Assembly: GCA_002254365.1 (NCBI GenBank)
Contig: NIUT01000197.1
Span: 1 to 58,286, forward strand
Length of the DNA: 58,286 nucleotides
Reading direction: 5' to 3'
Origin: Nitrospira sp. UW-LDO-01
GTDB lineage: Bacteria; Nitrospirota; Nitrospiria; Nitrospirales; Nitrospiraceae
Shown here: positions 1-58,286 of the stretch, piece by piece
Numbering within the stretch: position 1 is the first letter of the stretch
Layout: each line of letters opens with the position of its first letter
Translations under genes and position numbers: made by a program
Notes under the pieces: model-generated
The model's input: only the letters and a program-made list of their open reading frames with translations
Databases searched by the model: none
What the model was told of the DNA's origin: nothing

Positions 1-197
1 CCAAGCACAACCGACGTGCCCCCTGGAACTACGATCAAGTCCTCTATAAGCGACGCAATGAGATCGAACGGTTGTTCCGTCGGCTCAAAGGATTTCGGCG
101 CCTCTTTTCACGATTTGACAAACTCGATGTCATGTTCGTCGCCTTCATCAATTTCGCGTTGATCGTGGATGGCTTACGGTAGCGTTAACAGGCCCTA
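1..197 (+). mobile_element. Right-hand end of an IS5-family insertion sequence (cut by window start)
   Basis: The first 182 bases encode the last part of a transposase. The following bases, ending near 197 in gttaacaggcccta, resemble the terminal inverted repeat of IS5-group elements. The left end lies outside the window, so completeness of the IS cannot be judged. The exact end at 197 is inferred from the look of the terminal repeat and not from a visible partner repeat. Confidence 0.6.
3..182 (+). CDS. IS5-family transposase, C-terminal 59 residues (5' end outside window)
   Basis: The open frame runs from the window edge to a TAG stop. The peptide contains YKRRNEIERLFRRLKGFRR and a following FDKLDVMF segment. 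This is the conserved C-terminal DDE region (the Y-R-x-x-IE-x-x-F-x-x-LK signature carrying the last catalytic Glu) of IS5/IS427-type transposases. The visible part has no stop or frameshift, so this end is intact. Whether the full gene is active cannot be seen. Confidence 0.8.
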   Translation, partial: KHNRRAPWNYDQVLYKRRNEIERLFRRLKGFRRLFSRFDKLDVMFVAFINFALIVDGLR

Positions 198-806
198 GCT
201 GCTCACTACGCATTCAGCGAAAACGCTCGAATTACAACGGAGTGGATCGCCTGACAGAGTTTGATGTCGACGAGTCGATCTTGAGCGACGTAGCCGTTTC
301 AGAGGTACTCCGCACGACAAACATCTAGCAAAGGCGTGAACGCTGAAGCCTCACGAATGCCCGGTCTGCGACGAGAACGTCTATGACCGTGAGGCCATGC
401 GAAAAATAGACGCGCACTCGCTGGATTTTGCAAAGGCTCGCGCTTCCCAGTTCATGCGAGCTTTGGGGGAGGATCGAGTCGTACATCCCTCGCCAACGCC
501 ATATCTCAAAGAGACAAGAGCAACAGTTTTTGAGGTTGACGGCTAAGATCCAGGCTGCGATGAGTCATACGGATCTCGCTTAGACTGAAACCCTTGCCAA
601 TTTTCCGAGAACAAGAATAGCTCACTGAGGACTCGAACCCAATTCTCACCGTTGGCACTTGCATCCTCGTCAATCAGCGGGTACATAGGAAGATAGCGGA
701 TGTCGGTAAGCAGATGAGATCATCCGCTTCGAGCAAGATCTATCTGGGCGTCGGAAGGAACTGACGCGTCGAATTCTCCCAACCCACAACCGATGCGAGG
801 TGACAT
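183..806. other. Gene-poor stretch with one possible small ORF remnant
   Basis: These 624 bases lie between the IS5 end and the DUF4177-like gene. Apart from the open frame at 343-546 (listed separately) I see no convincing gene, tRNA or terminator. The sequence reads like decayed accessory DNA. Confidence 0.5.
343..546 (+). pseudogene. Possible small Cys-pair protein remnant
   Basis: After a TGA at 337-339 one frame stays open to a TAA at 544-546 and reads as a protein-like peptide of about 67 residues. It starts LKPHECPVCDENVYDREA and has a zinc-finger-like C-x2-C at its beginning. There is no ATG, GTG or TTG at the head (the first usable in-frame codon is CTG at 343) and no ribosome-binding site, so the start was probably lost. 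The family is not recognised. It could also be a chance open frame. Confidence 0.25.
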
Positions 807-1064
807 ATGCTGACCATACGGATTTCAGTCGCGTGGACGATAGCGGCCATCACCCTTGGAACACTCGGCATCTTACTCTTACTGGGCCAACCGTTCACAG
901 TAAAGGCTCAAGAGCCGAAGCGGTTTCAGTACATGATCGTCGAGGTACTGCCTGACACCGAGAATATGCAAACCAAGCTGAACGAATTTGGTGCGAGCGG
1001 GTGGGAACTGGTGGCAGTCCCGATGGGGAACATGACCGAGCCAAGACTGATTTTCAAGAAGTAG
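807..1064 (+). CDS. Small exported DUF4177-like protein
   Basis: 85 residues. Residues 7-30 form one hydrophobic segment that could be an uncleaved anchor or a signal peptide ending near VKA-QEP, so the rest is probably periplasmic. The remainder (FQYMIVEVLP ... LNEFGASGWELVAVP ... LIFKK) matches the DUF4177 pattern: a beta-strand opening, then L-N-x-x-G-x-x-GWELV, then a closing I-F-K strand. The ATG follows gaggtgac at a good distance. DUF4177 proteins have no established function. The gene stands alone between an IS end and a decayed antitoxin. Confidence 0.7.
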   Translation: MLTIRISVAWTIAAITLGTLGILLLLGQPFTVKAQEPKRFQYMIVEVLPDTENMQTKLNEFGASGWELVAVPMGNMTEPRLIFKK

Positions 1065-1458
1065 ACTGAGAATCCATCCCTGCTGACTCCTAATCTGCGG
1101 GGATGTTCTTTGAACTCTCTGCCTTCCCTTGTACTTTAGCTCTATTGTTCGACAACCGCTTGGAGCCTCACGTATGGAATTCTTGACTCCGGATCAGGCA
1201 GGGCCTAGGCTCTAAGCTGATCGTCCATGAGATCTCCGATGCCGCCCCTAAGAAACAGGCTTTCGGTATGAGAGAGAACCTATCTGAGAAAGCCACGTAG
1301 GACGATATCATGTTCGAAATCTTCGTCCGCAAAAAGATTGAGGCCGGCGTCCAGGCTGCTGATGAAGGGAGGTCTATTCCGCACGAAGTTGTGAAAAAGC
1401 GCGTCCTTCGGTAAGCATCTGTTCCTTGAGAACTGCCACGTGCAGCTGCAGGAGCCGG
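1065..1458. other. Intergenic stretch holding only the antitoxin remnant
   Basis: Between the DUF4177-like gene and the DUF2007 gene there is no intact gene. The middle holds the interrupted antitoxin reading (1187-1414). No obvious terminator or promoter pair is visible. Confidence 0.5.
1187..1414 (+). pseudogene. Decayed antitoxin of a type II addiction module
   Basis: One frame reads HEISDAAPKKQAFG ... LSEKAT, then TAG at 1298-1300, then DDIMFEIFVRKKIEAG, ending EVVKKRVLR and TAA. Small antitoxins of Phd/RelB-like addiction modules carry an ATWDDIMYEIYVRKKIEAG-type core, so the TAG replaces the expected Trp codon (TGG to TAG). The 5' end runs into a stop at 1184-1186 without a clear start. 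No toxin gene is adjacent. Family naming is by resemblance. Confidence 0.45.
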
Positions 1459-1776
1459 ATGAAAAAGATCTTCGTCTCTCAGCATCTCTTCGAAGTTGAA
1501 ATGCGCAAGGAGCAGCTTGAGCAGGCCGGCATCCGGTGCCTGATCAAGAACCAGCGTTCATCCGGCTTGGCCGGAGAGATTCCTTTTACTGAAGTGTTCC
1601 CTGAACTGTGGGTCATCCAAGACGAGGCCGCCTATCGGGCGCGGCAAGTCCTCGACGAAGAGCTGATTACTCAGCCGTCAAACCCAGGCCCTTGGGTATG
1701 CACAGGGTGTGGCGAACAACACGAACGTCAATTTTCTGAATGTTGGAGGTGTGGAGGAACCAGCGTATCGCCGTGA
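1459..1776 (+). CDS. DUF2007-domain protein with C-terminal zinc ribbon
   Basis: 105 residues from ATG 1459, preceded by a ggag ribosome-binding site at 1451. An in-frame start 33 bases upstream has poorer context and adds a non-conserved head. Residues 1-70 (KKIFVSQHLFEVEM ... EQAGIRCLIKNQ ... PELWVIQDEAAYRARQVLDE) match DUF2007, a small PII-like alpha/beta domain annotated as a putative signal-transducing protein. The tail has two Cys pairs, CTGCG and CWRCGG, about 13 residues apart, forming a likely zinc ribbon. Soluble and cytoplasmic. Partners are unknown. Confidence 0.8.
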   Translation: MKKIFVSQHLFEVEMRKEQLEQAGIRCLIKNQRSSGLAGEIPFTEVFPELWVIQDEAAYRARQVLDEELITQPSNPGPWVCTGCGEQHERQFSECWRCGGTSVSP

Positions 1777-1804
1777 TGCAGCGCACTTGCAGGCTCAGGC
1801 TTCA

Positions 1805-2227
1805 CTACTTTTTCCCGCACAAAAATTTCCACACTGACTGCGCAAGTGTCCCTCGGGAAATGGGCACCCAGCTGGACTCACCCGATTTCTTATAGATCGA
1901 GTGACCGGTCCCCATATTTCCAGCAAATCGCTCAATCGCCACAAGACGAAACCGTTCTTTAGAACAATCGTGTTCCTCCTGGTTACGAGTGGATAAGAAC
2001 GTGCTCAGCCCTCTGGTGCTGGCGGCCTTGAGATCATCTAAAACTAAGGCCCTCACGATCTCCCCGTTCCGGCTGATGCTCTCCGAATCGACGTAGATCG
2101 CATCCTTCTCGTTACGATCGACCAACAGCCACTCCGCACACACCGCTCCTACACACCACAACTGAAGAGACATCAATACGAGAAGAATTCCGGGAGACGT
2201 CCGAAAAAACCTACGAGTGGACGGCAT
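1805..2227 (-). CDS. Surface-adhesin-E-like secreted protein
   Basis: 140 residues starting at ATG 2227, chosen because GAGG lies about six bases upstream. An ATG seven codons earlier lacks this. The first 32 residues (Arg pair, then LLVLMSLQLW, ending AVCA) form a signal peptide. The mature part has W-x-L-V-D-R, a YVDSESI strand, a central Cys, then GNMGTGHS and a WKFLCGKK ending. This is the layout of the adhesin_E (surface-adhesin protein E) family, small secreted beta-rich proteins. It converges with the DUF2007 gene. The adhesion role is inferred from the family name only. Confidence 0.75.
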   Translation of the reverse strand: MPSTRRFFRTSPGILLVLMSLQLWCVGAVCAEWLLVDRNEKDAIYVDSESISRNGEIVRALVLDDLKAASTRGLSTFLSTRNQEEHDCSKERFRLVAIERFAGNMGTGHSIYKKSGESSWVPISRGTLAQSVWKFLCGKK

Positions 2228-2336
2228 GCACAACCTCAGCATACGCATGTTGGAACAGCACCACGAAGAAACGTGGCGCCAACGGAAGCGACACTCACTG
2301 ACAGACCTGCCGTGTGGAGAACACGGGAATTCGTTG

Positions 2337-2594
2337 TCACTCAGATGGTGGCTTCATACCCAGCTCGTCGACCCGTTTCAAGCAGTCGTTGAACCCCTGC
2401 CGACGTTGGACAAATGACCAAAACAATTTGTACCGATTCAGCATGTCCAGCTGTTGTACATGTTCATCGCAGGTCTTCTGTTTCCAGGGCTCGACGTTGT
2501 CCGGCGGCGCGGTCACGACCCATGCTCCCCCAACCAAGGCTGAGACGAGCAGTACCGCACCACCGACGGCTATCATTCCTGTCTTGACGCTCAT
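2337..2594 (-). CDS. Small membrane-anchored hypothetical protein
   Basis: 85 residues from ATG 2594, which has gaggga just upstream. An in-frame ATG nine codons earlier lacks one. Residues 5-29 are one hydrophobic segment (MIAVGGAVLLVSALVGGAWV), followed by a charged region with two Cys residues, so it should be a single-pass inner-membrane protein with a small periplasmic domain. I do not recognise the family. It lies just downstream of the tRNA-Leu gene on the same strand. Confidence 0.5.
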   Translation of the reverse strand: MSVKTGMIAVGGAVLLVSALVGGAWVVTAPPDNVEPWKQKTCDEHVQQLDMLNRYKLFWSFVQRRQGFNDCLKRVDELGMKPPSE

Positions 2595-2672
2595 GAATCC
2601 CTCATTCAGTACGTTGAACATCGAAGAGCCGGCCGACCCCTTCGGGGAAGAACCGGGCCTGTTGTATCACTA

Positions 2673-2762
2673 TGGTGCCGGAGACCGGGATCGAACCGGT
2701 ACGGGCCTTTTGAGCCCGAGGGATTTTAAGTCCCTTGCGTCTGCCTATTCCGCCACTCCGGC
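2673..2762 (-). tRNA. tRNA-Leu (anticodon UAA), CCA encoded
   Basis: On the minus strand the sequence starts GCCGGAG and ends CTCCGGC-A-CCA, giving a perfect 7-bp acceptor stem. The anticodon arm reads AGGGA-CTTAAAA-TCCCT, so the anticodon is TAA (reads UUA). A long variable arm (CGGGCTC...GGCCCG) marks it as a class II leucine tRNA, and the T arm is ACCGG-TTCGATC-CCGGT. CCA is encoded at 2673-2675. Confidence 0.97.
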
Positions 2763-3802
2763 GAAGGGCGGATTTTAGCATAGCCGCAAGGCGCCCTACA
2801 GCCACTTTCTCACGTCCGTTGATCAAACCATCCACTCTGCCCAGTCATTGCGCGAAACAACTCTGAAAGCAGGCTCGGCACTTCAAGTGACGCGGGGCTG
2901 AAAGCGCTAGCTTAAGCGAGTCTTCCCCAAGAAGACACCAGATTTTTCAGGTTTCACCATGTCCGCCGATGGCTTTCTGCAAACGATAACCGAGCGGGGC
3001 TAGAACTTCGACGAGGAGCGATGAGACGCCGACTAAAGCTTCGCAGGCAGGGGCGAGGTCTTTAACGATTCAGTTTGGCCAGCGCGATCCTTGATCGGTG
3101 GCGCTATCCTGTAGCCAGGTTCAACATCAACGGCAAGAGCTGCAGGCTGCGGGAGAAGAACGCCAAGCGCTTGGGCCGTCAGGCTGTATTCTTGTTTGTC
3201 CTGCCGCACCTCAGTGAGACCATCCGTGACGTGGTCGGCTCATTTTCCTCGCAGTCGAGTTCTATGACGGTGCTAATAACATCAAAGGACACGAGAGAAA
3301 TCCGCTCATAACTTGTTGGTGTTGCCATAAGAGTGCTGAGCTTCGTCCGGCATTGTCACCCTGGTCCCGTTGTTTGGCCAGAACATTGTCCAAGCCGCTC
3401 TGTATCCCGAGGAGTCTTGCCAAGCTGACGGAAACCGGAGACAGCTCGGCGGTACCCCCGAGCCCACTGTCCATAGTGCTGGCGAGCGGCGGCAAGGAGG
3501 AAAGCCCGATCAACTACCTGATAGTCGTAACTCCAGAGCGGCTCTCTAACGCCTCAAAGCGGAATCGCGTCGTGCGAGAGACCGCAGTGGCACAACCATC
3601 CAAAGTGAGTAGAGAACTGAGCAGGAAGGCCATCTCAATCCGACAAAACATCATCAGCGTCGTTTTCTATTTGTCATACAGCTACAACCTGAGTGCTGGA
3701 TCCAAGTGCCGGACATTGGACTGCCAATCCAATTTAGAACCTGTTCTTACTTCAGGCCAACTCCCGCATGTCAACGCCTGGACAGGACAGTTTCTTCTGT
3801 GA
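2763..3802. other. About 1 kb without an intact gene
   Basis: The stretch between tRNA-Leu and the sigma-54 regulator contains open frames on both strands but none with a good start, recognisable domain or consistent coding look. On the minus strand 2947-3328 reads as a degraded gene (listed separately). Minus-strand frames over 3330-3530 also look protein-like in pieces but break repeatedly. I read the region as decayed coding DNA. Confidence 0.5.
2947..3328 (-). pseudogene. Degraded gene of unknown family
   Basis: From an ATG at 3328 (minus) the sequence reads MATPTSYERISLVSFDVIS. After a frame change it continues as EYSLTAQALGVLLPQP ... VEPGYRIAPPIKDRAGQTES. After a second frame change near 3060 it reads DLAPACEALVGVSSLLVEVL ... 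GYRLQKAIGGHGET and stops at 2947. The pieces join end to end with two frameshifts, as expected of a recently inactivated gene of roughly 125 residues. I do not recognise the family. Chance open frames remain possible. Confidence 0.35.
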
Positions 3803-5356
3803 TTGAATCGAAGCGTCAGGAGCTGGAAGTCAGTGAATCAGATTGAACGCAACTATCGCGCACTCTTGTCCGTCGCCCTCGTGCTGAACTCGCAGCGCGA
3901 CATGCGCAGCTTATGGGAAGCGATCACGGTGGAGATCACCAAAGCCATCCCATGGGCCCGCGCATCAATCACCCTGTACGATCCTCAGATCGATGCATTC
4001 CAGTTTTATGTCCTCGCCACCACGGTCCCGCAGGTCGCGCTTGGCCGCGATGCCGTTGTCCCTCGCCACGGAAGCGGGATGGGATGGGTCTACGAACACA
4101 AAACGCTGCACATTCGCCCCGATCTCAAGAACGAGCAAGTCTTTCCTGAAGACAAACTATACGTCCAAGAAGGCCTCGGACGGATGATTAATCTTCCGCT
4201 GCTCGTGAAAGGTCAATGTCTCGGCATTCTCAATATCGGCACTCGGGAATCGGGCGTTCCTGATCCAGGCGATATCGAATTCCTCACACAGGTGGGGATG
4301 CAGATCGCCTATGCGATCGACCACGTCCAAGCCTATGAACAAATCAATCTGTTACGTAACCAACTTGCCAGAGAAAATGTGTACTTGAACGAGGAACTGC
4401 GGCTCACAAAGAACATCAATAAATTGGTTGGGGATAGTACCGTCTTCCAACATGTATTGACCCTCGCGCGCGGAGTTGCCCCGACGACGACGACCGTTCT
4501 CTTGACGGGTGAGACAGGTACCGGCAAGGAATTGATCGCTCAAACTATTCATGATTTGAGCCCCCGCCACCGGAAACCCATGGTTCGCGTAAATTGCGCC
4601 TCCTTCCCTGCTGGACTGGTTGAAAGTGAATTATTCGGCCACGAACGCGGCGCATTTACCGGAGCGGATCGAACCCGTGAAGGACGATTCGAACTGGCCC
4701 ATGAAGGAACACTGTTCTTGGATGAAATCGGCGAAATGCCTCTGGAAACACAGGCAAAACTCCTGCGAGTCTTGCAGGATGGAATGATTGACCGTTTGGG
4801 TGGGAAGCAACCGATTCGGGTGGATGTTCGTATCATCGCCGCCACAAACCGCGATCTTTCTGAGGCGATCAAGCTCGGTACGTTCCGGGCCGATCTTCTG
4901 TATCGTCTGAACGTGTTTCCGATCCAACTGCCTACACTGAGGGAACGTCCGGAAGACATACCGTCATTAGCCCGATACTTCCTTGAACTGTACGCAGTAA
5001 AACTCTGCCGTTCGTGCACGCATATCGATCCTGATTCCTTACAACGATTGGTTCGCTACTCTTGGCCGGGCAACGTCCGGGAATTGGCAAATGTGATCGA
5101 GCGATCTTTGATCCTCTCACACGAATCGATCTTGCGGATCGATAACCACCTCCTGGGATTGCAGGACAGCTCATTCACCAGCCTACCGTCGTCCGGCCTC
5201 AAGGATTTCGAACGTCGGCACATTCTCCAGACTCTGTCATTGACCGCTTGGCGCATCGACGGTCTCGACGGAGCAGCAGCACGTCTCGGCATCCCACCCA
5301 GTACCTTGCGCAGCAGAATGAAACAGCTTGGGATAAAGCGACCGACCACTAACTGA
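3803..5356 (+). CDS. Sigma-54-dependent transcriptional activator (GAF - AAA+ - Fis-type HTH)
   Basis: 517 residues from a TTG start. Residues about 18-178 form a GAF sensory domain. A helical linker follows, then a sigma-54 AAA+ domain with Walker A GETGTGKE (236-243), the sigma-54-contacting loop GAFTGA (283-288) and Walker B LFLDEIGE (304-311). The C-terminus ends in a helix-turn-helix (AARLGIPPSTLRSRMKQLGI). Architecture is FhlA/NorR-like: the GAF domain should bind a small effector and release ATPase activity on sigma-54 RNA polymerase. Directly downstream, in the same direction, is an efflux operon with a -24/-12 promoter and an upstream inverted repeat, making that operon the likely target. 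The TTG start is uncertain, but the GAF domain begins only about 18 residues later. Confidence 0.93.
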   Translation: MNRSVRSWKSVNQIERNYRALLSVALVLNSQRDMRSLWEAITVEITKAIPWARASITLYDPQIDAFQFYVLATTVPQVALGRDAVVPRHGSGMGWVYEHKTLHIRPDLKNEQVFPEDKLYVQEGLGRMINLPLLVKGQCLGILNIGTRESGVPDPGDIEFLTQVGMQIAYAIDHVQAYEQINLLRNQLARENVYLNEELRLTKNINKLVGDSTVFQHVLTLARGVAPTTTTVLLTGETGTGKELIAQTIHDLSPRHRKPMVRVNCASFPAGLVESELFGHERGAFTGADRTREGRFELAHEGTLFLDEIGEMPLETQAKLLRVLQDGMIDRLGGKQPIRVDVRIIAATNRDLSEAIKLGTFRADLLYRLNVFPIQLPTLRERPEDIPSLARYFLELYAVKLCRSCTHIDPDSLQRLVRYSWPGNVRELANVIERSLILSHESILRIDNHLLGLQDSSFTSLPSSGLKDFERRHILQTLSLTAWRIDGLDGAAARLGIPPSTLRSRMKQLGIKRPTTN

Positions 5357-5434
5357 AGCGCTCACACCCCTATCACATCCGTATCTCTCCATCCCCTTCG
5401 CATCAGAAGAGCCTCGATCCGTCGTGAGTAGAGG

Positions 5435-5460
5435 CCACGATGAACCTCGACCTATCGTGG
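5435..5460. promoter_or_regulatory. Inverted repeat, candidate activator-binding site
   Basis: CCACGAT at 5435-5441 and ATCGTGG at 5454-5460 form a perfect 7-bp inverted repeat with a 12-base spacer. Its centre lies about 125 bases upstream of the predicted sigma-54 transcription start, the usual distance for enhancer sites. It could alternatively be a weak terminator hairpin for the regulator gene, but no U tract follows directly. Confidence 0.45.
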
Positions 5461-5545
5461 ATTCTCAGGACTTTTCTTTAACTGGTTAAGAAGAGACCCA
5501 CTCGCAGGCCTGAAATATCATTACGTTGAGACAATGCAGCTAAAA

Positions 5546-5561
5546 AGGCACAGCCCTTGCT
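5546..5561 (+). promoter_or_regulatory. Sigma-54 (-24/-12) promoter candidate for the efflux operon
   Basis: The sequence aGGCAC-agccc-TTGCt matches the consensus TGGCAC-N5-TTGCA in both invariant pairs, GG (5547-5548) and GC (5559-5560), with exactly ten bases between them. Only the first T and last A differ. Transcription would start near 5572. A sigma-54 activator gene lies directly upstream. Confidence 0.65.
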
Positions 5562-5679
5562 CTACTACTCCACTAACTGAATAGGCTGACTTATCAGATT
5601 CACCACTGATGACCGTCATGCCGGAGATCTTAGCAGATGAACCATCAAGCACATCGCAGGCTGTTGAACGAGCCTTCTT

Positions 5680-7278
5680 ATGACAACATGTGATCATCCA
5701 GAGATTCGGTGCCTCGGATGGCACTTCATCCTCCTGAACCTCGTGTTGGGCTTAGCCCACATCGTGGTGCTGTTCAATGTCGGCTCATACGTCGCACTGG
5801 AGCCGCATGCGGTGGGAGACTTAGGCGGCGTGCTACCCAGCTTCGGGAGGTGGGCACAGACGAATTTCATGATCGCTCTCGCCCTGGGCTTTCCCCTCGC
5901 CCGCTGGCTCTCCGGCCATTATGGAGAACCACGCGTCTTGAACCTCGCCTTCATTGCCTACGCTGTTGCATCGGCATTCTGCGCAACGGTCGACAGCATC
6001 GAAGGCTTCGTGTCTGCCCGCATCCTTCTCGGTCTCGCCGGCGGCGTCACCTTGCCGCTGAGCCAATCCTTGCTGCTCAAGGAGTACCCCGATCACCTGA
6101 AGCCGTTGGGTTTAGCAATCTGGGGATTTTTCACATTGATGCCCTTTACGCTGGGGCTGGCAACCGGTGGTTGGCTTGCTGATCATTGGGACTGGCGTGC
6201 CCTGTTTTACCTCAACATCCTCCTGGCCGGGTCCATCGTCGCCCTGGTGGCCGCCTTATTCCATGGGAAACGTCATGATGTTCGCCACGAGCAGTTCGAC
6301 CTAGTTGGATTTTCCCTGTTGGCCGTAATCTTCGGCGGCCTCCTGACAATTTTGAACGGGGGAAACGACTTTGATTGGTTCGATGATCCGCTGTTATGCG
6401 GCATGTTGGTCGTCGTCATTGTAGCTGTCCCGGTCTGGATTGTCTGGGAGCTCGGAGAACGCGATCCGGCGATAGATCTTCGATTATTCGCGCATCGTAA
6501 TTTCTCGGTCGGCTTGCTCTGTCTCGTTTTGGGTTTTCTTTCGATCCAAGGATTGCTCGCCCTCTTCGTCGTTCAACTGCAGATGTTAATGGGCTATTCC
6601 TCAGAACTGGCCGGTCTGGTATTTCTGCCTATGGTTCTGTTGGGCATACCCACGATCGTTCTGATGCACGAAATCGCAAAACGGCTGGACGTTCGATGGT
6701 TGGCCTGTTTGAACGGTTTAGGATTCGCCGCGACGTTTTACTGGATCGGTCTCTTCGACGATCCCCACTCTTACGACCAGATCTTTTGGCCGATGGTGCT
6801 CGAGGGGATCTTCCTCGGTTCATTTTTCACGCCGTTGACCGTCCTGACACTGCACGGCCTCTCGGGTGAACAACTGCTTCGCGCGGCAGAGACGGCCAAT
6901 ATTCTTCGCATCGCGGCCGGAGCAATAGGAATTACCTGGCAAGGAATCGTCCTCTTCCGCCGCCTGCCCTTTCATCAATTGCACCTCAGCGACCACTTCG
7001 GCGGGAGAATGTCAGCTTCGTATGACCCGCTCAACCAGTTCACGGCTAAGCTACAAGCACTGGGCTTTGATCCCATCATGGTCCAACGCAAGGTGCAACT
7101 GATCATCAAGCAAGAGGCCGGCATTCTTGCCTTGAATGATGCATTCCTCCTATCGAGCTATCTCTGTCTGGGGATTGCGGCGTTAGTTTGGTTCGCGCAT
7201 TCCAGCCGCGTACCGGTGCTGAATCCGGCGGAAGCGGTCCGCGAGCTGCAGGCGGAAGAGATGATGGAGCAACCGTGA
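5680..7278 (+). CDS. MFS multidrug exporter, DHA2 (EmrB/QacA) type, 14 membrane segments
   Basis: 532 residues, hydrophobic throughout, with about 14 predicted transmembrane helices, the size and layout of EmrB-type drug:proton antiporters. The usual features are visible: a loop Asp/Arg pattern after TM2 (ARWLSGHYGEPRVLN), a helix-5-like motif (GLATGGWLADHWDWRALFY) and a Gly-rich stretch before it (RILLGLAGGVTLPLSQS). It should drive inner-membrane efflux and, with the next two genes, form a channel through both membranes. It is first in the operon, and its stop overlaps the next start (GTGA). The substrate cannot be told from sequence. Confidence 0.93.
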   Translation: MTTCDHPEIRCLGWHFILLNLVLGLAHIVVLFNVGSYVALEPHAVGDLGGVLPSFGRWAQTNFMIALALGFPLARWLSGHYGEPRVLNLAFIAYAVASAFCATVDSIEGFVSARILLGLAGGVTLPLSQSLLLKEYPDHLKPLGLAIWGFFTLMPFTLGLATGGWLADHWDWRALFYLNILLAGSIVALVAALFHGKRHDVRHEQFDLVGFSLLAVIFGGLLTILNGGNDFDWFDDPLLCGMLVVVIVAVPVWIVWELGERDPAIDLRLFAHRNFSVGLLCLVLGFLSIQGLLALFVVQLQMLMGYSSELAGLVFLPMVLLGIPTIVLMHEIAKRLDVRWLACLNGLGFAATFYWIGLFDDPHSYDQIFWPMVLEGIFLGSFFTPLTVLTLHGLSGEQLLRAAETANILRIAAGAIGITWQGIVLFRRLPFHQLHLSDHFGGRMSASYDPLNQFTAKLQALGFDPIMVQRKVQLIIKQEAGILALNDAFLLSSYLCLGIAALVWFAHSSRVPVLNPAEAVRELQAEEMMEQP

Positions 7279-8783
7279 AGCTAGACCGATCGACCATCCC
7301 CACACGCATCTCGGGCCTGTGTCTGGCGGTCATGCTTGCGGTCACGGGCTGCGGGTGGATTCCGAAGGGAGACCCACCGGCGACTTATATGGTAGCGCCG
7401 GAGTTACAGGAAACACTTGAAGAGGTCACCAACCGATTGCAAAAGTGGCCGGAGGACCGCTGGTGGGAACAATTCCAGAACACAGAACTCAACCAACTGG
7501 TGGAGACGGCGTTGCGCGACAACCCGGGGCTCAAGGTGGCCTCGGCCCGCTTGCGGGAAGCGCAAGGACTGGTGCGTGTGGAAGGCGCACGCCTGCTTCC
7601 CTTCCTGGATGCCGACGCGTCGCTCACCTACGAGCGCATCTCCCAACGCGGAGTATTCGCAGCCTTGAATCCAGAAACCGCAGGAGCCCGCATTCTGCTC
7701 GGCATGGTTAACCCTCTCACTTTTCGGTACGAATTCGACTTCTGGGGAAAATATCGCGCGACGCTCGAAGCCGCACTCGGCCAGGCCGCAGCCGAAGAAG
7801 CGGAACGGGCTGAAGTCCGACTCCGACTAACCACCGGCATCGCACGCGCCTACTTTCGCGGCCATGCCCTTCATCATCAACTGGAATTGGTCCGCGCCAT
7901 CGTCGATCTGCGCCGCAATCTTAGGATGCTCGCGGAGACTCGCTCCAAACTGGGATTAGATAATGACCTGGCGGTGAAACAAGCCATCGCCGACTATGAG
8001 GCGGCGGTCAAACGTCAGGCTTCGGTTCGGGATCAATTGGACATGCAACGTCATTTGCTCGCCCGCCTCATCGGCAAAGGACCGGACGACGGGTTGACTC
8101 TCTTCACAGCTCCCTCCGCAACCATTCCTGAACAAGTGCCCGTTCCTGACCACCTCTCGATCGGACTATTGGTCCACCGGCCTGATTTGGCCACAGCACT
8201 GTACCGTGCCTACTCCGCCGCTCGGTTGGTGAAGGTCGCAAGGACACAATTCTATCCGACGATCGACCTGACCGCCTTCGTCGGCTTCAATGCGCTGACG
8301 TTTACCAAGGGTGCCGATAAGTTGGCGAATTTCCTATTTTCAGGACAAAGCTTTTCCTACGGCATGGCGCCGGGCTTGCGCTTGCCGATCTTCGAAGGCG
8401 GCCGCTTGCGGGGAGAACTGGCGGTGCACCGGGCAGAGTATGACGCAGCGGTAGAACTGTATAACGACACACTGCTCGACGCCGTGCGGGAAGTTGCGGA
8501 CAGTCTGAGCGCCTGGCAGTCCACGCGTGAGATGCTGGAGTCGCATCACCGTTTAGTGACGTCGCTCAGCGAAGACTGGCGTCTCGCGAAAGTGCGGGTG
8601 GTGTCCGGACTGGACGACGACCGGGAAGTCTTCCGCCATCGCTATCCGGTCCTGGAACAGGAATATGCTCTGCGGGCACTGGAGAGCGATCAACTGGTAG
8701 CGGCGGTCGATCTTATTGAGGCATTAGGCGGCGGATACGACAATCCTGATGCCGGGAAGAGGCCTGAGAAACTGACAAGTTGA
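7275..8783 (+). CDS. Outer-membrane efflux lipoprotein, NodT/OMF (TolC-like) family
   Basis: 502 residues from the GTG at 7275, which overlaps the upstream stop by four bases (GTGA). An upstream in-frame start would read 87 bases back into the MFS gene. The head has a hydrophobic run ending in the lipobox LAVTGC, so the Cys is lipidated and the protein sits in the outer membrane. Two repeats of the OMF coiled-coil domain follow (ALRDNPGLKVASARLREAQG near the start; a second start at VHRPDLATALYRAYSAA). FEGGRLRGEL is the typical NodT/CusC signature. It supplies the exit duct for the MFS/HlyD pair. Confidence 0.92.
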   Translation: MKLDRSTIPTRISGLCLAVMLAVTGCGWIPKGDPPATYMVAPELQETLEEVTNRLQKWPEDRWWEQFQNTELNQLVETALRDNPGLKVASARLREAQGLVRVEGARLLPFLDADASLTYERISQRGVFAALNPETAGARILLGMVNPLTFRYEFDFWGKYRATLEAALGQAAAEEAERAEVRLRLTTGIARAYFRGHALHHQLELVRAIVDLRRNLRMLAETRSKLGLDNDLAVKQAIADYEAAVKRQASVRDQLDMQRHLLARLIGKGPDDGLTLFTAPSATIPEQVPVPDHLSIGLLVHRPDLATALYRAYSAARLVKVARTQFYPTIDLTAFVGFNALTFTKGADKLANFLFSGQSFSYGMAPGLRLPIFEGGRLRGELAVHRAEYDAAVELYNDTLLDAVREVADSLSAWQSTREMLESHHRLVTSLSEDWRLAKVRVVSGLDDDREVFRHRYPVLEQEYALRALESDQLVAAVDLIEALGGGYDNPDAGKRPEKLTS

Positions 8784-8788
8784 ACATT

Positions 8789-10009
8789 ATGAGCAATACC
8801 CATTCCATCCCCCCACCGTCACCGCAGCTGATTGACGAGTCACTGCACACGCAACGCAACCGGCGGCTGTTGATCGTGGCGCTCGTGCTCGGTCTTGCGG
8901 GTCTGACCTATGGAATATACTGGTGGACGACGGCCAGACATTGGATTCAAACGGACAATGCCTACGTGACCGGCAACCTCGTCCCGGTAATGGCGCAGGC
9001 CAACGGCATCATCACCCAGGTGCTGTTCGAGGAAACTCAGTTCGTGAATCGAGGCGATGTGCTGGTCAAGCTCGATGAACATGAAGCCTCTGCGGCGCTG
9101 GGACAGGCACGCGGCCGGCTAGGCGAGGCGATCCGGCGTATCAACTCGCTTTTCTTTACGCGACGGCAACTAGCGGAAAAATTGGCGGCGCGCAGGGCCA
9201 GACACGACGTGATCCGCCATGACCTGAACCGGTACCGTCGAGCGATGCCCAGCGGAGCCGTATCGAAACAGATTCTACAGAATGCCCTGGATCAATTGCT
9301 GGCGTTGGAAGCCGATGTCCGTGAGACACAGGCTGAATACGACTCGCTCAATGCTCAGATCGGCGGCACGACAGTGATGGAACATCCGGCCGTCGAGCTG
9401 GCGAAGCATGAGTTCATCAACGCCCATCTCGAATATGCGCGGCAGCAGATCCTAGCCCCGGCGTCCGGATACGTGGCGAAACGCAAGGCGCAGGTCGGCG
9501 ACCGGGTAAAGCCCGGCACGAATCTCATGACGATCGTTCCGCTGGACCATCTCTGGGTAGAAGCCAACTTGCGGGAAACCGACTTGGTGGACATTCGACC
9601 GGGCCAAAACGCCGAGGTGCGCGTGGGCCTCTACGGCGGAAAACACACGTTTCGCGGCACGGTGGAGGGCTTGGTGCCAGGTACCGGCAGCCCGTTCGCG
9701 CTTCTGCCGCCGGACAACTCCACCGGTAACTTTATCCATATCATCGAACGGGTGCCGGTACGGATCGCGCTGGATGCCGAGGAACTGCGCGAGCACCCAA
9801 TCAGGCCCGGCCTCTCGACGGTCACAAAAATCCACGTCAACGACGTCGGTCAATCCGTCTGGTCGTCTCTGGCCAAAGCCGACACCGAGGAATATCAGAC
9901 CGACGTCTATAATACTGAGTTCACCAGTGCGGAATCCCTGGCAGAAGAAATCATGAAGACTCATCTGGTGCCCGGCACTCCTTCATCCTTGTTGGAACCA
10001 AGTGACTGA
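8789..10009 (+). CDS. HlyD/EmrA-family membrane-fusion protein
   Basis: 406 residues from the ATG at 8789. A TTG three codons earlier overlaps the previous stop and is an alternative. Residues about 25-45 form a single membrane anchor (LLIVALVLGLAGLTYGIYWW). Then come the first half of the lipoyl domain (GIITQVLFEETQFVNRGDVL), a long alpha-helical hairpin (about 95-210), the second lipoyl half (ILAPASGYVAKRKAQVGDRV) and a beta-barrel domain. This is the periplasmic adaptor joining the MFS exporter to the outer-membrane channel. Final gene of the three-gene operon. Confidence 0.92.
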   Translation: MSNTHSIPPPSPQLIDESLHTQRNRRLLIVALVLGLAGLTYGIYWWTTARHWIQTDNAYVTGNLVPVMAQANGIITQVLFEETQFVNRGDVLVKLDEHEASAALGQARGRLGEAIRRINSLFFTRRQLAEKLAARRARHDVIRHDLNRYRRAMPSGAVSKQILQNALDQLLALEADVRETQAEYDSLNAQIGGTTVMEHPAVELAKHEFINAHLEYARQQILAPASGYVAKRKAQVGDRVKPGTNLMTIVPLDHLWVEANLRETDLVDIRPGQNAEVRVGLYGGKHTFRGTVEGLVPGTGSPFALLPPDNSTGNFIHIIERVPVRIALDAEELREHPIRPGLSTVTKIHVNDVGQSVWSSLAKADTEEYQTDVYNTEFTSAESLAEEIMKTHLVPGTPSSLLEPSD

Positions 10010-10121
10010 ACTATGCACCGAAGAACTGTTTTTCCTATGCTCTCGAATCGGCGGACGCGGCCGCTCCATACCTCCTTACAATAGACGGTCGCGTCCGACG
10101 AGGGAGAAGAAAGGGGGCGCA

Positions 10122-10484
10122 ATGAAAACGATTTTCCTCGGACTGAGTTTTCTCCTGTCCCTTCTGGCGGAAAGCGCCGTCTTGTACGGTCAATCTTCTG
10201 ACTCATACGGCAATCATCGAACAAACCCCACCGAGCCACCCGGCAGCACAGGTTTTTCAAATGCGCACAATGGGTCACATCCCTCACGTGTACCAGGCCC
10301 CCTACCGGACTCTCATATTCCACCACGAAGTCCGGATCTTGGCTCACCGACATTCCCCCTGTCTCCGTCCATAGGTCCTGGAGCAGGGCTGCTGGGGCCG
10401 GAATCCGGCCCTGGCCCGGCACGATTGCGATCCGGACATGAACCGGAAAACATGAAAAGATATTTCGACCGACCGGCACCGTAG
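10122..10484 (+). CDS. Small secreted Pro/Gly/Ser-rich protein
   Basis: 120 residues from ATG 10122, preceded by agggggcgca. The head (KTIFLGLSFLLSLLAESAVL) is a signal peptide, probably cut after YGQ. The mature part is low-complexity, rich in Pro, Gly and Ser, with PGP and GPG repeats, and has no recognisable fold. It is likely periplasmic or extracellular and disordered. It follows the efflux operon by 112 bases but has no evident link to it. Confidence 0.55.
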   Translation: MKTIFLGLSFLLSLLAESAVLYGQSSDSYGNHRTNPTEPPGSTGFSNAHNGSHPSRVPGPLPDSHIPPRSPDLGSPTFPLSPSIGPGAGLLGPESGPGPARLRSGHEPENMKRYFDRPAP

Positions 10485-10577
10485 CATGTGTGTTCACAAG
10501 GAGGAGAAAAGCGGTGCTGTATCATTACTCTGGTTAAAGGGATCCCTGAATGGACGCGAAATGTACAAGGAGGGACC

Positions 10578-10907
10578 ATGAAGCCTAGAAATCTGATCCA
10601 GAAATGCGATGCTCATACGGAAGCCACGGCGATCGGCGGCCCGAACGGATCAGGCAATCAGCATCACCGGTGTGTAGCGGCAGCAGCCTTCGCGCTATAT
10701 GAACGACGCGGGCGGCAAGATGGACACGATTTGGAAGATTGGCTAGCCGCGGAACAGCTGATACTTCTAGCCGACATTCCAAAGAGGCTTGAGGTTCTCA
10801 AACGAACGGAACGCGAAGCATGCCTGCGGCGCGAGAATGCCCGGCTCAAGAGGCTGGTGGGCGAGCGGATCTTGGAACTCAAAAGTACTGAGGAGGTGTG
10901 GGCATAA
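10578..10907 (+). CDS. DUF2934 protein with an IS3 OrfA-like C-terminal helix
   Basis: 109 residues from ATG 10578, with aggaggga just upstream. The middle (AAAAFALYERRGRQDGHDLEDWLAAEQ) is the signature of DUF2934, a short domain of unknown function. The tail (LRRENARLKRLVGERILELK) looks like the leucine-rich helix at the C-terminus of IS3-family OrfA proteins. Directly downstream, at 10913-11044, is an OrfB-like fragment. The gene therefore looks like a fusion of a DUF2934 head to an OrfA tail by insertion and deletion. The DUF2934 part is intact. Confidence 0.6.
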   Translation: MKPRNLIQKCDAHTEATAIGGPNGSGNQHHRCVAAAAFALYERRGRQDGHDLEDWLAAEQLILLADIPKRLEVLKRTEREACLRRENARLKRLVGERILELKSTEEVWA

Positions 10908-10912
10908 CTCTA

Positions 10913-11044
10913 CAGGCCTCAGCGACCATTGTTCAGCGAAACGAGGCGATTGCGCGGCAGATCCATGCACTGAAATCGGAACATCCCTGCGGACGCTATC
11001 ATCGAGCACGGATGGTCGCAGCCCGCCAAAGTGGGAACAACTAA
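10913..11044 (+). pseudogene. IS3-family transposase OrfB fragment
   Basis: One frame reads QASATIVQRNEAIARQIHAL followed by KSEHPCGRYHRARMV and stops at TAA 11042-11044. It resembles the N-terminal part of IS3 OrfB, which has ALKAEHPFWGYRR-type sequence before the DDE domain. Only about 43 residues are left and no catalytic part. With the OrfA-like tail of the preceding gene it marks the scar of an IS3 element. Confidence 0.5.
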
Positions 11045-11051
11045 ATAAGCG

Positions 11052-11653
11052 GCCGAGTTTCTGGTAGCCTTGTCCAATGCCGAACGCGTCGTCATCGAGC
11101 ACAACCAACCGTTGATCAACGATCCACGGAAAGGCGACAAGAGCTTCACTCCTGAGGTCTTCGAATAGCAGGTCATCGACAAGTTTCGCCAGCAAGCTCA
11201 TATTGATTTGGGACATACTTCCACAGCCTTACCAAGGAATCGCTGACGCTGCTGCTGTTGGCAAGCAAGGAGGTCGTATCGGATGCCCAATTCGTGGTCG
11301 ATTAGCCTGGAATCGGATACAAGAACTTCATCCCCGCTACTTTCGGCAGCCAGGCAGCACGGAAGTTCTCCGCAAGATCGAAGGTCACAATCAAACAGAC
11401 CGCCCTCGACCCAAGAATTTTGCACAATGCCCCGGATGCCCATGAACGGATAGTCCTCTTACGGCTTACCACTCAGTCCATGGCAGGACAACCCTTCAAG
11501 GTCATGACCCCGCTGTACTGTTCAGAGGATTAGCTTACCTGCCATGGAAGTCCGAAAGGATTCCTGGATATCTCGAAATATCCCCGAGAAGGGGCTCAGG
11601 TAGAAGCGCTGGCGGGAGCGATCAGCATCCAGATTCCCCCGGACCAGCGGTAG
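11052..11653 (+). pseudogene. Decayed DUF3365 (Tll0287-like) haem-domain protein
   Basis: The first part reads AEFLVALSNAERVVIEHNQP ... GDKSFTPEVFE, then TAG, then QVIDKFRQQAHIDL. After a frame change it continues YKNFIPATFGSQAARKF ... ALDPRILHNAPDAHE ... MTPLYCSED, then TAG, then LTCHGSPKGFLDIS ... LAGAISIQIPPDQR and stop. This is the full order of the DUF3365/Tll0287-like domain, which binds c-type haem through a CxxCH. Here the TAG sits where the first Cys of CxxCH should be. At least three stops and one frameshift show it is dead. Confidence 0.6.
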
Positions 11654-11717
11654 CAGGCAGCCGGCACCGCCGGAGGGAGGTGCCAGGCCGAGCTACTACC
11701 GATGATCGTCGGGGCAA

Positions 11718-11987
11718 TCAGTTCATCATCGCAACGAGTTGTGGCCGTTCTGCTTCACAACTTTTCTCTTGTTCAGCCTTACGGTTCAGCGCTTCTTCCA
11801 TTCCTGACTTGACGGCCCGTCCCCAGCGATTGGTCTGCGCCTGTGCCTTTCGAGCATAGCGGCTGATTGTTCGACGGGTCTCTGCACCGGTTTGTGGAGC
11901 AAAGAGGAGCCCAAGCCCTGCCCCAATGACTGCCCCACCAGCGATGAATGCAGCTACCTTGGCGACTTGCTTCTGCTGCTCCGACAT
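11718..11987 (-). CDS. YtxH-domain small membrane protein
   Basis: 89 residues with gaggaggttc before the ATG at 11987. Residues 10-30 are a Gly/Ala-rich membrane segment (AAFIAGGAVIGAGLGLLFAP), followed by QTGAETRRTISRYARK, the YtxH signature (LLFAP-x-x-G-x-x-TR). The rest is a charged helix. YtxH proteins are small general-stress-type membrane proteins of unclear function. It stands alone on this strand. Confidence 0.8.
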   Translation of the reverse strand: MSEQQKQVAKVAAFIAGGAVIGAGLGLLFAPQTGAETRRTISRYARKAQAQTNRWGRAVKSGMEEALNRKAEQEKSCEAERPQLVAMMN

Positions 11988-12432
11988 GGTGAACCTCCTC
12001 GTGATGGTGAATGAGCCGGAAGATCGCTTCGCACCCCGTTTCTCTTGGAGGAACTATCAGCATGCTCCGTGCCAGGGTCGGACGCGACGTTGCGAAGCAG
12101 ATTTCCGTGAAAAATCGCGGAGGGCGTTTTTTGTCAATGAGGAGTGACTAATTTTTGGTCTCCTTTTCTCAACAAATCTAGGGACAGCCGTCTCAGAAAT
12201 CCAACAGCTGTCTCCTGTGGATCCTTGCCTGACCGCCATGGAAGCCGATTTGCCGACCATGAAACGTTAAAGATTTCTCATGGCCGATGCACTTGCATTG
12301 ATACGTGAGCCTCCGTATTATCCACGGGCAAGTCTTGCCTAGCTCCCTCAGAGTCTGGCACATGACTGCTGGTTCGTGTTCCTTTATAAAAAACGGCACG
12401 CTCTTGCAACGGACGGTCTTGGAAAAAACTTG
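11988..12432. other. Upstream region of lgt, no gene seen
   Basis: The 445 bases between the divergent YtxH and lgt genes hold only antisense or unconvincing open frames. CGCGA (near 12087) and TCGCG (near 12117) could pair, and a gcgttttttg run follows, but the match is too weak to call. Promoters for both genes must lie here but are not clearly recognisable. Confidence 0.4.
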
Positions 12433-13254
12433 ATGGGTCCCCCAGCAGCGCTCCCGTATCCCAATCTTGATCCGGTTATTGTCGGCCTCGGCCCCATTCA
12501 GCTACGCTGGTACGGGCTGATGTACCTGATCGGACTCACCACCGCGTATTTTCTCATTCAGCGGAAGGTGACCCGGAAGGAGTTGGCAATCCGGAGGGAC
12601 CAGGTCTATGACATGGTTGTCTATGCCGCCTTCGGCGTGTTTCTTGGGGGACGGATCGGCTATACGCTCTTCTATAACTTTTCATACTACAGCCAAAACC
12701 CCCTGAAACTTCTCGCAGTTTGGGAAGGAGGAATGTCCTTTCACGGCGGGCTCCTGGGGACGATCATCGCCCTGATCTGGTTTAGCCGAAAGCAAGGGAT
12801 TCCCGCCTACACCGTGGCAGACCTCGCGGCCTCCGTAACACCGATCGGCTTGGGGTGCGGACGAATTGGGAATTTCATCAATGGTGAGCTCTTCGGCCGG
12901 GCAACCGATGTCGACTGGTGTATGGTCTTTCCCGGGGGAGGGCCTGCCTGCCGCCATCCCTCCCAATTGTATGAGGCGACGCTGGAAGGACTCACGCTGT
13001 TTACGGTACTCTGGTGGATCGACCGCCGCCCGACCCCACCCGGCACCCTCTTCTGGACCTTCATCACCGGGTATGGCCTCAGCCGACTCATCGTCGAGCT
13101 GTTCCGTGAACCGGATCAGCACTTGGGGTTCATTTTTGGACCGATCACCATGGGCCAGATCCTCTCAGTCCCTATGGTGCTGGTCGGGATCCTCATGCTG
13201 ATCTTGGGCTATTACAAAGCTGCGCCCACCTACGCACCCTCAGCCAAGTCTTAA
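12433..13254 (+). CDS. lgt: Prolipoprotein diacylglyceryl transferase
   Basis: 273 residues. Start ATG 12433 fits the family, whose proteins begin PYPNxDPV. A TTG directly before it is possible. Seven membrane segments are expected. Conserved features are visible: IQLRWYGLMYLIG, GGRIGYTLFYN, SFHGGLLG (catalytic His region) and the signature GRIGNFINGELFGR. It moves diacylglycerol from phosphatidylglycerol to the lipobox Cys of prolipoproteins, the first step of lipoprotein maturation. The window also encodes Lnt, LolC, LolD and several lipoproteins, though not in one operon with lgt. Confidence 0.96.
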   Translation: MGPPAALPYPNLDPVIVGLGPIQLRWYGLMYLIGLTTAYFLIQRKVTRKELAIRRDQVYDMVVYAAFGVFLGGRIGYTLFYNFSYYSQNPLKLLAVWEGGMSFHGGLLGTIIALIWFSRKQGIPAYTVADLAASVTPIGLGCGRIGNFINGELFGRATDVDWCMVFPGGGPACRHPSQLYEATLEGLTLFTVLWWIDRRPTPPGTLFWTFITGYGLSRLIVELFREPDQHLGFIFGPITMGQILSVPMVLVGILMLILGYYKAAPTYAPSAKS

Positions 13255-13272
13255 GTTTCGGTTTTCGAAACT
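13254..13272. terminator. Weak hairpin between convergent lgt and zincin genes
   Basis: AGTTTCG (13254-13260) and CGAAACT (13266-13272) form a 7-bp stem with a GTTTT loop, starting on the lgt stop codon. No strong U tract follows, so intrinsic termination is only a possibility. Confidence 0.3.
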
Positions 13273-13289
13273 CGCAACTCGAAACTGGT

Positions 13290-13676
13290 TTAATATGGCA
13301 TCTCGTCATCGTCCAGGCCCACATGGTGGCCGAGTTCATGAACGACGGTGGCGTACACTTCTTGAACCACTTCTTCCGGACTCTCGCAGAGACGGAGAAT
13401 TGGCCCGCGGTAGATCGAAATCTGAGGTGGCGCCTCCCCTCCCGGCCTGAAAAATGAATCAGCCGCCAGTGAGTGGCCTTGATAGAGCCCAAGCAAGTCG
13501 TCCTCACTCTCCAGCTCCAGATCTTCGAGAACGTCCTTCGGCGGCTCCTCCTCGACCACCACGGCGATCGATTCCATCAATTGGGCATAGGGAGGCGGCA
13601 GGTCGGCAATGGCCTGTTGAACCAGCTTGGCAAAAGCCTCGGAAGACATCTGGTCATGCCTGGCCATATTCAACAT
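13290..13676 (-). CDS. Zincin-fold metallopeptidase-like protein (Zincin_1 family)
   Basis: 128 residues. Near the C-terminus it has VVHELGHHVGLDDDEM, the HExxH-x2-G-x2-D motif of the Zincin_1 (possibly proteobacterial-type zincin-like) family. The family also has an acidic middle section and a SIYRGPIL strand, both seen here. Predicted soluble, zinc-binding, function unknown. It is the last gene of the thioredoxin-like / zinc ribbon / addB / addA operon, starting 15 bases after the addA stop. An internal ATG at the fourth codon is an alternative start. Confidence 0.8.
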   Translation of the reverse strand: MLNMARHDQMSSEAFAKLVQQAIADLPPPYAQLMESIAVVVEEEPPKDVLEDLELESEDDLLGLYQGHSLAADSFFRPGGEAPPQISIYRGPILRLCESPEEVVQEVYATVVHELGHHVGLDDDEMPY

Positions 13677-13691
13677 CTCACAATCTACAAC

Positions 13692-16600
13692 TCACAACTC
13701 TACAGCCATCGCACAGCGCAAGAATAAACAATGAAATCGCGGCTCCAGTTTCAAGCTTTGTCGCACCGCTGCTTTGTAAACTTCTCCCTGCGGTCGATAC
13801 TGCTCGGCTCGACCTACCGCCTGATCAGATGAAACGACATCCGTCTTATAGTCCGCGATCCAGAGCTCCCCGTCCAATCGATAGAGAAGATCCATGACCC
13901 CCTCCATGACCTGCCGATCACCCCAGGGCATAGTGAACGGAACTTCACGGCCCACAATCTGGGACGACCGAAGCCTGTCATAGAAAGGTGACGCCCCAAA
14001 TGTCGTAAACAGTTCATGAAGTGAGTCCGTCATGGCTGGGAGCAGAGTCCGTTCTTCCGATTGGAGTACCTGTTGGAGGACGGGATCGATCTGCTCAATT
14101 AATCCACTCGGTGGTGACGAGAACTCCCACCGCTCCAAGATCCGATGCGCGACAATCCCTGTCAGTCGTCCCACGTCACGGAGCTGACCGTTTTGAGCGG
14201 GAAAAGGCTTGCGCGGCTTTGCTTGCCGAGCTAATGCAGTGGGTGTCAGATGCCAGTCGGTCTCCCCGGCAACACTCCACCGTTCTCTCCGCTGCTGCCA
14301 CAGTCTGGCGATTGACGTCACATCGATCGAGATAGCCGGATCCTCAGATGAGCATGACTGGCGCTGCCAGGTTCGCTCCGGCGCATGCACGATGCGATGG
14401 GGAATGATACTTGCCCCAATCGAGAGTTGCTCTGTGGTCATCTCGCCAACCTGCCCGTCGCCAATTTTCTGCAACCATTGGAATGTCGTTTCCCCGACCG
14501 ATCGGGCCACTTTCCCACCAGACAACACCAACAGCTCCTTGGCCCTGGTCATCCCAACGTAGAATACTCGCCGTCGTTCGGCCTCTTCTCGTACAGCAAA
14601 TTTTGCCTGAGCCAGGACCGCCTCAATCGTCCGTTTTGACCCGAGGGACAATCCGTAGATGCCGCTCGACCAGTCATATGCCACATGTGGCACAGTACGG
14701 TCCCGTCCTGTTCCTTGATGCATTCCCGGCAAGACCACGATCGGAAACTCCAATCCCTTGGCCTTGTGGATCGTCAGGATTTGTACGGCATCGGAAGATG
14801 CTTCAGCCAACGGACTCTCTGCCTCTTCCGGTTGTTCGTCCAATCGCGTTACCATCAACTCGATGAACGCACTCAACGTCATCGTGGCCCGTTCGGACAG
14901 TGAGGCGGCGGTTTGTTTCACTTTCAACAAATTGGCGACGGCCTGTTCACCATGCAGGGAAGCAGCCGCGGCCTCCAAGAGCGGGAGCCGATCGAAGATC
15001 TGTTGGATCGCATCAGCCAGTGGAACCGAGGGAATAGCCTTATGAAGCCAATCCAATTGTTCATAGAGACGGCGAATCGCCGCAGCCCTCGGGTGGTCGA
15101 ACGAGTCGAGACTTGTCCAGAGCCTATATTCCAATTGAGAGGCCTCATGGAATTCAAACACTTCGCGATCCGTCAAACCGCCTAACGGGGAACGCAACAG
15201 TCCCGTCAGGGCAATGCGATCCTGCGGATGGTCAAGCACTCGCAGCATATTCACCAGGTCGATCACTTCCTGGCGGCGATAAAAATGCTTTTCCCCTTCA
15301 ATGACATAGGGAATGTTGTGCCGGCGCAGGGCGTCGAGATAGGCATCGGCCTGAGTGAGCTTCCTAAAAAGCAACGCGACGTGGCCTGCCACAGTATGGG
15401 GGCGTGAGAGGATCTCATCCCTCAACCACCTCGCCAGCACTTCCCCTTCGGCTCGCACAGCAAGATCCGCATCAAACGGTTCATTCCCATCAGCTGGAGT
15501 CGTCACCAAGAGCTGGACTCCCGCCTCCATCGTTGAAGGGCGACGTTGTGGGCGAACTTCAAGCCGGACATTGGCCGGTTGCACGAGTGGGTGCTGGACA
15601 AAGAGTCGGTCAAAGATGTCGTTGATTGGGTTGAGCACGGCTGCGGCGCTACGAAAATTCGTCGTGAGCGTTTGGATGACACCACCGCCTTGGCTAATTT
15701 TGTCGACCACCCGATCGAAGGCCTCAATGTCTGCTCGACGGAAGGCATAGATCGACTGTTTTGGATCGCCGACAATAAAAAGCTTCCCGGGATCCAGCCT
15801 CATGTCTTGCCATGCGGTCTCATGACAGCCGAGCTGCTCCGATACCGCAAGAATGATTTCATACTGAATCGGATCGGTATCCTGAAACTCATCGACCAAC
15901 ACCGCCCGGTACTCTCGCTTGATCCCTTCCCTGACTCTGGGATGCGCGTGGAGGAGACTCCTCGCCCTCGCCAACAGACCGTCAAATGACAACCACCCCT
16001 TGTCCACGAAAGATGAGCGGATCGACTCAACCAGGGGACCAAGGAGCTTCAGCAAATCGCCGAACAGCAGATGATCGACATCCAAAAGGGACTGACTGAC
16101 TTCGATGAGTCGTTTGGCTTCTTGAAACTCTGATTCATCCCAATCCTTGACCTTACTTCCGAGGTCCTTGCTGAGCCAATCGCGAGTCGAGACATCCAGC
16201 CGTTGGAGAGCGCAGGGGCCTTCGTTCACCACCTGAGTCAGCAACGAGAGACCGGCCCCAAGCATCTCCTCAATCTTTCGTCGTTTGGGACGATCGTAGG
16301 TCTTCAGTAATGCATGAGCCTTGTCTGCACGTTCACCAACCCACCGAATGACACTCGGATTGACTGAGCCCTGGGCCAGCTGTGACTGTAAAACGTTGAG
16401 ATCCACCAGTTCGCTGCAGAGTGCATGGGCAAGGGTTTTGACCTCTTCGAGAGTCGTCACCCCCAGCAGGCGACGCCACTGATCATGGTTCGAGCCTTGT
16501 TGGCTCAACTCCTGATCGATCCACACATCCCACGCTTGCGTGAAATGTTCTTCGAATCGCAAGCCATCGTCTTCTTGAAAATCGGGATCGACACCGCTCT

Positions 16601-17039
16601 CCAAGGGATGCAAGCGCAGCAGGTGCGCGGCAAAACTATGCAAGGTCCCGATTTGGGCTTTCTCGATATCGGCCAATCCAGCACGGGCACGCGCCGCGAT
16701 CTCACTTCTCGTGAGCCCGTACCGTTCTTGCAGATCCTGAGCCGAGACGGCTCCACCGTCTTGTAGTCGTGCCCCATCAGTTCTCGGATCAGCCAGCCAC
16801 GTCAGTCGCTCACGCAAGCGCACTTTCATTTCCATCGCTGCTTTGTTTGTAAACGTGAGGGCGACCACCTGCGTGATGGGCACTGGGCGTGGCTCTTTCG
16901 CCACCAGATGCACCAGACGATTGACCAAGAGCGTCGTCTTACCGGTTCCTGCCCCAGCAATCACAACCACGTTCCGGTCGAACGTCGTCTCAGCACCCTC
17001 ACGAGCAGCACGATCAGAAATCTCGTGCTGATTACTCAT
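13692..17039 (-). CDS. addA: AddA-type helicase-nuclease subunit (UvrD/Rep family)
   Basis: 1115 residues. It carries the SF1A helicase motifs in order: Walker A AGAGTGKTTLLV (near residue 30), motif II LVDEFQDTDPIQYE, motif III GDPKQSIYAFRRADIEAF, motif V LTIHKAKGLEFPIVVLPG and motif VI RVFYVGMTRAKELLVL. The C-terminal PD-(D/E)xK nuclease is seen as EGVMDLLYRL ... LWIADYKTDV with catalytic Glu/Asp and D-x-K. With AddB it forms the RecBCD-like complex that resects double-strand breaks to Chi-like sites. Its start overlaps the addB 3' end by eight bases, which suggests coupled translation. Confidence 0.93.
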   Translation of the reverse strand: MSNQHEISDRAAREGAETTFDRNVVVIAGAGTGKTTLLVNRLVHLVAKEPRPVPITQVVALTFTNKAAMEMKVRLRERLTWLADPRTDGARLQDGGAVSAQDLQERYGLTRSEIAARARAGLADIEKAQIGTLHSFAAHLLRLHPLESGVDPDFQEDDGLRFEEHFTQAWDVWIDQELSQQGSNHDQWRRLLGVTTLEEVKTLAHALCSELVDLNVLQSQLAQGSVNPSVIRWVGERADKAHALLKTYDRPKRRKIEEMLGAGLSLLTQVVNEGPCALQRLDVSTRDWLSKDLGSKVKDWDESEFQEAKRLIEVSQSLLDVDHLLFGDLLKLLGPLVESIRSSFVDKGWLSFDGLLARARSLLHAHPRVREGIKREYRAVLVDEFQDTDPIQYEIILAVSEQLGCHETAWQDMRLDPGKLFIVGDPKQSIYAFRRADIEAFDRVVDKISQGGGVIQTLTTNFRSAAAVLNPINDIFDRLFVQHPLVQPANVRLEVRPQRRPSTMEAGVQLLVTTPADGNEPFDADLAVRAEGEVLARWLRDEILSRPHTVAGHVALLFRKLTQADAYLDALRRHNIPYVIEGEKHFYRRQEVIDLVNMLRVLDHPQDRIALTGLLRSPLGGLTDREVFEFHEASQLEYRLWTSLDSFDHPRAAAIRRLYEQLDWLHKAIPSVPLADAIQQIFDRLPLLEAAAASLHGEQAVANLLKVKQTAASLSERATMTLSAFIELMVTRLDEQPEEAESPLAEASSDAVQILTIHKAKGLEFPIVVLPGMHQGTGRDRTVPHVAYDWSSGIYGLSLGSKRTIEAVLAQAKFAVREEAERRRVFYVGMTRAKELLVLSGGKVARSVGETTFQWLQKIGDGQVGEMTTEQLSIGASIIPHRIVHAPERTWQRQSCSSEDPAISIDVTSIARLWQQRRERWSVAGETDWHLTPTALARQAKPRKPFPAQNGQLRDVGRLTGIVAHRILERWEFSSPPSGLIEQIDPVLQQVLQSEERTLLPAMTDSLHELFTTFGASPFYDRLRSSQIVGREVPFTMPWGDRQVMEGVMDLLYRLDGELWIADYKTDVVSSDQAVGRAEQYRPQGEVYKAAVRQSLKLEPRFHCLFLRCAMAVEL

Positions 17040-20000
17040 CCTGCACCTTCATCGTTCTCAAGGATCGAAGATCTTTGGATTCCGGTGCACGATAGGACCG
17101 CCACCAGGTCAGCTGATGCTCACGCCGACAGGCCACCCGGTACTCACACGTCTCACAATAGGTGCCCGGCAGGATAAAGAACTGGCCGGCCTTGAGGCCG
17201 GTCACCAGACGCTCGATTGTATCCTGGAGCAACGCGCCCGTGTTGCCGGACCAATCCCGTGTGGTGAACATCGAGCGATCGATTGGCTTTGACCAGTTTG
17301 GGGCCACAAAGAGCAGTTGCACTCCTTCAGTTGTCCCTCGCTCACCCAAGTCCAGGCGAGCATAGAACGGCGGCTGCAACCGATAGCCTCGAACCGCCGA
17401 CTGGCGAAGATTCCGGTCCTCCGTCTTCATGGCGCTGCCGGTCTTGTATTTGTAATCGATGATTCGCAAGATTCCGCTGTCTCGATGTCGGTCGAGACGG
17501 TCCAGACGGCCTTGAATCTTCAGACCGACTGATTCCTCCTTGACCACAAGCGACAAGATCCCGGACGCCTCCTGTTCAAAGGCGATCGGCTGGTAAGGCT
17601 GCTCCGCATAGGCCACTTGATCGGAAGAAATTGTTGCGAGTACTAAGGTAACGGCCTGTTCCTTCGCAAATTCCCACAAGAGAAAATGCCCGGGTGGATA
17701 CCTACTCTCGCACTCTGCAGCCGCCCATACCACAGCCTCCTCAACGACTCGGCGAATAGTGTCGCCCGGCAAGGCAGTGGCAGGCCATCCCTTTTCAACC
17801 AGCGATTCATACGCACAGCGCAGTGCCGAGTGGAGCAGAATGCCCAACACCAGGGCATCGGGTTCTTTCCCTATCGCCAAACGAACCGGTTCGAGATGTA
17901 GCACGTCCGTCCCGAAATACTGGAAAGGACAGCGGGCATACCGTTCAAGCGGGGTCGGAGCCACCCCTCGTCGCATCATCCGTGACCAATGGGATGGGAG
18001 CGGCCCGGTCTGCCCATCGAACGGTGTGAGCGACGGCACATCCTGTTCGATAGCCGCCACGGCCACCATCGCATGACTCCACAACTCACCATCTTCTCCC
18101 ATGGCCTGAAAGAACGAAGCCGGATCCTGCCCTTGCAGCACTATCCATCTCACTAAATCCCTGGGAGGAAGATACCGGCGTATCGCAGGTCGCTGGGCCA
18201 CTCGATCTGTTAGGCGGCGTGGAACCGTCTCTACCGGACACTCAAGCTGACCGAGCTGCCGAGAGCCCTGCTCGACATAGGGCGAGACCACGGATACACG
18301 CCCATTTTCATCGGCCCGTTGATACGACAGAAACAATCGCTGGGTTGCAGCCTGACAGAGCAGGGTGAACAGCAACGTCTCCTCATCGTAACCGGCTAGT
18401 TTTTCATCGATCTTAAACCCGAGCGTGCTATCGAGGACCGCACGATGACGGTCACGCAGAAAGGGATCCTCGCGAATATAACGGGGAAAGTGTTTTTCAT
18501 TCAGCCCGATGACAAACAACGCCCTGAAAGGCGTCCCGCGGGCGGCCATCGCATCGAGTATGGTCACACCTTGATTGGAGACGGAACTCACCGGCACAGA
18601 AGCACGCTCCACCGCATGCTGCAGCAGTCCAACAAATTCAGCCCAAGAGAGTTCTTCCCCCAGCACATCGAGCGACCGTAGCCCCTCCCAAGTCTGTTCG
18701 ATAGCCTGCCAAATGGAGTTGAATCCCGTATCACCAGGGCTTTTCGTTTCTGAGCCCCCAGCCTCCTGACGAGACAGATGGCGGGAAACCAGCTGTTCAA
18801 GCGCGTCCACGTGTTCTCGGATCGTCGCCTGGATCGGCACCGCTTCACAGGATTGGAACAATTCTTCAACGACCTGCCAGCACAAAGCCGCCACTTCCGG
18901 TGCCACATCCAGCGATCCTCCCTGAATCTCCTCATCCGTTTCATCTTGCAGCGTCAGCATGGACTGGCTCGCCCGTTTCACCCGCTCCCATTCACCACGG
19001 CCATGGGTGATACGGAGAGCAGAGACCATGGCCTTCCATTGTTCAGGTCGATAGTGGGGGTTCCCCTCTAGTGGCTCGGACGAGCGATAGAGCGGCGAGC
19101 TAATGATGTCGAGAACCGTCGTGCCATAGAAATTGTTGATGGGCAGGGACGCCAGCTGCAAGAGAAGCTTGGAGAGCGGCTCATGGATCAGCGGAGTGCC
19201 TCCATTCGTCACGAAGGGAATACAATGCCGATCGAACACGCTTCTCAACAACCCGCTGTAGGGATCCAACGTCCTGGCTACGACGCCGATCTCGTCAAAT
19301 CGGTAGCCGTTCGTCTCGACGAGGTCGAGGATCTGACGACAGGTGAATGCCAATTCCTCTTCCGCCCCGATGACGCTGGAGATCGACAACGTCACAGAGC
19401 TGCCACCAATATCGACATCTCGCGGTGGCGATAGGACACAAACATGCGGACCTGCAACCAGCGGGTTGATATGCCGATCGAAGAAGCGTTGCGCGAACGT
19501 GTAGGCGCTGTTCTGCTCCAGGGGGAAAAATAATGTGGTCTGGACGGTTGCACGCACTGTTTCAAGCAGCGAGAGCTGCACCTGCGTGAGATCGTAAAAT
19601 CCGTAATAGAACAGATGCGTCAGTGAGGCCAGGAAGGGAGACGATGGAACGAATGGAATCAACGACTCAGCAAAATCATCATCCGTCCCCACCCCAAGTG
19701 TCGTGCCCACCTCCTCCACGGCTGCATATAAGGAGAAGAGGGCTTGGAGTTGATCGGATTCATCTTGGCCGAAATAGCCTTCCGTAGCACCTTGGATGGC
19801 TGCAGCAGGATCAACTCCGGCGTCCTTCAGGTCACGAATACTCGACCAGAGGGCTCCCCATGTCCCGGAGGCATGTCCGATCCGTTGAAGTGGTGCTAAC
19901 CCAGAAGAGCGATTCCTTGTGAGATAGCGGATGAGCTGCTCGAAAAACAGATCGTCAACAAGACGAATTCTTGTCGCCCGATCCTGACCATGGATCTCAT

Positions 20001-20223
20001 CAGCGAGGCGAAGGGCGAACTGGTGAAAGGTAAGAAGGTGCACATTGAGCAGCGCGCAGTTCTGCTCAACACTAAGGAGCCGTTTGAGGCGAGCGACTAA
20101 CGTGCTTGATGGGACAAGAATCGCAACCTGGGCGAATGGATTGCCAGTCTGTGCCTGATGGAGCTGGGCAACGAGAGAGGACTCGAGGGATGGATGGAAG
20201 CGACCAGTGATAACCCGCAGCAT
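17032..20223 (-). CDS. addB: AddB-type nuclease subunit with Fe-S cluster
   Basis: 1063 residues. The N-terminal half is helicase-like but lacks an intact Walker A, as in non-motor AddB-like partners (RVITGRFHPSLESSLVAQL). The C-terminal nuclease has GRLDRLDR ... LRIIDYKYKTG. Four Cys residues expected to hold a 4Fe-4S cluster are present: one in RYARCPFQYF and three in CETCEYRVAC (C-x2-C-x5-C). This matches AddB. Some bacteria have AdnA/AdnB or plain PD-(D/E)xK helicases instead, but the order addB-addA and the Cys set favour AddAB. It is preceded by a small zinc-ribbon gene. Confidence 0.9.
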   Translation of the reverse strand: MLRVITGRFHPSLESSLVAQLHQAQTGNPFAQVAILVPSSTLVARLKRLLSVEQNCALLNVHLLTFHQFALRLADEIHGQDRATRIRLVDDLFFEQLIRYLTRNRSSGLAPLQRIGHASGTWGALWSSIRDLKDAGVDPAAAIQGATEGYFGQDESDQLQALFSLYAAVEEVGTTLGVGTDDDFAESLIPFVPSSPFLASLTHLFYYGFYDLTQVQLSLLETVRATVQTTLFFPLEQNSAYTFAQRFFDRHINPLVAGPHVCVLSPPRDVDIGGSSVTLSISSVIGAEEELAFTCRQILDLVETNGYRFDEIGVVARTLDPYSGLLRSVFDRHCIPFVTNGGTPLIHEPLSKLLLQLASLPINNFYGTTVLDIISSPLYRSSEPLEGNPHYRPEQWKAMVSALRITHGRGEWERVKRASQSMLTLQDETDEEIQGGSLDVAPEVAALCWQVVEELFQSCEAVPIQATIREHVDALEQLVSRHLSRQEAGGSETKSPGDTGFNSIWQAIEQTWEGLRSLDVLGEELSWAEFVGLLQHAVERASVPVSSVSNQGVTILDAMAARGTPFRALFVIGLNEKHFPRYIREDPFLRDRHRAVLDSTLGFKIDEKLAGYDEETLLFTLLCQAATQRLFLSYQRADENGRVSVVSPYVEQGSRQLGQLECPVETVPRRLTDRVAQRPAIRRYLPPRDLVRWIVLQGQDPASFFQAMGEDGELWSHAMVAVAAIEQDVPSLTPFDGQTGPLPSHWSRMMRRGVAPTPLERYARCPFQYFGTDVLHLEPVRLAIGKEPDALVLGILLHSALRCAYESLVEKGWPATALPGDTIRRVVEEAVVWAAAECESRYPPGHFLLWEFAKEQAVTLVLATISSDQVAYAEQPYQPIAFEQEASGILSLVVKEESVGLKIQGRLDRLDRHRDSGILRIIDYKYKTGSAMKTEDRNLRQSAVRGYRLQPPFYARLDLGERGTTEGVQLLFVAPNWSKPIDRSMFTTRDWSGNTGALLQDTIERLVTGLKAGQFFILPGTYCETCEYRVACRREHQLTWWRSYRAPESKDLRSLRTMKVQDE

Positions 20224-20239
20224 GGCGAGTCATTGTACG

Positions 20240-20395
20240 CTACCCAGTCTCCGGGCCCAAGAGCTCTCCGTTGCAATCGACACAGGCCCAGTCTCCATCG
20301 ATGAATGACATGGGGTCGCCGCAGATTGGACAGTCGGGAGGAGGGCCCTTATCAATCCGGGGAAGATCTGGCAGCTCAAAATCCTCTTCTTCCAT
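20240..20395 (-). CDS. 51-residue zinc-ribbon protein
   Basis: A short gene starting at ATG 20395 with agaggcgtc upstream and ending in TAG at 20240. The peptide has an acidic head (EEEDFELPDLPR) and two Cys pairs, CPIC and CVDC, 16 residues apart: a zinc ribbon. It fills the gap between the thioredoxin-like gene (seven bases upstream) and addB (16 bases downstream), so it belongs to the same operon. Function is not known. Confidence 0.7.
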   Translation of the reverse strand: MEEEDFELPDLPRIDKGPPPDCPICGDPMSFIDGDWACVDCNGELLGPETG

Positions 20396-20402
20396 GACGC
20401 CT

Positions 20403-20672
20403 CTACCCTTCTTCCCGTTGTTTCATTTTCAATTGGAGCGCCTTTTCCGCGCTCTCGCGGCTCGGCACGCCGACGAAGGTCAGTTTCCCGTCGATGATCG
20501 TCGCGGGCACAGCCCGCACAGAATGCCGATCAGCCAACTCCTGCCCGTCTTTCGTGGTGATATCCACTTCCCGATAAGAAAAACTGTATTTCACCTTCAA
20601 TTGCTTCCACAAACTCTTCGCTGATGGGCAGGCCCCACAACTAGGCGACACAAGTAACGTAATGTTTGGCAT
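20403..20672 (-). CDS. Thioredoxin/glutaredoxin-fold small redox protein
   Basis: 89 residues with a thioredoxin fold: strand ITLLVSPS, a CGAC active site (residues 12-15), helix AKSLWKQL, strand YREVDI and the cis-Pro loop RAVPATIIDGKL. It is like the compact thioredoxins and glutaredoxins that reduce disulfides in the cytoplasm. It heads the operon leading to addB and addA. A redox link to the Fe-S cluster of AddB is imaginable but unproven. Confidence 0.82.
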   Translation of the reverse strand: MPNITLLVSPSCGACPSAKSLWKQLKVKYSFSYREVDITTKDGQELADRHSVRAVPATIIDGKLTFVGVPSRESAEKALQLKMKQREEG

Positions 20673-20911
20673 GATGTTTCCGCACCGGTTTTAAACTATT
20701 CTGATGCTCGGATCTTAGCACCCGCTCAAAAGTCTGCGCAAGGACGGTCCACTGTCGCCTTCCGGAAATGCACTGGTGGTCGGCCATTCTAAGTGGTTCA
20801 CAACAGGCTTGTCGAAGTACCTTCTGGAGGCATTGAGATCATCTTTTCCGCACTCAGAGAGCATCTTTGACCGCTGGAAAGCTTAATGGAATCGGCGTAT
20901 GGTATTGAGAG

Positions 20912-21886
20912 ATGTTTCGCCGTATTTTTCATATCTTCCTCTGGCTTACCGCCATACTTGGACTCTTCCCGTTGCCGTCAATGGCTGAGCCTGGCCAAGA
21001 TGCCTCGTCTCGCCTGCGTGTCCTCACTTACAATCTGCTACACGATGGAGGATGGTCGGGATTCTTCGAAAGTGGCACGCACCTCGAAGAGCGGTTGGAG
21101 ATGACTATTCAAGAATTGCGGCGGTTGCAGCCCGATATCATCGCACTTCAAGAAGCCTCAGAGAGCCGGAAGCATGGCAATGTGCCGCAACGGATCGCCG
21201 AGGCGCTAGGGTATCAGATGGTATTCGCGCCGGCCACAGAACGGATCTTCGGCCTCAGTTTGCTCGATAAGCTCATCACCGCAACCATCGGCTTCAAGGA
21301 AGGATCGGCTATCTTGAGTCGGTATCCGATTGCCGCCTCGGAGGTCTACGACCTGCCTCGCTGCCAGCGTCGACTGGACCCTCGCATTCTCTTACGGGCT
21401 GAGATCACCGCGCCGGATGGACCAGTCCAGATCTTTTCCGCCCACACCGCAAAAGGAGATGACTGCCAGCTCCAACGAGTCGGCGAGTTGTTCCGAGAAC
21501 ATCAAGGAACAGGACGCGCCATCCTCATGGGCGACTTGAATGCGGGCGAGCAATCCCCGGTCCTCATGGGATGGCAAAAAGAGCCGGGACTCATCGACGT
21601 CTTCCGGGCGGCAAATCCAGGCGTATCGGGTGGAACCGTCTGGCAGAACATCTACGTTGATTGGCCCACCACCGATCGTCGCGTCGATTTTATTTTCGTC
21701 CTGGACGAAGGCACGGGGAGTACTCCCGTTGTGCACTCGAGCGCGCTGGCCTTTGACCAACCAGGCAGCCTCCCGAATGGTGATGCGATCTGGCCATCCG
21801 ACCACCGCGGCGTGGTGGCCGAGATTGAGTTCCTACCTCTCGACCGACCACGGATCAGCCGACTCCCCGTTCCAAACACTCGTTAA
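20912..21886 (+). CDS. Secreted endonuclease/exonuclease/phosphatase-family protein
   Basis: 324 residues. Residues 1-25 are a signal peptide ending PSMA. The mature part has the EEP fold markers: RVLTYNLLHDGG, then PDIIALQEAS (metal-binding Glu), FSAHTAKGDD (His), GDLNAGE (Asp-x-Asn) and the closing SDHRGVVAEIEF (Asp-His pair). Such secreted enzymes are nucleases or sphingomyelinase-like phosphodiesterases, and the sequence does not tell which. Bases 21803-21869, at its 3' end, recur in diverged form at 22686-22752, beyond the AbrB/PIN cassette. Confidence 0.85.
   Translation: MFRRIFHIFLWLTAILGLFPLPSMAEPGQDASSRLRVLTYNLLHDGGWSGFFESGTHLEERLEMTIQELRRLQPDIIALQEASESRKHGNVPQRIAEALGYQMVFAPATERIFGLSLLDKLITATIGFKEGSAILSRYPIAASEVYDLPRCQRRLDPRILLRAEITAPDGPVQIFSAHTAKGDDCQLQRVGELFREHQGTGRAILMGDLNAGEQSPVLMGWQKEPGLIDVFRAANPGVSGGTVWQNIYVDWPTTDRRVDFIFVLDEGTGSTPVVHSSALAFDQPGSLPNGDAIWPSDHRGVVAEIEFLPLDRPRISRLPVPNTR
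21803..21869 (+). repeat. Direct repeat 1, intact copy (3' end of the EEP gene)
   Basis: These 67 bases encode the last conserved part of the EEP-fold protein (HRGVVAEIEFLPLDRPRIS). They match 22686-22752 in the same orientation at 58 of 67 positions by direct comparison. The two copies bracket the AbrB/PIN cassette. Confidence 0.8.
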
Positions 21887-21947
21887 CAAGATGGCGTGCT
21901 TCTGAGAAAGTTGGCCAGCCTACGACGCTGACGCTACTCTGCGGAGA

Positions 21948-22318
21948 TCAGACTAGACTGGAGAGTTTCTGTTTAACAAATGTGCCTGGTGAAAGGATTA
22001 CAATTCCTCGGAACGACCGCAATCGAAGGAGATCGGAATCTCCACTCACAATATAGTGGGCTCGCGCGGCCAGCGCACAAGCAAGCACTTCATCATCCGC
22101 TGGGTCGTTAGCGACAACACGCCTGAGGCGCTGACCTGTAGCTCGCGAAGCCGTGAAGCAAACTTGGGACGGGTTAAGACTCCTGTGAGTTCACGGAGAA
22201 GTGCAGGAGAGGTATACAGAGTCAGGCGATCGTCTTCCGCAGCGACCAGGATTCTATGAGGACTACCGATCCAGAGCATGGCCGATACGATGACATTCGT
22301 ATCGGCAACAACCCTCAT
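21948..22318 (-). pseudogene. PIN-domain toxin, frameshifted and internally shortened
   Basis: From ATG 22318 the sequence reads MRVVADTNVIVSAMLW ... LLRELTGVLTRPKFASRLRE, the first half of a VapC-like PIN RNase with its first metal-binding Asp. The frame then changes near 22130. The other frame continues VVANDPADDEVLACALAA ... YIVSGDSDLLRLRSF and ends at 21948, which is the second half with the DPxDDxVLACA and SGD motifs. Related proteins have some 20 more residues between the halves, so a small deletion with frameshift is likely. The start overlaps the antitoxin stop by four bases. Confidence 0.72.
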
Positions 22319-22539
22319 GCGGAGCGGCGACGTTTCCGATAGGCTTGCACTTCACGCACCACAACCTTCATCGGGAGGGCACGGCCTCGAGCACGCAGGG
22401 CGAGTGACGAGAGTCGCGGACGCACTTTCTTGATGACCACGGTATCGCCTTCGGCCATCACAAGAACTGTATCATCAGGCTGAAACAGTCGCTTGGGAAG
22501 CACGATGTGCCGATCGGCGGCCACCTTCATCATACGCAT
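22315..22539 (-). CDS. AbrB/SpoVT-type antitoxin
   Basis: 74 residues from ATG 22539, with aaaggag upstream. An in-frame start ten codons earlier lacks a ribosome site. The head (MKVAADRHIVLPKRLFQPDD) is a swapped-hairpin AbrB domain that binds DNA, and the tail is basic (YRKRRRS), usually the toxin-binding part. It overlaps the PIN gene in the standard antitoxin-toxin arrangement. Since the toxin is broken, it may be an orphan or may neutralise a related toxin elsewhere. Confidence 0.7.
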   Translation of the reverse strand: MRMMKVAADRHIVLPKRLFQPDDTVLVMAEGDTVVIKKVRPRLSSLALRARGRALPMKVVVREVQAYRKRRRSA

Positions 22540-22685
22540 CGAGCTTCTCCTTTCACGAAGAATCAGCACAGCTCACTATATGCCACTATAGCCAACAATC
22601 CATAAAGTGGTCAAACTTACTCCAGAAAACAAGGACGCGGTGTAACAAAGAGCATGGGAGTCACATAGTTTACCTTCACCCCCCT

Positions 22686-22752
22686 CACCGCGGTGTGATG
22701 GCTGAGGTTGAGTTCCTCCCTCTCGACTGACCACGGATCAGCTAACTTCCCG
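22686..22752 (+). repeat. Direct repeat 1, displaced copy of the EEP gene 3' end
   Basis: Same orientation as 21803-21869 and 58/67 identical. Read in the same frame it gives HRGVMAEVEFLPLD, then a stop, so it no longer codes. The similarity begins abruptly at 22686 and fades after 22752. It lies just past the AbrB/PIN cassette, in the 300-base gap before the DUF3817 gene, which otherwise holds nothing I recognise. Confidence 0.8.
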
Positions 22753-22869
22753 ACGCCACCGCTCGATAAAAGACCGCGCAAGATGACGCCTCGTTGACAG
22801 TTGATCAGAAGTCTCCGACAATGCCCACCTGCTATCCATTGGCAATGGTGAAACGAAAACGCGTCACTT

Positions 22870-23166
22870 ATGGGTAAAATCCGAAGATTTAGGATGACTG
22901 CCTTGGCCGAAGGTAGCTCCTTTCTTGTGTTGCTATGTATCGCGATGCCGATGAAGTACGTGATGGGCATGCCGAGGGTGGTGACCGTCGTGGGAGCAAT
23001 TCACGGAATCTTGTTTCTACTCTACATCGGCCAGTTGACCAAATTGCGAACCACCTATCAATGGGACAACAGGTTTTCGTTCTATGCATTTGTGGCGTCA
23101 CTTCTCCCGTTTGGACCATTCGTGTTTGACAAACATCTCCGCGAGAAAGAAGTCGGTACAAACTGA
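22870..23166 (+). CDS. DUF3817 integral membrane protein
   Basis: 98 residues with three membrane segments. The pattern RMTALAEGSSFLVLLCIAMP ... KYVMGMPRVVTVVGAIHG ... FLLYIGQL is the DUF3817 signature (AEGxSFLxLL, a central GxxHG and a third helix ending in a Lys-rich tail). The family is small, in the inner membrane and of unknown function. Stand-alone gene. Confidence 0.85.
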   Translation: MGKIRRFRMTALAEGSSFLVLLCIAMPMKYVMGMPRVVTVVGAIHGILFLLYIGQLTKLRTTYQWDNRFSFYAFVASLLPFGPFVFDKHLREKEVGTN

Positions 23167-23310
23167 TCAACCGCCCTAGCACCTACCTCTTTTCTAGGTC
23201 TTGACTGCTCCTGGTAGCTTGCATTGTCGCTCAAATGCTTTGCCATTCTTTGATTATTCGGATACCGATATATAGAACTATACTGAGAGTCTCGGGCTAG
23301 GAACGATTTC

Positions 23311-23795
23311 ATGAGCCACTTGGGCGGCCATTTCCATCTCGCAAAGGAGCTGATGAAGAAGGGCGATCTTGATGGTGCAATTGCCGAGCACCGCCTCGAC
23401 GTCGGTCTCAATCCCAGGGACGTATGCGCTCATTCCAACCTCGCGTTTGCGCTTCAAAGGAAAGGAGACCTTAAGGGAGCGATGGCCGAATATCGGACCG
23501 TTTTGCGCCTCGATGCAGGCCATGTGAGTGCACATTTCAAACTTGGAAACGAGCTGAAGAAGATGGGGACCTTGATGAAGCGATTGCAGAGTATCGTGCT
23601 GTCTTGCGCCTGGATCCCAACGAAGGGGCAGCCCGCTACGCTTTGGCCATGTCGTTGGAGGAAAAGAGGGAGTTAGTAACGGCAAGGAAGGAATATAAGA
23701 AGGCGCTCAAGCTATTCCCTAGAACGGCTGAATACCAAGAACAGGTCTCCTATATTCGATCTGCCTTACTCAGGCTTTCCGGAGCGATGCATTAA
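23311..23795 (+). pseudogene. TPR-repeat protein with a frameshift in a G tract
   Basis: From ATG 23311 there are two clear tetratricopeptide repeats (GHFHLAKELMKKGDLDGAIA; AHSNLAFALQRKGDLKGAMA) and the beginning of a third. At GGGG 23565-23568 the frame is lost. One extra G would restore GDLDEAIAEYRAVLRLDPNE, leading into RYALAMSLEEKRELVTARK and a final helix that ends in TAA at 23793-23795. The full protein would be about 161 residues. Either a real one-base deletion, a sequence error, or slippage in the tract. No partner can be named. Confidence 0.65.
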
Positions 23796-23814
23796 GCATG
23801 GGCGTCACCGTTTT

Positions 23815-23934
23815 CCGTCATACCCCCGCTCTTTCCACTTCTCGAGCAATTGAATCCGTTTCTTGACCTGTTCACCCTTCGCTTGATCGACCTGGCTTTC
23901 CGTACGTGCAATCAGTTCTGCATTGCGGCAACAT
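23815..23934 (-). repeat. Direct repeat 2, displaced copy of the helicase 3' end
   Basis: These 120 bases match 24727-24846, the last 120 bases of the SF2 helicase gene, in the same orientation at 100 of 120 positions. On the minus strand they still read NAELIARTESQVDQAKGEQ and end in RGYDGKR-stop like the intact gene. Similarity ends sharply at 23934. The two copies bracket the VapBC cassette. Confidence 0.85.
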
Positions 23935-24038
23935 GGTCATGACGCGTTCCCCAGGCTAACCTCTCACCTACGCCCTCATTCTACATGCGCTTACATTCTC
24001 GTTTGACATATTGATGCCTCGCCGGTATGCTTTGATGC

Positions 24039-24293
24039 ATGCGCACCACAATTCGGCTAGACGATCAACTACTCAAGTCGGCCAAGCGCTTGGCCCACGA
24101 CACGGGCAAATCACTGACTGCCGTCATTGAAGATGCACTGCGGCAGACACTGGCACGTCAGACAACCAGTAAACAAGCCAGAAAGCCAGTGAAGCTTACG
24201 ACAGTCGCTGGCCATGGAGTTCGCCCCGGCATCGATTTGAACGATTCAGCGGCTCTCCTTGCTTTTATGGAACAACCTCGTGGTTCTTCTTGA
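24039..24293 (+). CDS. vapB: VapB-type antitoxin
   Basis: 84 residues. MRTTIRLDDQLLKSAKRLA is a ribbon-helix-helix DNA-binding head, followed by GKSLTAVIEDALRQTL. The tail ends GVRPGIDLNDSAALLAFME, the toxin-binding segment typical of VapB antitoxins paired with this PIN subgroup. It overlaps the toxin gene by 14 bases. It should repress its own operon and block the toxin. Confidence 0.85.
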   Translation: MRTTIRLDDQLLKSAKRLAHDTGKSLTAVIEDALRQTLARQTTSKQARKPVKLTTVAGHGVRPGIDLNDSAALLAFMEQPRGSS

Positions 24294-24708
24294 TGTCAAT
24301 GTGCTCGTCTATGCTCATCGGGAGGATTCGCCAGACCATCTATCCTATCGCCGCTGGCTTGAACAGCTAATAAACTCTGATCATCCTTATGGATTAGCTG
24401 ATTTAGTCCTGAGCGGGTTTCTTCGCGTGGTGACCCACCCACAGGTCTTTCACCCCCCAAGCACGATGGCAAAGGCCATGGCTTTTGTTACGGAGCTACG
24501 CAACCAACCCAACTGTACGATCATCAATCCTGGGCCACGTCACTGGGACATCTTCTCTCGCCTCTGTACCACGACAGATGTTAAAGGCAACCTTGTCCCC
24601 GACGCCTTTTTCGCTGCCTTGGCGATTGAAAGCGGTAGTGAATGGGTCAGCACTGATCATGACTATCATCGCTTCCCTGGCCTGTCAGTTCATCATCCCT
24701 TGGAGTAG
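24280..24708 (+). CDS. vapC: VapC-type PIN-domain toxin
   Basis: 142 residues from GTG 24280. A TTG seven codons upstream is possible, but VapC proteins of this group begin VxLLDVNVL. Metal-binding acidic residues of the PIN fold are all present: LLDVNVLVYA (Asp), the Glu of RRWLEQL is at the usual place, DVKGNLVPDAFFAALA (Asp) and STDHDYHRF (Asp). The enzyme should be a Mg-dependent RNase that cuts a specific tRNA or rRNA site. The module appears complete. It lies between two copies of the helicase 3' end. Confidence 0.87.
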   Translation: MVLLDVNVLVYAHREDSPDHLSYRRWLEQLINSDHPYGLADLVLSGFLRVVTHPQVFHPPSTMAKAMAFVTELRNQPNCTIINPGPRHWDIFSRLCTTTDVKGNLVPDAFFAALAIESGSEWVSTDHDYHRFPGLSVHHPLE

Positions 24709-24726
24709 CCTTCCCCTGAAGTTCGA

Positions 24727-24846
24727 TCACCGTTTTCCATCGTACCCCCGATCCTTCCACTTCTCGAGTAATTGAATGCGCTTCTTGAGCTGTTCCACCG
24801 TTGCTTGATCGACCCGGCTCCCTGTGCGGGCAATGAGTTCGGCATT
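24727..24846 (-). repeat. Direct repeat 2, intact copy (3' end of the helicase gene)
   Basis: The final 120 bases of the SF2 helicase gene, matched at 100/120 positions by 23815-23934. The matching copy starts at the same stop codon, so the repeat corresponds exactly to the end of the gene. Confidence 0.85.
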
Positions 24847-26286
24847 CAGGCGGCGATGATCAATGCCGCTGGTTCTGGACACAGCGCTGACAAGCAAACG
24901 ATGAAGATCTCGTAGGTCTTGTTTCTGTTCATAGAGCGAGACCGCTGGTTCCGTCATGACAGCCGTATCACCTTCCGCTCGCGTCTCCTCTTCCCCAATT
25001 AGGCTATCCATCCGAGCCACGGCCATCAAAGGCACATACTCATTCGTCGAGACTGTCACCCGCCCAAAGAGATCCCGTTGCCCTGCCGGCATGATCTCTT
25101 CCAATACATGATCGCGCTCCGCCTTGATCTGCTTGGCATAGTGCACCAAGACAGGATCTTTCGGCAGATAGAGCCACGCCCGTTGCGGCTTCGGCAACCC
25201 TTCCTGCATTCGAACGAACCGGCCTACGACCTGCCGGAAATACATTTCCGTGATCACGTTCGTGCCATACACGCCGACACGGAGTCTTGGAATGTCGACA
25301 CCTTCACTGACCATGTTGACCGCCACCAACCATTGTTGCTTCTTATGCGTGGCAAACTCTTCGATGGTACGCGAAGCAGCCGGATCATCCGACACCGCCA
25401 CCTCTGCCTTCGTCCCGGTCACGCGGGCAACCAGCTCTGCCACCCAACGTGCATGGTCCTGATCCATACAGACGATCAATCCACCGGCATCCGATTGCTC
25501 TTCTTTCCGAAGGCGTGTCAGTTGGGCATGGGCATCGGTGATGACGGGGCCGAGCCAGGTGTCTTGCAGCAGTGCCGTTTTCAACCGTTCACGCTGCCGA
25601 TTGAACTTTAACCCGTCCTGAAACGTCGCCTGATGTTCACGGCCGTCGGACAACCAGCTCAGCTCACCCTCATAGCTTGGGAAGACGATCGGCCGACAGA
25701 CATTGTCACGGATCGCTTCGGTATACCCATAGGCAAAATCGGCTCGGCTTTCGTCATGCTCATATCGAATAAACGGAATCGGATTGTTATCCGACCGGAA
25801 CGGTGTACCGGACAAAATCAGCCGAAACACCGCCGGCTCGAATGCCGAGCGAAGCGCCTTCCCCCAGTTCTTCCCGTCACCGGCATGATGTAGCTCATCA
25901 AAGATAAGCAGGGTGTTTCTGCTCTTGCAGACCCGCTGAAAGATCTCCGGAGCCAGACAAACTTGCTGGTAGGTGACCACCGCACCATGATAGTCGGAGG
26001 CTTCCGCCGGTTGATCGTTGGTCAGAGTCGGATCGAGCTGCAGCCCGATCTTCCCTGCGGCTTCCGACCATTGCGTGCGGAGATGATTCGTCGGACAGAC
26101 GACCAGCACCCGGACCGCCGCCTGTTTGGTCATAAACTCGTGCGCGACGCGTAGGGCAAAGCGAGTCTTACCCGCGGCAGGGGTAGCCATCGCCAGAAAG
26201 TCTTTCGACTGATTGGCACAGACCGCAGACAGGGCTCGTTGCTGCCATTCACGAAGGGGCGCGGTCCAGGCAGGTAGTTGCTTCAT
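24727..26286 (-). CDS. SF2 DEAD/DEAH-type helicase (XPB/type III restriction-like)
   Basis: 519 residues. Motifs: Q-like PLREWQQRAL, Walker A MATPAAGKTRFA, DEAH-box variant IFDELHHAGD, motif III LILSGTPFRSD, and helicase-C motifs NMVSEGVDIPRL and RQVVGRFVRMQ. No nuclease, methylase or specificity gene is adjacent, so a restriction role is unlikely. It is nearest to XPB/RadD-like repair helicases. It lies downstream of the topoisomerase VI genes on the same strand and may work with them. Its 3' end is duplicated beyond the VapBC cassette. Confidence 0.85.
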   Translation of the reverse strand: MKQLPAWTAPLREWQQRALSAVCANQSKDFLAMATPAAGKTRFALRVAHEFMTKQAAVRVLVVCPTNHLRTQWSEAAGKIGLQLDPTLTNDQPAEASDYHGAVVTYQQVCLAPEIFQRVCKSRNTLLIFDELHHAGDGKNWGKALRSAFEPAVFRLILSGTPFRSDNNPIPFIRYEHDESRADFAYGYTEAIRDNVCRPIVFPSYEGELSWLSDGREHQATFQDGLKFNRQRERLKTALLQDTWLGPVITDAHAQLTRLRKEEQSDAGGLIVCMDQDHARWVAELVARVTGTKAEVAVSDDPAASRTIEEFATHKKQQWLVAVNMVSEGVDIPRLRVGVYGTNVITEMYFRQVVGRFVRMQEGLPKPQRAWLYLPKDPVLVHYAKQIKAERDHVLEEIMPAGQRDLFGRVTVSTNEYVPLMAVARMDSLIGEEETRAEGDTAVMTEPAVSLYEQKQDLRDLHRLLVSAVSRTSGIDHRRLNAELIARTGSRVDQATVEQLKKRIQLLEKWKDRGYDGKR

Positions 26287-26322
26287 GGCTAATGCACGGT
26301 ATTACCGGTTCACAGAAGGAGG

Positions 26323-26523
26323 CTAGCCCGCATTATTCATGACGGTTCGTAATGAAACCGCCAGGACGCCATGCGAGGCGGGCACACGGAGCGCTGAGAG
26401 ACCGAAGCATACTTGAAACAGCATGTTGAGATCGCGAAGGGCGAGCCTGTCCGCCTGGCCATGATAAAACCACGGCCAGGCTTGTCGCAGCAGCGTATCG
26501 GCGGTTGTAGTAGAAGCGCTCAT
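26323..26523 (-). CDS. Possible 66-residue protein between top6A and helicase
   Basis: An ATG frame fills most of the 249-base gap between top6A and the helicase gene, on the same strand. The peptide has a central helix-like stretch (LALRDLNMLFQVCFGLSAL) and no known motif. No ribosome-binding site is obvious. It may be a real small operon member or chance. Confidence 0.35.
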   Translation of the reverse strand: MSASTTTADTLLRQAWPWFYHGQADRLALRDLNMLFQVCFGLSALRVPASHGVLAVSLRTVMNNAG

Positions 26524-26535
26524 GAATAGTGCAGG

Positions 26536-27639
26536 CTAATCCAACCAATCCCGTTCCTGAAGCTTCTTCGGCAGGTATTTCTTGGTCAGATACTGGAAAT
26601 CTTTGTTGGCCAGCGCATCGAGTTCATATTTTAACCCACTCGCCAGCATGCGCTTAATCTCCGCCTGCCAGGCCGGCTTCTTGAACCACTGGTAGTTCAA
26701 TAATTCCTTCGCACGGGCAATATCCTTGTCGTTGAGCTTGATGCCGACATTGCGCGGCAGTTCATAGTTTTCCGGATCGGCACTTGACAAGCCCACGAAC
26801 TTGGCTTTGGGAATCGCCATCCGTTCGCTCTCGAAGGCCAGATTGATCGACCCCTGCTTGACCACAGAATAGATGTAGTACCCCCAGGGATCGTTATCGA
26901 CCAGCACATAAACCGGAAGTCGATGTTCCTCGTGCAGCCGACAGGCTAAGCGCCGCACACCCCGAGGAGGCTGACCGTTTCCGGTCAGGAGGATGCAGTT
27001 ATAACGACGCCAGAACTTGTCCTCCGAGAGCCTGTTCCACTGCGTGCCCTTCTCAACGAGCAACACGAAGTCCGCCGTACAACGCCGAATCTCCAGATAC
27101 TCCGGCTCAACGATCGAGGGGACAGAGTAGCCGCCCTTGCCGAGCTTTGAACAATCGACACGGTCGCCGTCATCACCGAAGATCACCGGCCCTACGATGC
27201 TGCCTCGATTTTCGGCACTGACATGGAGCTCCTCGCGAAGCGCGGCGAGCGACACCTCGAGATCTTCAATGACCGGATCGGATTCGTCCTGGGCATCGAA
27301 GGTATTCTCGTGAGAATCTTTGATCGTGTGTTTCGTGCGGTAGTAAATTTCTCGAAGCGACGTCGTGAGATCGGCGCGCTGCAACTCGGAGAGCGCATCC
27401 GCGACCAGGACCGTCTGCATGAATCGCTTCGCCATACCGACGTTGAAGAACGACCGTTCCTGTTTCTTGTTCCCCATCTCGATGAGGCCCTTCCGTTCGT
27501 TGAAGGACACATTCGAGAGGGCACGAATCGGGATCTGAAGCGTTGGATCCTTCGACCGCTCGGCCGCTTGGATGACGATATCCGCCAGACTGATTAACTT
27601 TTTCTCGACCACGGTGGGTTGCTTTGTCTTGGTCGTCAT
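26536..27639 (-). CDS. top6A: DNA topoisomerase VI subunit A (Spo11-like)
   Basis: 367 residues, the usual Top6A length. The winged-helix (CAP-like) domain carries SLREIYYRTKH with the catalytic tyrosine (Y99/Y100). The Toprim domain has its metal-binding Glu in LLVEKGTQWNRL (E196) and the Asp pair in LVDNDPWGYYI (D248, D250). The C-terminus LQERDWLD is typical. With subunit B it makes a type IIB topoisomerase that cuts both strands with two-base overhangs and passes a duplex through. It starts six bases after the top6B stop. The enzyme is chiefly archaeal and plant. Confidence 0.96.
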   Translation of the reverse strand: MTTKTKQPTVVEKKLISLADIVIQAAERSKDPTLQIPIRALSNVSFNERKGLIEMGNKKQERSFFNVGMAKRFMQTVLVADALSELQRADLTTSLREIYYRTKHTIKDSHENTFDAQDESDPVIEDLEVSLAALREELHVSAENRGSIVGPVIFGDDGDRVDCSKLGKGGYSVPSIVEPEYLEIRRCTADFVLLVEKGTQWNRLSEDKFWRRYNCILLTGNGQPPRGVRRLACRLHEEHRLPVYVLVDNDPWGYYIYSVVKQGSINLAFESERMAIPKAKFVGLSSADPENYELPRNVGIKLNDKDIARAKELLNYQWFKKPAWQAEIKRMLASGLKYELDALANKDFQYLTKKYLPKKLQERDWLD

Positions 27640-27645
27640 GATGTC

Positions 27646-29730
27646 CTATTTATGTTTCCGAGAAGCGGTGGACTTCCCCGGCTTAGCCGGCTTCCTTTTT
27701 AAACCAGACTTGGCTGCCAGGAACGTGGTCTGCTCAGATTTCACGGCTACCTTCTTCAGTGATTTCTCAGCATGATGTACGTTGACCGCTTGTTCTTTCG
27801 AAGGCGGCGCACTAACAGACGGTATCTCCCCCAGCAAGTCCGATGTGGCTTTCGGCGCCGCTCCCGCTTGATCAGCCTCAACTTGACTGGCCACCGCAGT
27901 CTCCCCTTCGATGCCTTCAGCTGTGACGATGATGGAATGCGGCAGTCCTTCAGGCCCGGTCCCGGTCTTACCCAAGGCCTGGTCAGTTTTCTGGCCGCCG
28001 GTGCGGGTGGAAGCGATCTTCTGAAGCTGCGCCTTTAATTTTTCTTTTGGTAATTTGCCTCCCTTGAGCCGATTGCAGGCCTCAACGACTTCTTCGATAT
28101 ACAGCTCAAAGATATTTCGTCGTCGGAATTCGCTCGCAGCCCGTTCTCGACGACGTACGAACAGGCCAAGTCTCCGGCCACACTCACGAAGTGCCAGCGT
28201 GATTTCTTTTTGAATCTCATCGTAATCAGCGATCGCTTCTTTGGACTCGCTTGTAAACGGCACCCACACCGATGCCATATGCACGAAGATCACCATCGGC
28301 CCACCAGGCAAGGCTCCACGCGACTGACTCAGCCCATAGTTCTTCCACGTCGTGCTGAGTACGGCTTTGAAAGTCGAGCAGGCTGATTGCTGATACAACA
28401 GGGGCACGCGATTCGCGTACCGAATCACGCGCGCAAGCTCTGAATCTTCCTCCTCGCCCTCCCCCTCGGCTTTCGGCATGGTCGGCTGCTGTGGCTTGTG
28501 CTGATCTTGTGGCCTGTTGCCATAGGCCAGTCCGGCCTCGATGATGAAGGGATTCCCACGATAGACGGCCGGCGGCCGACTGACCGCCGTATAAAACTCA
28601 CCCTTAATTTGCTTATAGAGTCCTGAAAGAATGGCCTTCTCGCCGATCGGTGAAATGCAATTGGTGGGCGGCGCCATGAGCTTCGTCTCTTGGAGCGTCT
28701 TGTAGAGGGTTTCGGCCACAGGTCCCTTGAGCTCGCGTGGCTTAGCCTCAGGTGATACCTTTGCCGCCTTGCAAATCTCCTCGGCGATCTGCGTAGACAC
28801 CCGACAAAAATCGCTCTCAAGAAATCCGGCAACTGTGTGGCTCTTCGTATCCTGCAGCATCTTGAGCAACATGCCGAACTCAATCCCATAGGGGTGCGGC
28901 TTGATCTCGCGTGGTTGCGGCGGGAGCTCATGATAGGTGCGCGCGTATTCTTTCGTTTCCCCTTCCGGCGTATGATAGATCAGTTTGACGTGGGGATTGG
29001 CGATCGAGGTCTGTTCCAACCATTCATCGACCGATGCACGCCCCTTCTGATACTTCCCTTCCACTTCCAGCGAGACTTGCGTGCCGCGTGGCTGCTCCCA
29101 ATCAATCTGCTTATTTTCATGAACCAACGGCTCATTCTTTTTCGTATCGATCTGGACTTCAAAGAAATGCGCGGCAGCCTTCGGTCCGATGCGGGAAATA
29201 ATCTTGACCGGTTTGCCGGTCGTCAGCTGCCCATACATGCCGGCTGCGGAAATTCCGATGCCCTGTTGCCCACGGCTCATCCGCAAGCGATGAAACTTTG
29301 ACCCATACAGCAGCTTCGCAAAGATCCGAGGAATCTGTTGGCGAACGATACCGGGTCCATTGTCGGTGACCGTCACACGAAACCGGTTCGCTTGGCTTGC
29401 CGCAACCGGTTGCCCGTTCGACACCACCTCAAGTCGGACCGTCACGTCGGGGAGAATCCCCGCCTCTTCGCAGGCATCGAGCGCGTTATCGACTGCTTCT
29501 TTTACACAGGTCAGCAGTGCCTTGCGTGGGTTGTCGAAGCCGAGCAGGTGCCGGTTCTTGGTGAAAAATTCTGAAACGGAAATTTCCCGCTGACGAGCGC
29601 CCATCTCCACCGCAGTGACCCGTTCCGCCGGTTTCGCTGCGGCTTTCTTGGTCGCGACTGGCTCGGGAGTGGAGCGAGGAACGGAAGATTTCGATTCAGC
29701 CTCTGCTGCGGATGCTTTCTTAGTGGCCAT
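27646..29730 (-). CDS. top6B: DNA topoisomerase VI subunit B (GHKL ATPase)
   Basis: 694 residues. GHKL ATP-binding motifs: N-box CVKEAVDNALDACEEAG (E78, N82), G1 box DNGPGI (123-128) and G2 box SRGQQGIGISAAGMYGQL (152-169). The helix-two-turns-helix and transducer domains follow, with the switch-lysine region AVLSTTWKNYGL. Conserved blocks NPFIIEAGLAYG and VHMASVWVPFTSESKEAI confirm the family. The first 40 residues and last 110 are Lys/Ala-rich and probably disordered; archaeal proteins usually lack such extensions. First gene of the top6B-top6A pair. Confidence 0.96.
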   Translation of the reverse strand: MATKKASAAEAESKSSVPRSTPEPVATKKAAAKPAERVTAVEMGARQREISVSEFFTKNRHLLGFDNPRKALLTCVKEAVDNALDACEEAGILPDVTVRLEVVSNGQPVAASQANRFRVTVTDNGPGIVRQQIPRIFAKLLYGSKFHRLRMSRGQQGIGISAAGMYGQLTTGKPVKIISRIGPKAAAHFFEVQIDTKKNEPLVHENKQIDWEQPRGTQVSLEVEGKYQKGRASVDEWLEQTSIANPHVKLIYHTPEGETKEYARTYHELPPQPREIKPHPYGIEFGMLLKMLQDTKSHTVAGFLESDFCRVSTQIAEEICKAAKVSPEAKPRELKGPVAETLYKTLQETKLMAPPTNCISPIGEKAILSGLYKQIKGEFYTAVSRPPAVYRGNPFIIEAGLAYGNRPQDQHKPQQPTMPKAEGEGEEEDSELARVIRYANRVPLLYQQSACSTFKAVLSTTWKNYGLSQSRGALPGGPMVIFVHMASVWVPFTSESKEAIADYDEIQKEITLALRECGRRLGLFVRRRERAASEFRRRNIFELYIEEVVEACNRLKGGKLPKEKLKAQLQKIASTRTGGQKTDQALGKTGTGPEGLPHSIIVTAEGIEGETAVASQVEADQAGAAPKATSDLLGEIPSVSAPPSKEQAVNVHHAEKSLKKVAVKSEQTTFLAAKSGLKRKPAKPGKSTASRKHK

Positions 29731-29848
29731 TCACCCTCTCTTGAAAACTAGCGTTGATTGTGTGGTATCACAAAACTTATTCGGAAACAATGGGACCGGA
29801 TGGCGAATGCCCGAACCAGAAATAGACCTGTGCTGGAAACGAATGACT

Positions 29849-32092
29849 CTATCGTGCGACGGAGGGATCGCGCAGATAGTGTGCCGGGGCCATTGTCTCA
29901 AGAGACCAGACCAGAATTTTTCGGTTGACCGTCGACACGATCAAGTGCTTCCCATCACTCGTCCAATACAGATGGGACGGCGTCCTGACATGAAAGGTCT
30001 TCCGTTTGGTTCGGGCCGACAGATCCCAGATGGAGATACGCTCTCCCACACGAGTCGCTGCCCATCGCTGTTGTGGATCGACGGCCATGGTTGTCCCCAA
30101 CCCTATGGGCGGTCCATGATCAATCTCCGTATCTCGATTGGTGAAGGTGTCCAGGCTGGCCCACACGGCGTTGTGTTTGGGATCCCAAATCGCAAGCGTC
30201 ATGGATTTCGGATCGCGGGTTCGCGTGGTCGTCCAGACAAGGGGCTGGTTCCATCCCAGACCGGACCAGACCTCCGGAATACCGGCCGGTTTCTCTACCT
30301 CGCGCCAGCTCTCGCTGTCCCACACGAGACGACCGGCTCGCGAGATTGTCATGAGCCACGCCGTACCATCCAAAAAGCTCAACCCTTCGACGATCTCCCC
30401 CTGCCCAGCTCCCTTCTTTACACAAGCCTTTCCAGCACAGGCCAGTGACCGGCTGCTATGCACCAGCTCTTTCACTACTGTTCGGGAAACGAGGTCCACG
30501 ACCGACACGTGTGGCTGTTCTCCTGCAATGACCAGAAAGCGATTGCCGGGAAGAAATTGCAAGGCGTTGATCTGTCCTTCTCCACTTGTATAAGGGGGAA
30601 ACTCTCGCCAGCTATGCGTCTCCCACAAACGAATCTCCCCTTGGGTGGTTCCCACCGCCAGGATAACGCCATCGGAGCTGAACGCGAGAGCACTGGCCGG
30701 AACAGGCAGTTTCAGTTCGCGCAAGAGCATGCCCTGTCCAGGATCCCATATTTTCAAAAATCCGTCATCACTGGTAGTCACAAGCTGGTTTGCACGAGGA
30801 GAAATTGCCACTGCACGCACCGCCATTGTATGAACAAACGCCGGCGCCGCAGTCGGCGCAGGAGAGGCCACCGGCACCGGGTCTTGTGCCGCCGGTCGTT
30901 TTGCCAAGACCTTGACTTGTGACCGGCCTGGATCCAATACCAGCTCTGGAGCATGTGACGAGACATCCCAAACGGAGACCTTTCCATCCACTTCTGGATT
31001 GAGACCTCCCTGCAACACCATCACCACCTTGGCCCCGGCCGGTGACCATTTCAGCAGTCCCACACGGGTGCCCATTTGACGGCAATCATGTCCACACAGA
31101 TCCGGCAACATCGTTCCCGTCGACAAGTCCCAGATCTGGAGCGTGGAGAGATGATCCGATTGTCCGACGAGATACTCCCCATCGACCGAGATATCGACAG
31201 TATGCAGATGGCTCGGCACGCGCACTCCCCTCTCATGGTCCTCATAGAGAAACTCCGTCAAGGCGACTAACTTGCCTGTGCCGACATCAATCAAGGCATA
31301 ACTCGATTCACCGTTCTCAGCGACCACCCGCTGGCTGTCACGCGAGAAGCGCTGAAGCGTCATCTGCGCCCCCGTTCCCTCTGCACTCGGCAACGTCGTG
31401 CGAGCCGAGACCGTCGCTCCGCTTGTCTCAATGAACAGCACGGCACGACTCACGTTCACCGCAAGGGTGGCGCTGTTCGGTGCAAAGAGAAGCTCCTGCA
31501 CAATGCCGTCGACGGTCACATCTCGAATGGTCGTCCCTCTCAAGTCGTACAGATGGATCGTATGACCTTGCGCAATCGCCAATTGCCTGGCATCGGGAGA
31601 GGCTGCGACCGACGACAGGTCTTTCTTCTGATCCAGCGCGATATGTTTCAGCGGTATAAGCTTCTTGCCCAGCTGCCAGACAGAGACCGCCTCGTCCCCA
31701 TGACGGAGAATCAGCTGATCGGTCTCACTCGAGTAGGCAAGCAACTGATAGGGTTCGCGCGATTCTGAGGGGATCGTGGCGACGGCGACGCGATTTTTCC
31801 AGTCGTAGATGGTGACGCTGTGCCCCACGCACAGTACCCACCCCTCTTGCTTCATCAAGGCGATCTGTAGACAGGGGAGGTCTGGGATTTTTGCCAGAAG
31901 CGTCTTCGTCTCCAGATTCCACACCGCTAACTCCTCCATTTGGACTAGGAGGAGCCGGCCGTCATCAGAGAATGCGGCAGAGGCTCTGGAGACAGCCCCA
32001 GCCGCATTCTGCGGGGACAACGCGAGAAGGAACAAAACGGTCGCCCATGCGACGGTTCTGATCTTCTGTCCTGTCCACCCATCCATCATCAT
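29849..32092 (-). CDS. Secreted WD40-repeat beta-propeller protein
   Basis: 747 residues. A hydrophobic head (VAWATVLFLLALSP ... AAGA) acts as a signal peptide. The rest is made of WD40-type blades: AVWNLETKTLLAKI, VSVWQLGKKLIPL, LQIWDLSTGTMLPDL, VSVWDVSSHAPELV, LKIWDPGQGMLLREL, IRLWETHSWREF, LAIWDPKHNAVW and ISIWDLSARTKRKT. Enough repeats are present for two propellers. A Pro/Ala linker (PVASPAPTAAPAF) separates them. Likely a periplasmic scaffold, with no enzyme motif seen. It starts four bases after the DUF4124 gene, so the two are an operon. Confidence 0.83.
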   Translation of the reverse strand: MMMDGWTGQKIRTVAWATVLFLLALSPQNAAGAVSRASAAFSDDGRLLLVQMEELAVWNLETKTLLAKIPDLPCLQIALMKQEGWVLCVGHSVTIYDWKNRVAVATIPSESREPYQLLAYSSETDQLILRHGDEAVSVWQLGKKLIPLKHIALDQKKDLSSVAASPDARQLAIAQGHTIHLYDLRGTTIRDVTVDGIVQELLFAPNSATLAVNVSRAVLFIETSGATVSARTTLPSAEGTGAQMTLQRFSRDSQRVVAENGESSYALIDVGTGKLVALTEFLYEDHERGVRVPSHLHTVDISVDGEYLVGQSDHLSTLQIWDLSTGTMLPDLCGHDCRQMGTRVGLLKWSPAGAKVVMVLQGGLNPEVDGKVSVWDVSSHAPELVLDPGRSQVKVLAKRPAAQDPVPVASPAPTAAPAFVHTMAVRAVAISPRANQLVTTSDDGFLKIWDPGQGMLLRELKLPVPASALAFSSDGVILAVGTTQGEIRLWETHSWREFPPYTSGEGQINALQFLPGNRFLVIAGEQPHVSVVDLVSRTVVKELVHSSRSLACAGKACVKKGAGQGEIVEGLSFLDGTAWLMTISRAGRLVWDSESWREVEKPAGIPEVWSGLGWNQPLVWTTTRTRDPKSMTLAIWDPKHNAVWASLDTFTNRDTEIDHGPPIGLGTTMAVDPQQRWAATRVGERISIWDLSARTKRKTFHVRTPSHLYWTSDGKHLIVSTVNRKILVWSLETMAPAHYLRDPSVAR

Positions 32093-32096
32093 GGCT

Positions 32097-32669
32097 TCAT
32101 TCTGTTACTTGGCGACCTGAGCGCAAGACACCCGCAGCTTGCTCCTTACCCTTGCGTGTGGAGCCTGAGGGAGACGGGTCTTTCGTCTTGCTCCCCGCCT
32201 CTGCGCCGCTCTTCACGACCGGCAACACGTCGACAACGTGATCAAGACCCTGTTTATCCTTCCACGATTGGACTGGCGCTCTGGCGTCCCTCTCACTGCT
32301 CTCGAAGACTTGCCAGGGACTGGTCAACATGGCCTCAAAAGGGTTGAGCCCTTCGATCGTCAGCTGAATAGGGAGTTCTTCACTAACTGGAGAAGTCACG
32401 CTGGGGGCCGGAAGCGGGTGAGCCTCCGCACGAGGCGGCTCGGGTGCAGCGGAACGAACCCTGGTCTTCTTCGACAATGCAGATTGCGGAGCCGGTACCG
32501 CCGTCAGATTGGATTTCTTGTGCGTACCGGCAGGCGGTGCATCAGTAATGTGGAGAGCCCCCTGTTCATCGATCCATTTATAGAGCTCGGCATAGCTCAC
32601 GATCGGGCATAAGAGCAGGCCGGCCACTATGCTCAGGAGAAACACGTTCATGATGGAGGAGGACCGCAT
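32097..32669 (-). CDS. DUF4124-domain exported protein
   Basis: 190 residues. Signal peptide FLLSIVAGLLLCPIVSYA, followed at once by ELYKWIDEQGALHITDAPP, the DUF4124 signature (YKWxDxxGxxHxTDxPP). The middle is Pro/Ser-rich and probably disordered. A second, weaker copy of the DUF4124-like pattern occurs at SWKDKQGLDHVVDVLP. Periplasmic and of unknown role. Upstream partner of the WD40 gene. The ATG six codons downstream (MNVFLL) is an equal start choice. Confidence 0.75.
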   Translation of the reverse strand: MRSSSIMNVFLLSIVAGLLLCPIVSYAELYKWIDEQGALHITDAPPAGTHKKSNLTAVPAPQSALSKKTRVRSAAPEPPRAEAHPLPAPSVTSPVSEELPIQLTIEGLNPFEAMLTSPWQVFESSERDARAPVQSWKDKQGLDHVVDVLPVVKSGAEAGSKTKDPSPSGSTRKGKEQAAGVLRSGRQVTE

Positions 32670-33118
32670 AACCCACAGGGTGCATCAACCGAACAAAGTA
32701 TAGCAGGTGCTTCCAGTTGTGCACGTAACTTCTCGTAATTGGATAGAGGCCACGCAAGAGAACAATGGCTCGGAAGAAGGGGAGCACGGAGGAGCGCATA
32801 GGGTGGGAGGAGCACGCACCTAACCGAGGACGATCAGGTACGGCGGAGATCTTGGGAGGACTTTAGGCTTCCCAGTCAAAGCTGGGCTTGCACACCATCC
32901 TCTTTCACTCGACCCCCTTTTGAACCATATTCCCTCGGGGCGTTAACTCCTCCCACTTTGGTACCATAGGCCTCACACTGAAGTGAGTCAAGAGGCAGAT
33001 GGAATTCGCTTCGACACGAGTGCCACGGTAGTGATTCCTTCTGACGGATGGTATGTTGATTGACGCTCCGTCGTATGACAGACCTTACCTTAACTGAAAA
33101 CCGGGAGAACCATTGCCC
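32670..33118. other. Divergent intergenic region, no gene seen
   Basis: 449 bases between the DUF4124 gene (minus) and the HugZ-like gene (plus). A minus-strand open frame over 32876-33151 overlaps the HugZ start and has no domain or ribosome site, so I do not count it. Promoters for both directions must be here but I cannot single them out. Confidence 0.45.
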
Positions 33119-33637
33119 ATGGCAACCGTGTTGACCAGTGAAAACGTTCACGACGCATGGTCGGCACTGGCGGAAGAGGTCCGCACTGCCGTGCTGCTCA
33201 CGATGCGAGCCGGACGACCATTTGGATCACATGTGCCCTATGTGTTCGGATCCGACTGGACCAGAGCCTATCTCCATCTCAGCCGCCTGGCACTCCATAC
33301 CCAACATCTGCTGGCTGGTTCACGAGTGTCGCTGTTCATCGCCGAACCTGATGAACCTGAGAAAAACCCGCTGGCGTTGCGACGGATAAATCTCCAAGGC
33401 GAGGCAGTAGTGCTGTCCCTCGATACACCATCCTACGATGCAATCAAGGAACGATACCTGGAACGGTTCCCTCAAGCTGAGATGATGTTCGGCTTTGGTG
33501 ATTTTGCTCTGTGGGAATTACGACTTGAGAATGCTCACTTCGTACTCGGCTTCGGCCAAGCTTTCATCTCCACCGCTGACACTCCGGCTAGATGGGTGCA
33601 CCAGAAAGTGGAGCGAGTGGCTACGGGGAAAGGCTGA
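33119..33637 (+). CDS. HugZ-like pyridoxamine-phosphate-oxidase-fold protein
   Basis: 172 residues from ATG 33119, with gggaga about ten bases upstream. A TTG six bases earlier is possible. The split-barrel flavin-binding fold is seen in AVLLTMRAGRPFGSHVPYVF (strand entering the FMN site), LHLSRLALHTQHLLAGSRVSL (a typical phosphate-contacting stretch) and LQGEAVVLSLD. The GFGQAFISTA end is as in HugZ/DUF2470-type proteins. Such proteins bind FMN or haem and act in haem breakdown or flavin reduction. The exact substrate is unknown. Confidence 0.78.
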   Translation: MATVLTSENVHDAWSALAEEVRTAVLLTMRAGRPFGSHVPYVFGSDWTRAYLHLSRLALHTQHLLAGSRVSLFIAEPDEPEKNPLALRRINLQGEAVVLSLDTPSYDAIKERYLERFPQAEMMFGFGDFALWELRLENAHFVLGFGQAFISTADTPARWVHQKVERVATGKG

Positions 33638-34011
33638 CCATCCGGAGGAACAGTGCCCCCAGCATAGAGAGCCAGCTCATTTACCGTCAAACTCGGCCCC
33701 GATCCGGCGGATACGTGTCACACCATCGAAACTGCCGCCACGCGACTTGTACAAATCTGAGGGCAATGCGTCAGCACATACTCGGTCTGCCTGAATTCTA
33801 AGTCGGCCACAATCCCTTCCTTACACATCAGTGTGCATACGTAGTATCCGTCATCCCAGTGCTTTCTACTCCAAAGATTGATATATCACTTTATGCCAAA
33901 TGCCGACTTTCCCCCTCGGAAGAGGGATACATGAATGAACGTCGGCTCTATTACATGTAACGCCTGACCAACTGGACCAGCGTGATCAGCCTGCTTAACC
34001 CCGAGAATGCA
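33638..34011. other. Upstream region of the protease unit, with a possible RNA structure
   Basis: 374 bases with no supported gene. Bases 33902-33946 can fold into a two-level hairpin (listed separately). The AT-rich stretch ttgatatatcactttatgcc near 33877-33896 could be promoter DNA, but I cannot assign -35/-10 boxes with confidence. Confidence 0.4.
33902..33946 (+). ncRNA. Possible structured leader RNA upstream of prodomain/S8/CPBP unit
   Basis: GCCGAC (33902-33907) pairs with GTCGGC (33941-33946), enclosing CCCTC-GGAA-GAGGG (33913-33926, a 5-bp stem with a GGAA loop) and an asymmetric internal loop. It lies about 65 bases before the prodomain gene. It matches no riboswitch class I can name. 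It could also be a protein-binding dyad. Confidence 0.3.
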
Positions 34012-34401
34012 ATGTCTTACTCACCCAATCTCTCTCATCGCATAACACGACTTGTCACAATCACGACGTACGTGTCGGTTGTGTGGCTTTCCACATCCTG
34101 TCACGCCACTGATCACCATGTGACAACGCCACACTCGCTCGATTCATCTACGAAATCCCCTCCCCCTCGATTCGTCCCGAATGAACTGTTGGTCAAGTTT
34201 AAGAGCGGCGTTTCACCAGATCGAATCGCATCGGTCCTGAAAGACAGCCAAACCGACGTGATCACTGAACTCCAGCGAGGCCGTCTTTATCACGTCCGCA
34301 TTTTGGATAATCAGTCGGTTGAATCCACGATCACCCGGCTCACTTCATATCGAGAGATTGAGTATGCAGAGCCCAATTACCGGTACGAAACGCAAAAGTA
34401 G
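34012..34401 (+). CDS. Free-standing subtilase prodomain (I9-like) protein
   Basis: 129 residues from ATG 34012. A GTG ten codons upstream is possible. A hydrophobic export segment (LVTITTYVSVVWLSTSCHA) contains LSTSC, perhaps a weak lipobox. The rest (FVPNELLVKFKSGVSPDRIA ... YREIEYAEPNYRYE) is the prodomain fold seen at the head of S8 proteases: the next gene has the parallel VPGEVLVKFRDEAS ... AVEYAEPNYLYQ. No protease domain follows, because the frame stops one base before the S8 ATG. It may serve as an inhibitor or separate chaperone for the protease. Confidence 0.75.
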   Translation: MSYSPNLSHRITRLVTITTYVSVVWLSTSCHATDHHVTTPHSLDSSTKSPPPRFVPNELLVKFKSGVSPDRIASVLKDSQTDVITELQRGRLYHVRILDNQSVESTITRLTSYREIEYAEPNYRYETQK

Positions 34402-34402
34402 C

Positions 34403-36721
34403 ATGACGAGAATTGCGCTCTGCTGGGTCGGAGCCATCGTCAGCGTTACAACAGGCGTCGTCACATTGTCGGGGCTCATACCGGGCGACCGCTTGGTCTA
34501 TGCGAAGCAGAAACAAGCATCCGATAGCAAAACGGCGTTAGCAGGGGTCGCGCGTGGCCCTGCGCACTATGTTCCGGGGGAGGTGCTCGTCAAATTCAGG
34601 GATGAGGCGTCGTTACTGGGAGTCGCATCGCTGAATGTCAACATGGGTGTCAAAGAACTCAGAGCGGTCGCAGTACAGACTGGAGTGATTCATCAGTATA
34701 AGTTGGACGGCGCCTTATCGGTGGACGAAGCAGTCTTGAAGTACCAAAACAATCCCGCCGTTGAGTACGCCGAACCCAACTATCTCTACCAACTGCAAGC
34801 TATTCCCAACGATACCCAGTTCGGCACATTATGGGGGCTCCATAACACCGGTCAAACTGTGAATGGAACGGCGGGGAAGGCCGATGCCGACATTGATGCG
34901 CCGGAAGCCTGGGACATCAGCACGGGAAGCCCAAACGTGATTATTGCCGTCATTGACTCGGGCATGGCTTACGATCACCCTGATCTCGCACCCAATATCT
35001 GGACGAACCCCGGAGAGATTGCGGGGGATGGCGTTGATAATGATGGGAACGGATTGGTCGACGATGTACATGGATGGGATTTCCTCATGAACGATCACGA
35101 CCCGATGGACCCTGTCGATCTCAATCCCGGAGGTAACCCAGGACATGGCACCCATGTCGCCGGAATCATCGCGGGAACAGGAAACAACGGAACCGGAATC
35201 ACGGGAGTCATGTGGACGGCCAGACTGATGGCTCTGAAAGTCGGCGGTGTGAATCGATCCCTATCCACCACTGCCCTTGTCAGCGCGATCCACTATGCCA
35301 TTACCAAAGGTGCACGTGTAATCAACGCCAGCTTTGGCGGATCCGGGTGTAGCTTGGCCTTCTATGATGCCGTGAGTGCCGCGAATGACGCAGGGATCCT
35401 GTTTATTGCAGCAGCAAGCAACGGTGGAGATGATGGGGTCGGGGATGATAACGATAGCACCCCAAGCTTTCCTTCAAATTTCAGCGCGCCTTCAGTGTGT
35501 AATGGACAACAAAAGGCCGCGCTGGCAAACGTGATTGCGGTCGCGGCAACGGACCAAAATGATCAATTGGCGATCTTTTCGAATTTCGGGTCCACAACCG
35601 TCCAAGTGGCCGCGCCGGGAGTCAGAATCAACAGCACCGCCCCCACATCGAACGTGACACAGGTCCTGTTTCATGACTTCGATTCCAACCCGACCGGGCT
35701 CGGATACACCTTCGGGGGAGCCAACGGTACCTGGGGCTTCACCAGTTCGTCATCATTCAGCCAACCGAACAGCCTGACCGACAGTCCGACCGGAAACTAT
35801 CAGAACGGCACCGATTCCTTTGCGACCGGACCAGTGTTCTCTACCGAGGGACAACGGGGTTGCCGATTCGATAGTCGCATTCGCTACCAAACCGAGCTTG
35901 AAATCGACGAAGTTTTTGCAGATGTATCAAAGAACAGCGGAACCAGTTGGCAAGTCAGCCGGGGAATTTCTGGAGACAGCAACGACCAATTTTATCCCAT
36001 TACCTGGGGAGACATCGCAGATGGCTCAGCTGGTTCACGGTTCCGGTTCCGATTTGTATCGGATGAAAGTCTGACCTTCGATGGTGTGTATTTGGACAAT
36101 GTCCGCATCGCCTGTGTGGCAGGTACGCCATCGGGAATGACAGGCTACCAGTTTCTTCAGGGTACTTCGATGGCCACTCCGTATGTCGCGGGACTCGCCG
36201 GGTTGCTGCTCTCGGTGAATCCCACCCTCACCGTCTCCCAGCTTAGGAACGCAATCCTGAACACTGTGGATCGGAAGGCATCCTTGAGTGGGAAAGTGTC
36301 GACCGGTGGGCGTATCAATGCCCGTGCGGCGTTGGCCAGCGTGGCGGCAAACTTCACCGTCACCGTCAACAAGACCGGAGCCGGCACCGGTACGGTTCGG
36401 TCCGAGCCCGCCGGAATGACCTGCCGAGCAACATGCAATGGGCAGTTCCCCCTGGGCAGCACTGTCACCCTCACCGCAGCACCCGATTCCGGATCTGTCT
36501 TTGCAGGATGGAGCGGAGATTGCGCGGGAACCGATTCCTGCTCGCTCACCTCAAACGCAAGTATCACCGCAACCTTCAACAGTGCACCACTACTCCCTCC
36601 GCCCCCCAACAATGGCGGTGGAGGCTGCACTCTCGCCTCTGGCGCAGCTGGGGACATACTACTGCCAACTATGTTCCTCCTATCTCTCGTTGTGCTGTTA
36701 TGGAGGACAAGCCGCCGATGA
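34403..36721 (+). CDS. S8 subtilisin-like protease with GGGGC C-terminal sorting tail
   Basis: 772 residues. Signal segment (1-35), prodomain (about 55-130), then the S8 catalytic domain with AVIDSGMAY (D185), GHGTHVAG (H248), AASNGG (oxyanion N340) and GTSMATPYVAG (S589). Between the oxyanion Asn and the Ser an extra block of about 150 residues (420-571) looks like a jelly-roll binding domain. A Gly-rich repeat with paired Cys (VFAGWSGDCAGTDSC) follows. The end is GGGGCTLASGAAGD, then a hydrophobic stretch and WRTSRR, the layout of Cys-containing CTERM sorting signals (JDVT-CTERM-like). It should be surface- or membrane-anchored after processing by the overlapping CPBP protease. Confidence 0.9.
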   Translation: MTRIALCWVGAIVSVTTGVVTLSGLIPGDRLVYAKQKQASDSKTALAGVARGPAHYVPGEVLVKFRDEASLLGVASLNVNMGVKELRAVAVQTGVIHQYKLDGALSVDEAVLKYQNNPAVEYAEPNYLYQLQAIPNDTQFGTLWGLHNTGQTVNGTAGKADADIDAPEAWDISTGSPNVIIAVIDSGMAYDHPDLAPNIWTNPGEIAGDGVDNDGNGLVDDVHGWDFLMNDHDPMDPVDLNPGGNPGHGTHVAGIIAGTGNNGTGITGVMWTARLMALKVGGVNRSLSTTALVSAIHYAITKGARVINASFGGSGCSLAFYDAVSAANDAGILFIAAASNGGDDGVGDDNDSTPSFPSNFSAPSVCNGQQKAALANVIAVAATDQNDQLAIFSNFGSTTVQVAAPGVRINSTAPTSNVTQVLFHDFDSNPTGLGYTFGGANGTWGFTSSSSFSQPNSLTDSPTGNYQNGTDSFATGPVFSTEGQRGCRFDSRIRYQTELEIDEVFADVSKNSGTSWQVSRGISGDSNDQFYPITWGDIADGSAGSRFRFRFVSDESLTFDGVYLDNVRIACVAGTPSGMTGYQFLQGTSMATPYVAGLAGLLLSVNPTLTVSQLRNAILNTVDRKASLSGKVSTGGRINARAALASVAANFTVTVNKTGAGTGTVRSEPAGMTCRATCNGQFPLGSTVTLTAAPDSGSVFAGWSGDCAGTDSCSLTSNASITATFNSAPLLPPPPNNGGGGCTLASGAAGDILLPTMFLLSLVVLLWRTSRR

Positions 36722-37317
36722 GATTGAGTTTCGGCCGTAGGGGGACATCGTTACAGCAAACGCTGCGCTCCGATTCCACAATTGCAATGCAGAATGCTTC
36801 CTCTCATGTACCTTCTCCATCAAGCCACTCGGCACAAGTCCTGGCATCGTTGGGACTTCAATACCATCGTCACTTTCATCGAGATTCTGTATTTCTCTTG
36901 TTAGTAGCTCTCGGCCCGATGGTATGGCTTGCCATGATGGGATTCTCGGCATTTCAACCACTACCTTGGCATGCCCTATGGTCACCAGCGTTTCTATCCG
37001 TTACCCTCTGGCAACCTCTGTTCGAAGAATTGCTGTTCCGCGGCGCCATGCAGGGACAGGTCCTGCAAACCAGGTGGGGCCAGAAGACATGGCTTGGCCT
37101 ATCCATGGCCAACCTCATAGTCTCTCTCCTTTTCGCATTGGCCCACCTGGTCAGCCATTCCATCTCATGGGCTTTGCTCGTGTTTGCCCCTTCTCTCTGT
37201 TTCGGCTTTGTACGAGATCGCTTTGGATCCGTGTATCCTTCGATCACTCTCCATGCCTTCTATAATGCCGGGTATTTCATTCTGACCGGAGGGATCTCCC
37301 TTCTTAACTCGCGTTAA
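36718..37317 (+). CDS. CPBP-family glutamic intramembrane protease (JDVT-CTERM/MrtJ-like)
   Basis: 199 residues from ATG 36718, which overlaps the S8 stop by four bases (ATGA), so translation is coupled. Catalytic motifs of CPBP (Rce1-like) proteases: FEELLFRG (E103, E104, R108), AHLVSH (H143, H147) and HAFYNAG (H179, N183). Five to six membrane helices are expected. Such small CPBP proteases next to a GGGGC-tail protein fit the MYXO/JDVT-CTERM processing enzymes, which cut near the tail Cys. The preceding S8 protein is the likely substrate. The first about 40 residues are polar and not conserved; the true start could be the internal ATG at residue 24. Confidence 0.85.
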   Translation: MRLSFGRRGTSLQQTLRSDSTIAMQNASSHVPSPSSHSAQVLASLGLQYHRHFHRDSVFLLLVALGPMVWLAMMGFSAFQPLPWHALWSPAFLSVTLWQPLFEELLFRGAMQGQVLQTRWGQKTWLGLSMANLIVSLLFALAHLVSHSISWALLVFAPSLCFGFVRDRFGSVYPSITLHAFYNAGYFILTGGISLLNSR

Positions 37318-37616
37318 GATGTCTCACCCTTGGATGCTCTGGAGAAATCGGGCCAGATGTGCATCCGACAGGATCTTGCGAAGTTCTGTCGATTCAGGTA
37401 GGGGATATCACTGCATAGGTAAAGATTTTACGACAAAGAATTGGAGCTCAGTTAGCTTTCACATTGATTCCTGGCTGGAGAAAGACCTCGTTCATCTCGA
37501 GGAAGGAGCCAACCATTGCAGGAACAGTGCGACGGCCTGCTCCGCGGGTGGAATTCAGTTCTTGCAGATACTTCCGATGAACCGAGATGCAACGCTCAGA
37601 CTGGTTAGAACAAGTG
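37318..37616. other. Intergenic stretch, possibly with a decayed minus-strand ORF
   Basis: A minus-strand frame ending at 37448 reads YLQELNSTRGAGRRTVPAMV ... NEVFLQPGINV and looks mildly protein-like but has no start with support. Nothing else is seen. Confidence 0.3.
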
Positions 37617-37832
37617 CTACTTGTTCTTGTTTCGACACAGGAGCCCCAAAGAGCTCCCCAGGGCCAGGCCACTGAAGAAGGTCAAACCGAGGATCACGCC
37701 GAGCAGTGAGGTGGGTGGGCCCGCTTGGCGACGGATATAGCAGCCCGCCTGGGAACCAACGGTGGCTTCCCCACCGATCCAGCTGCGAGGATCGTCATAC
37801 TGTGTTTCGTTCAGATGGTTCAGAGACTTCAT
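37617..37832 (-). CDS. Small single-pass membrane protein coupled to PilZ gene
   Basis: 71 residues. The N-terminal half is polar; residues 42-65 form one membrane segment (SLLGVILGLTFFSGLALGSS) followed by a short basic tail. Its ATG overlaps the PilZ stop by four bases, so it is translated with it. No family is recognised. The arrangement suggests a membrane partner for a PilZ regulator, which is inference only. Confidence 0.55.
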   Translation of the reverse strand: MKSLNHLNETQYDDPRSWIGGEATVGSQAGCYIRRQAGPPTSLLGVILGLTFFSGLALGSSLGLLCRNKNK

Positions 37833-38170
37833 GACTGCCTTTCTTCACCCAACGCGATATAGTCGTCGATGAGCTGTTCCAATTCATCCAACTCCTGGGG
37901 TTGGAGATCGACAAATCGTACCCCAAACGTTCGATCGACATTCCATTGCACCCGGGCTTGTTCAATCAGGATCGGGGTGTCGTCTCCTGGAACAATCAAT
38001 TTGACGGCGATGTGCCTCCCTGGTTGAACCACGAGGGAACTTTCGATCTGGGCACCGCTCAGTGACACATCCCGGGTCTCGCCTTCCACCTCGTGCGAGT
38101 TCACCCGGACCAGGCTTTTCACGTGAGCGGGAACCCGACGATGCTGACGACGCTCCATAGAATTGAGCAT
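37829..38170 (-). CDS. PilZ-domain protein
   Basis: 113 residues. RRQHRRVPAHVKSLVRVN carries the RxxxR cyclic-di-GMP-binding motif, and TRDVSLSGAQIES is the matching D/NxSxxG motif. The barrel continues to WNVDRTFGVRFVDLQPQE. It is a single-domain c-di-GMP receptor, cytoplasmic. Either the first ATG or the fifth codon (MERRQH) could be the start. Divergent from lnt. Its stop overlaps the next small membrane gene. Confidence 0.88.
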   Translation of the reverse strand: MLNSMERRQHRRVPAHVKSLVRVNSHEVEGETRDVSLSGAQIESSLVVQPGRHIAVKLIVPGDDTPILIEQARVQWNVDRTFGVRFVDLQPQELDELEQLIDDYIALGEERQS

Positions 38171-38272
38171 ACTCCATCCAGACCGGGAAAAGCACCCGAC
38201 ATCCTCTCAAGTCGATGATTGTTCGGGCATTCCCTTGCAAGTCATCTGAGCTTTTCGTTAAGGTACGGTACG

Positions 38273-39889
38273 ATGGACGGGGCTCGTTCGCGCCAACTCA
38301 TCTTTGCCTGCGCGAGTGGGTTATTCCTACCCCTCTGCTTCCCCAAGTTCGACCTGGGTTTACTGGCCTGGATCGTCCTCATTCCTCTTCACCTCGCACT
38401 CGACCAATGTTCCAAGCTACGGGCATTTTGGATCGGCTGGCTGAGCGGATTGATCGGGTTCACCGGCATTATGGCCTGGGTTGTCACCGCCATGACCACG
38501 TACGGCAAGGTTCCAGAACCGGTGAGTTACGCCATCCTCTTATTACTGACCTCGTACCTGGGACTCTACACCGGCCTCTACAGTCTCGCCGTCGTCTGGC
38601 TGCGCGACCTCATCCCACGCTATGGGATTTTCTTTGCACCATGCTTCTGGGTGGCCCTTGAGTTGCTCCGTACCTACCTCCTCTCAGGCATGCCCTGGTG
38701 CCTTCTGGGTTATTCTCAATACCGCGAATTGGACTTGATTCAGGTCGCAGACCATACAGGCGTGTACGGCATTTCATTCCTCATCGTCCTGGTGAATCTG
38801 GCTCTGGCGGAGCTGGTCTTGTGGATCCTGCCCTTCTTCAGAGGAGTTCACCCGGTCAAGCTTCCCTGGGAGCTCCTCACAACCGCAGCTTCCTGTATGG
38901 TGCTCTCGTGGGTCTACAGCTCGGCGGTCTTGAGCGATCGCAACACACGAGATCCGAACACCTCCATTACTGTTGGAGTCGTCCAGCCGAACATCGATCA
39001 AGCCGTGAAGTGGGACAAGGCCTTCCGTAATGAAACCATGCAGCGTTTCGATCGGCTGACCGCCGAACTGGGAACCGGCACCGATTTGGTTGTGTGGCCA
39101 GAAGCCGCAACACCGTTCATCTTGGAGCGTGAAAAGGAGTATCAGGGGCAACTGATCGCATGGGCGGAACGCGCTCAGGCGCCCATTCTCCTCGGGAGCC
39201 CGGCCTTGCGGTTTTATCCGGATCGCCGCCCGTATCTCTTGAATAGCGCGTACCTGCTCGGGAGAGATGGGACACTGCTTGGCCGGTACGATAAATACCA
39301 TCTTGTCCCTTTTGGAGAATACATTCCGCTCAAATCCTCGTTGTTATTCTTCCTCGATAAGCTGGTAGAGGGAATCGGTGATTTCGAGGCAGGCCCGGGG
39401 CCGACCACGCTCTCCTTCACGCCAAAGTCATGGGGAACAGAAGGTTCCCCTGGTTCACGACCCGTCAAGTTCGGTGTGGCAATCTGTTACGAAGTGATTT
39501 TCCCGGATTTGGTCCGTCAGTTCGCCGCAAACGGCGCGGAGTTTTTGGTGACGATCACCAATGACGGATGGTTCGGGCCATCCTCAGCTCCTGCCCAGCA
39601 CTTTGCCATGGTCGTCTTTCGCTCCGTGGAAAATCATGTCGCCTTTGCACGTGCCGCCAACACGGGTATCTCCGGGTTCATTGACCCCTTCGGACAGATC
39701 ATCCACGCAACTCCTCTGTTCACGGAACAGGCCTCCCACGCCGTGATCCCGACCAGGCATATTCCTACCTTCTACAGTTATTACGGCGATGTGTTTGCCT
39801 ACGCCTGTGTTATACTCTGCGCGCTTTTGTGCCTGTTTGGATATTTCCGCAGCAAAGAACCAGTCATGACGGCCATCACACCGGCATGA
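38273..39889 (+). CDS. lnt: Apolipoprotein N-acyltransferase
   Basis: 538 residues from ATG 38273, which leaves out a non-conserved upstream extension. The N-terminal half has about seven membrane segments (from FACASGLFLPLCFPKF onward). The C-terminal nitrilase domain has the catalytic triad: Glu in LVVWPEAATPF, Lys in YDKYHLVPFGEY and Cys in VAICYEVIFPD. It adds the third acyl chain to lipoproteins in the periplasm, after Lgt and LspA. First of a plus-strand run with prfB, lysS, lolC and lolD, so lipoprotein maturation and export are grouped here. Confidence 0.96.
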   Translation: MDGARSRQLIFACASGLFLPLCFPKFDLGLLAWIVLIPLHLALDQCSKLRAFWIGWLSGLIGFTGIMAWVVTAMTTYGKVPEPVSYAILLLLTSYLGLYTGLYSLAVVWLRDLIPRYGIFFAPCFWVALELLRTYLLSGMPWCLLGYSQYRELDLIQVADHTGVYGISFLIVLVNLALAELVLWILPFFRGVHPVKLPWELLTTAASCMVLSWVYSSAVLSDRNTRDPNTSITVGVVQPNIDQAVKWDKAFRNETMQRFDRLTAELGTGTDLVVWPEAATPFILEREKEYQGQLIAWAERAQAPILLGSPALRFYPDRRPYLLNSAYLLGRDGTLLGRYDKYHLVPFGEYIPLKSSLLFFLDKLVEGIGDFEAGPGPTTLSFTPKSWGTEGSPGSRPVKFGVAICYEVIFPDLVRQFAANGAEFLVTITNDGWFGPSSAPAQHFAMVVFRSVENHVAFARAANTGISGFIDPFGQIIHATPLFTEQASHAVIPTRHIPTFYSYYGDVFAYACVILCALLCLFGYFRSKEPVMTAITPA

Positions 39890-39910
39890 TCGAAGAAGGA
39901 GGATCGTGGC

Positions 39911-41057
39911 ATGTTAGAAGAAGTAGACGCTCGTGTTCGGGTCCTGGCGGATCAGGTCTCGGAATTACGGGGGCATCTTTGACTTCGCTCACATGACCTC
40001 CGAGCTGCAAGAACTCGAAGCGCAAATGAGCCAGCCGCACTTCTGGAACGATGCCCGTGCTGCGGCTGCTGTGAGCCGAAAAAAAACGACGATCGAACGA
40101 GAGCTGCAGCAGTGGCGAGAGCTCGAAACAAAAATGGACGATGTGGGCGCACTGCTGGAACTGGCACGCGAGAGCGGGGACGCCGGCCTGGAGATGGAGC
40201 TCACGGCCGAATTGAGCCGGCTGGAGCCACGCTTGGCCACGTTGCGGGTCGAGCTGCTCCTATCGGGTGAGCTGGATCCCAATAACGCGATTCTGGCAAT
40301 TCATCCCGGTGCCGGCGGCACTGAGTCGCAGGATTGGGCGCAAATGCTCCTTCGCATGTATGTGCGGTGGGCGGAGCAGAAGAAATTCAAGGTGGACACG
40401 TTGGACCTGCTGGCCGGCGATGAAGCGGGCATCAAAAGCGTCACCATTTCAATCACCGGCCCCTATGCTTACGGGTACCTGAAGGCGGAAGCTGGCGTCC
40501 ATCGCTTGGTACGCATTTCCCCGTTTGACTCCAACAAGCGGCGGCACACGTCGTTTGCGTCCGTTTTCGTGTATCCGGAGTTGAGCGAGGATATCGACCT
40601 CGTGGTCGAAGATAAGGACCTGCGGATCGACACCTTCCGCGCGGGAGGTGCCGGAGGCCAGAACGTCAACAAGGTAGAAACCGCCATCCGTATCACCCAT
40701 CTTCCAAGCGGGATCGTCGTGCAGTGCCAGAACGAACGGTCGCAACTTCAGAATCGAAACGGGGCGATGAAGATCCTGAAAGCGCGTCTTTTTGAACTGG
40801 AGCAGAAGAAAAAAGAAGCCGAATTTAACGCCATCGTCGGAGAAAAGAAAGATATCGCGTGGGGCAGTCAGATTCGATCGTACGTCTTCCAGCCCTACCA
40901 AATGGTGAAAGATCACCGGACCGGCCATCAGACCAGTGTGGTGTCCTCCGTCATGGACGGCGATCTCGATGGCTTCATTGAAGCCTATCTCACCAAAAAG
41001 ATTACAAAAGGGAGCAGTCAGACACCAGCACTGAGCGATCAGGATGACGATCTCTAG
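39911..41057 (+). CDS. prfB: Peptide chain release factor 2, with programmed +1 frameshift
   Basis: The reading starts at ATG 39911 and gives 23 codons ([16 protein letters not shown] ... RGHL), then meets TGA at 39980-39982. After a +1 shift on CTT-T it continues from GAC 39981 ([16 protein letters not shown]) to the TAG at 41055. The total is about 381 residues. RF2 marks are present: the codon-reading motif SPF in [15 protein letters not shown] and the catalytic GGQ in [16 protein letters not shown]. It releases nascent chains at UGA and UAA. The frameshift is self-regulating: low RF2 makes the ribosome pause at UGA and shift. It starts 21 bases after lnt. Confidence 0.97.
39968..39983 (+). 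promoter_or_regulatory. prfB +1 programmed frameshift site
   Basis: acgggggc is an internal Shine-Dalgarno-like run a few bases before the slip codon CTT. Then follows TGA with C after it (CTTTGAC), the standard RF2 autoregulatory signal. The in-frame UGA and the downstream +1 frame both fit. Confidence 0.95.
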
Positions 41058-41095
41058 AAGCTGGTGGCCGAACGCTGAAGGCTTAGCGAGACCCA

Positions 41096-42580
41096 ATGGA
41101 TGAACTGAACGAACAGCGGCAGCAACGAGTGAAGAAACTTGACCTCCTGCGAGCGGCCGGTATCGCTCCGTATGGAACCCGCTTCGATGTGAAAGATCGT
41201 GCCGGGGACCTGCTCTCGCTGCACGGAAAGAAAAATAAAGAAACACTCGAACAGGAAAAGGTCTCCTGTACCCTTGCCGGACGTGTGGTTGCCCTGCGGC
41301 GTTTCGGCAAGGCGGGATTTGCCGTCTTACAAGACGGATCCGACCGCCTCCAGGTCTACCTCAAGAAAGATCTCCTGTCAGAACAGGCCTATACCGTTGT
41401 CGAACAACTCGATCTCGGTGACTGGATCGGCGTCACCGGAACGTTGTTTCGCACCAAGACGGACGAATTCACGGTCGAGGTCCATCACCTGGCGTTTCTC
41501 AGTAAGGCCCTTCGCCCGCTGCCCGAAAAATGGCATGGGCTGACCGACGTTGAGACCAGGTATCGACAGCGCTACGTGGATCTGATCGCCAATCCTCAAG
41601 TACACCAGATCTTCGCCACTCGGAGCCGCATCATCGCCGGAATCAGGTCATTTCTCATCGAGCGAGGGTTCCTGGAGGTGGAGACCCCGATGATGCACCC
41701 CATTCCCGGGGGCGCAGCCGCAAAGCCTTTTGTCACGCATCATAACGCGCTCGGCGTGGATCTGTATCTGCGTATCGCACCGGAGCTCTATCTGAAACGT
41801 CTGATCGTCGGAGGATTCCCACGAGTCTTCGAGATCAACCGCAACTTTAGAAATGAAGGTATCTCGACGATTCACAATCCAGAATTTACGATGCTGGAAT
41901 TCTACATGTCCTATGCGGACTATCAGGATCTGATCGCCCTCACCGAGGAATTGATCTCCGGTTTGGCTCAACAGGTCTTGGGGAAAACAGTGATTCAATA
42001 CCAGGGTAAGGAGATCGTTCTCACACCACCCTGGCGGCGATGGTCCTACCATCAGGCCATTCTGGAGGTGAATCGCCTCGACTCGTCAGTACTCCATGAT
42101 CGTGACAAAGCCCTGGCAGCGGCCAAACAGCTGAATGTTCACGTGGACCCCAAATCCACCTTATTCGCGATTCTCAACGAGATCTTCGAGGAAACCGTTG
42201 AGCCGAATCTTCAACAGCCAACCTTTATCACCGACTACCCAATTGAAATTTCCCCGCTCGCGAGGCGCAAGGATGCAGATCCGGCCTTGACCGATCGATT
42301 CGAGCTATTCATCGCCGGCAGAGAGATTGCGAACGCCTTTTCCGAGTTGAACGATCCGTTGGATCAACGTGAGCGGTTTGAAGGCCAAGCGGCTCAGCGT
42401 GAAGCGGGTGATGAAGAAGCCCATCTCGTCGATGAAGATTTCTTGCGGGCCCTCGAATTTGGTATGCCCCCGACCGCCGGAGAAGGGATCGGAATCGACC
42501 GTCTGATCATGCTGTTGACCGACCAGGCATCCATTCGAGATGTCGTCCTCTTTCCTCAGCTCCGACCGGAGAAATCTTAA
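41096..42580 (+). CDS. lysS: Lysyl-tRNA synthetase, class II
   Basis: 494 residues, the usual bacterial length. An OB-fold anticodon domain (AGRVVALRRFGKAGFAVLQD) is followed by the class II core: motif 1 around VETPMMHPIPGGAAAKPF, motif 2 FEINRNFRNEGIST and motif 3 GEGIGIDRLIMLLTD. YRQRYVDLIANP is the LysRS linker. It joins lysine to tRNA-Lys. It lies between prfB and lolC, 2 bases before the latter, in one direction and probably one transcript. Confidence 0.97.
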   Translation: MDELNEQRQQRVKKLDLLRAAGIAPYGTRFDVKDRAGDLLSLHGKKNKETLEQEKVSCTLAGRVVALRRFGKAGFAVLQDGSDRLQVYLKKDLLSEQAYTVVEQLDLGDWIGVTGTLFRTKTDEFTVEVHHLAFLSKALRPLPEKWHGLTDVETRYRQRYVDLIANPQVHQIFATRSRIIAGIRSFLIERGFLEVETPMMHPIPGGAAAKPFVTHHNALGVDLYLRIAPELYLKRLIVGGFPRVFEINRNFRNEGISTIHNPEFTMLEFYMSYADYQDLIALTEELISGLAQQVLGKTVIQYQGKEIVLTPPWRRWSYHQAILEVNRLDSSVLHDRDKALAAAKQLNVHVDPKSTLFAILNEIFEETVEPNLQQPTFITDYPIEISPLARRKDADPALTDRFELFIAGREIANAFSELNDPLDQRERFEGQAAQREAGDEEAHLVDEDFLRALEFGMPPTAGEGIGIDRLIMLLTDQASIRDVVLFPQLRPEKS

Positions 42581-42582
42581 GC

Positions 42583-43860
42583 GTGACTCTTCCCTTTGAA
42601 ATCTTCGTCGGGCTCCGCTACCTACGCGCCAAGCGCCGGAACCGGACCATTTCGCTGAACACCTTTGTATCGATCGCCGGCATTACATTGGGCGTCGCAG
42701 CACTTATCGGAACAGTCGGCATCATGACGGGATTCCGGGAGGACATTCAAAGCAAGATTCTCGGCACCACCGCTCATATCATCGTTCAAGAACGCATAAA
42801 AGAGAATATGACCGACTATGATCGCTTGGCCGATAAGGTTCAGACAGTACCCGACGTGGTGGCCGCGACCCCGTTTGTCCTCAGACAGGTGCTCCTCACG
42901 ACACCATCAGGCGTGCAGGGGATCGTCCTTCGCGGGATCGACCCCAAACGGGAAGCAAATGTGACGGAGCTCGCCAAAAACATTACGGCAGGACAGTTGG
43001 TTGATCTCCTCACACCGATCAAGGTGATGCAGGCTCCTGCCGACGACCCCCAAGGGGAACTGCGTCCCGTTGAAAAACCAGGCATTATCCTAGGCAAAGA
43101 GCTGGCTCTCAGGTTGGGGGTGTTTATCGGCGATACCGTGAATGTGGTCTCTCCAGTTGGCCCAATCAGTGCGATGGGCATGGTCCCCAAGATTCGAACC
43201 TTTGCCGTTGTCGCCCTCTTCCATTCCGGCATGTATGAATACGATTCGTCTCTGGCCTACATTGAGCTCGGCGAAGCCCAAAAATTTTTCAATATGGCTG
43301 CCAGCGTGAGCGGCGTAGAAGTCAAAGTCACCGATGTGTTCCGTGCCGCAGATATCGCTCGCACCATTGAACAGGAGTTAGGGTTCAGTCATGGAGCCAG
43401 AGATTGGATGCAGATGAATCGCAACCTTTTTTCGGCGCTCAAGCTTGAGAAGACGATGATGTTTCTCCTCCTCGTCCTGATCACGATTGTGGCCTCATTC
43501 AACATCGTCAGTACATTGACCATGATCGTCACGGAGAAGCAGAAGGAAATTGCGATCCTCAAAGCCATGGGAGCGACCAAGCAGAGCATTCGCCGTATCT
43601 TTATGCTCAACGGATTGATCATCGGATTCACCGGAACCGGCATCGGAATCCCGTTAGGCTATGCGTTTCTCTGGCTGATTCAAACGTTTTGGACCTTCGA
43701 CCCGAGCGTGTATTACATCTCGACCATTCCCGTGCATGTGTTGGCAGAGGACGTGTTGCTCGTGGCGGGGTCGGCCATTTTGATCAGTTTTGTCGCAACG
43801 GTCCACCCGGCCAATCAGGCCGCAAAGCTGGAACCGGTGGCGGCGTTGCGTTATGAATAG
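42583..43860 (+). CDS. lolC: LolC/LolE-type lipoprotein-releasing ABC permease
   Basis: 425 residues from a GTG start directly after lysS. FEIFVGLRYLRAKRRNRTIS ... FVSIAGITLGVAALIG gives the first membrane helix. A large periplasmic domain follows, then three C-terminal helices with the FtsX-like coupling region (MIVTEKQKEIAILKAMGAT). It pulls mature lipoproteins from the inner membrane and hands them to LolA. Only one permease gene is present, so it may act as a homodimer (LolF-like) with LolD. Confidence 0.93.
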   Translation: MTLPFEIFVGLRYLRAKRRNRTISLNTFVSIAGITLGVAALIGTVGIMTGFREDIQSKILGTTAHIIVQERIKENMTDYDRLADKVQTVPDVVAATPFVLRQVLLTTPSGVQGIVLRGIDPKREANVTELAKNITAGQLVDLLTPIKVMQAPADDPQGELRPVEKPGIILGKELALRLGVFIGDTVNVVSPVGPISAMGMVPKIRTFAVVALFHSGMYEYDSSLAYIELGEAQKFFNMAASVSGVEVKVTDVFRAADIARTIEQELGFSHGARDWMQMNRNLFSALKLEKTMMFLLLVLITIVASFNIVSTLTMIVTEKQKEIAILKAMGATKQSIRRIFMLNGLIIGFTGTGIGIPLGYAFLWLIQTFWTFDPSVYYISTIPVHVLAEDVLLVAGSAILISFVATVHPANQAAKLEPVAALRYE

Positions 43861-43944
43861 ACTCACAGGACTCAGAATTGAGGGCCGAGGACTGAATCGT
43901 CATTCCTATCTCAATCCTTCAAGCCTCATCACTCATCACGGAAC

Positions 43945-44607
43945 ATGATTAACGTCACCGATCTGTATAAATCCTTCTCAATGGGATCCTACGAAGTACC
44001 CGTACTCAAGGGAATCAATCTTGAGATTCAGCGCGGTGAGCTGGTGGCCATTGTAGGCGCCTCCGGGGCCGGTAAGAGCACCTTGCTCCACATTATCGGC
44101 ACCCTCGATAAACCGAGCCGTGGAACCGTCACGTTCGATGGGCAAGACCTCTTTCGCATGACCGAGGCGCAGCAAGCGGAGTTTCGTAATCGACGGATCG
44201 GATTTGTCTTCCAATTCCATCACTTACTCGCCGAATTCACGGCGTTGGAAAACGCCTGCATGCCGGCGCTCGTGCAACGTCGCGACCCCACTACTGTTAC
44301 AACAGAGGCCACCACCCTCCTCACGGAGGTTGGATTGGGACATCGGTTGCATCACAAGCCCGGAGAACTATCAGGAGGAGAACAACAACGAGTGGCTATG
44401 GCTCGTGCGCTCATGCAAAAGCCAAATGTTGTCTTGGCTGATGAACCGACCGGCAACCTCGATACCCACAGCGGGGATGGGTTGTTTGGATTGATGCGCA
44501 CGTTGAGCAAGACGCGCGGCACGACCTTCGTGATCGTCACGCATAACGACAAGCTCTCTGCCCAATCCGACCGCATTATCCACATGCAGGACGGACAAAT
44601 CGTCTGA
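43945..44607 (+). CDS. lolD: LolD-type ABC ATPase
   Basis: 220 residues. Walker A GASGAGKST, Q-loop FVFQFHHLLAEFTALEN (with the LolD-type FHHL signature), ABC signature LSGGEQQRVAMARAL, Walker B NVVLADEPTGNLD and the H-loop FVIVTHND. It powers lipoprotein release together with the preceding permease, 84 bases upstream. Ends the lipoprotein-export part of this run. Confidence 0.95.
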   Translation: MINVTDLYKSFSMGSYEVPVLKGINLEIQRGELVAIVGASGAGKSTLLHIIGTLDKPSRGTVTFDGQDLFRMTEAQQAEFRNRRIGFVFQFHHLLAEFTALENACMPALVQRRDPTTVTTEATTLLTEVGLGHRLHHKPGELSGGEQQRVAMARALMQKPNVVLADEPTGNLDTHSGDGLFGLMRTLSKTRGTTFVIVTHNDKLSAQSDRIIHMQDGQIV

Positions 44608-44772
44608 AGACGACTCACTATCCGACGAAAGTCTTTTCTCGCTCGCATTTCTTCTGTATCTTGGGAACCACCTGCTGCCCCTCACACTGGCCGGTGAGCA
44701 ACCTGCGATTCCTTGACGAACATTTGATCCTTCTCTAGACTCGCGTAGATTCGCATTTACCTAGAGAGTGAC

Positions 44773-45927
44773 ATGCACTGTCCATCGCCCATCCGCATAA
44801 GCCTGATAGGCATGTTGTTGGCCCTGTCAGCATGGCCGCCACTCGCATCGGCAGCGGAATTTGTCATCTCAGGCCCTCGTGCCATGGGTATGGGCGGGGC
44901 CGGAGTTGCCGTCACAACCAATGCGCTTGCCACCTATTGGAATCCCGCCGGCCTCGCCATGACTCAAACCGTCGACGTTCGACTTCAAGGCGGTGGACAA
45001 GCAACGGATCGTCTCGGCATCGGGGATGCCTTGCATGACCTGGAGAACTTCGATCGTAACGATATCTCTCCGACGAACCAAGTAAAAGCCCAGTCAATTG
45101 CTGACCATATCAATCGACCAGGTGCCACGGTTTCGGTCAGCGGATCGGCCGGGCTCTATTTCAAAGGGCACCTCGGGGAACATGCCTTCGGATTCAACAT
45201 ATCGGATGTCGCCACGGGGGGCGGATTCGTCTCAACGCCCGTTACGGTCACCCCACCAGCTGGGCCAGGATCACCGGTTACCGTGACTGGTCAGATGGCC
45301 CTTCGCGGCCTGGAAGCCAGACAACTAGCTTTTTCCTATGCCTATGCCTTCGCCGACAAGACGTTTTCAATCGGGATAACGGCAAAGGTCATTCAAGGTG
45401 CGTCGTACAATGGCTCCACTGAACTCCAAGGGGGAAGTGGGGTCAGCACAACCGATCACTTCGGCAAACCGAACATCTCTACAACCTACGGAATTGACAT
45501 GGGGGCAATTTATCGGCCATCCTCCTGGGTTAGAGTCGGGGTTGTCGCGAAAGATCTCAACACACCGACGTTCGATGCCGCCGGTGGGGGCACTTTGAAA
45601 TTGGAGCCCCAAGTCCGAGTCGGTCTCGCGGTGAATCCCTATTCGACTTTAACCTTAACAGCCGATGTGGATGCGACATCGAACAAGACCTTTGTCCCAG
45701 GGGTGAAGAGCCAGCTGTTGAGTTTGGGACTTGAACAGACAATTTTGTCGGAATTTCTTTCGTTTCGGATCGGAACATTCAAAAATATGCAGGATGCATC
45801 AACTCCATTTGTTCCGACAGCGGGCCTGGGGATGCGGTGGTTTAATTTCCGAGCTGATGCCGGTGGGGGGTATGACTTTCGTGAAAAGGGTGCGCTCGTG
45901 TCCGCTTCAATTTCCTTGACGTTCTAA
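44773..45927 (+). CDS. Outer-membrane beta-barrel protein (TraF/FadL-like)
   Basis: 384 residues. Signal peptide ending PPLASA, then the conserved opening FVISGPRAMGMGGAGVAVTT ... ATYWNPAGLAM, as in the TraF_2 (plasmid-transfer TraF-like) and PorV/FadL type barrels. Repeating amphipathic beta-strands follow, ending in a C-terminal aromatic-Phe strand (SASISLTF). It should sit in the outer membrane. Despite the TraF label in databases, no conjugation genes are nearby. It precedes a lipoprotein gene by 15 bases, and the two may be co-transcribed. Confidence 0.72.
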   Translation: MHCPSPIRISLIGMLLALSAWPPLASAAEFVISGPRAMGMGGAGVAVTTNALATYWNPAGLAMTQTVDVRLQGGGQATDRLGIGDALHDLENFDRNDISPTNQVKAQSIADHINRPGATVSVSGSAGLYFKGHLGEHAFGFNISDVATGGGFVSTPVTVTPPAGPGSPVTVTGQMALRGLEARQLAFSYAYAFADKTFSIGITAKVIQGASYNGSTELQGGSGVSTTDHFGKPNISTTYGIDMGAIYRPSSWVRVGVVAKDLNTPTFDAAGGGTLKLEPQVRVGLAVNPYSTLTLTADVDATSNKTFVPGVKSQLLSLGLEQTILSEFLSFRIGTFKNMQDASTPFVPTAGLGMRWFNFRADAGGGYDFREKGALVSASISLTF

Positions 45928-45942
45928 TGGTATACTAAACCT

Positions 45943-46548
45943 ATGCTGTCTCGATCATCTGTGCACATCCTATCGCTCCTATTGTTTGTCACATTACTCA
46001 ACGGTTGCGGGGGATTGCAGGAGGTGTGGGAAGGCCCCGGCGCCAGGGTATTTCGACCTCAGACCATCGCGGTGCTGCCACCGATGGCCAGCCAGTATGA
46101 CAGCGCACGCGAGGATATTCAGGATGTCCTGGTGGGAGCACTGAACCGGCAAGGCAATATTGAGCGGGTTGTCTCGCCTGAAAATGTCACGGATATCTTT
46201 CAGGCCTCCAAAGAAGCGTTTGATTCACTTGTGTTCTACTTTTCTCGTCTAGAGATGACCGGACAATCCGACAAAGATTCGGCCGTCAAGCTTGGGAAAG
46301 CGCTGAACGTCGATGCATTCCTCGTGGTTCGGGTCAATTCTTGGGAATACGTCCGCAAGGAAGGTGATAACGTCGGACGAGTAGGGCTCAGCCTTCGACT
46401 AATCGATGCTGCCACCGGCACAACCGTTTGGAAAGCACGTCACGAACGGTCAGACAGTTATATGTTCATCAAGCCGAGTCTCAAGGACATTGCACGAGAG
46501 CTCGCCAGCGAGATGATCAAATACATGCCCCCGACGGCCAAGAAGTAA
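45943..46548 (+). CDS. GNA1162-like (DUF799) outer-membrane lipoprotein
   Basis: 201 residues. Signal and lipobox LLNGCGG (Cys lipidated). Then the fold IAVLPPMASQYDSAREDIQD ... KLGKALNVDAFLVVRVNSWE, followed by GRVGLSLRLIDAATGTTVWK. This is the DUF799/GNA1162-type alpha/beta lipoprotein related to the TolB N-domain. No catalytic residues are known. Likely periplasm-facing on the outer membrane, and co-transcribed with the preceding barrel gene. Confidence 0.75.
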   Translation: MLSRSSVHILSLLLFVTLLNGCGGLQEVWEGPGARVFRPQTIAVLPPMASQYDSAREDIQDVLVGALNRQGNIERVVSPENVTDIFQASKEAFDSLVFYFSRLEMTGQSDKDSAVKLGKALNVDAFLVVRVNSWEYVRKEGDNVGRVGLSLRLIDAATGTTVWKARHERSDSYMFIKPSLKDIARELASEMIKYMPPTAKK

Positions 46549-47017
46549 GACTCTCGCGTCGTCGCCTCAATCCGCATTACACACGTACCCCATATCAAGA
46601 GCCTGATTCTTGCGAACTGGATCCGGTATTTCCCTTTCTGTGCTGAGCCCTGTCAAAGTACCTGAGCTGAACCAGATCGAACCATTGCTGATTTTACCAA
46701 TGCAATGTGAGCGGTCACTGGCTGGTCTTGTGCAAAACCAGACCCAAGACCATCGCTCGCGATAGGACGTGAAAAACAACAAGCTGTGACGTGAGCGGAC
46801 AAATGATGGGGCACCCCGCTTCAGAGAGAGTCAGCCCTTATTCCGTTCCAGTAATTACCTGGTATCGACCAGGAAATCTCTGGTCATGTTGGGCAGGAAA
46901 CGAGAACGGCCGGCCTCTTGCGAGGCCGGCCGTTACACGACTCATCAAATTTGCTTTCTGCGCAGCTCTACCAGAGCCACTCAGAGAGCACTATCTGTTC
47001 CCTCTCAAAGAAGGAAC
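46549..47017. other. Convergent intergenic region
   Basis: Between the plus-strand GNA1162-like gene and the minus-strand beta-propeller gene. It holds a strong hairpin at 46905-46934 (separate entry) and otherwise only short unsupported open frames. Confidence 0.5.
46905..46934 (-). terminator. 13-bp perfect hairpin between convergent genes
   Basis: AACGGCCGGCCTC (46905-46917), loop TTGC, GAGGCCGGCCGTT (46922-46934). On the minus strand it is followed by ctcgtttcc, a modest U-containing tail, and it lies 84 bases past the beta-propeller stop. A terminator for that gene, perhaps usable from both sides. Confidence 0.6.
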
Positions 47018-48145
47018 TCAGAGTGGAACGCTTGACTGAAACGTTAGCTCCCCAGTTGCCGGATTGATTGTATAGACAAAGATATCCCTCGTATCACGAT
47101 GAACCACATAGACAAACTTTCCCGTCGGATCTACCGTAATACCTTCCGGGTCGCCGCTTGCGGCAACCTTTGGTCCCACTGTCAGCACGCCTCCCGCATC
47201 AATTGTATAGGTCGAGATAGTATCTGCCTGGCCATCTGTCACATAGGCAAACTTCCCAGACAGATCGAGTGTCACACCCTCCGGGCCACTCCCTGTGGAG
47301 ACGGGCAGACCCGGCACCGGTGCTAGTTCCCCTGTTGGATTAATGCTATACGTCGAGACAGTATTCGATTCCTCATTTGTGACATAGAGAAATGATCCGG
47401 TTGGGTCTATCGCGATCGCATTTGGGCCTAAACCAGTTGCTAAAGGCACGTTGGGCACCGTCACATCCTCCAATTTTCCCGTTGTCGCATTAATCTTATA
47501 GGTTGAGATAGTGTCTGCTCTAAAATTCGCGACATAGGCCCGTGTTCCCGTGCTATTGATGGCGACGGCATCAGGACCTCCACCCGTAGGCTTATGCTCT
47601 ACCAGTTCCAGCAACCCGTTCGCGACAATCCTATAGACCGAGACGGTATCCGAGTCAAAATTTGTGACATACACGAAGTTGTGCGCCCAATCCACGGTGA
47701 TAGAAGCAGGCCCATTTCCTGCTGGAACCGGCGAACCCAGCGATGCCAGCGCTCCGTCCGTTCCAATCGCATAGGCCGACACTGTGTCCGAACTAAAATT
47801 CGTCACATACGCCAGCTTCCTGGTGCTGTTCGCTGCAATGAACGTCGGTTGAAATCCCGCACAGATTTCCCCACTCGATGTCAAAACTCCCGAGCTCTCG
47901 ACCTTATACCACACGACCTTATGCGAAGAAGTCTTCACCGCATAGGCGAAGCCCCCAGTGATGGCAGGAGGTCCCTGGGGAACAGGAAAGCTTGGAAGCG
48001 CGGAAGGCGGGGCGCAAGAAATTGCAGAAGAAACATTGTTATTGCTAGTGCTAGTGGAACATCCAGCTCCGATTGCCGCCAAAAGACAAACAGACAGTCC
48101 AGACACCAGCAAACGAGAGCGCTGCTGAAACATAGATTGATACAT
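47018..48145 (-). CDS. YVTN/lactonase-like beta-propeller lipoprotein
   Basis: 375 residues from ATG 48145, with aggagagg upstream. An earlier in-frame start eight codons up lacks one. Lipobox LAAIGAGC. The mature part is a run of repeats of the type YVTNFSSDTVSAYAI, YVTNFDSDTVSVYRI, YVANFRADTISTYKI, YVTNEESNTVSTYSI and YVTDGQADTISTYTI, the YVTN beta-propeller, with GLGPNAIAIDPTGSF-like connecting segments. The fold is like 6-phosphogluconolactonase, but repeats of this type occur also in surface proteins. Lipid anchored, function uncertain. Confidence 0.82.
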   Translation of the reverse strand: MYQSMFQQRSRLLVSGLSVCLLAAIGAGCSTSTSNNNVSSAISCAPPSALPSFPVPQGPPAITGGFAYAVKTSSHKVVWYKVESSGVLTSSGEICAGFQPTFIAANSTRKLAYVTNFSSDTVSAYAIGTDGALASLGSPVPAGNGPASITVDWAHNFVYVTNFDSDTVSVYRIVANGLLELVEHKPTGGGPDAVAINSTGTRAYVANFRADTISTYKINATTGKLEDVTVPNVPLATGLGPNAIAIDPTGSFLYVTNEESNTVSTYSINPTGELAPVPGLPVSTGSGPEGVTLDLSGKFAYVTDGQADTISTYTIDAGGVLTVGPKVAASGDPEGITVDPTGKFVYVVHRDTRDIFVYTINPATGELTFQSSVPL

Positions 48146-48711
48146 AATGCCTCTCCTCCCCCTCTCCAATACTCCGATTGGGCGTTTTGTACGCTAACCG
48201 AACTATCGCTGCAGGCTCAAGACACTCGAGCGTATCAATGCCCCTACAGAAGATGGGGAAAGGAAACTGATGTGGCTGCCGATCGTCAATACAGTCGGCA
48301 GCCCGACTCATGCCTGTCTGAATAGCCAGGTCACACACCTCAAACCGTCTCTTGATCAGCTCCTCCACCCCGTCTATCTCCAAGACATTTACAGACCATT
48401 GACACAAATCACGAGCCGACGTACATGATCACTGAGTCCAGAACCGCTACGAAAGTTCAGTCTACGTAACGATCTATGCCGTGATGACCACATTCATAGC
48501 CTCCTACAAACGTCTCGTCCTGCGTGTCAGTCCACTGTGGTATTCTGCATGGGGGAGCTAAGGCGCGAGGATGATCGGTGATATACCTGTCACGGGTGCA
48601 ACCACAGAGGCACCGACCAAAGGGACCTCGCGCCAGAAAAGAACCCTCACTCAGCACGCGCATCGATTGTCTGTTCTGCAATAGGCTCAGGCTCAGAAAG
48701 GTACTACACGT
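48146..48711. other. Divergent intergenic region, nothing recognised
   Basis: 566 bases between the beta-propeller gene (minus) and the glycosyltransferase (plus). Open frames on both strands here lack ribosome sites and domains. I found no tRNA, hairpin with U tract or repeat I can defend. Confidence 0.45.
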
Positions 48712-49803
48712 ATGCGTGCGTTGAGGCTTCAGCTGTCAATCGTCGTGCCTACATTCAACGAGTCGCAGAATATCCCAGAGTTGCTGCGGCGCCTCGAAGT
48801 GACACTTAGCCTGACAGACTGGGAAATCATCTTCGTCGATGATGACTCGCCCGATGGGACGGCAGCCCTAGTGCGTGATATTGCACGGACCGATCCTCGG
48901 ATTCGTTGTCTGCAACGGATTGGTAGGCGCGGATTATCGTCGGCATGTATTGAAGGGATGATGGCGGCATCGGCGCCCACTATTGCGGTGATGGATGCCG
49001 ATTTGCAACATGATGAAACGATTCTGCCCACAATGCTCACCGAGATCGAGGGGGGTGCTGATGTGGTGGTAGGAACCCGTTATTCTGCCGGCGGCAGCAC
49101 GGATGACTGGAACGAATCCCGCAAGACAATGAGTCGACTCGCAACGACAACGAGCCAGCTGATACTTAAACAGCCTGTCTCCGATCCAATGAGTAGATTT
49201 TTTGTGTTGCAACGGAAGGTGCTGGAGTCGACCGTCCACCATCTCTCAGGTCTAGGCTTTAAAATCCTACTCGATATTCTCGCCACCGCCAAGCAGCCAC
49301 TGCGCATCACAGAAGTGCCCTACCGCTTCCGAGATCGTTTCGCCGGGGAAAGCAAGTTGGATGAGATGGTCGTCTGGGAATATGCCATGTTGCTGGCGGA
49401 CAAGACGATCGGTCGCTACGTCCCCGTGCGCTTTCTCGCCTTTTCAGTCATCGGCGGTATCGGTCTCTTCGTCCATATGGCGGTACTGAGCGTTGTATTC
49501 CATGGAATGGACTGGGCCTTTACCACTGCTCAATCTGTGGCGACAGGCACGGCGATGACATTTAATTTTACCCTCAATAACGTCTTAACTTACCGGGACG
49601 CTCGGTTACGAGGAGTAGCCTGGTTCAAAGGGCTCGTGAGCTTCATGCTCGCCTGTAGTCTCGGCGCTTTTGCCAACGTCGGCATCGCCTCCTATTTGTT
49701 TGAAAACCGAACACAGTGGATCGTCGCGGCGCTTGCTGGAGTCTTGATCGGCGCTGTGTGGAACTACGCGGTATCTCAAATTTATACCTGGGGGAAAAAG
49801 TAG
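48712..49803 (+). CDS. GT2 glycosyltransferase fused to GtrA-like membrane domain
   Basis: 363 residues. Residues 8-225 are a family 2 glycosyltransferase (DPM1-like): SIVVPTFNESQNIPELL, EIIFVDDDSPDGT, the nucleotide/metal-binding MDADLQHDE and SRFFVLQRKV. Residues about 235-360 contain four membrane helices of the GtrA type (FLAFSVIGGIGLFVHMAVL; TFNFTLNNVLTYRD). Such fusions move a sugar from a nucleotide donor to a lipid carrier and help flip it. The acceptor is not known. It precedes the mini-CTERM protein by 112 bases. Confidence 0.9.
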   Translation: MRALRLQLSIVVPTFNESQNIPELLRRLEVTLSLTDWEIIFVDDDSPDGTAALVRDIARTDPRIRCLQRIGRRGLSSACIEGMMAASAPTIAVMDADLQHDETILPTMLTEIEGGADVVVGTRYSAGGSTDDWNESRKTMSRLATTTSQLILKQPVSDPMSRFFVLQRKVLESTVHHLSGLGFKILLDILATAKQPLRITEVPYRFRDRFAGESKLDEMVVWEYAMLLADKTIGRYVPVRFLAFSVIGGIGLFVHMAVLSVVFHGMDWAFTTAQSVATGTAMTFNFTLNNVLTYRDARLRGVAWFKGLVSFMLACSLGAFANVGIASYLFENRTQWIVAALAGVLIGAVWNYAVSQIYTWGKK

Positions 49804-49915
49804 GTGGCGCTGTATGCGCATCCACGTTTGAGATTAAGATACTAGGCTCATGAATCATTAAGTTTGCAGGTTCCCTGCGTAAGTGATCTGTGTTTCGCTA
49901 TGGCTGGAGGTGGCC

Positions 49916-50086
49916 ATGAGTGAGAAGTTTCTATTGACCAAGCAGCAGTTGAACCGGATCAATAGCCGTGGCGGCGGTTGTACGCTGAGTAGATCAGGAA
50001 CAGTTGATGCCTTACTACCATTACTGTTCTTTACTGTCGTTGGCCTGTTGCTCGTGAGAGACAAGCGGTGTGTGAATAAACGCTGA
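49916..50086 (+). CDS. 56-residue protein consisting of a GGGC CTERM-type sorting tail
   Basis: Start ATG 49916 with ggaggtg upstream. The peptide has about 17 polar residues, then RGGGCTLSRSGTVDALLP, then a hydrophobic segment (LLFFTVVGLLLV) and a basic end (RDKRCVNKR). The same tail plan ends the S8 protease (GGGGCTL ... DILLP ... RTSRR). No signal peptide precedes it, which is odd for a sorting substrate, so this may be the stub of a larger lost protein or a small membrane peptide. It lies directly before a CPBP protease homologue. Confidence 0.6.
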   Translation: MSEKFLLTKQQLNRINSRGGGCTLSRSGTVDALLPLLFFTVVGLLLVRDKRCVNKR

Positions 50087-50124
50087 TTGCACCTGAACCT
50101 GAACATATTGCTCATGTGAGGGTT

Positions 50125-50667
50125 ATGGATCGTCCTGTTGCGCTGGAGACAACTGCGACGAAAGTCGATTAGTATCACATACTTGGTCGATTAGGGCTTT
50201 GCTGGCCGCGCGCATTCTATGCCAGCAAAGCCTTTCTTCTTTGTGTAGGGGCTGCTCCGTTGGTCTGGGCCGTCATGGCATGGGTCGTTCCCGTTCGTTC
50301 AATCTCCCTGGCCTAAGTATGGTCGTTGGGCTTTGCCTCGGTGGTCCTATGGTATCCGCTATGGGAAGAGCTGCTGTTTCGAGGATTGTTGCAAGGCGAA
50401 CTCATGGAGCGTGGTTGGACACGATGCTGGGTCTATGGTTCGAGCAGCGAGAATATTACGGTTTCCCTCTTGTTTACAGTCTTTCACCTCTGGAGCCATA
50501 GCCCAATCTGGGCTGCCCTGGTATTCTTCCCCTCGCTGGTCTTTGGCTATCTTCGTGATCAGTTCAATTCCACGGGACCATCAATTTTGATGCACATGTG
50601 GTACAACGGTGGGTATTTTTTCTTCATCGACTCCTCGCAGCCTCCCACACAGTCCGACCTCCAGTAA
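50125..50667 (+). pseudogene. CPBP glutamic intramembrane protease with two in-frame stops
   Basis: From ATG 50125 a single frame runs to TAA 50665-50667 but is broken by TAG at 50170-50172 and TAA at 50314-50316. Joined, it reads LGRLGLCWPRAFYASKAFLL ... GAAPLVWAVMAW ... LWYPLWEELLFRGLLQG ... FTVFHLWSHSPIWAALVFF ... HMWYNGGYFFF, co-linear with the CPBP protease at 36718-37317. The catalytic EExxxR, FHLWSH and HxxxN all lie after the second stop, so a 113-residue part from TTG 50326 could still be made. Likely inactivated recently. Confidence 0.7.
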
Positions 50668-51167
50668 AAATTCCCCGCCGCAACATTCAGGAAATAGACA
50701 GACCGAAACCAGCCCGGTGCGGACCTTAACTGAGCCCTTATTCTCATGAGCCAAAAGCTCTATGACAAAATTGCACGGCGCTGGCGAGAATCCCCTCAGC
50801 GGTTTCCCCACCGAGAGGTGCAGACCCGAGCAACCCCGAGGAACATGACGATGCCGATCAATGAGGCAAGTTGCCGGCTTCGGTTACAAGTGATGTGGTC
50901 CAGTAATCTCTGAATCAGATACCGCGTGGCTCCATACGTACGAAAGACTTCTGTTATTCGTTGGCATGAACAATCTAAGACTGGATACGCCTCTCAAGAC
51001 GGATTTGGAGCCCGCAACAGTCTTCAAAATCAAGCGGACTAAAAGGCAATCCCGACCACAGGGTTCCACTTTTCATCATCGCGTTGAGGGTGATGAGCAG
51101 TACCTGCTTGGACTGACGGGGTCACTTCACAGCAGAGCAGAAGGGAGAGATCTCTGGAATTGGATGG
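50668..51167. other. Intergenic stretch downstream of the trp operon, no clear gene
   Basis: 500 bases between the CPBP pseudogene and the trpA 3' end. A short plus-strand frame at 50746 (SQKLYDKIARRWRESPQRFP...) and another beginning at 50966 that runs into trpA have no support beyond being open. No hairpin with U tract was found for the trpA end. Confidence 0.4.
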
Positions 51168-51971
51168 TTAGCCGACGGCCATCGCTGCTTTCAACGATTG
51201 CACGAACTCGGCAACATGCTTGACCATACCAGGATCTTGTTGATGCGCAGCAATCTGTTTCACGATTGCACTGCCGACGATCACCCCATCAGCCATTTTC
51301 GATACGCGCGCGGCATCCTCCGGTGTCGCCACACCAAACCCCACGGCAACGGGAGAAGCGGAAACCTTTCGGAGTTTCTCGATATTCTGCTGGATGTCTG
51401 TCGCATTGCTCAGTTTTGCCCCAGTGATGCCTGTCAGTGAAACATAGTAGACAAACCCGTGCGACTCCTTGGCCACCAGTTTCCTTCGATCGGTCGTGCT
51501 GGTCGGAGCAAGCAAGAAGATCAGCGGCAGCCCCACCGCATCTGCCGGACCCTTGAGCGGCCCCGCTTCGTCCGGCGGCATATCGGGGACGATCAATCCA
51601 TCCACCCCAGCGGCATTTGCCGCTTTGCAAAATTCTCCACAGCCCATGGCATGGATGGAGTTGTAATACAGCATGAGGATAATCGGAATCTCTGTGCGCT
51701 GCCTGAGCGAGGTGACTGACGCAAGGATACGGCGAAGCGATGTGCCGTTTTTCAAGGCCCGTTCCGCCGCTTGCTGAATCACTGGCCCATCGGCAATGGG
51801 ATCTGAAAACGGCACACCCAGCTCGATGATATCGGCGCCGGCCTGCTCCAACGCCACAACCAGCTGCTCAGTTTCAGGGAGTCCTGGATCTCCAGCCATG
51901 AGATAGGCGATGAGGGCTTTCTCTTTGCTCTGACGGAGACGTGAAAACGTGCTGTCCAATCGCCCGCTCAT
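51168..51971 (-). CDS. trpA: Tryptophan synthase alpha chain
   Basis: 267 residues. TIM-barrel with catalytic Glu in [17 protein letters not shown] (the Asp of FSDP also acts), [15 protein letters not shown], the loop [14 protein letters not shown] and the phosphate site [13 protein letters not shown] ... [11 protein letters not shown]. It splits indole-glycerol phosphate to indole and glyceraldehyde-3-phosphate and passes indole to TrpB. Its start overlaps the trpB stop by four bases. Last gene of the operon. Confidence 0.97.
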
Positions 51972-53161
51972 AGTGTGACTCCTCGCATCTTGGCCACTTG
52001 CTGGACGTCTTTATCCCCACGCCCTGAAAGATTCGCGATAATAAGTTGTGACTTCTTGAGCGTGGGCGCCAGCTTGACCACATGGGCGATCGCATGGGCA
52101 CTCTCCAACGCGGGAACGATGCCCTCTTCGAGGGCCAAGAGATCAAACGCCGCCATCGCTTCACTATCCGTCGCGTAGGTGTAGTTGATCCGACCCAGAT
52201 CATGATAAAGGCTATGCTCCGGCCCAACCGCCGCATAATCCAGACCCGCTGAGACGGAATGGGTCAAATTGATCTGTCCATTCTCGTCCTGTAACAGATA
52301 GGTCATCGTGCCTTGTAGGACCCCAGGCTTACCGCCTGAGAACCGAGCCGCATGTTTTCCGCTCGTGATTCCGGTTCCCCCGGCCTCGACCCCGATCATC
52401 TTGACCTTGGGATCTTTCAGAAAGGCATGGAAGAGCCCGATTGAATTGCTTCCACCGCCGACGCAAGCCACAAGATAGTTCGGCAGCTTGCCCTCTGCGG
52501 CCAAAATCTGCTTCCGTGCTTCCCGTCCGATAATCGCCTGAAAATCGCGGATCATCATCGGATAGGGATGTGCCCCAAGTACCGAACCAAGAATGTAATG
52601 AGTTGTCCGTACATTCGTCGTCCAATCGCGCATGGCTTCACTGATGGCATCTTTGAGTGTTCGGCTGCCGGCATCCACACCCGTCACCTTGGCCCCCAAC
52701 AGTCGCATGCGGAAGACGTTCAAGGCCTGCCGTTCCATGTCTTCCGTACCCATATAAATTTCGCACTCCAGCCCGAACATCGCTGCAGCCGTCGCTGTGG
52801 CCACGCCGTGTTGGCCCGCTCCGGTTTCAGCGATCACGCGAGGCTTCTTCATACGGACCGCAAGCAACGCTTGGCCGATCGCATTATTAATCTTATGGGC
52901 GCCCGTGTGACACAGGTCCTCCCGTTTCAGATAAATCTTGGCGCCACCCAGTCTCTTGGTCAGCCGATCGGCGCGATACAGGCTGGTCGGGCGCCCGACA
53001 TATTGCTTGAGGTAATAAGCTAAGTCCGCTTGAAAACGGCGGTCTTTTTTGACCTTGGTATACTCCTCTTCCAGCTCAAGTAGAGCCGGCATGAGGGTTT
53101 CAGGCACATACCGCCCGCCATAGGGTCCAAAGCGGCCACGGTTATCGGGAAGCGTCGGCAT
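51968..53161 (-). CDS. trpB: Tryptophan synthase beta chain
   Basis: 397 residues, the length of the TrpB1 type. Starts [22 protein letters not shown] lysine in [20 protein letters not shown], substrate loop [12 protein letters not shown], and the phosphate-binding GGGSNS in [15 protein letters not shown]. It makes tryptophan from indole and serine. It lies 48 bases after trpF and overlaps trpA. Confidence 0.97.
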
Positions 53162-53209
53162 GGAATCAGATCCTCCTTACGGACATTTCGAGCAGTATAA
53201 CGATGGTAA

Positions 53210-53839
53210 TTAGACGGCCACAAGTCTGGCGGCTTCGATAAACGCCTTTACCTTGTCGTGGTCCTTTTTTCCAGGGCTCAGCTCCACCCCACTGCTGACA
53301 TCCACGCCATAGGGACGAACGTGCGAAATAGCCTCAGCAACGTTCACTGGAGTCAGCCCACCAGCCAGAACGACCGATGTGGATCGGGCCGCTTCCTGTG
53401 CCAACGTCCAATCCACAGTTTGACCCGTACCCCCATAGGCCTGATTGGAAAAGGCATCGATCAGCACCCCTCGCACATTGGCCCGTCCTTGGAATTCCGC
53501 CAACGCAAGAAAGGTCCCCCGATCTTTGAGACGAAGGGCTTTCAGTACGGGACGTCCAAGATCCTGACAATACGATGCGGTTTCATCTCCATGTAGCTGT
53601 GCCAGTGCCAGTCCACAGTCATCCAGAAGCGACCGAACCAGGCCAGGTTCTTCATTCACAAAAACACCCACCGGCAGCACAAACGGCGGAAGCCCGGCCA
53701 CGATACGTTTCACCATGGCCGGTTCCACAAAACGAGGACTGTTTCGATACAGCACAAAACCCAGGGCATCCGCACCGGCTGCTACGGCAACCTTTGCATC
53801 CTCCACGCTCGTAATGCCGCAAATCTTAATCTTCACCAT
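53210..53839 (-). CDS. trpF: Phosphoribosylanthranilate isomerase
   Basis: 209 residues, TIM barrel. KICGITSVEDAKVAVAAGAD with the catalytic Cys, FVLYRNSPRFVEP, AQLHGDET, LIDAFSNQAYGGTGQTVDW (catalytic Asp) and VSSGVELSPGKKD. It converts N-(5-phosphoribosyl)anthranilate to CdRP. It follows trpC by 14 bases. A separate gene and not fused to trpC as in enterobacteria. Confidence 0.97.
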   Translation of the reverse strand: MVKIKICGITSVEDAKVAVAAGADALGFVLYRNSPRFVEPAMVKRIVAGLPPFVLPVGVFVNEEPGLVRSLLDDCGLALAQLHGDETASYCQDLGRPVLKALRLKDRGTFLALAEFQGRANVRGVLIDAFSNQAYGGTGQTVDWTLAQEAARSTSVVLAGGLTPVNVAEAISHVRPYGVDVSSGVELSPGKKDHDKVKAFIEAARLVAV

Positions 53840-53853
53840 AGTGACATCATCAT

Positions 53854-54681
53854 CTACGCAGGCTGGGCACTCTGCGCTGTGGTTCCGAGCAATTCGCGAA
53901 CCTTGTCGGCCGTGTTGTCCGCACGAATGAGCGACTCTCCGATCAGCATCGCGTGAATACCGGCCTCATTCAACCTGACGACATCCGCCCGTTTGTGAAT
54001 CCCACTCTCGCTGATGATCAGTTTGTCCGATGGAATCCGTTTTGCCAGGCGGAACGTCACACTGAGGTCGGTCGTGAACGTCTTCAAATCCCGGTTGTTG
54101 ATCCCGATCATCCGTGCGGTCGGAACCCACTCTAATACCGTATCCAACTCTCGCTCATGGTGCGTCTCAAACAGGCTATCCATCCCCAGTTCTGTCGCCA
54201 AGGCATGGAAGTCGATCAACTGCCGCTTCTCCAATGCCGCCACAATCAACAAAATGGCATCGGCGCCATGGGCCCGCGCCTCATAAAACTGGATGTCCCC
54301 GACCATAAACTCTTTATTGAGTGCTGGAATGGGCAATGCTTGTTTAATCTCTTTCAGATACCGGAGGTCGCCCTGGAAAAAATCCTTGTCGGTCAGGACC
54401 GAAACGGCCGACGCGCCTTGTTCTCGATAGATCCGTGCCAGTCCCAGATGATCAAACTTCTCCGCGAACTCTTCCCGCAAAAGCCCCAGACTCGGTGAGG
54501 CCTTTTTCACCTCGGCAATGAGTGAAGGACTAGCCGGAGGTTTCGTCGCATCAAGCGTGACGGCAAACCCAAGGGTGGGCGGTGCGTCGCGGATCGCCGC
54601 CTTGAGATCAGCCAGATAGGTACGGCTCTGCTTATGCCGTAGTTCTGCCTTTTTATGTTCCAGAATACGATCGAGAATCAT
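53854..54681 (-). CDS. trpC: Indole-3-glycerol phosphate synthase
   Basis: 275 residues, TIM barrel. Start MILDRILEHKKAELRHKQ; catalytic Lys/Glu in PSLIAEVKKASPSLG, SVLTDKDFFQGDLRYL, LNKEFMVGDIQFYEA, IGINNRDLKTFTTDL and ISESGIHKRADV. It closes the indole ring from CdRP. Seven bases after trpD. Confidence 0.97.
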   Translation of the reverse strand: MILDRILEHKKAELRHKQSRTYLADLKAAIRDAPPTLGFAVTLDATKPPASPSLIAEVKKASPSLGLLREEFAEKFDHLGLARIYREQGASAVSVLTDKDFFQGDLRYLKEIKQALPIPALNKEFMVGDIQFYEARAHGADAILLIVAALEKRQLIDFHALATELGMDSLFETHHERELDTVLEWVPTARMIGINNRDLKTFTTDLSVTFRLAKRIPSDKLIISESGIHKRADVVRLNEAGIHAMLIGESLIRADNTADKVRELLGTTAQSAQPA

Positions 54682-54688
54682 TGTCCCA

Positions 54689-55702
54689 TCAGGCTTTCGT
54701 AGTCAACGCAATCAGCCGATCGAGTTTCTCAGCGGCGGCCCCCGAATCGATGATCTGTTGGGCAAGGCGGAATCCGTCTTGCAGGGTTTTCGCTTTCTGG
54801 CCTACAACCATGGCGGGTGCTGCGTTGAGGCAAACGATGTCCCGCTTTGATCCTTTCCGGCCTTGCAAAATTTCTTTCACAGTTCGCGCATTGTCATCCG
54901 GCGAACCACCGGCAAACTCTTTTCTATGGACACGAGACAGACCGAATTCCTCCGGCGCAATAAAGTAGCTCGACACAACTCCGCTTTTACCTTCGGAGAC
55001 TTTTGTCCGGTCCGACAAGGTGATCTCATCCAGTCCATCTATGCCGTGAATCACAAAGCAATGTTGCGACCCCAGCTCCATCAGAACCCGTCCCAGGATT
55101 TCCGTCTTCTGTGCCTCATACACGCCAAGCACTTGGTGCGTCGCCCCGGCCGGATTCGTCAACGGTCCAAGCACATTCAACATGGTCCGGATGCCCATCT
55201 CCTGCCTCGGTCCGGCACAATGCTTCATCGCGCCGTGGTAATGCGGAGCGAACAAGAATCCGATACCGATTTCGTCGATGCAGTCGACCATGCGATTTGG
55301 TTCCAAATCGATCTTGACTCCCAGAGCGATCAACACATCGGCACTTCCACTTCTGGAAGATACGGAACGATTGCCATGTTTCGCCACCGTGATGCCAGCC
55401 CCCGCCACGACGAATGCTGCCGTCGTGGAGATATTAAACGTATTCGCTCCATCGCCGCCGGTCCCACAGGTATCCACCACGATGGACGCCCCGACTCTGA
55501 TACGAGCAGCCCGTGACCGCATTGCCCTGGCCGAGCCGACGATCTCATCGACTGTTTCACCTTTTTGCCTGAGTCCCATCAAGTAGGCGGCAATCTGCGC
55601 CGAAGTCGTCATCCCGTCCATGACCTCACACATGACCGTTTCGGCCTCCTGCGCGGAGAGATCGATCCGGTCGGCTAGCTTGGCGAGTGCGTCTTTGATC
55701 AT
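54689..55702 (-). CDS. trpD: Anthranilate phosphoribosyltransferase
   Basis: 337 residues. PRPP site VDTCGTGGDGANTFNIST, the loop KHGNRSVSSRSGSADVLIALG, and FLFAPHYHGAMKHCAGPRQ with RTMLNVLGPLTNPAG. It joins anthranilate and PRPP. Not fused to trpG here. The 124-bp repeat element separates it from trpG. Confidence 0.97.
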   Translation of the reverse strand: MIKDALAKLADRIDLSAQEAETVMCEVMDGMTTSAQIAAYLMGLRQKGETVDEIVGSARAMRSRAARIRVGASIVVDTCGTGGDGANTFNISTTAAFVVAGAGITVAKHGNRSVSSRSGSADVLIALGVKIDLEPNRMVDCIDEIGIGFLFAPHYHGAMKHCAGPRQEMGIRTMLNVLGPLTNPAGATHQVLGVYEAQKTEILGRVLMELGSQHCFVIHGIDGLDEITLSDRTKVSEGKSGVVSSYFIAPEEFGLSRVHRKEFAGGSPDDNARTVKEILQGRKGSKRDIVCLNAAPAMVVGQKAKTLQDGFRLAQQIIDSGAAAEKLDRLIALTTKA

Positions 55703-55730
55703 GAAACTCTCAAGACAAATGAATGTACTG

Positions 55731-55854
55731 CAGGATGCTCAAAAAGGCCGTGCAGCAAGGCCGCCGCGAGCAAAGAAGCGACGCATACGCCGTTCCGTAT
55801 GTGGAGCCTCTGAGCGAGGCGAGAACGTCGCTGTCGGGATTTTTCAGCATCCTG
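55731..55854. repeat. MITE-like element with terminal inverted repeats between trpG and trpD
   Basis: The left end CAGGATGCTCAAAAA and the right end TTTTTCAGCATCCTG are inverted repeats of 15 bases with one mismatch. The element is 124 bp and contains a GC-rich core. It ends one base before the TAA of trpG (55855-55857), so it was inserted or preserved exactly at the gene end. Similar short repeats are widespread in some Nitrospira genomes by my recollection, which I cannot check here. Confidence 0.65.
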
Positions 55855-56418
55855 TTAGAGTTTGAGGAAGTTGTTAAGGAGATCTTTCCCGACCCTGGTC
55901 AGAATTGATTCCGGATGGAACTGCACGCCTTCAACGGCGAGCGTTTTATGACGAAGCCCCATAATCTCACCCTCGGCAGTCTCCGCAGAAATCTCGCAGC
56001 AGTCCGGCAGATTCGATCGGTTGACGATCAGCGAATGGTAGCGCGTCGCTTCGAATGGGTTGGGTAATGAGCGAAAGATCGTCTTGCCGTCGTGCTGGAT
56101 CTGTGACGTCTTTCCATGCATCAGCCGAGATGCGCGGATCACTTCTCCTCCATAGGCCACAGCCATCGACTGATGCCCCAAACAGACGCCGAGAACGGGG
56201 ATCTTGCCTCCAAATCGCCTGATGGCATCGACCGATATCCCTGCCTCCTTCGGCGTGCAGGGTCCGGGAGAAATCACCAGACGGTCCGGATGCAACTCCT
56301 CAATCTGATCGAGGGTGATCTTGTCATTTCGAATGACCTGGACATCCTCACCTAACTCACCCAGATATTGAACGAGGTTGTAGGTGAAGGAATCGTAGTT
56401 GTCGATGACGAGTAACAT
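55855..56418 (-). CDS. trpG: Anthranilate synthase glutamine amidotransferase component
   Basis: 187 residues, a class I glutamine amidotransferase: nucleophile Cys in [11 protein letters not shown], catalytic His and Glu in [10 protein letters not shown], oxyanion region [30 protein letters not shown] opens the protein. It gives ammonia to TrpE. In bacteria without a second copy it may also serve PabB for folate. 103 bases after trpE; followed at once by the repeat element. Confidence 0.96.
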
Positions 56419-56521
56419 AATTGCAATAAGCGCTTATGGTTGATGACTGATGGCATACGCGAGAGAACCGACCATCCGTTCTCTTGCTACCGGCCATATG
56501 CGATGTGCCATACGCACGTTC

Positions 56522-58018
56522 CTACTCCAGCCCTTGCTCCGCCAATTCGATGGCTTTCATCATTGCCCGAGCCTTGTTACAAGTTTCTTCATACTCATGG
56601 ACCGGATTGGAATCAGCCACGATACCGGCACCGGCTTGGATAAAGGCCCGGTGACGTGAGACCACGACAGTACGAATATTGATGCACATATCCATGTTCC
56701 CAGAAAAGCTGATGTATCCGACCGCTCCGGCATAGGGACCGCGTTTCGTGGGCTCTAATTCCTCGATGATTTCCATCGCCCGGATCTTCGGTGCTCCAGA
56801 CACCGTGCCCGCCGGGAAACAGGCCTTTAGCACATCATAGACCGTCTTGTCTTTGCTCAATTTTCCGGTGACATTCGACACGATATGCATGACATGGGAA
56901 TATCGCTCGACATTCATCAAGGATTCGACACACACCGACCCCCGCTCGGAAACACGACCAATATCGTTCCGCCCCAAGTCCACCAGCATAATGTGTTCGG
57001 CCCGCTCCTTGGCGTCAGCCAACAGCCGTCGCTCGAGTTCCACATCTTCTTCGGCAGTCGCTCCACGTCTCCTGGTCCCCGCAATCGGTCTCAGTGCCGC
57101 GAGACCGTCCTCGCAACGCACAAGAATTTCCGGGGATGAGCCGACCAGTTCCACTCCCGCGATACGCAGGTAATACATATACGGCGATGGATTCACGACA
57201 CGAAGCGCGCGATAAAGCTGAAAGGGCGGGGCCTGCAGATTGGCTTCCCACCGTTGTGACAGAACGCACTGAAAGATATCTCCTGCTTTGATGTATTCTT
57301 TCGCCCGCGAGACCATTTTCTCAAAATCCGCCTTGTTCATATTGGAGGTAAAGCGGAGCGGCGCCCGCCGACGTTGTGGCTTGATTCGGCGAAGCGGCCG
57401 ACGAAGTCTGGCGATCATCTTTTCAATACGGGTGGTCGCATCTCGATAGGCCGTGCGAATGTCCCGGTCCGATCCGGACTTCACATGTGCATTGGCAACA
57501 ACCTTTATTTTCTGTGACACGTTGTCGAAGATCAGCAGCGTCTCGGTCAGGAGAAAGGCGAACTGCGGAAGATTGAGGTCGTCTTTTCGGCGAGAAGGAA
57601 GGTCCTCAAACGTCCTGACAATGTCGTAGCCGAGAAACCCCACGGCTCCACCAACAAAGCGGGGCAACTCCGGCACGGTCACGGGACGATAGATCTCAAG
57701 CATTTCCCGCAGACGGTCCAAGGGAGCACCTTGGCTGGGGATACGACGAACACGACCGCCTTTCTTGACACATAAGTCCCCCCCGTCTTCGTAGATGACG
57801 AGCGGGGATCCGCTGCCGAGAAAAGAGTAGCGCGCCCATTTTTCCCCTCCTTGAATGCTTTCCAGCAAATAGGCAGAGGGGCCATGGTCGATCTTGGCAA
57901 AAGCCGATACAGGGGTATCCTGATCCGCCAGGATTTCGCGAAATAGAGGAATGAGATTGCCCTGTTTCGCGTAGGAACGAAACTCATCCAGGCTAAGCGA
58001 ATAGATCACAGACCGCAC
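56522..58018 (-). CDS. trpE: Anthranilate synthase component I
   Basis: 498 residues. The chorismate-binding core has GDIFQCVLSQRWEA, LRPIAGTRRRG, VDLGRNDIGRVSERGSV, FPAGTVSGAPKIRAMEII and QAGAGIVADSNPVHEYEET. The N-terminal part has the feedback site element LESIQGGEKWARYSFLG (LLES-type tryptophan binding). It makes anthranilate from chorismate with TrpG. Its start lies nine bases after the LysM gene stop, so it is probably transcribed with it; no leader peptide or attenuator is seen. Confidence 0.97.
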   Translation of the reverse strand: MRSVIYSLSLDEFRSYAKQGNLIPLFREILADQDTPVSAFAKIDHGPSAYLLESIQGGEKWARYSFLGSGSPLVIYEDGGDLCVKKGGRVRRIPSQGAPLDRLREMLEIYRPVTVPELPRFVGGAVGFLGYDIVRTFEDLPSRRKDDLNLPQFAFLLTETLLIFDNVSQKIKVVANAHVKSGSDRDIRTAYRDATTRIEKMIARLRRPLRRIKPQRRRAPLRFTSNMNKADFEKMVSRAKEYIKAGDIFQCVLSQRWEANLQAPPFQLYRALRVVNPSPYMYYLRIAGVELVGSSPEILVRCEDGLAALRPIAGTRRRGATAEEDVELERRLLADAKERAEHIMLVDLGRNDIGRVSERGSVCVESLMNVERYSHVMHIVSNVTGKLSKDKTVYDVLKACFPAGTVSGAPKIRAMEIIEELEPTKRGPYAGAVGYISFSGNMDMCINIRTVVVSRHRAFIQAGAGIVADSNPVHEYEETCNKARAMMKAIELAEQGLE

Positions 58019-58027
58019 CTCGTCTCG

Positions 58028-58286
58028 CTACTCGCTTCCCACCATCATGAGCTTTTGGCCCACTTCGATGATATCATCGGGCAACTTGTTCATCTTTTTC
58101 ACCTTCTCGATATCAAGACCATACCGGCGGCTAATGCCAAAGAGCGTCTCACCCGGCTTCACGACATGGACCGTCTGGCCGAGCTTCGGCATGGCATTGG
58201 TCGTACTTTGAGACGAAGAACTTTTGGCCTCGCCACCACCAGATTCGGTCGGGACTACTTTTGCCGGTTCTTTGAATGGCTCAAGT
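58028..58286 (-). CDS. LysM-domain protein, C-terminal part (5' end outside window)
   Basis: 85 residues up to a TAG at 58028. A Ser/Gly-rich linker is followed by a LysM domain: VHVVKPGETLFGISRRYGLD ... VKKMNKLPDDIIEVGQKLM. LysM binds peptidoglycan, so the protein should be exported. What lies before it is outside the window. The stop is nine bases from the trpE start. Confidence 0.88.
   Translation of the reverse strand, partial: LEPFKEPAKVVPTESGGGEAKSSSSQSTTNAMPKLGQTVHVVKPGETLFGISRRYGLDIEKVKKMNKLPDDIIEVGQKLMMVGSE

Follow-up and report, generated by a model that had tools for sequence, protein, structure and literature searches.

The window, meaning the whole analysed stretch of 58,286 nucleotides from Nitrospira sp. 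UW-LDO-01, harbors two loci in which a JDVT-CTERM sorting tail is encoded next to a CPBP protease of the MrtJ family (Table 1). Both families have already been described (NF033191 and NF033192, respectively), with MrtJ predicted to act as the protease that sorts JDVT-CTERM proteins. The system is named for beta- and gamma-proteobacteria in the part of PMC11980579 used here; the present case is from Nitrospira. The locus at 34-37 kb represents an intact module of a subtilase and its adjoining MrtJ, while the locus following the glycosyltransferase gene shares the tail architecture, the adjoining MrtJ and the profile scores with the described system, but differs from it in a substrate deleted down to its tail and an enzyme gene carrying two stops. 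The earlier note on this DNA had reported the second locus as a 56-residue tail ORF beside a broken CPBP homologue, co-linear with the gene at 36718 and with all catalytic motifs behind the second stop, and every point of this description is borne out by the ORF coordinates, the matches to NF033191 and NF033192, and the co-linear homology of the remnant to the intact MrtJ.

Table 1. Features of the two JDVT-CTERM/MrtJ loci in the window and of the sequences joined at the second one.
Feature	Position	Strand	Remark
Subtilase (S8) with JDVT-CTERM tail	34319..36721	+	31.6 bits (cut-off 27)
MrtJ, S8-linked clade, intact	36718..37317	+	108.1 bits vs. NF033192
Glycosyltransferase family 2 plus GtrA-type membrane domain gene, upstream of scar	48712..49803	+	Same neighbour in G005 and G075
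CTAG flanking IS tip	49842..49845	.	Full IS copies in relatives also flanked by CTAG/YTAR-like sites
IS5-type 5' end remnant, ~115 bp	49846..49960	+	Terminal repeat (two mismatches), leader, ribosome site, first 15 transposase codons
Chimeric ORF, 56 codons	49916..50086	+	Transposase codons 1-15 in frame with JDVT-CTERM tail
3' end of deleted JDVT-CTERM substrate gene (GSDH-like protein)	49961..50086	+	85% protein identity to G031 tail
mrtJ pseudogene of the GSDH-linked clade (CPBP protease of the JDVT-CTERM system)	50116..50667	+	
In-frame TAG	50170..50172	+	TGG (Trp) in G005 and G031
In-frame TAA	50314..50316	+	CAA (Gln) in G005 and G031
Residual ORF, 113 codons, all MrtJ motifs, without N-terminal membrane segments	50326..50667	+	TTG start

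The broken CPBP frame runs from a GTG, which was chosen as start by alignment with the related genome G031, to a TAA at 50665-50667, and is incomplete because of the two internal stops. Its remnant at 50326-50664 still scores 96.7 bits against the MrtJ profile (cut-off 75) and covers positions 2-97 of the 98 in the NF033192 core; the motifs EELLFR, HLWSH, and HMWYN, which include EExxxR and HxxxN, all lie 3' of the second stop. The locus has the CPBP superfamily and the invariant Cys of the tail in common with the MYXO-CTERM/MrtX myxosortase system, as far as the latter is covered by the consulted part of PMC11980579, but the enzyme reaches only 30 bits against MrtX, for which the cut-off is 180, and is above the cut-off for MrtJ. 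As judged from its reading frame, the gene should be regarded as a pseudogene of the MrtJ family rather than as a working member.

The preceding 56-residue ORF (coding part 49916-50083, stop through 50086) is equipped with the ribosome binding site ggaggtggccATG and retains the Gly-Gly-Gly-Cys, hydrophobic, and basic parts of the sorting tail, but shows no signal peptide. Its tail yields 26.5 bits against NF033191 (E 4.4e-6), just below the cut-off of 27, and is the sole one below this value among the 45 JDVT-CTERM matches listed for the genus, its direct relative in G031 reaching 28.5 bits. It is also not the tail of a larger protein: the open frame holding it consists of 67 codons, compared with 130 and 222 for the next smallest among these 45 matches. 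Residues 16-56 match the last codons of an 843-aa protein from G031 at 85%. This protein contains glucose/sorbosone dehydrogenase (GSDH) and PKD domains and is one of four GSDH-like substrates of ~840 aa in related genomes which are encoded just before an intact mrtJ and end in close relatives of the window's tail (G031, 843 aa; G055, 834 aa; G052, 831 aa; and G035, with an open substrate frame of 849 codons that extends partly beyond the locus read).

The N-terminal half of the ORF is of different origin. The 5' ends of numerous IS copies from related genomes can be aligned to the region 49842-49962 at 75-88%, and an IS on contig C146 of the window's own genome (G000) gives 85%. The part in common with these copies comprises the terminal repeat, the CTAG outside of it, and the ribosome site GAGGTGGCCATGAG; the transposase typically starts with MSDVFLLTKQQLNRIKPYFP, and the window reads MSEKFLLTKQQLNRI before passing into the tail. 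In the related elements, the transposase is spread over two overlapping frames with DUF4096 (IS4/5 family) and DDE_Tnp_1 domains, and full elements end in an inverted repeat of the same tip, the two tips being about 830-845 bp apart. The assignment to the IS5 type is based on the terminal repeat and a transposase start homologous to those of full elements, whose terminal repeat, leader, ribosome site, and first transposase codons are shared by the window; however, only ~115 bp of a roughly 845-bp element are kept, a complete transposase and the second terminal repeat are lacking, and a search of the window for the tip with up to 3 mismatches gave its only match at 49842. The junction to the tail lies at about 49961 and is in frame, the tail end beginning with Asn-Ser-x-Gly-Gly-Gly-Cys. 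With the 5' start of the IS and the tail both present and the other IS tip missing, the ORF is to be read as two pieces joined by a deletion. Its good ribosome site belongs to the transposon, and this site as well as the absence of a signal peptide follow from its start being that of an IS5-type transposase. Searching the DNA of 79 genus genomes, 13 of which gave a match, recovered both halves joined only in G000, and a protein search of 175 family genomes found residues 1-56 whole only in G000, all other matches beginning at residue 11 or later.

We consider it very probable (about 94%) that the locus is the wreck of a JDVT-CTERM/MrtJ module, produced by an IS insertion, a deletion fusing the IS start to the substrate end, and decay of mrtJ. 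At the ancestral locus, the gene for a large GSDH-like protein, secreted and ending in a JDVT-CTERM tail, would have been closely followed by that for its intramembrane protease MrtJ. An IS5-type element would then have inserted about 40 bp after the glycosyltransferase gene, and a subsequent deletion would have taken most of the IS together with nearly all of the substrate gene, bringing the Asn-Ser-x-Gly-Gly-Gly-Cys end of the substrate directly behind codon 15 of the transposase and creating, in frame by chance, the 56-codon ORF. With the substrate gone, mrtJ would have been free to decay and to gain its two stops, while the subtilase/MrtJ module at 34-37 kb stayed. The homology of both halves, their junction, the IS insertion common to the window and G005, the differing lesions of G005, and the two MrtJ clades come directly from the comparisons; we infer the order of the steps, the module's loss of function, and the absence of any product. 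The mini-protein is best read as a scar in which a transposase start is fused to the end of a deleted surface protein.

A further comparison is provided by the sister genome G005, whose contig C8 shows 91% DNA identity to positions 47000-50195 of the window and contains the same glycosyltransferase gene, the same IS insertion, and the tail. A 29-bp deletion puts IS and tail out of frame in G005, leaving a 15-residue peptide (MSEKFLLTKQRLYVQ-stop), and no start codon is found there in the tail frame. Its mrtJ carries sense codons at both stops of the window (TGG and CAA); the lesions in this copy are instead the loss of 1 bp, a TGA stop, and a full IS copy inserted at the position corresponding to 50192-50195. 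The different final lesions and the sense codons at the window stops indicate that the two lineages decayed separately after the common IS insertion, whereas the IS-to-tail deletion may have happened once, followed by an extension in G005, or twice. The remainder of the G005 mrtJ is located on contig C1 beside another IS copy, and full IS copies flank both halves of the interrupted gene on the different contigs (L034, 7396-8243; L073, 4303-5151); the split may be genuine, with the IS copies having mediated a rearrangement, or it may stem from the assembly.

These data also bear on other ways of explaining the locus. The earlier note had credited the mini-protein with a function of its own, and such a co-option as a membrane peptide or as a decoy occupying the intact MrtJ of the first module would fit with an ORF that has stayed open with its ribosome site and all parts of the tail in a genome possessing an intact MrtJ. 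Yet its N-terminus is a transposase start, the ORF is frameshifted in G005 despite the same IS insertion and whole in no other of the 175 family genomes, and it has no signal peptide, unlike all MYXO-CTERM proteins of M. xanthus, which are related to JDVT-CTERM (stated in the consulted part of PMC11980579), so that we regard this idea as unsupported and highly improbable. Just as little credence is given to the variant that a transposon start rescued the orphaned tail in the course of IS-mediated decay and gave birth to a new regulatory or decoy membrane peptide competing for the remaining MrtJ. Slightly less improbable, though still very unlikely, are assembly or sequencing errors at both stops, leaving a second MrtJ that is actually intact: each stop is a single transition, the downstream sequence is well preserved, and the source is a metagenome-assembled genome. 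However, the substrate is deleted regardless, and as the sister genome is broken by lesions of other kinds, the decay reading does not depend on the two stops of the window alone.

A working minimal MrtJ translated from the TTG at 50326 would have the whole NF033192 core and all motifs, and an equally long TTG-started ORF exists in G005, but we hold this to be hardly credible as well. There is no ribosome site visible before the TTG, the N-terminal part that intact members of this clade possess is absent, EELLFR is changed to EEPLFR in G005, and the dN/dS ratio is elevated. Between G000 and G005, the 153 comparable codons of the mrtJ remnant exhibit 7 synonymous and 14 nonsynonymous changes (5, 7, and 9 at codon positions 1, 2, and 3), corresponding to a dN/dS of 0.59, as compared to 0.11 for the glycosyltransferase, 0.33 for the beta-propeller, 0.11 for trpA, 0.04 for trpB, and 0.03 for the lipoprotein among the five neighbours. 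The last 113 codons give 0.42 (6 synonymous and 9 nonsynonymous changes), and pairs among eight relatives of the clade range from 0.12 to 0.37 over the same codons, with some intact pairs at 0.35-0.37. With 15 to 21 changes giving low power, these rates are at most weakly suggestive of relaxed constraint, and a dN/dS below 1 in the last 113 codons is equally compatible with residual constraint and mere recency of the decay; the retention of all motifs in this C-terminal ORF in both lineages is a point against decay.

A view on the relatedness of the MrtJ cores shows that the two copies of the window belong to separate clades. The tree comprises 41 cores from 43 entries above the cut-off, two entries with in-frame stops being excluded, and rests on only 96 columns, with 5 of 37 inner branches starred; the division into clades of 10 and 31 members has a support of 100/98. 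The smaller clade contains the second copy of the window and that of G005; four of its members adjoin the GSDH-like substrates (G031, G035, G052, and G055), three are intact MrtJ without a tail next door (G020, G054, and G056), and three lie beside remnants (window, G005, and G075). The larger clade includes the first copy of the window, and 29 of its members adjoin a subtilase, the other two being from G050, with a JDVT-CTERM neighbour of its own below the threshold, and from G065, where the substrate is gone. Since the MrtJ pair of the window thus falls into two well-separated clades tied to different substrates, a recent duplication of the first module into the second is ruled out. The proposal that the window holds two copies of one module, one of them intact and the other reduced to a tail and a broken enzyme, consequently stands for the state of the two loci, but finds no support if the copies are taken to have arisen by duplication. 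Relatives with an intact CPBP gene but no tail peptide, which the earlier note had named as speaking against its reading, exist in form: in four, the tail occurs solely at the C-terminus of the ~840-aa protein, and three have an intact GSDH-linked MrtJ with no tail adjacent.

Several genomes hold an intact MrtJ of one clade only, which makes the loss of one copy unsurprising. G020, G054, G055, and G056 each have a single MrtJ above the cut-off, which is of the GSDH-linked clade, and encode elsewhere a subtilase-type JDVT-CTERM protein about 70% identical to that of the window; G031 has two subtilase-adjoining mrtJ copies, both of them broken, and an intact GSDH-linked one. The window genome represents the mirror image, having retained the subtilase-linked enzyme. 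Judging from this distribution, either MrtJ clade may serve the substrate of the other one, and if the two are substitutable as predicted, losing one module would be cheap. At least five genomes combine a subtilase-type JDVT-CTERM protein with a GSDH-linked enzyme as the sole intact MrtJ found (G020, L037; G031, L038/L039; G054, L035; G055, L036; G056, L032).

Among the 79 genus genomes searched, including G000, at cut-offs of 75 bits for NF033192 and 27 bits for NF033191, MrtJ is present in 35 and a JDVT-CTERM protein in 33, all of which are among the 35; the two extra genomes are G005 and G065, and neither family was detected in the other 44. Decay of mrtJ is recurrent in the genus, occurring also in G065, G075 (contig C14), and G031. 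Beginning with the MrtJ core, contig C24 of G065 (L020, 1399-1824) is 99.8% identical to G064, but unrelated sequence takes the place of the substrate and of the first part of mrtJ. On contig C45 of G075, a 76-aa tail-only ORF with a decayed JDVT-like tail precedes an intact MrtJ of 176 aa (L046, 5660-5890, minus strand) and represents another substrate that has eroded independently, located like that of the window behind this glycosyltransferase gene. A plasmid search gave no match to similar DNA, and a scan of genome collections returned six loci, all from Nitrospira or Nitrospirae records, which were left out of the counts. The finding has the appearance of ordinary genome decay, in which an IS has left its scar on a two-gene sorting module that is already known; it calls for caution in annotation, as a short ORF preceded by a good ribosome site and ending in a textbook sorting tail can result from fusion of an IS to a gene end and should then not be annotated as a peptide, and it has survey value in recording two MrtJ clades with different partners in Nitrospira.

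Two minor observations concern the surroundings of these elements. A short derivative of the scar's IS, which has both ends but no middle and resembles a miniature element, is present on contig C13 of G031 (L078, 1621-1791), and its fused ORF reads MNEEFLLTTQQLNRIQPYSPPLFYLKE. Directly before the subtilase gene of the intact module, a lone ORF of 139 aa at 33982-34401 resembles a subtilase propeptide-type segment and may represent a truncated paralogue or an inhibitor in its own right.
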